Positions 1 through 25,423 of a stretch of 25,423 nt of DNA are shown here, one piece after another (position 1 is the stretch's first letter; each line of letters begins with the position of its first letter). The notes under the pieces are model-generated. The model was given only the letters and a program-made list of their open reading frames with translations. It did no database searches and was not told the DNA's origin. Position numbers and translations under genes: made by a program. The stretch covers positions 1-25,423 of IMG/VR virus record IMGVR_UViG_3300046718_000123; one strand, given 5' to 3'. The DNA comes from a virus.

Positions 1-1
1 C

Positions 2-253
2 CGAGCCTTAAAGGACGGTTGGTGCACGATACTGTTCAACAATTTCCTGGCAAAGAAAATGCCCACCATGACAATGAGCGGCGGCAATACCGCGGAGCTA
101 TACAAAAACGACGGCCGGCTGAAAATGGCGCAATCGTTGGTGGAGCAGCATCCAGACATCGTGCGCGTGACGCAAAAATGGGGGCGACCACAGCATCACG
201 TTGATTATCGCCAATTCAGGGCCAACAAACTAATACCCGCAAAGCAGCCATGA
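2..253 (+). CDS. Partial hypothetical protein (5' end outside window)
   Basis: The frame is open from the window's first bases to TGA at 251-253, so this is probably the C-terminal part of a longer gene. Internal ATGs at 59, 68 and 74 could start a short 57-64 residue protein, but none has a clear ribosome binding site. Third-position G/C is high both upstream and downstream of these ATGs, which favours a continuing gene. The visible product has a short hydrophobic patch near its start and a basic, Gln/His-rich C-terminus. Its stop overlaps the next start (ATGA at 250-253), as in a coupled operon. I do not recognise the family and assign no function. Confidence 0.45.
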   Translation, partial: RALKDGWCTILFNNFLAKKMPTMTMSGGNTAELYKNDGRLKMAQSLVEQHPDIVRVTQKWGRPQHHVDYRQFRANKLIPAKQP

Positions 254-546
254 ACGAAACCCGCGACCTGTTCGAATTCCCGCGCGCCCGCACCTCTGAC
301 CCGGCCACAAGCCACGGCGCCGCCCGGCGCGTGCCCGAATTCGACGCCAACCACTTCGGGCGGATCATGGACGCGCTGCGCCAGGGGCCGGCGACGTTCC
401 ACGAAATCGCGGCGCGCACCGGCTTGGACGGCCAGCAAACGAACAAACGCCTGCCCGAACTCGAGCGCCTTGGCGCGGTCGTCAGGACCGGCGAGACGCG
501 GCCAAGCCCGGCGGGGAGACAATGCGCGGTGTGGCGGGCGGTCTAA
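250..546 (+). CDS. Winged-helix DNA-binding protein
   Basis: A 98-residue protein. Near residues 15-25 it has the TSDPATSHGAA-type motif common in small phage proteins. It is followed by a helix-turn-helix-like segment (about residues 38-75: a GPATFHEIAARTGL helix-turn, then QQTNKRLPELERLG as recognition helix) and a short beta wing ending in VWRAV. This layout matches MarR-like winged-helix phage proteins. A role in early transcription or as an accessory replication factor is inference; no operator is visible. The start overlaps the upstream stop (ATGA) and its own stop TAA at 544-546 shares a base with the next ATG, so translation is probably coupled. Confidence 0.7.
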   Translation: MNETRDLFEFPRARTSDPATSHGAARRVPEFDANHFGRIMDALRQGPATFHEIAARTGLDGQQTNKRLPELERLGAVVRTGETRPSPAGRQCAVWRAV

Positions 547-743
547 TGGCGAATCTACTCTATGGCCTATGGCTCGATAGTCAGGCATGGGAACCGCGGC
601 CGGTATTTGCGCGCGCTCGGATGCGGAATAGGCGCGCCCGTGAGGCCGTCGAAATGCTCCCGCCGTACATAGACAGCCGGTCGGACAACATCGCGGCGCT
701 GGCGCCGAATTTGGCCGCGCTGCGGCCCTTTCTGAAGCCATGA
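546..743 (+). CDS. Hypothetical small protein (65 aa)
   Basis: The frame starts at ATG 546, whose first base is the last base of the preceding stop (TAATG), and ends at 743. An alternative ATG at 522 lies inside the previous gene, so 546 is preferred. The product begins MANLLYGLW and is rich in Arg and Ala, with no recognisable domain, signal peptide or membrane segment. Its stop TGA overlaps the next start at 740 (ATGA). Support is the tight coupling on both sides and agreement with the surrounding operon. Function unknown. Confidence 0.5.
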   Translation: MANLLYGLWLDSQAWEPRPVFARARMRNRRAREAVEMLPPYIDSRSDNIAALAPNLAALRPFLKP

Positions 744-955
744 CGCGCTATGCTTCCGAGCTAGAGCGCGAATTGGCGGCGCGACTCCTGCTGGATGCCA
801 TATCCGCCGAGCCCGACTATCCGGAGGAAGCAAATGCGCGCGTATCTGACAACCGTTTTGCTCGTAGCGTTAGGCTTATTCTCGACCGCGGCGAATGCGG
901 GGTTCTGGTCGGAACTGTTCAAGCGTTGCCCGACAATCTGGAATTGAAACCGTGA
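740..955 (+). CDS. Hypothetical small protein (71 aa)
   Basis: It starts at ATG 740 (ATGA overlap with the upstream stop) and ends at TGA 953-955, which overlaps a GTG start at 952 (GTGA). The product has an acidic helical N-terminus followed by an Arg/Leu-rich, mildly hydrophobic second half; no family is recognised. Couplings at both ends are the main evidence. From 834 onward a second frame with its own strong ribosome binding site encodes a signal-peptide-like product, so the two genes would overlap almost completely. Either the two coexist, or only the nested one is real. Confidence 0.45.
   Translation: MTRYASELERELAARLLLDAISAEPDYPEEANARVSDNRFARSVRLILDRGECGVLVGTVQALPDNLELKP
834..947 (+). 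CDS. Nested short secreted peptide (37 aa)
   Basis: ATG at 834 is preceded by GGAGGA at 823-828 with a 5-base spacer, one of the clearest ribosome binding sites in the early region. The 37-residue product starts MRAYLTTVLLVALGLFSTAANAG: a charged residue, a hydrophobic stretch of about 14 residues, then an ANA|G type signal peptidase site near residue 22. The mature part would be about 15 residues and contains one Cys. The frame lies inside the 740-955 gene in another frame. Nested secreted proteins recall Rz1-type spanin arrangements, but there is no lipobox and no Rz-like partner, so a lysis role is only speculation. Confidence 0.5.
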   Translation: MRAYLTTVLLVALGLFSTAANAGFWSELFKRCPTIWN

Positions 956-1050
956 AGCGCGTGCTCGCCTGGATGCTCGACCACTGGCCGCAGCTTGCCG
1001 CGGTCGCTGCCGGGCTCACCCTGTTCGCGCTCATAATGCTAAACCGATAA
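952..1050 (+). CDS. Short single-pass membrane peptide (32 aa)
   Basis: GTG at 952 overlaps the upstream TGA at 953-955 (GTGA) and the frame ends with TAA at 1048-1050. The 32-residue product has a basic start (MKRVLAWMLDHW) and one hydrophobic helix, roughly residues 13-29 (PQLAAVAAGLTLFALIM), ending in NR. It resembles other tiny inner-membrane peptides of phage operons. No specific family is recognised. The coupling and the clean transmembrane segment are the evidence; small size keeps confidence moderate. Confidence 0.45.
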   Translation: MKRVLAWMLDHWPQLAAVAAGLTLFALIMLNR

Positions 1051-1134
1051 ACGATCAACGCCGGGAAAAGCGCGGTTGGGCAACGGCCGCGCCTTCCTGC
1101 CACAACAGGATACCGGCAACCCATAGGAGCAAGA

Positions 1135-1389
1135 ATGGCAAGCCATACCCCCGGAGGTCTAACCCGCTGCAAAGCCTGCGGGGTGCATTTGGAAGTCGTC
1201 GGGCGCAACGCTTTTTGCATCAACCGGCGCTGCAAGATGCGGCAGAAGTGGTTTCGATGGGGAAAGCCGCCCGGCGATTACGACCTTGAACAATTAGCGT
1301 CGGAACTCTACCCGAAGCAAGCAATTTTCCACAAGGTTTCACGGCGCACCTTGTTACCTAAATCGGTTGCAATTCCAGAATCAGCGTAA
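1135..1389 (+). CDS. Zinc-ribbon protein (84 aa)
   Basis: ATG 1135 is preceded by an AGGAGC ribosome binding site. The 84-residue product contains CKAC at residues 12-15 and a second Cys pair at 28 and 33 (CINRRC), a four-cysteine arrangement fitting a zinc ribbon. The remainder is basic and Lys/Arg/Trp-rich, compatible with nucleic-acid binding. It lies directly upstream of the replication protein, so an accessory role in replication or early gene control is plausible, but this is inferred from position. An 85-bp leader (1050-1134) precedes it and an 89-bp gap with a small hairpin follows. Confidence 0.65.
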   Translation: MASHTPGGLTRCKACGVHLEVVGRNAFCINRRCKMRQKWFRWGKPPGDYDLEQLASELYPKQAIFHKVSRRTLLPKSVAIPESA

Positions 1390-1422
1390 ACTACCAAAGC
1401 CGGGACAACGGGTAGCTCCCGC

Positions 1423-1440
1423 GTTCCGCCTGTACGGAAC
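1423..1440 (+). other. Small inverted repeat upstream of the replication gene
   Basis: A perfect 6-bp stem (GTTCCG at 1423-1428 with CGGAAC at 1435-1440) encloses a 6-base loop. It lies about 40 bases before the replication gene start. There is no adjacent T-run, so it is not a terminator of the usual kind; it could be an operator or a weak RNA hairpin. A stem this short can occur by chance. Confidence 0.25.
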
Positions 1441-1478
1441 TCACCGGCGCCTTTTTCTCCAACCCTACAGGGGGTCCA

Positions 1479-2156
1479 ATGCCAGACCGCGTACTACGGG
1501 CAGAATTGCTCACCTCCGAGGCTTGGCTCGGCCTCAAAAACAACGATGATCGCGTATGCTGGATCGTCCTATTGCTCAACGCCGACACTTTAGGAAATCA
1601 ACCCGGCGGCCTCAATCGCTTGGTGCATTTGTGGCGCCACGCGGGAATCGACATGCCGGAAAAGGCCGCCAAAGTGCTGGTCGAGCTCGTCGACGTGGAC
1701 CTGATACGGCGGTATGAGGACGACGGCAAGCCCTACCTCCACATCCCCCGCTTCCGTTCCCGTTTGCGCTATTTACACCGGCTTTATCCCATTTCCCCTT
1801 GGACAACAAACGAAGAAAAACAACGCATTAGAAAAAATTCACCGGAGAATCACAGCGAATCACCGGGGCGCACCGGTGAATCACCGCTAGGGGTTAGGGT
1901 TGGGGTAGGGGTTAGGGTTGGGGAAAAAACAAAGTCAAAAGCTTTGGTCGCCTCCGGCTCCCGGCTCCCTGACGGTTGGGAACTTCCAAACGAATGGCGG
2001 TCATGGGCTGAACACCTCACCGGCTGGGATGAGGAAAAAGTGCTGCGTGAGTCCCTCATTTTCCGCGATTACTGGCACGGGAAAGCCGGCTCCGATGCCC
2101 GTAAGGTCGACTGGCTCGCCACATGGCGCAACTGGATCAGGAGGTCCGACAAATGA
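1479..2156 (+). CDS. Phage replication protein (DnaT/O-like)
   Basis: The 225-residue product has the two-part layout of phage replication initiators and helicase loaders. The N-terminal part (about residues 1-108) begins MPDRVLRAELLTSEAW and ends in an IRRYEDDGKPYLHIPRFRSR-type winged-helix segment, typical of the phage family with MxxRxLR starts. A low-complexity linker (about 110-160) follows. The C-terminal part contains LPDGWELPNEWRSWA, FRDYWHGKAG and DWLATWRNWIRR, the conserved tail of DnaT/O-like proteins that contacts host replication machinery. ATG 1479 follows a purine-rich AGGGGG site. The linker DNA carries G-rich tandem repeats and short iteron-like repeats, suggesting the origin lies inside the gene as in lambda O. 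Its stop overlaps the next start (ATGA). Confidence 0.8.
   Translation: MPDRVLRAELLTSEAWLGLKNNDDRVCWIVLLLNADTLGNQPGGLNRLVHLWRHAGIDMPEKAAKVLVELVDVDLIRRYEDDGKPYLHIPRFRSRLRYLHRLYPISPWTTNEEKQRIRKNSPENHSESPGRTGESPLGVRVGVGVRVGEKTKSKALVASGSRLPDGWELPNEWRSWAEHLTGWDEEKVLRESLIFRDYWHGKAGSDARKVDWLATWRNWIRRSDK
1804..1923 (+). other. Candidate replication origin within the replication gene
   Basis: Three elements follow one another inside the linker-coding part of the replication gene: an A-rich stretch (about 1804-1840), three copies of GAATCAC (1847-1853, 1857-1863, 1878-1884) with a related TTCACCGG at 1838-1845, and a G-rich tandem repeat (1888-1923). Iterons beside an AT-rich unwinding zone inside the initiator gene is the lambda O plan. 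The assignment is by analogy. Confidence 0.4.
1888..1923 (+). repeat. Two exact 18-bp G-rich tandem repeats (G-quadruplex potential)
   Basis: TAGGGGTTAGGGTTGGGG occurs twice in direct tandem, at 1888-1905 and 1906-1923, without a mismatch. Six runs of three or four G are separated by one to three bases, which satisfies the usual pattern for an intramolecular G-quadruplex on the + strand. In the replication gene frame it encodes a Gly/Val/Arg linker (GVRVGVGVRVG), so it is in frame and does not disrupt the protein. Confidence 0.9.
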
Positions 2157-2479
2157 AATGCTGGAACCCGCAATGCAACAACGTCCTTTCGACCAAAGCC
2201 GTTACCTGTCCCGCATGCGGATGGGACAAACCGGGCCGGGAGAATCCAATCGACCCGCAATGGTGGAGATGCTCGGACACAGATCAGGCGGGGAACCGAT
2301 GCGCTAAACCGGGTTCCCTGTCCGAATCGACCCGCGGCGGTGGCCCGTGGTTTTGCCATCAGCATTATCCCCCCTTCCGATCAAGGGGCTACGTCCGCAC
2401 CCCTCCCCCCCAAGGATTTCAGAAAATCGGAGCCTTGGCCCGAGCTGCAACCAGAGAACCCGGCTCCGACGATGTGTGA
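2153..2479 (+). CDS. Small zinc-binding protein (108 aa)
   Basis: ATG 2153 overlaps the upstream stop (ATGA) and is preceded by a strong AGGAGGT site at 2139-2145, so it is preferred over the ATG at 2123. The N-terminus has Cys at residues 3, 8, 19 and 22 (CWNPQC then CPAC), a zinc-ribbon arrangement. A second cluster (Cys40, Cys50, Cys68, His71) could form another zinc site. The C-terminal 35 residues look disordered. Small double-zinc proteins are often found next to phage replication genes, but their roles are mostly unknown; nucleic-acid binding is inference. It is the last gene before a strong terminator. Confidence 0.7.
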   Translation: MKCWNPQCNNVLSTKAVTCPACGWDKPGRENPIDPQWWRCSDTDQAGNRCAKPGSLSESTRGGGPWFCHQHYPPFRSRGYVRTPPPQGFQKIGALARAATREPGSDDV

Positions 2480-2504
2480 CTGTTGCAAAAACCCCACAAT
2501 CCGC

Positions 2505-2532
2505 TTGACATCCCCATGACTTAGCGCGCAAT
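2505..2532 (+). promoter_or_regulatory. Possible sigma70-type promoter
   Basis: A perfect -35 hexamer TTGACA at 2505-2510 is followed after 16 bases by CGCAAT (2527-2532), a weak match (3 of 6) to the -10 consensus. It lies in the longest non-coding gap, upstream of the terminator, and could drive a short RNA or, with read-through, the terminase operon. The poor -10 keeps confidence low. Confidence 0.25.
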
Positions 2533-2593
2533 CTCCGCCAAACCGTCGACCCGAAAGGCCGACTCCTTGCGTCTCATGGTGCGGCTCCTTCCT

Positions 2594-2622
2594 ACCCCTT
2601 CGGGCAACCGAGGGGGTTTTTT
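2594..2622 (+). terminator. Rho-independent terminator
   Basis: A 10-bp stem (2594-2603 with 2608-2617, one G-U pair) is capped by a GCAA tetraloop of the stable GNRA type. A run of six T (2617-2622) follows, overlapping the last stem base. It lies after the early/replication operon and 19 bases before the terminase small subunit start, so it probably separates early from late transcription. If the phage has an antiterminator, read-through here would switch on the packaging and structural genes; that is inference. Confidence 0.9.
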
Positions 2623-2640
2623 CTGTGCGAATTGATCCCG

Positions 2641-2949
2641 ATGGCAGCCCGCACCAAGCGCACCGAACTGGACAAGGAATGGCGGTCGAGAATCCAGACA
2701 GGTGTGATACTGAAACGCCTTCAAGATCATTTGTCTGGCGCGCTCGAATTGAGCACAACGCAAATCAAAGCCGCCGAGATTCTGCTTCGCAAATCCATCC
2801 CCGATTTGAGCGCGACCACGATCAGCGGCGATGCTGACAATCCCCTCGCTGTCGAAGTCACCGACGCCCTCGCTTCCCTGCTTCAACGACCTGCTGTTGC
2901 AGATGGGGAAGAAGGAATTGCGGGCGCGAATGGCAGCACTGTCCAATGA
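2641..2949 (+). CDS. terS: Terminase small subunit
   Basis: The 102-residue product begins MAARTKRTELDKEW and contains the segment IKAAEILLRKSIPDLSATTI (about residues 43-62), a hallmark of phage small terminase proteins. These bind the packaging site on phage DNA and recruit the large subunit. The C-terminus is acidic and Gly/Ala-rich. No strong ribosome binding site is seen; a TTG at 2632 is an alternative start three codons upstream. It overlaps the large terminase gene by 47 bases, which fits their joint role and order. It begins directly after the terminator, so it is probably the first late gene. Confidence 0.75.
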   Translation: MAARTKRTELDKEWRSRIQTGVILKRLQDHLSGALELSTTQIKAAEILLRKSIPDLSATTISGDADNPLAVEVTDALASLLQRPAVADGEEGIAGANGSTVQ

Positions 2950-4264
2950 GCAAGCTTACGCATTGCTCTACAGTTGGGAATTCTGGGCGCGACCAGATCA
3001 GCGATTGCCCCCCGGCAACTGGCCTGGATGGCTCTTGCTCGCCGGCCGCGGATTCGGCAAAACTCGCACAGGCGCGGAGGTCGTCCGATCTTGGGCGCGT
3101 CATTTCCGATTCGTCAACCTTATCGCCGCAACAAGCGATGATGCTCGCGACATTATGGTCGAAGGCGAGTCGGGAATTCTGGCTATATGTCCGCGGCACG
3201 AGCGGCCGTTCTATCGTACGTCTAAATCACGCCTTGAATGGCCTAATGGCAGCCGCACGCTCATATTCACCGCCGACGAGCCGGAAAGATTGCGCGGCAA
3301 GCAGCACGAAAAATTGTGGGCCGACGAAGTCGCAGCGTGGCGCTATCCCGAATCATGGGATCAAGCCATGATGGGTTTGCGCCTCGGCAAAAATCCTCAA
3401 GTCGTTGTCACCACGACACCGCGCCCGACGCCGTTGGTGCGTGAGTTGATCGCGTCGCCAGGTTGGATCGTCACGCGGGGAACAACGTATGACAACCGTG
3501 AAAATCTCGCGCGCAAATTCTTTGACAAGGTCATCACTAAGTACGAAGGCACCAGACTCGGGCGCCAGGAACTCAACGCCGAATTGCTCGACGATAATCC
3601 GCGTGCGCTTTGGCAGCGAGACAACATCGACCGATTTCGTTGTAACGTTGCGCCGACTCTTTCGCGCGTTGTCGTCGGACTCGACCCCAACGTAAAAAAC
3701 AGGGATCGCGTCGAGCTCGCCAAGTCATCTGACATTCTTGACGAGGCCGGCGTCGTTGTCGCTGGCACTGCCTACGTCGACAACAAGCAGCATTTTTTCG
3801 TGCTCGGCGATTACTCGCTCGACGAAGGGCCGAATGTGTGGGGCGGCGCTGCGGTCAAGGCATACCGCGATCATTCCGCAGATCGCATCGTCGGCGAAGT
3901 GAACAACGGCGGCGACATGGTCGAGGCGACCATCCGCAACGTCGATCAGAACGTCAGCTATAAATCCGTGACCGCATCGCGCGGCAAGGCAATCCGCGCC
4001 GAGCCGATCGCAGCTTTGTACGAGCAAGGTCGCGTGCATCACGTCGGCAGTTTTCCGAAACTCGAAGACGAAATGTGCGACTTCGATCCGATCACCACGA
4101 CGAAATCGCCCAACCGCATGGACGCGCTTGTGTGGGCACTCACCGAATTGTCGGCCGATGATTCGACCGGCATGTTGGAATTCATGCGCGGCCAGGCATC
4201 CGCCGTGCAGCCTGTCGCACCGAAGTATCCGACTCCGACTATCGTCACCGGCTGGCCCGGTTGA
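2903..4264 (+). CDS. terL: Terminase large subunit (packaging ATPase and nuclease)
   Basis: Numbered from ATG 2903 (453 aa), the ATPase shows Walker A GRGFGKT at about residues 48-54, Walker B LWADE with catalytic Glu about 142, and the coupling motif VVTTTPRP about 168-175. The C-terminal RNase H-like nuclease starts at VVGLDPN (Asp about 261), with VGEVNNGGDMV and SPNRMDALVWAL further on. This is a T4 gp17-like/Terminase_6 protein that pumps DNA into the prohead and cuts it. ATGs at 2831 and 2930 are alternatives; 2903 is chosen because related proteins usually start about 25-30 residues before the ALLYSWEFWARP segment. None of the three has a clear ribosome binding site. It overlaps terS. 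Confidence 0.95.
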   Translation: MGKKELRARMAALSNEQAYALLYSWEFWARPDQRLPPGNWPGWLLLAGRGFGKTRTGAEVVRSWARHFRFVNLIAATSDDARDIMVEGESGILAICPRHERPFYRTSKSRLEWPNGSRTLIFTADEPERLRGKQHEKLWADEVAAWRYPESWDQAMMGLRLGKNPQVVVTTTPRPTPLVRELIASPGWIVTRGTTYDNRENLARKFFDKVITKYEGTRLGRQELNAELLDDNPRALWQRDNIDRFRCNVAPTLSRVVVGLDPNVKNRDRVELAKSSDILDEAGVVVAGTAYVDNKQHFFVLGDYSLDEGPNVWGGAAVKAYRDHSADRIVGEVNNGGDMVEATIRNVDQNVSYKSVTASRGKAIRAEPIAALYEQGRVHHVGSFPKLEDEMCDFDPITTTKSPNRMDALVWALTELSADDSTGMLEFMRGQASAVQPVAPKYPTPTIVTGWPG

Positions 4265-4276
4265 AAGGAAATTGAA

Positions 4277-4621
4277 ATGGCAAACGTCACACTCAATGCA
4301 CCGGCCGGCGCCGTGGGCGCTGTCATCGGCAGCGATGGCAATTCATACGCGATCAGCGCGGGCACGGTCAGCATTCCTTCGAACGCGGTGGGGCCGGGGC
4401 TGTTCGCCGCCGGCTACACGTTTTCCGCTGGGACCACAGGAAAAACCGGCCTCACCGGTAGCACCGGACCCACAGGCGGGGCAGGCGCAGCCGGTGCCAA
4501 AGGTGGCACAGGTGGAACCGGAACGACCGGCACAACCGGATCGTCGACGGGCAACACCGGGGCGACGGGTGTGACGGGTCAGACCGGCAACACCGGACCT
4601 ACCGGCGCGACGGGGAGCTAA
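4277..4621 (+). CDS. Short collagen-like protein A
   Basis: A 114-residue protein with a globular N-terminal part (about residues 1-50, [14 protein letters not shown] start) and a C-terminal run of Gly-X-Thr/Ala triplets (about 52-113), as in bacterial and phage collagen-like proteins. Few prolines are present; Thr and Ala dominate, as is usual in prokaryotic collagens. An AAAGGAA ribosome binding site lies 6 bases before ATG. It is paralogous to the next gene: both share MA, APA, a DG turn and a TL/SIP segment before the triplets. Such proteins often form trimeric stalks or flexible fibres on virions; a head- or tail-decoration role is inferred. Confidence 0.75.
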
Positions 4622-4624
4622 CCG

Positions 4625-4972
4625 ATGGCCGACCTTATCTTCGATGCACCGGCCGCATATGTCGGCCAAAATGTCGCGGTCGACGGGCAGATGATCGCCG
4701 TCGCATCCGATGGCACGCTGACGCTGCCCGCGGGGACGTATACGCAAAACGTCATCGCGTCGCTGTTGTCCGCGGGTTTCAACTGGCAGCATGGGCCAAC
4801 CGGCGCGCTCGGCGGCAATCCTGCGACCGGATCAACCGGCACGACAGGCACAACCGGCACGACAGGCAGCACCGGCTCGACCGGCAACACGGGCCATGCA
4901 GGCGGCCCGACGGGCGTTACCGGTGGCACAGGTGGCACGGGCTGGACCGGTCACGCAGGCCCGCACGGATGA
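4625..4972 (+). CDS. Short collagen-like protein B (paralogue of A)
   Basis: A 115-residue protein built like its upstream neighbour: N-terminal globular part (about residues 1-55, [14 protein letters not shown] start) and Gly-X-Thr triplets from about 57 to the end, with one register break near HAGGPTG. A GGGGAG ribosome binding site sits 7 bases before ATG. Similar length, start and layout suggest tandem duplication. Its stop overlaps the next start (ATGA at 4969-4972). It is probably a virion surface component, possibly assembling with A, but no direct evidence for location exists in the sequence. Confidence 0.75.
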
Positions 4973-5142
4973 CACTAGAGGAACGGCAAGAGGCGAGCGA
5001 GCGGCGCATTCTCGCGCTGTCGTTCGCGCTTGCCAACCTTTCCGAGATGGTGTCCGACTTGGCTGTCGTCGTGCGCGAATTGGTGCTTTCGAATCAATCG
5101 ACGCTCCCGCCGGCCGAATACGTCCCGACAAGGCGGCACTAA
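4969..5142 (+). CDS. Small helical protein upstream of portal (57 aa)
   Basis: ATG 4969 overlaps the previous stop (ATGA) and TAA at 5140-5142 abuts the portal ATG at 5143. The 57-residue product begins with a charged helix ([13 protein letters not shown]) followed by an amphipathic Leu/Val-rich helix to about residue 42, then a short polar tail. It could oligomerise as a short coiled coil. The coupling between the collagen-like genes and the portal supports real translation. No family is recognised. Confidence 0.6.
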
Positions 5143-10222
<5,080 letters not shown>

Positions 10223-10225
10223 TCC

Positions 10226-10528
10226 ATGTATAACATCGTGTTGAGCGGCACCGCTGGACCGGAACCCGACATCGCGAAGGCGCGCGTCTATCAGGACGGA
10301 GCGAAGGTAGCGGAAGTCGACGCCGCAGCGGGACAGGCATTCAGCGTGACGCTAACGCATCCAGGCGACGCGACGATCCAAATCACGCATTCTTTCGTCG
10401 ATGGTGCGGGTAATGAATCCGCGCAAGGGCCGGCTCTGGCCGTTGTCGTGCCGCCCGTTCCTGATCTGACCGCGCCGGCTGCGCCCACGGGACCGATGAC
10501 GCTCGTTTCGGTTGTTTGGGTGCCGTAA
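10226..10528 (+). CDS. Ig/FN3-like small protein (100 aa)
   Basis: The 100-residue protein looks like one Ig- or FN3-like beta-sandwich (about residues 1-78, with strands YNIVLSGT, KARVYQDGAKVAEV, FSVTL and ATIQITHSFVDGAGNES), then a Pro-rich linker with LTAPAAPTGP. It starts three bases after the propeller gene stop, preceded by a GGAG site. The previous protein ends in a similar TTAPAKP phrase, so the two may once have been a single chain or may interact on the virion. Function beyond decoration or adhesion is unknown. Confidence 0.6.
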   Translation: MYNIVLSGTAGPEPDIAKARVYQDGAKVAEVDAAAGQAFSVTLTHPGDATIQITHSFVDGAGNESAQGPALAVVVPPVPDLTAPAAPTGPMTLVSVVWVP

Positions 10529-10534
10529 ACCAAA

Positions 10535-11950
10535 ATGGCAAACCTGTACGTCAAAGCGGGCAGCAGCAATACTTCGCCATACGATACATGGGCGAAGGCT
10601 GCCACGTCTTTGGCTACAGCCATCACGCTTGCTGCAGCGAATGACACGATTTATGTACATTCGGCGTTTAATGAAACGGGGCTCGGTGCGACGACGTATG
10701 CGCCAGCTGCCGGCGTGCAGCTTTACTCCACGAGCGATACTACCAACCAACCGCCGACAACCTACGCCGCTGGCGCAACCGTCGCCACAACGACAACCGG
10801 CGGCTTCACCATTAATGGCGGCGGTTGGTTCGGCTTCTCGTTCAAAAACGGGAGCGGATCGAGTACCGCCGTCATGGCAATTGGCGCTGGCGACAATACC
10901 GCCACGTCGCTAGAAAGTTGCTCGCTGTTCCTGATTTCAACCGGCGCCGGATGCCTATTCAATATCGGCGGATCAAGCGCAAGCACGGGCAACAGTGCGA
11001 TTCGGACGCGCAGTTGCAATTTTTCTTTTGCTGCAACCGGGCAGAGCATCACTTGCCGCGGATTGTGGTTTGACGAGGACAGCAGTATAGATGCCGGGGC
11101 AACGCATCCTGTCGCGCTCATAAAATCGGTATCGCTGTCGGCGTCGATGTTCTTTTACGGCACTGACTTTTCCGCTAACGCGAACACCTATTTCCCCGAT
11201 GGCGCATCGTGGTACATCGCAACGCTTGTCAATTGCAGACTCAACACTACGGCGACGATACAAGCGACATTGTCGAATGATGCGGCGGGAGAAGTCTACG
11301 GGTACGATTGCACGAGCAATAGCGCCAGCAATCTTGGCTTTCCTTTTTTCCATTACAACTATCGTGGCAATACGGTGGCACAAAATACCGCATACATCAC
11401 GGCAGATGGTGCGAGTTACGATGCAACCGGCGACAGATATTCGCTCACTTGCACGAGCGTAAATGGCACCTACGACAAACCCTATTTCACGCCGTGGATG
11501 GCGGTCTATAACGCGGCTTTGACCGCCGTCACCCCGTGGCTTGAAATCGCACGGGATGGCAGCGCGACCGCATACAATGATGACCAAGTATGGTCAGAGT
11601 GGGTCGTCAAAACGACCGCGAGTTCTTGTATCGGCACGCTCTACACTGACCGCAAAGCACTACTCCAAACCGCGCAGGCGCAAGCCGCCGGCGTCGGGAC
11701 ATCGGCATGGACCGGTCTTAGCGGGACCGCCAATTCCATGAAATGCGACAGCGGTGCGGCAGTGACGCCGGCCGTCGCCGGCAACGTGCTATCGCGACTC
11801 GCGCTCACTGGAACCGCTGCCGTATATCTTGATCCGTACATGCGCGGGTTGTCGGCGGCGCCGTCTCTGATGCGGGTCAACGGCGCCGGCTTTATGAATG
11901 GCTTCGCTGCGGGAACAAGCGGGCTTACCGCGATTGGGCACGCATCGTGA
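10535..11950 (+). CDS. Beta-rich surface protein, possible beta-helix tailspike
   Basis: The 471-residue protein begins MANLYVKAGSSNTSPYDTWAKAATSLATAITLAAANDTIYVHSAF. This opening is common in right-handed parallel beta-helix proteins, where a repeat set of events or durations starts with DTIYV. The middle is Gly/Ser/Thr/Asn-rich with regularly spaced hydrophobic strands. A C-terminal beta-domain (from about residue 320) follows. Parallel beta-helix proteins of this sort serve as phage tailspikes or fibres and some cleave polysaccharide; no catalytic residues can be assigned here. It lies in the surface-protein cassette between portal and head genes. The stop overlaps a GTG start (GTGA). Confidence 0.6.
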   Translation: MANLYVKAGSSNTSPYDTWAKAATSLATAITLAAANDTIYVHSAFNETGLGATTYAPAAGVQLYSTSDTTNQPPTTYAAGATVATTTTGGFTINGGGWFGFSFKNGSGSSTAVMAIGAGDNTATSLESCSLFLISTGAGCLFNIGGSSASTGNSAIRTRSCNFSFAATGQSITCRGLWFDEDSSIDAGATHPVALIKSVSLSASMFFYGTDFSANANTYFPDGASWYIATLVNCRLNTTATIQATLSNDAAGEVYGYDCTSNSASNLGFPFFHYNYRGNTVAQNTAYITADGASYDATGDRYSLTCTSVNGTYDKPYFTPWMAVYNAALTAVTPWLEIARDGSATAYNDDQVWSEWVVKTTASSCIGTLYTDRKALLQTAQAQAAGVGTSAWTGLSGTANSMKCDSGAAVTPAVAGNVLSRLALTGTAAVYLDPYMRGLSAAPSLMRVNGAGFMNGFAAGTSGLTAIGHAS

Positions 11951-12567
11951 CGATAAGCCGCACCGCGTTCCAGGCGAGCGCATTCCAGCTAAACGGATTC
12001 CAGATCGCGACCGCGGTCGGAACGGGCGATCTGCCGCCGTGGATTCTGCGCTATCTGCATACCCGTGCAGTCGCCAAGCCGAAGCGCAAGCCGGAACCGT
12101 TGCCGGCGGAAATCGAGGCATTGCTGGCCGAGATGCGGCGCCCGATTGTGCCGCAGGCACCGCAAGTCAACCTGATTTCGTTGGCAGCGGCGGCCGAGCG
12201 CGCAAGAGCGGAAGCCACGCGCCTCGCCGCCGTAGCCGCGGAACGGGATGCGGTGCAGCGCGAAAGCAAGCGCATCGCCGATATCGAACAGGCTGCACTC
12301 GCCGCTATCGAGGCCGAGCGCGCGCGCGTGCAGTATGTGCGGATTGGCGCGGAACTCGATGCGGCGCTGGAATTGCAGCGGTTGGAGGATGAGCGGGTCG
12401 CGGCACTGGTAGCGGCCCGGCTCGAGGCGGCGCGGCTTTCGCAGATAGAACTCGCGGCAATGCTCACGTCGGCCATGACGCGGCAGCGCGCGCAACAGCG
12501 AGAAATCGACCGCTTTATCGCGCTTGTCGACGATGTGCTAGACGACGATTGGCTCGACGCCGCATGA
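11947..12567 (+). CDS. Coiled-coil structural protein (206 aa)
   Basis: GTG at 11947 overlaps the previous stop. The N-terminus has a repeated FQ phrase (TAFQASAFQLNGFQIA), seen at the start of other phage structural proteins, followed by a Pro-rich segment and a long Ala/Arg/Glu-rich helix (about residues 75-190) with continuous heptad-like spacing and no prolines. It is probably a rod-like coiled coil. Lying directly before the morphogenesis protein, it could be a scaffold-like or fibre-linking component; this is inference. The C-terminus is acidic (DDVLDDDWLDAA) and its stop overlaps the next ATG (ATGA at 12564). Confidence 0.6.
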   Translation: MTISRTAFQASAFQLNGFQIATAVGTGDLPPWILRYLHTRAVAKPKRKPEPLPAEIEALLAEMRRPIVPQAPQVNLISLAAAAERARAEATRLAAVAAERDAVQRESKRIADIEQAALAAIEAERARVQYVRIGAELDAALELQRLEDERVAALVAARLEAARLSQIELAAMLTSAMTRQRAQQREIDRFIALVDDVLDDDWLDAA

Positions 12568-13439
12568 TCCTCCTACAAAAACGCGAAACCTTGCTCCCGC
12601 TGCGCGCGAAACGGCCGGCGATCGCGAAACTGCGCGCGCGCATGACGCGCACCGTCGCCGCCTTCCTTGAATCGCAGCCGAAGGAAATGGCGCGGCAAGT
12701 GGGCTTGTTGCGGATGCGGCATCTTCGCAAAGCCGAATTGACGGATGAGGAATTGAACGCCATCGAAACCATCCTCGCGTCCGTCGACTTTGCCGGTTGG
12801 ACGGTTCTTGCCGGCGACGTCGAGCCCATCATGGACGAGATCGCCAAGGAGCAAGCCTATGCTGCATTGGCTCAGGTCGGAATTGACGTCGAGGCGCGTC
12901 CGGAAGTTCGTGCAATCGTTGACGCGCGCGCCATCGCCTACGCCCGCGACCGTTCTGCGGCGCTGGTGGGCATGCGTCGCAACGAGCTCGGCGGCTTTGT
13001 TCCGAATCCAAATGCGGAATGGCAAATCGCCGACAGCACGCGCGACTTCATGCGCGCCGACGTCGAAACGGCCATCGCCGAAGGTTGGTCGAACGACCGT
13101 CTCGCGACGGCGTTTGCTGAAAGCTATGGGTTCTCAAAGGATCGCGCGATGACCATTGCGCGCACCGAAACGAACTTCGCCGCGAGCCAGGGCGCGCTAG
13201 AGGGTTACAAAGCTTCCGGCGTGGTCGAAGGAAAACTGTGGCTCACCGCCGAGGATGATTTGGTCAGTGAGGAATGCGAAGCGAACGCCGACGCTGGCGT
13301 AATCGGCTTGGACGAAGATTTCCCGAGCGGCGATGATGCGCCGCCCGTGCATCCGAATTGCCGCTGTGCGATTGCACCAGTGGTCGACTTTGACATGCCA
13401 GCCGCGGCAGTAGCGGCAGAAAACGAGGGAACACAATGA
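12564..13439 (+). CDS. Head morphogenesis protein (Mu F / SPP1 gp7-like)
   Basis: The 291-residue protein starts at ATG 12564, overlapping the previous stop. The C-terminal half has the signature of the phage Mu protein F / SPP1 gp7 family: AMTIARTETNFAASQGALEGYKASGVVEGKLWLTAEDD-like sequence (about residues 193-232) and HPNCRCAIAP near 268-277, with conserved Cys residues. The family is a minor head component needed for proper head assembly or DNA ejection, usually encoded next to the portal. Here it is separated from the portal by a 5.7-kb block of surface genes. The N-terminal half is mostly helical. Its stop overlaps the next ATG. Confidence 0.85.
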   Translation: MILLQKRETLLPLRAKRPAIAKLRARMTRTVAAFLESQPKEMARQVGLLRMRHLRKAELTDEELNAIETILASVDFAGWTVLAGDVEPIMDEIAKEQAYAALAQVGIDVEARPEVRAIVDARAIAYARDRSAALVGMRRNELGGFVPNPNAEWQIADSTRDFMRADVETAIAEGWSNDRLATAFAESYGFSKDRAMTIARTETNFAASQGALEGYKASGVVEGKLWLTAEDDLVSEECEANADAGVIGLDEDFPSGDDAPPVHPNCRCAIAPVVDFDMPAAAVAAENEGTQ

Positions 13440-14836
13440 ACATTTTTGCGCGATTGATGAAGGTGGACGAAGCGCGCCGCACGGTCATCGGCCGCGCAAT
13501 CGAGGAAGTCGTCGACAAGTCGGACGAAATTTTCGACTATGCGACATCAAAACCCTATTTCGAAGCGTGGAGCAAGTCGTTCTCCGACGCGACGGACGGG
13601 AAGTCGCTCGGAAATCTGCGCGCCATGCACGGCAAGGTCGCGGCCGGCAAGCTGACCGGGATCAATTTCGAGGACGCGCACAAGGCCATCGACATCGAGG
13701 CGAAGGTCGTCGACGATGCGGAATGGGCAAAGGTGCTGGAAGGCGTCTATACGGGGTTCAGCATCGGCGGAAAATACGTCGGCGACCGCAAAACCGAAAA
13801 GGTCGCGGACAAGGATGTCAAGCGATACACGGCAGACCCGGCGGAAATCTCGCTCGTCGATAACCCGTGCGTGCCGACCTCGACGTTTTTCCAAGTCATC
13901 AAGCTCGACGGCTCGGCGGAAACGAAAGCGTTTCGGCCGCCCGCGCTCGACGTCACCGGGACGGATGAGGATGTCGCCGCCTTCGCTGACCTGTTGCGCG
14001 TTTCCGGCAAGAGCGTAGCGGATGCCGTTGCGCTTCTAAAGCGCGACTTCTCGCAAGAGGAACGCGACAAGGCAGCCGACAGCGGCGCGGCCATGCCGGA
14101 TGGTTCGTTTCCGATCAAATCAGTAGCTGATTTGCATAACGCGATCAGACTCGCCGGCAACGCCAAAGACCCGGCCGCAGCGCGCGCGCACATCAAGAGT
14201 CGTGCGAAGGCGCTCGGGGCCGAAGATCAAATCCCCGACACTTGGAAAATTGTCGATTCGTCGCTCGTCGATGCAATCGAATCCGCAGCGCATTGCGCGG
14301 ACCTCAAAAAGCGCGCGACGGATGCGGCGACAATCGTCGATCTGTTAAAGGTCAGCGAAGGCGTGCTGAGTGACGAGGAACGCGCGGCAGCGAAAACGAC
14401 GGATGATTTGCGCGCCGCAATCGTCGGCAAAGCGCGCATGACGCAGGCGCACATGGACAAAATCCAGGCGATTCACGATCACGCCGTAGGCATGGGCGCG
14501 GATTGCGACAACGACAGCGACAAATCGCACAAATCGGAACTGACGAAGGTTGACGGCGGCGACGTTGCCAAGCAATTGGCCGACGCGCTGGAAAGAATCA
14601 AAAAGCTGGAATCGCAGCCGATGCTGTCAACCGTCACGCTTCGCATGCTGAAAAGCGTCACGAAGGAACAGGATCAGGAAAAGAATACGCCGAAAGTTGT
14701 CAATCCCGACACCGTCGAACTGTTGCCCACCGATCCGCTCATCAAGAACGCTGATGGCACCGTCGACTACTACAGCAGCCGCGTAATGAAAGCACGTCGG
14801 CTGGAAGCACAGGCGCGCGCGAGCGCATCCCAATAA
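13436..14836 (+). CDS. Prohead protease (XkdF-like) with C-terminal extension
   Basis: The 466-residue protein has an N-terminal protease domain like the XkdF/S78-type family: LRAMHGK with His65, GVYTGFSIGGKY with Ser109 as probable nucleophile, and EISLVDNPCVPTSTF near 137-151, where the third catalytic residue is expected. The protease matures the capsid and is usually removed during assembly. The C-terminal part contains FPIKSVADLHNAIRLAG and ARAHIKSRAKALGAEDQIP (about 225-266, a DUF6582-like segment), and a second segment with charged helices to the end. No separate scaffold gene precedes the capsid gene, so this extension may act as scaffold. ATG overlaps the previous stop. Confidence 0.75.
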   Translation: MNIFARLMKVDEARRTVIGRAIEEVVDKSDEIFDYATSKPYFEAWSKSFSDATDGKSLGNLRAMHGKVAAGKLTGINFEDAHKAIDIEAKVVDDAEWAKVLEGVYTGFSIGGKYVGDRKTEKVADKDVKRYTADPAEISLVDNPCVPTSTFFQVIKLDGSAETKAFRPPALDVTGTDEDVAAFADLLRVSGKSVADAVALLKRDFSQEERDKAADSGAAMPDGSFPIKSVADLHNAIRLAGNAKDPAAARAHIKSRAKALGAEDQIPDTWKIVDSSLVDAIESAAHCADLKKRATDAATIVDLLKVSEGVLSDEERAAAKTTDDLRAAIVGKARMTQAHMDKIQAIHDHAVGMGADCDNDSDKSHKSELTKVDGGDVAKQLADALERIKKLESQPMLSTVTLRMLKSVTKEQDQEKNTPKVVNPDTVELLPTDPLIKNADGTVDYYSSRVMKARRLEAQARASASQ

Positions 14837-14876
14837 TCCCCAACCTAACACGCAATACCGGACAGGAATTCGAATC

Positions 14877-16457
14877 ATGGAAAAGACGATGATTAGCCAT
14901 AACGTGTCCCAAATGTTCAAGGGCGCGGGCATCAATTGGAAAGAGGGCGTCGACCCGAATGAGGCCATCGCGCTCATTCGCGATTCCGTTTCGACGCCGC
15001 TGGCGCCGGAAGTGCTGAAGGCATTCGTGCAACCGGGCTCGGCGACGTCGGGCCTCGCGCAATACGACCTGGAGCAAGGCGCGCGCTTGCTCTACCCGAT
15101 CACGACGATTTTCCGCAACATGATTCCGCGTCTGACCGGCGGTGTGGGTATCCAGGCGAATTGGCGTGCGCTGACGGCGGTCAACCCCGGCAACCTGAAC
15201 ATCGGATTGTCGGAAGGCCATCGCGGCGGGTTCATGGGTCAGACGGTCGTCGACAAGTTCGCGTCGTTCAAAACGAGCGGCATGGACAACTACGTCACCG
15301 AGCAAGCCTACCTCGCGGCGGTCACGTTCCAGGACCTGATGGCGCTCGCTGCGACGACCACGCTGCAAGGCACGATGGAGCAGGAGGAAAAGCTGGACAT
15401 CGGCGGCAATTCGTCGATCCTGTTGGGCACGGCGGCAACCCCGACGGGCTCGGCTGCGACGACGGGCGGCAAGCTGTCGGACGGCACGACCTACAGCATC
15501 ATCGTTGTCCCGCTGACCTACCTCGGCATGGTGAACAGCGTTGCGCCGACGGTATCGGGCGCGGGTGCGCTGTCCGGCGGCGCGGTTGCGCTGCCGTACG
15601 TCCGCACCAATGCCGACGGCTCGACGGACAACGTGCAAGGCTTCAGCGGCATTCAGTCCGCGGCGAGCTCGGCGGTCACGCTGTCGGCCGGTACGGCGGT
15701 GCAGGGCATCAATGCCGCGGTGACGGCGATCAATGGCGCCATCGGCTACGCATGGTATTTGGGCGCGACCGCGGGAACGGAGCGGCTCGTCAAGATCACC
15801 GGCTACCCGACGGCGTTCCTGTCCAACACCAACAGCACGGGACAGCAAGCGTCCGCGCTGCCGGCGACGGATACGTCGACCTTCTCGCTCAACTACGACG
15901 GCATCCTCACGCAAATCCTGACGGCCGGCTCTGGCGCGTACGTCAAGGATTTGGGCGGCGCCGCGCTGACGACGGCGGGGTCGGGTTCGGGCGGCATCGC
16001 CGAAATCGACACGCTGATCGCTGACCGGATCGCGAATTACCGGCTCGTCCCGACGGACATTTTCTGTAGCCCGACGGATCAATCGGCAATCTCCGCAACG
16101 ATCATGACCGGAAACACCAACCTTGCGCCGTTCATCATGTCGGGCGCGAGCGAGGACGGTCTGGCGGCTGCGGTGCAATTCAAGGTCTACAACAATAAGG
16201 TCGGATACGGCAACGCGCAGCTTGAAGTCCACGCGCACCCGTTCATCCCGGCCGGCACGATGATTTTCTACAGTCGGACGAACCCCTATCCGCTGTCGAA
16301 CGTGCCGAATCTGATTCGCAAGCTTTGCCGTCGCGATTACTGGCAAGTGGATTGGCCGGTCGTGACGTTGCAGCGGACGCTTGGCGTGTACTTCGACGCC
16401 GTGCTGCAAATGTATTTCCCGCCCGCGTTTGGCGTCATCACGGGCATCAAGTCGTAA
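14877..16457 (+). CDS. Major capsid protein with inserted domain
   Basis: The 526-residue protein directly follows the protease gene, as expected for the main head subunit, and has an AGGAA ribosome binding site 8 bases upstream. Capsid-like features include an N-terminal helical arm, RNMIPRLTGGVGIQANWRALT (about 80-100), and a C-terminal region with LVPTDIFCSPTDQSAISATI, EVHAHPFIPAGTMIFYS and LGVYFDAVLQMYFPPAFGVITGI, matching HK97-fold subunits. Residues about 188-332 look like an inserted Ig/FN3-like domain (TGGKLSDGTTYSIIVV ... YAWYLGATAGTERLVKI). Without the insert its size would be usual for the family. The insert would probably project from the capsid surface. Confidence 0.85.
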   Translation: MEKTMISHNVSQMFKGAGINWKEGVDPNEAIALIRDSVSTPLAPEVLKAFVQPGSATSGLAQYDLEQGARLLYPITTIFRNMIPRLTGGVGIQANWRALTAVNPGNLNIGLSEGHRGGFMGQTVVDKFASFKTSGMDNYVTEQAYLAAVTFQDLMALAATTTLQGTMEQEEKLDIGGNSSILLGTAATPTGSAATTGGKLSDGTTYSIIVVPLTYLGMVNSVAPTVSGAGALSGGAVALPYVRTNADGSTDNVQGFSGIQSAASSAVTLSAGTAVQGINAAVTAINGAIGYAWYLGATAGTERLVKITGYPTAFLSNTNSTGQQASALPATDTSTFSLNYDGILTQILTAGSGAYVKDLGGAALTTAGSGSGGIAEIDTLIADRIANYRLVPTDIFCSPTDQSAISATIMTGNTNLAPFIMSGASEDGLAAAVQFKVYNNKVGYGNAQLEVHAHPFIPAGTMIFYSRTNPYPLSNVPNLIRKLCRRDYWQVDWPVVTLQRTLGVYFDAVLQMYFPPAFGVITGIKS

Positions 16458-16481
16458 AGCGGGGGTCCAACCTCGTGAGAT

Positions 16482-16522
16482 TCCCGGCGGCGATCCCCCA
16501 ACTCCCCTTGGCGTCGCCGGGA
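16482..16522 (+). other. Stem-loop between capsid and connector genes
   Basis: An 11-bp stem (16482-16492 with 16512-16522, one G-U pair) encloses a loop that itself contains a small CCAA/TTGG helix. Only a short GTTTC follows, so it lacks a proper T-run and is at best a weak terminator. It could instead protect or pause the capsid mRNA, lowering expression of downstream genes relative to the capsid. Confidence 0.5.
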
Positions 16523-16556
16523 GTTTCGAATCACATAATTTTATGAGAAAAGCAAA

Positions 16557-17576
16557 GTGCAACCGGGCGACCTGACAACTCTCGCGAACGTCAAGCAATG
16601 GCTCAACTTGGGCGCGTCGGCTATCGCCGGCATTACCAATGCGAACCCGGCCGTCGTCACGCTCGCGCAGGGGACGGGGCTGATTACGGGTTTGCCGGTG
16701 CAATTTTCGGATATCGTCGGCATGACGGAACTCAACGGGCAGACGTTGCCGGTGACGGTGCTGACCGCGTCGCCGCTGTTCACGTTCTCGGTTCCGGTCG
16801 ACTCGACGTTGTTCGGCGCGTATGTGTCGGGCGGCTTCGCGAGCGTCACCGATCCGTTGTTAGAGCGGCTCATCACGGCGGTATCGGTCTACATTCAATC
16901 GTGGCTCAATCGCACGATTCGCAACCTCGATTATCTGGAAACACGCGACGGGCTCGGGCGGCCGACGATGATGTTTCGCAATTACCCGGTGACGTCGGTT
17001 GCATCGGTTGCGGTTAACGGCATCCCGATTATCGCGCGCGTCCCGTTTGCGCCGACGGTCACGGCGGGCAACTGGTACGGCTACGTTTTCGACGACGTGC
17101 ATGTGATGCTGTCGGGTTACACGTTCTGCCGCGGCTTTCAGAATGTGGCGCTCGGATACGCCGCCGGTTTTCTCGTTTCGAATGAGGCACAGACCGTGCC
17201 GCTTGTGGCGCCGTACACGCTCACCACGCTCGCGCATTGGTCGGCCGGCGACAGGGGCGTGACGTATGCCGATGGGACGCCGCTTGTCGCGGTCGCATCA
17301 TCGCCCAACCAGGGGCAATACTCGGTCGACGGCAGCGTGTACACATTCAACGCGCTCGACGCGGGGTCGGCGGTGCTGCTTTCATACGGCTACGTTCCGG
17401 CGGATGTCGAGCAAGCCGCCGTCGACATGATTGGCGATTGGTTCAAATACAAAGACAGGATCGGCAAACTGTCCGAAGCGATAGAGGGGCAATCCATTAC
17501 CTTCACGAATCAAGGCATCACCGCGCGCGCGCAGGGGGTGCTTAATCAGTATCGCAACGTCGCGCCGATCTACTGA
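16557..17576 (+). CDS. Head-tail connector (gp6-like) with two inserted beta-domains
   Basis: The 339-residue protein starts at GTG 16557; the nearby ATG at 16543 is in another frame that soon stops. Connector core segments are LTTLANVKQWL (about 6-16), VTDPLLERLITAVSVYIQSWLNRTI (97-121), PTMMFRNYPVTSVASVAVNG (136-155) and PADVEQAAVDMIGDWFKYKDRIG (281-303), matching HK97 gp6-like DNA-packaging/connector proteins, which are normally 100-200 residues. Two extra domains explain the size: residues about 22-94 (ITNANPAVVTL ... AYVSGG, E1 FCCH-like) and about 206-281 (VASSPNQGQYSVDGSVYTF, shared with the major tail protein). The protein sits under the portal in the finished head-tail joint. Confidence 0.8.
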   Translation: MQPGDLTTLANVKQWLNLGASAIAGITNANPAVVTLAQGTGLITGLPVQFSDIVGMTELNGQTLPVTVLTASPLFTFSVPVDSTLFGAYVSGGFASVTDPLLERLITAVSVYIQSWLNRTIRNLDYLETRDGLGRPTMMFRNYPVTSVASVAVNGIPIIARVPFAPTVTAGNWYGYVFDDVHVMLSGYTFCRGFQNVALGYAAGFLVSNEAQTVPLVAPYTLTTLAHWSAGDRGVTYADGTPLVAVASSPNQGQYSVDGSVYTFNALDAGSAVLLSYGYVPADVEQAAVDMIGDWFKYKDRIGKLSEAIEGQSITFTNQGITARAQGVLNQYRNVAPIY

Positions 17577-17586
17577 CGGAGGAAAT

Positions 17587-17751
17587 ATGGCAACCATTCC
17601 CCTGATTCTGATGGTGCTCGCGGTCGTCCTGCTCGGTCTGGCAGCGTTCAAGCTCGCGCCGGAACCGACGCGGCTTTCGTTTGGATGGTGCGGTCTGTTC
17701 ATTTGGGCGCTGGTCGAATTGCTCTACCGCGGCGCGCCGCTAATGCACTGA
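17587..17751 (+). CDS. Small two-helix membrane protein (54 aa)
   Basis: ATG 17587 has a strong GGAGG ribosome binding site immediately upstream. The 54-residue product has a hydrophobic helix at about residues 4-21 and a second at about 31-47 (LSFGWCGLFIWALVELL), separated by a short charged loop. This is a typical small inner-membrane hairpin; a holin-like or superinfection-related role is possible but unproven. It lies with two further membrane proteins among head-tail genes. Confidence 0.65.
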   Translation: MATIPLILMVLAVVLLGLAAFKLAPEPTRLSFGWCGLFIWALVELLYRGAPLMH

Positions 17752-17758
17752 GGAACCC

Positions 17759-17920
17759 ATGAGCCCACTCGGCGTTGTCCTAATCATCGTCCTGATCCTG
17801 CTACTCGTCGGCGCGTTTCCGACATGGCCGCACTCTACTTCGTGGGGCTACGGCCCGAGCGGAATTCTCGGGGTCGTGCTTGTCGTCGTGCTGATCTTGT
17901 TCTTAATGGGCCGACTCTAA
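17759..17920 (+). CDS. DUF3309 family membrane protein (53 aa)
   Basis: The 53-residue product closely follows the DUF3309 pattern: an N-terminal Leu/Ile/Val helix, the motif GAFPTWPHSTSWGYGPSG in the middle, and a second hydrophobic helix ending in GRL. The family is common in proteobacterial chromosomes and prophages, and its function is not established. A GAGGAA site lies directly before ATG, overlapping the upstream stop region. Presence inside the phage late operon suggests a role in membrane interaction or a picked-up host gene. Confidence 0.8.
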   Translation: MSPLGVVLIIVLILLLVGAFPTWPHSTSWGYGPSGILGVVLVVVLILFLMGRL

Positions 17921-17923
17921 AGG

Positions 17924-18472
17924 ATGACCGACCATGAAAATGGTTGGACGATTGAAACCCTCCGCGTCTATGTACTGACGAAGATAGAGGAGGCCGATAA
18001 ACGATATGAGCAGCGATTCAACGACCAGCAGCAGGCTATCGTAAAACAGGAGGTTGCAATTGAACGGAGGTTCGAAGGGGTCAATGAATTGCGCGGTGCG
18101 CTCGATGACGCCGCGAAACTGCTGATGCCGAGGGCGGAGGCCGTGGCGCATTACGATTCGCTGGTACAGAAAATAGACGATCATGGCAAGCAGGACACCG
18201 TGTCGCACTCCGGTTTTACTGCCCGCCTCGATGGCATTTCGCACAGGCTCGACTTGAAGGAAGGCGAAGCATTGGGCAGCAAGGACACAAAGGGCGACAG
18301 TCGGGCGACATGGGCGATAGCGATTGCGGTCGCGACTGTCATCGTGCAGGGTTATTCGTTCGTGGTCGGCCATGCGTCAAGTTCGACGCCAGCGTCGCCG
18401 CAAGTGATCTACGTTCCGGCGGCTCCGGGCACGCTTGTGCCGGGACCGCAAACGCAACCTCCTACGAGGTGA
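17924..18472 (+). CDS. Coiled-coil membrane-anchored protein (182 aa)
   Basis: The first half (about residues 8-110) is a charged helix with coiled-coil character (VLTKIEEADKRYEQRFNDQQQAI, ERRFEGVNELRGALDD), typical of a phage protein type often found near holin or lysis genes. A transmembrane helix follows (about 130-148, TWAIAIAVATVIVQGYSFVVG), then a Ser/Pro-rich tail likely in the periplasm. Topology would be cytoplasmic coiled coil, one membrane pass. ATG 17924 starts three bases after the DUF3309 stop. Function is not established; XhlA-like haemolysin partners have a similar layout. The stop overlaps a GTG start. Confidence 0.65.
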   Translation: MTDHENGWTIETLRVYVLTKIEEADKRYEQRFNDQQQAIVKQEVAIERRFEGVNELRGALDDAAKLLMPRAEAVAHYDSLVQKIDDHGKQDTVSHSGFTARLDGISHRLDLKEGEALGSKDTKGDSRATWAIAIAVATVIVQGYSFVVGHASSSTPASPQVIYVPAAPGTLVPGPQTQPPTR

Positions 18473-19020
18473 CAGATGACGAAAAAACCGTCGAAGGACG
18501 CCCTTTGATTTCCGGCTACCTCGTCGGCGACAAGGAAATGATCGCTAAATTCCAGGCGATGCCGGCGGCCGTCAAGTCGGCTCTTGACGGTGAGGTAAAG
18601 GCGCTCGGCTACGCGCTGCAATTGCGGGTGCAGCGGGATTGGTTGCGCGGCCCGCGCCCGCAGCGGCTAGGGGTCAAAACCGGCCGCCTGTTGCGTTCAA
18701 TCACCCAGGGCGGGGCAGACAGCCGCAGCCGCTTCGAATCGACGCCAACGACCTCCTACGCCTATGTCGGGACCAATGTCGAGTATGGGGCAGCGTGGGA
18801 ATACGGGTTCGCCCGTCGCGTCGGCGCCGGCGCTCGAGGCGGCCCGCGCACGCTCATGGGCAAGGCGCTCGAAACTTACATCGCGAAGCATCCGCCGGGG
18901 ACCAAACAAGTCGCCGCCCGGCCGTTCCTCGCGCCCGCGTTGCAGGAAATGCGCGCCGAGATTGTTGAGCGGTTGCAGCGGGTGCTGGTCGACACCGCGC
19001 AGCGGACGCTAAAGGCGTGA
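18469..19020 (+). CDS. HK97 gp10-like head-tail joining protein
   Basis: GTG 18469 overlaps the upstream stop (GTGA); the frame continues upstream only within the previous gene. The 183-residue product has the family pattern: LGYALQLRVQRDWLRGPRPQRLGVKTGRLLRSI (split across about 45-80), SYAYVGTNVEYGAAWEYGF (about 101-119), and ARPFLAPALQEMRAEIVERLQRVL near the end. HK97 gp10-like proteins are minor tail or head-tail joining components that sit between connector and tail terminator. Gene order here (connector, gp10-like, terminator, major tail protein) fits this role. Confidence 0.8.
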   Translation: MTDDEKTVEGRPLISGYLVGDKEMIAKFQAMPAAVKSALDGEVKALGYALQLRVQRDWLRGPRPQRLGVKTGRLLRSITQGGADSRSRFESTPTTSYAYVGTNVEYGAAWEYGFARRVGAGARGGPRTLMGKALETYIAKHPPGTKQVAARPFLAPALQEMRAEIVERLQRVLVDTAQRTLKA

Positions 19021-19023
19021 CCC

Positions 19024-19470
19024 GTGGCAACCCGCGAGCCTATTTATTCCGCCCTATGGCAGATTGTCTCCTTCGATCCCCGCATCGCCGCCGTGTTCGC
19101 CACGACGTCGCGCAGTACGCGCCATTTCGAGGACGTGTCAGCGGAGGAAATGCCCGCCTTGTTCATGCTGCAAAAGCGCGAGACATGGCAACGCCCCGGC
19201 AAGGGCATTTCGCCCAAACGGACGCTAATGGCGCATTTCCTGTGCTACCAATACAACGCTGCGCCGAATCAGAATTTCAACGCGACCGGGATCAATGCGC
19301 TCATGGACGTGATCGACGACGTGTTGACGACGGTCAACAATCCCGGCAATACGCAGACGTTGGGCGGCTTGGTCGAGCACGTCTACATCGAGGGCGACGT
19401 AGAGATTGCCGACGCCTTGTTGCAGGAGAAAAGCATTTTCGTCGTGCCGTTGACGATCCTAATACCATGA
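19024..19470 (+). CDS. Tail terminator-like protein
   Basis: A 148-residue protein starting at GTG 19024, three bases after the gp10-like stop. It begins REPIYSALWQIVSFDP and contains SAEEMPALFMLQKRETWQ, LMAHFLCYQYN, INALMDVIDDVLTTV and GDVEIADALLQEKSIFVVPLTILIP. Length, position just before the major tail protein and this alternating helix-strand pattern fit the lambda gpU/gp17-like terminators that cap the tail tube. Assignment is by context more than by a hallmark motif. Its stop overlaps the next ATG. Confidence 0.65.
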   Translation: MATREPIYSALWQIVSFDPRIAAVFATTSRSTRHFEDVSAEEMPALFMLQKRETWQRPGKGISPKRTLMAHFLCYQYNAAPNQNFNATGINALMDVIDDVLTTVNNPGNTQTLGGLVEHVYIEGDVEIADALLQEKSIFVVPLTILIP

Positions 19471-19667
19471 GGGACGGCGATGACCACGGGCCGAGGATAC
19501 CAATACCAGGCGCGGCAGGGGCGGCAATCTACATCGCATTGCAGCGGCTCGCGACGCTGTGCGGCGAAGGCGGCATCACGATCAAGAAAGAGCGCGTAGC
19601 GGCGGGCGGCTACGTTTACACGATAGGCAACCACGAACCGCCGGAACGACCGGCACGAAAGGGCTAG
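19467..19667 (+). CDS. Small hypothetical protein (66 aa)
   Basis: ATG 19467 overlaps the tail terminator stop (ATGA), and the frame ends at TAG 19665-19667, three bases before the major tail protein start. The 66-residue product has a Gly/Ala-rich segment and a helical middle (AIYIALQRLATLCGEGG), then KKERVAAGGYVYTIGNHEPPERPARKG. It has no clear signal peptide or family. Tight spacing within the operon supports it as real. Confidence 0.55.
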   Translation: MRDGDDHGPRIPIPGAAGAAIYIALQRLATLCGEGGITIKKERVAAGGYVYTIGNHEPPERPARKG

Positions 19668-19670
19668 ATC

Positions 19671-20456
19671 ATGGCAATCGACTTTTTTGGTGCAGGAGTG
19701 CTTTTCGCGACCCCGACGTTTGACGCGAGCGGCGCCGCAATCGCCGTTCCGTCGCCGGTGCAATTCGGAATCGTGCAGGACGTTACCATCGACGATACGG
19801 CCGACATCAAGGAACTTTACGGGGCGAATCAGTACCCCGTCGACATCGGCCGCGGCAAAGCAAAGCTGATGATAAAGTGCAAACAGGCGCAATTCTCGGC
19901 CGAGCTTTTCAACACGATCTACTACGGGCAAACGCTGACGGCCGCTTATCATGCCGTGCTCGCCGATTCAGTAGGCACGGCGATCCCGACCGGCGCCGGG
20001 GCAACGTCGATCCACATCACGCCAACCGCGCCGACCGGTGGCACTAGTACCTATGTCGCCGACTTGGGCGTGCAGGATGGCAACGGCGTGCCGTATATAC
20101 GCGTCGCGAGCTCGCCCACATCGGGCCAATATGCGCTGACCGGCGCGACTTACTCTTTCAGCGACATCGACGTCGGAAAAATCGTGTTCATCAATTACGA
20201 GTACAGCAATGCGACGAACCCCGGCACCGGGAAGCTGCTACAGATCAATAACATTCCCATGGGACAGGTTCCGGTATTCTCGGCGCAGTTTTTCAACACG
20301 CGCCGCGGGCGTTCGGTCTGGCGCAAGTTCCCGGCTTGCGTGGCGACGAAACTGTCGATGGACTTCAAGAATGACGATTTCGTCATTCCCGATTTCGAGA
20401 TCGCGGCGTTTGCCGACAGCAATAACGTCGTGCAATACCTGTCCGAGAGCGAATAG
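19671..20456 (+). CDS. Major tail (tube) protein with inserted domain
   Basis: The 261-residue protein starts IDFFGAGVLFATPTF and contains GIVQDVTIDDTADIKELYGANQYPVDIGRGKAKLMIKCK-like strands (split across about 33-71), typical of siphovirus tail tube subunits, and a C-terminal tube segment FSAQFFNTRRGRSVWRKFPACVATKLSMDFK. Residues about 96-181 form an insert with YIRVASSPTSGQYALTGATY and IVFINYEYSN, closely similar to an insert of the connector at 17172-17399. Position between terminator and tail chaperone fits. Hundreds of copies stack into the tail tube; the insert would decorate the outside. No strong ribosome binding site. Confidence 0.85.
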   Translation: MAIDFFGAGVLFATPTFDASGAAIAVPSPVQFGIVQDVTIDDTADIKELYGANQYPVDIGRGKAKLMIKCKQAQFSAELFNTIYYGQTLTAAYHAVLADSVGTAIPTGAGATSIHITPTAPTGGTSTYVADLGVQDGNGVPYIRVASSPTSGQYALTGATYSFSDIDVGKIVFINYEYSNATNPGTGKLLQINNIPMGQVPVFSAQFFNTRRGRSVWRKFPACVATKLSMDFKNDDFVIPDFEIAAFADSNNVVQYLSESE

Positions 20457-20458
20457 CC

Positions 20459-20824
20459 GTGAGCAACGAAAGCGGTAACGGCAAATACGCGCCACGACCG
20501 GGGAATATTCCCGGCGTGGCGATGAACCTCGGCGGAATTGATTTCGTGCTCGCGCCGCTAGGGCTGCGCTTGATACGCGAATCGCAGGCAAAGACGAAGG
20601 AACTACAGAAAAAAGCGGCCGAGGGAATAGACGTCGATTCGGAATATTACGCTTTGAACATTGACAGCGTATTCGAATCGTTGCGGCGAAATTATCCAGA
20701 AATCACACGCGATGAAGTCGAATCGCTCATCGACGCAGGCAATTTGCCGGATTGCGTCAATGCCATCATGGGAGCATCGGGGCTTAAAAAGGTAACGCCG
20801 GGGGAGCTGAAACCGGGGGGTTAA
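20459..20824 (+). CDS. Tail assembly chaperone G
   Basis: GTG 20459 starts a 121-residue product. It has GNIPGVAMNLGGIDFVLAPLGLRLIRE and a helical middle, then FESLRRNYPEITRDEVESLIDAGNLPDCVNAIMGASGL, a conserved C-terminal region of gpG-like chaperones. Such proteins coat the tape measure during tail assembly. The frame ends GGG GGT TAA, and the last seven coding bases form a -1 slippery site, so a fraction of ribosomes should continue into the T frame to make G-T fusion. Placement between the major tail protein and the tape measure is exactly as in lambda. Confidence 0.8.
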   Translation: MSNESGNGKYAPRPGNIPGVAMNLGGIDFVLAPLGLRLIRESQAKTKELQKKAAEGIDVDSEYYALNIDSVFESLRRNYPEITRDEVESLIDAGNLPDCVNAIMGASGLKKVTPGELKPGG

Positions 20825-21111
20825 GCGAAGTCGATTGGGACACCGAATACGCCACCATCATCACGGCTACCGGCTGGACGTGGGAATACATCGACGAATT
20901 CGTGACGCTGCCCCGGTTCAATGCGCTCCGCTCCTATTGGCTCTCAAAGCCGCCCGTTCACATCACGGCGGCGCTATTCGCCGGAATCGAACCGGCGCGC
21001 GGTAACTCGCGCCCTCTGGCGAGCGTTACGCCGATTGACAATGCGTCAATCACCCGCGACATGCACACCGATCCGCGCAAGTTGACATGGCGAGGCATTC
21101 GCAATGGCTGA
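20459..21111 (+). CDS. Tail assembly chaperone G-T fusion via -1 frameshift
   Basis: After slipping back one base at 20815-20821, translation continues from TTA at 20821 with LSEVDWDTEYATIITATGW and EYIDEFVTLPRFNALRSYW to TGA 21109-21111. The T frame is open from 20788 to the end but has a stop at 20785-20787, so the shift must occur between these; it has no good start of its own (only GTG at 20902). The fusion would be about 217 residues. WEYIDEFVTLPRFNALRSYW-type sequence is typical of the T part of these fusions. The end overlaps the tape measure start by 8 bases. The frameshift itself is inferred, not demonstrated. Confidence 0.7.
20815..20821 (+). other. -1 programmed ribosomal frameshift site (GGGGGGT)
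   Basis: G GGG GGT in the G reading frame fits the X XXY YYZ slippery pattern: both the GGG and the GGT codons re-pair well one base back. It stands directly before the zero-frame TAA (20822-20824). No downstream pseudoknot was examined. The site is the expected location for G to G-T shifting. Confidence 0.7.
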
Positions 21112-23593
21112 TAACGTAGAGGTCAAACTTGGCGCCGATGCCGGCCCGGCAAAAGCGGGGATGGAGGACGCAGCGCGTTCAATCCAGGCGTCGCTGCAGG
21201 GCATTCAGAAGGCGCTCGAAAACTTCAGCACGACGAATAAGAAAGCGCGCGACGACGCGATCAAGAATAACGCGGACCTGTCGCGCACCTTTCTGGAATT
21301 GAAGGCGAGCGCGGAAGGCGGATTCAACGGAATCATCGGCGTAATCGAGCGTTTCCGCGGCGTATGGATCAGCCTTGCCGGTTTGCTCGCTGGCGGGATG
21401 CTCTGGAAGGCCGCGATAGATCAAGTTTTGGAAATGAATGAAAGCGTCCGAAAGTTGCAAATAACTTTTGGAATGCTTTCAGATCAAGCGACGACTACCG
21501 CCGTTGCGTTGAAAATCATCGGCAAGAGCGGCGACGATTTTTCCGCAATGGGTATGAAGCTCGCCCGCCAATTGAAAATGGACGAACAAGGCATAAAAGA
21601 CCTCGGCGTCCAGACGCGCGACACGGCAACCGGCGCATTGTTGCCGCTCGACGTCATCATGCAAAACGGTTTTAAGACGATGCAGGATTACCGCGCGGGA
21701 GCGGACCAAGACATCGTCGCATTGAAACTGTTCGGGCGCAATGTCGGCGACGTAGTGGAAACGATGCTTATGATGCCGGCGGCGTTGCAGCGGGCGAAGG
21801 ATTTGCAAAAAGAACTCGGCATTGAATGGGGGCCAGACAAACAGGCTCAGGTAAAAGCCTATCAATTAGAAGTCGGAGCATTCCAAGTTGTGCTCGGCCA
21901 TATCGGCGAGGAAATCGGCATGGCCGTCATGCCGCAACTGATGACCCTCGCGAAGTATTTCAACGACGTCGGGCCGTCGGCGGCGGAATTCATTATTAAG
22001 GCGGTGAAGCTCGTTATCGCTACCATCGACGCGCTGGCAACGGGGGCAAAAGAGGATTATTTGATCGTCAAAGGAACGTGGGACAACCTCGTCGTTGCCG
22101 CGAGCGCGCTATGGGCGGGGATGAAAGACGCCTTCGAAACTGGCGGCACGAATATATCGAATATTTGGGCCGACATGAATAAGCGGATTCTAAAAAACAC
22201 GCTGGAAACGAATGCGGCCGTGCTCGGATTGGAGCACGATCTGATTCTCCGTTTGAACGCGCTTGACGAAACGCACACGTCAAAACCGGGCGCAATACCG
22301 GGATTCGGGAGCGGGGGAAAGAGCGCGCCAACCGGGAAACCAACCGGACCTGCGAGTGAGGTTGCAGATTGGGACAAGGCACTTAAGGCAGCGCAGGATT
22401 ATTACAACGATTTGAAAGACGCGCAAGGTAGTTTCGAGCGTTGGTCGGAATCAATGACGCGCGATTATTGGCAAGAGGTACTCGACAATTTCAAATTGTC
22501 TGCGGACGACCGCGCGGCCCTGGACCACAAGATGCACGAAGCCAATAACGTCGTGCGCAAGCAGGAATTTGATGCGGAGATTGCTAACCTCGACAAGATC
22601 GCCGCCGGTTACAAGTTCAACTACGCGGAGCGTATCCGGCTTGCCGAGCAAGCCGCCGCTATCGTCGCCGACAAATACGGATTTGAGAGCGCGGAATATG
22701 CTAGAGCATCCGCAAAGATCATCGCGCTGCAACAGCAGCAAGAGGCGCAGGAGCAACGACTTGCGGACCTTGCGCGCAAGCGTATCGAGACAATCGCCAA
22801 TTTCGAATATCAAACAAAACTCAACGGCCTGAATCAACAGCTCGCATTGCGGCAGATCAACGTCCAGCAAGAGCTCGCGCTAGAGCAGCAATACCTCGAC
22901 GAAAAACTCGCGATTGATATCAAGGCAATCAACGACGAAATCGCGGCGGCGGGACCGGAAGGCGATCCGGTCAAGTTGCAAGCATTGAACGACAAGAAAC
23001 TGCAATTGGAATTGCAGTATCAGACGGCAAAGACGGCCATTGCCAACAAGGCCGAGCAGGATCGGATGCAATATGTTTTGCAAGCCGAGCAAGCGGTCGA
23101 AAATACGTTCTCGACGATGTTGTCCGACTTGATGAACCGCACGAAATCATGGAAGGACGTGATGCTCGACGCGGTAGCGTCCATTACCAAAGCCCTCAAT
23201 GATCTCGTCGCCAAGAAGCTCGCGCAGCAAATCTTTGGTGCGGGGACCGGCGGCAACGATATCCTCGGATCAATTTTCGGTAGCCTGTTCGGTGCTGGTG
23301 GCGGAAGCGCCGCAGCGGCCGGCAGCGCGCTCGACAACCCTTTCCTTTCGATCTTCGGCGGCATTGCGTCGTATGACGTTGGCACGCCCTACGTCCCGCG
23401 CGATACGTTGGCGCTCGTGCATCGTGGCGAAGCGATCATCCCGGCGGCGCAAAACAAGGGGCGCCCCGGCGGCTCGCCGCTCGCGGTGACGAATCATTTT
23501 CACATTACCGGCCCGGTCGATTCGCGCACGCAGGATCAGATTGCCGCCGCTGCCGCACGCGCGACGCAGCGCGCCATGTATAGGACGCTCTGA
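21104..23593 (+). CDS. Tail tape measure protein (lambda family)
   Basis: The 829-residue protein sits after the chaperones and is the longest gene in the window. Its N-terminus is helical and charged (DAARSIQASLQGIQKALENF), followed by a hydrophobic helix (about residues 86-105, GVWISLAGLLAGGMLWKAAI) and other hydrophobic patches around 280-320. A long Gln/Ala/Glu-rich coiled coil spans roughly 470-690. The C-terminus has FSTMLSDLMNRTKSWKDVMLDAVASITKAL, a lambda gpH-type tape measure domain, and PYVPRDTLALVHRGEAIIPAAQN, a common tape measure ending. It sets tail length; at about 1.5 angstrom per residue an approximately 120-nm tail would result (estimate). No lytic domain was recognised. ATG overlaps the T stop. 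Confidence 0.92.
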   Translation: MADNVEVKLGADAGPAKAGMEDAARSIQASLQGIQKALENFSTTNKKARDDAIKNNADLSRTFLELKASAEGGFNGIIGVIERFRGVWISLAGLLAGGMLWKAAIDQVLEMNESVRKLQITFGMLSDQATTTAVALKIIGKSGDDFSAMGMKLARQLKMDEQGIKDLGVQTRDTATGALLPLDVIMQNGFKTMQDYRAGADQDIVALKLFGRNVGDVVETMLMMPAALQRAKDLQKELGIEWGPDKQAQVKAYQLEVGAFQVVLGHIGEEIGMAVMPQLMTLAKYFNDVGPSAAEFIIKAVKLVIATIDALATGAKEDYLIVKGTWDNLVVAASALWAGMKDAFETGGTNISNIWADMNKRILKNTLETNAAVLGLEHDLILRLNALDETHTSKPGAIPGFGSGGKSAPTGKPTGPASEVADWDKALKAAQDYYNDLKDAQGSFERWSESMTRDYWQEVLDNFKLSADDRAALDHKMHEANNVVRKQEFDAEIANLDKIAAGYKFNYAERIRLAEQAAAIVADKYGFESAEYARASAKIIALQQQQEAQEQRLADLARKRIETIANFEYQTKLNGLNQQLALRQINVQQELALEQQYLDEKLAIDIKAINDEIAAAGPEGDPVKLQALNDKKLQLELQYQTAKTAIANKAEQDRMQYVLQAEQAVENTFSTMLSDLMNRTKSWKDVMLDAVASITKALNDLVAKKLAQQIFGAGTGGNDILGSIFGSLFGAGGGSAAAAGSALDNPFLSIFGGIASYDVGTPYVPRDTLALVHRGEAIIPAAQNKGRPGGSPLAVTNHFHITGPVDSRTQDQIAAAAARATQRAMYRTL

Positions 23594-24192
23594 TGGCATT
23601 CCTTGAATCCCCGCGCTTTCCAGATGAAATAGCCTTTTGGGCGGTCGGCGGCCGCGGCTTCCAGACGGTTGTCGTTGAAACCTACGGCGGCGACGAATAC
23701 CGCAACGCGGCCTGGCAGATCGCGCGCGGCGAATGGGACTTCTCGGACGGTCTGCGGAGCGTAGACGCCAACCACTACACCGGACTCGCGCAAAAGCTCT
23801 TGCGTAATTTCTTTCTCGTCAGTTATGGGCAATTGAACGCCTTTCGCTTCAAGGATTTTTCAGACTATGGCGATGAGGGGCAAGGCTATTTCGTCGGCCT
23901 GACCGCGACGACGTTTCAAATGTGGAAACACTACGTCAGCGGCGCGCTGTCCTACGATCAGCCGATATACAAGCCGGTTTCGGCGACCGTCGTCGTCACC
24001 GGCGGCTCGGCGCCCGTAGTCGATTACACGACGGGAATCGTCACCGTGTCGAGCGGAACGCCGACATCGTGGACGGGACAATTCGACAAGCCGGTGCGAT
24101 TCGGTGGCGATCTGCCGAAGATGGGGCCAGACCCGTCGGGCGCGCTCTACAACTGGCAGGGCATCAAACTGATCGAAGTGCGGAATCCGTGA
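23593..24192 (+). CDS. DUF2460 family distal tail protein
   Basis: The 199-residue protein begins MAFLESPRFPDEIAFWAVGG and contains GYFVGLTATTFQMWKHYVSG, YKPVSATVVVTGG and DYTTGIVTV, then TGQFDKPVRFGGD, all typical of the DUF2460 family (TIGR02217, gene transfer agent gp12). These proteins form the ring at the tail tip that links tube to the hub. ATG overlaps the tape measure stop (TGATG). The next gene is DUF2163, reproducing the gene transfer agent gp12-gp13 order. Confidence 0.9.
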   Translation: MAFLESPRFPDEIAFWAVGGRGFQTVVVETYGGDEYRNAAWQIARGEWDFSDGLRSVDANHYTGLAQKLLRNFFLVSYGQLNAFRFKDFSDYGDEGQGYFVGLTATTFQMWKHYVSGALSYDQPIYKPVSATVVVTGGSAPVVDYTTGIVTVSSGTPTSWTGQFDKPVRFGGDLPKMGPDPSGALYNWQGIKLIEVRNP

Positions 24193-25423
24193 AAAAGCTT
24201 TCGAACGCGCTCAAGGCGCACCTCGCTCAACCCTATCAGACCATGACGACGTGTTGGCTCGTCGTGCGCGTTGATGGGGGCGTGTTTGCGTTCACCGATC
24301 ACGACCAGGACATCACATTCGATTGCGAAGCTGCGTTGACGGGGCTCGGAATCCCCGTCCCCCCGGACATGGTTGGCACCGGATCGCAGACCTATCTCGC
24401 GGAATCCGGCTTTACGCCGTCCGACATTGCGACTTCCGATGCGCTCAACGTCGACAACCTGGAGCTTGACGGCGTGCTCGTTTCGCCGTCGATCACTGAA
24501 ACCGATCTAAATGCCGGTCTGTGGGACTTCGCTTTTATTCTCGTGTTCCAAGTAAATTGGCATGATTTCCTGTTGACCGTCGGCAACGTTTCGGTCCCCG
24601 TTGGGCAGTTTACGCGCGCTGGGGCGGTGGCGACGGTCAGCATTTCCCCGAAGGTGCACGGGCTGAAAAGCGGGGAACAGGTCGAAATCTTCGGCGCCAA
24701 CCAGATCGAATACGATGGCGTTCACGTCATCACCGTGACGACGACGCAACATTTTACCTTTCCGGTTATCGGCACGCCGGCAACCCCTGCCACGGGCACG
24801 ATTACCTATCAAGCATTGTGCGGGCCACTGATCGAGCGCGTCGGCAGGCTAGGCGAAGTGACTATCGAGCGCGGCGCATTCAAGGCGGAAATGCGCGGCA
24901 TCATGCAAGCCTATACGCGCAGCATCGGCGAATTGACGTCGCCGACGTGCCGCGTTAAAACGCTAGGCGATGCGCGTTGCAAGATTGATCTAACGCCGTT
25001 CACCGTCACCAGCACGATAACGGGCGTCAACGCAAACCTAATCACGCTCTACGATACCGCGCGCACGGAGCCGGGGCCGACGGGCGGCGTCGCGATTACA
25101 AACGTGACGAATGCAAACCCCGGCGTCTTCACCGTCGCCGATGCGACGCCGCTGATTGAAAACCTTTCGATCATCATCGACAGTATCGTCGGTCCCGTGG
25201 CGCTCAACGGTGCAGGCCAGGTGCATCACCTGTCGGGAACGCATTTCGACATCGGCATCGACACGACGAACACGACCAATTTCCCGCCGTACGTCAGCGG
25301 AGGAACGGTCACGCCGCTCGGCGGCAATTCGGGATATTTCGACTACGGACTGATTACATTTACAAGCGGGCTCAATATCGGCCTGTCGATGGAAGTCAAA
25401 AACTACGCGCCGGGCGTCATCGT
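24189..25423 (+). CDS. DUF2163/BR0599 tail protein, truncated by window edge
   Basis: GTG 24189 overlaps the DUF2460 stop (GTGA); 411 residues are visible and the frame runs off the end. The N-terminal DUF2163 part has the TDHDQDITFD motif (about 37-45), AESGFTPSDIATSDALNVDNLELDG and GRLGEVTIERGAFKAEMRGI; Cys residues appear in CRVKTLGDARCKID (about 254-267), and GYFDYGLITFTSGLNIGLSMEVK (382-404) starts the C-terminal BR0599 domain. It is the counterpart of gene transfer agent gp13. Two extra segments interrupt the fold: about 145-208 (VSISPKVHGLKSGEQVEIFG) and about 300-374 (ITNVTNANPGVFTV ... YVSGG). The second is similar to the connector insert. Confidence 0.88.
   Translation, partial: MKKLSNALKAHLAQPYQTMTTCWLVVRVDGGVFAFTDHDQDITFDCEAALTGLGIPVPPDMVGTGSQTYLAESGFTPSDIATSDALNVDNLELDGVLVSPSITETDLNAGLWDFAFILVFQVNWHDFLLTVGNVSVPVGQFTRAGAVATVSISPKVHGLKSGEQVEIFGANQIEYDGVHVITVTTTQHFTFPVIGTPATPATGTITYQALCGPLIERVGRLGEVTIERGAFKAEMRGIMQAYTRSIGELTSPTCRVKTLGDARCKIDLTPFTVTSTITGVNANLITLYDTARTEPGPTGGVAITNVTNANPGVFTVADATPLIENLSIIIDSIVGPVALNGAGQVHHLSGTHFDIGIDTTNTTNFPPYVSGGTVTPLGGNSGYFDYGLITFTSGLNIGLSMEVKNYAPGVI

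Follow-up and report, generated by a model that had tools for sequence, protein, structure and literature searches.

At which bases do ribosomes change frame between the short tail assembly chaperone gene G and the open -1 frame T that follows it? This question is raised by a 25,423-nt stretch of viral DNA (IMG/VR virus record IMGVR_UViG_3300046718_000123, positions 1 to 25,423; hereafter, the window), in which the overlap of the two frames holds two G-rich heptamers, GGGGGAG and GGGGGGT (Table 1). A preliminary description of this DNA had assigned the slip to GGGGGGT and had overlooked GGGGGAG, which lies in the same overlap and in the same slip phase.

Table 1. Features of the G/T locus and its immediate neighbors, in window coordinates.
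Feature	Position	Strand	Size	Remarks
Tail tube (major tail) protein gene	19671..20456	+	261 aa	From AlphaFold model and structure matches
G, short tail assembly chaperone ORF	20459..20824	+	121 aa	GTG start, TAA stop
T, open -1 frame	20788..21111	+		Reachable only via frameshift; first start GTG 20902
G/T frame overlap	20788..20824	+	37 nt	
GGGGGAG, phase G GGG GAG	20800..20806	+		Proposed main -1 slip site; from conservation in relatives
GGGGGGT, phase G GGG GGT	20815..20821	+		Lineage-specific; possible secondary slip site
TAA stop of G	20822..20824	+		Abuts GGGGGGT; 15 nt after GGGGGAG
Probable tape measure gene	21104..23593	+	829 aa	From position directly after T and length

Gene Products and Layout of the Locus

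The AlphaFold model of the 261-aa product encoded upstream of G (pLDDT 77.7) matches phage tail tube proteins both in Foldseek (8xkn, E 1.9e-10) and in VIA (Z 12-13 over 218 residues), and the gene is, on the basis of this model, predicted to encode a tail-tube fold. The G/T pair sits between this gene, recognized by fold, and a probable tape measure ORF recognized by position and length only. The 829-aa product returned no significant family or PDB sequence match; searches of PDB sequences with the G profile and with the tail tube product likewise gave nothing significant. G and T belong to two families of unknown function, phrog_7947 (E 2.3e-15) and phrog_8018 (E 3.3e-9), respectively. The AlphaFold model of G (pLDDT 87.3) found no match in the PDB with Foldseek, and the top row of its VIA PDB list is YqbN (3KLU) at a weak Z of 4.8; its matches among viral predicted structures include many annotated tail assembly chaperones, with weak scores, and Pfam Phage_TAC families gave five matches among the relatives of G, again weak (E 0.001-0.005). 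We interpret G and T as a probable pair of tail assembly chaperone genes from a long-tailed phage, with predicted programmed -1 frameshifting.

Elsewhere in the window, the gene directly after the tape measure gene (23593-24192) has a product matching phrog_2913, labelled glycoside hydrolase (E 1.1e-36), and its position would fit a tail tip protein. In the head module, collagen-like ORFs with glycine repeats (GXT/GNT) lie on both sides of the portal gene (4277-4972 and 6900-7931).

Evidence for a G-T Fusion

The preliminary description had stated that the -1 frame is open, that it encodes T-like sequence with no good start of its own, and, as a prediction, that it is joined to G by -1 frameshifting, and all three statements are supported here. 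The frame is bounded by TAA just before it (20785-20787) and by TGA at its end (21109-21111), and the first ATG, GTG, or TTG codon within it lies in the conserved core of T. No separate start is available ahead of this core, and the shift is therefore confined to the overlap of the two frames. In comparison with its nearest divergent relative (L011), the T frame shows a dN of 0.24 and a dS of 0.76 across 92 codons. A comparable excess of synonymous change is absent from the other two frames, and T is under purifying selection. T is thus a real part of a protein that has no start, which a G-T fusion explains, and we regard it as very likely that this fusion is real and arises through -1 frameshifting.

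It is very improbable that no ribosomal slippage takes place and that T is instead initiated independently, joined to G because RNA polymerase slips on runs of G, or simply an unused open frame. Runs of five and six G do exist at the locus, and G-rich motifs can serve in reporters as SD sequences for initiation in the -1 frame (PMC4066793); however, a start codon is missing ahead of the conserved core, T is conserved under purifying selection, and the slip-phase rule described below is exact over the clusters of relatives. We note also that an error of homopolymer sequencing is unlikely, as the same sequence is found in four other contigs, identical to the window here except for one substitution within gene G, at 20481, in one of them, with metagenome numbers so close that these contigs are perhaps not fully independent.

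Slip Motifs among the Relatives

Relatives were found by three scans keyed to the T protein and not to the slip site, and the count of slip motifs is therefore unbiased by the search. They returned 85 unique loci that contain the WTWEYID core, and clustering with a T-core identity cutoff of 80% gave 66 clusters, which share ancestry and so are not independent; a search of genome contigs with G alone returned zero relatives. G stands one base ahead of T, such that a -1 shift is needed, in 83 of the 85 loci.

Within the overlap, GGGGGAA or GGGGGAG (GGGGGAR) is present in 62 of these 83 loci and in 48 of the 66 clusters. Every one of the 49 occurrences in the clusters' overlaps is in the slip phase, G GGG GAR, with 0 in the other two phases, and the in-phase motif was counted 49 times in 1,206 overlap positions, compared to 3 times in the 5,344 positions counted upstream, in the body of G. 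It abuts the stop codon in L017, L042, and L140, where it is the sole listed slip motif in the overlap. Other heptamers occur in 15 further clusters, the alternatives seen in clusters without GGGGGAR being GGGAAAG, GGGAAAC, AAAAAAA, GGGGGGG, CCCAAAA, or AAACCCN, and three clusters contain no motif of a listed kind. The genome contigs matched by the relatives are proteobacterial (Magnetococcales, Geobacteraceae, Limnobacter, Paludibacterium, and others), and GGGGGAR, which is known from the tail chaperones of actinophages and is also dominant in this family of phages and prophages, is therefore not restricted to actinophages.

Several individual loci are of interest in their own right. Five that lack GGGGGAR (L012, L016, L018, L019, and L026) carry a C-run site (AAACCCC, AAACCCT, or GGACCCT) near, before the T core, which suggests a switch of slip site. 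In L093 (around 1480-1560), G ends in QGE-stop at GGA GAG TGA, GGGAGAG stands in place of the relatives' GGGGGAG, and T lies at +1/-2, making this locus a candidate for -2 frameshifting through GAG re-pairing on GAG, or else a sequencing error. In L051 (around 2920-3050, on the contig that also carries L129), G and T form one continuous frame that runs through an intact GGGGGAG. Either a -1 slip would here yield the short product, as in dnaX, or a single base has been gained or lost in the contig.

Assignment of the Slip Site

The zero-frame codons at the end of G in the window are ...ACG CCG GGG GAG CTG AAA CCG GGG GGT TAA. The preliminary description was exact in placing G GGG GGT in the zero frame directly before TAA, and correct that this heptamer is unlike the GGGAAAG of lambda. 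Its choice of GGGGGGT as the conserved slip site is nevertheless unsupported: relatives that keep both frames lack the heptamer in 64 of the 66 clusters, an outcome that the preliminary description itself had named as counter-evidence, and nearly all of these have another slip motif, mostly GGGGGAR. The two exceptions are the lineage of the window itself and a distant relative, L080, and GGGGGAG stands 15 nt upstream in both. Across the junction block, where the window and its nearest divergent relative (L006/L011) are 42% identical, GGGGGAG is aligned at 7/7 positions and GGGGGGT is absent. We note that the DNA of the G-T block as a whole (window 20520-21020) is about 50-65% identical to that of L006/L011, compared to about 81% in the flanks, with tail tube proteins that are 94% identical, which points either to mosaic exchange or to fast change inside the chaperone pair.

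Published data bear on the same choice. In a survey of 64 XXXYYYZ heptamers in E. coli, the lowest was G_GGG_GGU, which gave 0.018% without a stimulator, compared to a no-motif background of 0.055% (PMC4066793). GGGGGAA, in turn, is the single "fivetwo" motif in a set of SEA-PHAGES frameshift genes numbering about a thousand (PMC10885494), and has been proposed as the slip motif in corynephage phi16 (PMC5506516). In the literature library searched, no relevant paper was found on GGGGGGT as a site of frameshifting in tail genes. Because of the conservation and phase of GGGGGAR, the rarity of GGGGGGT, the E. coli survey, and the "fivetwo" precedent, we consider GGGGGAG at 20800-20806 to be the probable principal slip site, as predicted from sequence comparison.

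The converse assignment, in which GGGGGGT abutting TAA is the main site in the lineage of the window, appears unlikely. It has in its favor that GGGGGGT follows the canonical XXXYYYZ pattern in the zero-frame phase and lies immediately before a stop codon, whereas GGGGGAG departs from this pattern, its A-site tRNA forming a G-U pair at the middle position after the slip; that -1 frameshifting is reported to be stimulated by internal SD sequences located 8 to 11 nt upstream (PMC6321510), and GGGGGAG contains an SD-like GGAG 8 nt upstream of GGGGGGT; and that L080 has the same tandem layout. However, in the tail chaperones found, GGGGGGT never occurs without GGGGGAR upstream, it is the bottom-scoring heptamer of the E. 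coli survey, and the copy in L080 falls within a poly-glycine linker of T, such that composition may explain its presence there.

RNA structure does not favor either heptamer in the window, where no stable structure was found 3' of GGGGGAG or of GGGGGGT (z about +0.7 for both). Over the set of relatives, sequence 3' of the motif has a slightly higher predicted stability than control stretches taken upstream (mean z -0.83 vs -0.08, p 0.004).

A Possible Second Site

With GGGGGAG taken as the probable main site, GGGGGGT-TAA would be at most an auxiliary second slip site, and a secondary role of this kind is possible. The abutting stop codon may assist slippage there, as the preliminary description had suggested. 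The heptamer occurs once in the entire window, counting both strands, and GGGGGGT and GGGGGAR each have one in-phase case among the window's ~6,350 codon positions. When the G protein is held fixed and codons are drawn from the usage of the window, the chance of GGGGGGT at the end of G is 0.014, and that of any XXXYYYZ is 0.12. This low chance, and the recurrence of GGGGGGT at the same 15-nt spacing in L080, hint at a role for GGGGGGT. A scan of all viral contigs for GGGGGGT followed by TAGAYTGG returned 25 stretches, the sole tail chaperone among them being on the contig of L080, and among tail chaperones the tandem GGGGGAR-8 nt-GGGGGGTTAR was found in the lineage of the window and on the contig of L080 only. 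A related arrangement is present in L068, which has GGGGGAA and, 15 nt on, GGGGGAG-TAG; a tandem layout has arisen at least twice (the window and L080; L068), always with a spacing of 15 nt.

Two stronger roles for GGGGGGT can be weighed against these observations. The first, that both sites contribute comparably and produce two fusions of equal length with either AETGG or LKPGG at residues 117-121, is quite improbable. In its favor are L068 and the finding that secondary slip motifs after GGGGGAR abut the stop codon in 3 of 43 cases, compared to 2 of 312 positions elsewhere (p 0.014); this enrichment test is, however, post hoc and comprises five events. The second is a tandem signal, in which GGGGGAG would not only slip but also, being SD-like, stimulate a second slip at GGGGGGT, with the supply of release factor tuning the ratio of G to G-T; we put this forward as a speculative reading that is doubtful at present.

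Proposed Mechanism

Taking as a starting point the features that were computed directly (the ORF layout, the conservation of site and phase, the purifying selection acting on T, and the tail-tube neighbor), we infer the slippage itself, its level, and the roles of its products as follows. Most ribosomes would translate G and halt at its TAA codon, releasing the 121-aa protein, while a minority would move back by one base, chiefly at GGGGGAG. In this slip, the tRNA on GGG would re-pair with the preceding GGG, and the tRNA on GAG (Glu) would shift to GGA. Reading on in the -1 frame would then give a 217-aa G-T fusion with the junction ...KVTPGE-AETGGLSEVDW.... As GGGGGGT-TAA lies 15 nt downstream and leads into the same -1 frame, it may offer a second, weaker chance to slip; the fusion would have 217 residues from either site, and the two products would differ at residues 117-121 only. 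By analogy to lambda, for which the roles of G and T are reviewed in PMC5009743, G would coat the tape measure protein, whereas recruitment of the tail tube protein would fall to the T part.

The mechanism of frameshifting is already known, and what this locus contributes is a corrected site and an extension of the motif. It also illustrates that the best-looking XXXYYYZ heptamer can mislead, as the lowest-scoring canonical heptamer lies here 15 nt from a conserved, noncanonical one. In practical terms, the fusion product would probably escape detection if KPGG-LSEV were the only peptide sought.

Comparison with Known Systems

The frameshift proposed here is of the ordinary -1 type seen in tail chaperone genes, and GGGGGAG is its conserved site. 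As in lambda G/GT, a short G and a T in the -1 frame lie between the tail tube and tape measure genes and are fused by a -1 shift in their overlap; however, the G and T of the window have no sequence family in common with those of lambda, the slip site is GGGGGAG rather than GGGAAAG, and, unlike in lambda, the TAA codon follows the slip site at 15 nt and is abutted by a second heptamer of slip type. Burkholderia phage KL1 (gp18/gp19, PMC3483164) resembles the window in that a slip heptamer is predicted to abut the stop codon that ends the short tail protein, although the sequence there is GGGAAAC-TGA rather than GGGGGGT-TAA, and the window adds the conserved upstream site.

Homologous G with T at -1 and GGGGGAA is found in Acinetobacter phages 5W (MT349887) and MD-2021a and in Pseudomonas phage KT1 (PQ316073), all of them distant from the window at about 30-40% identity. 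In both Acinetobacter phages, G ends in GGGGGAA-stop, the overlap contains no other listed slip motif, and the records annotate T as a separate, uncharacterized protein from an internal start, with no fusion annotated; the record of KT1 carries no annotation. Among our loci, L151 (1199-1773) and L152 (1184-1767) are Acinetobacter phage records, in which GGGGGAA-stop predicts a G-T fusion that is unannotated. The "fivetwo" chaperone genes of actinophages (PRFect, PMC10885494; phi16, PMC5506516) form the same gene pair and have the same motif except for the last base, GGGGGAA as opposed to the GGGGGAG of the window, whose relatives match proteobacterial genome contigs.
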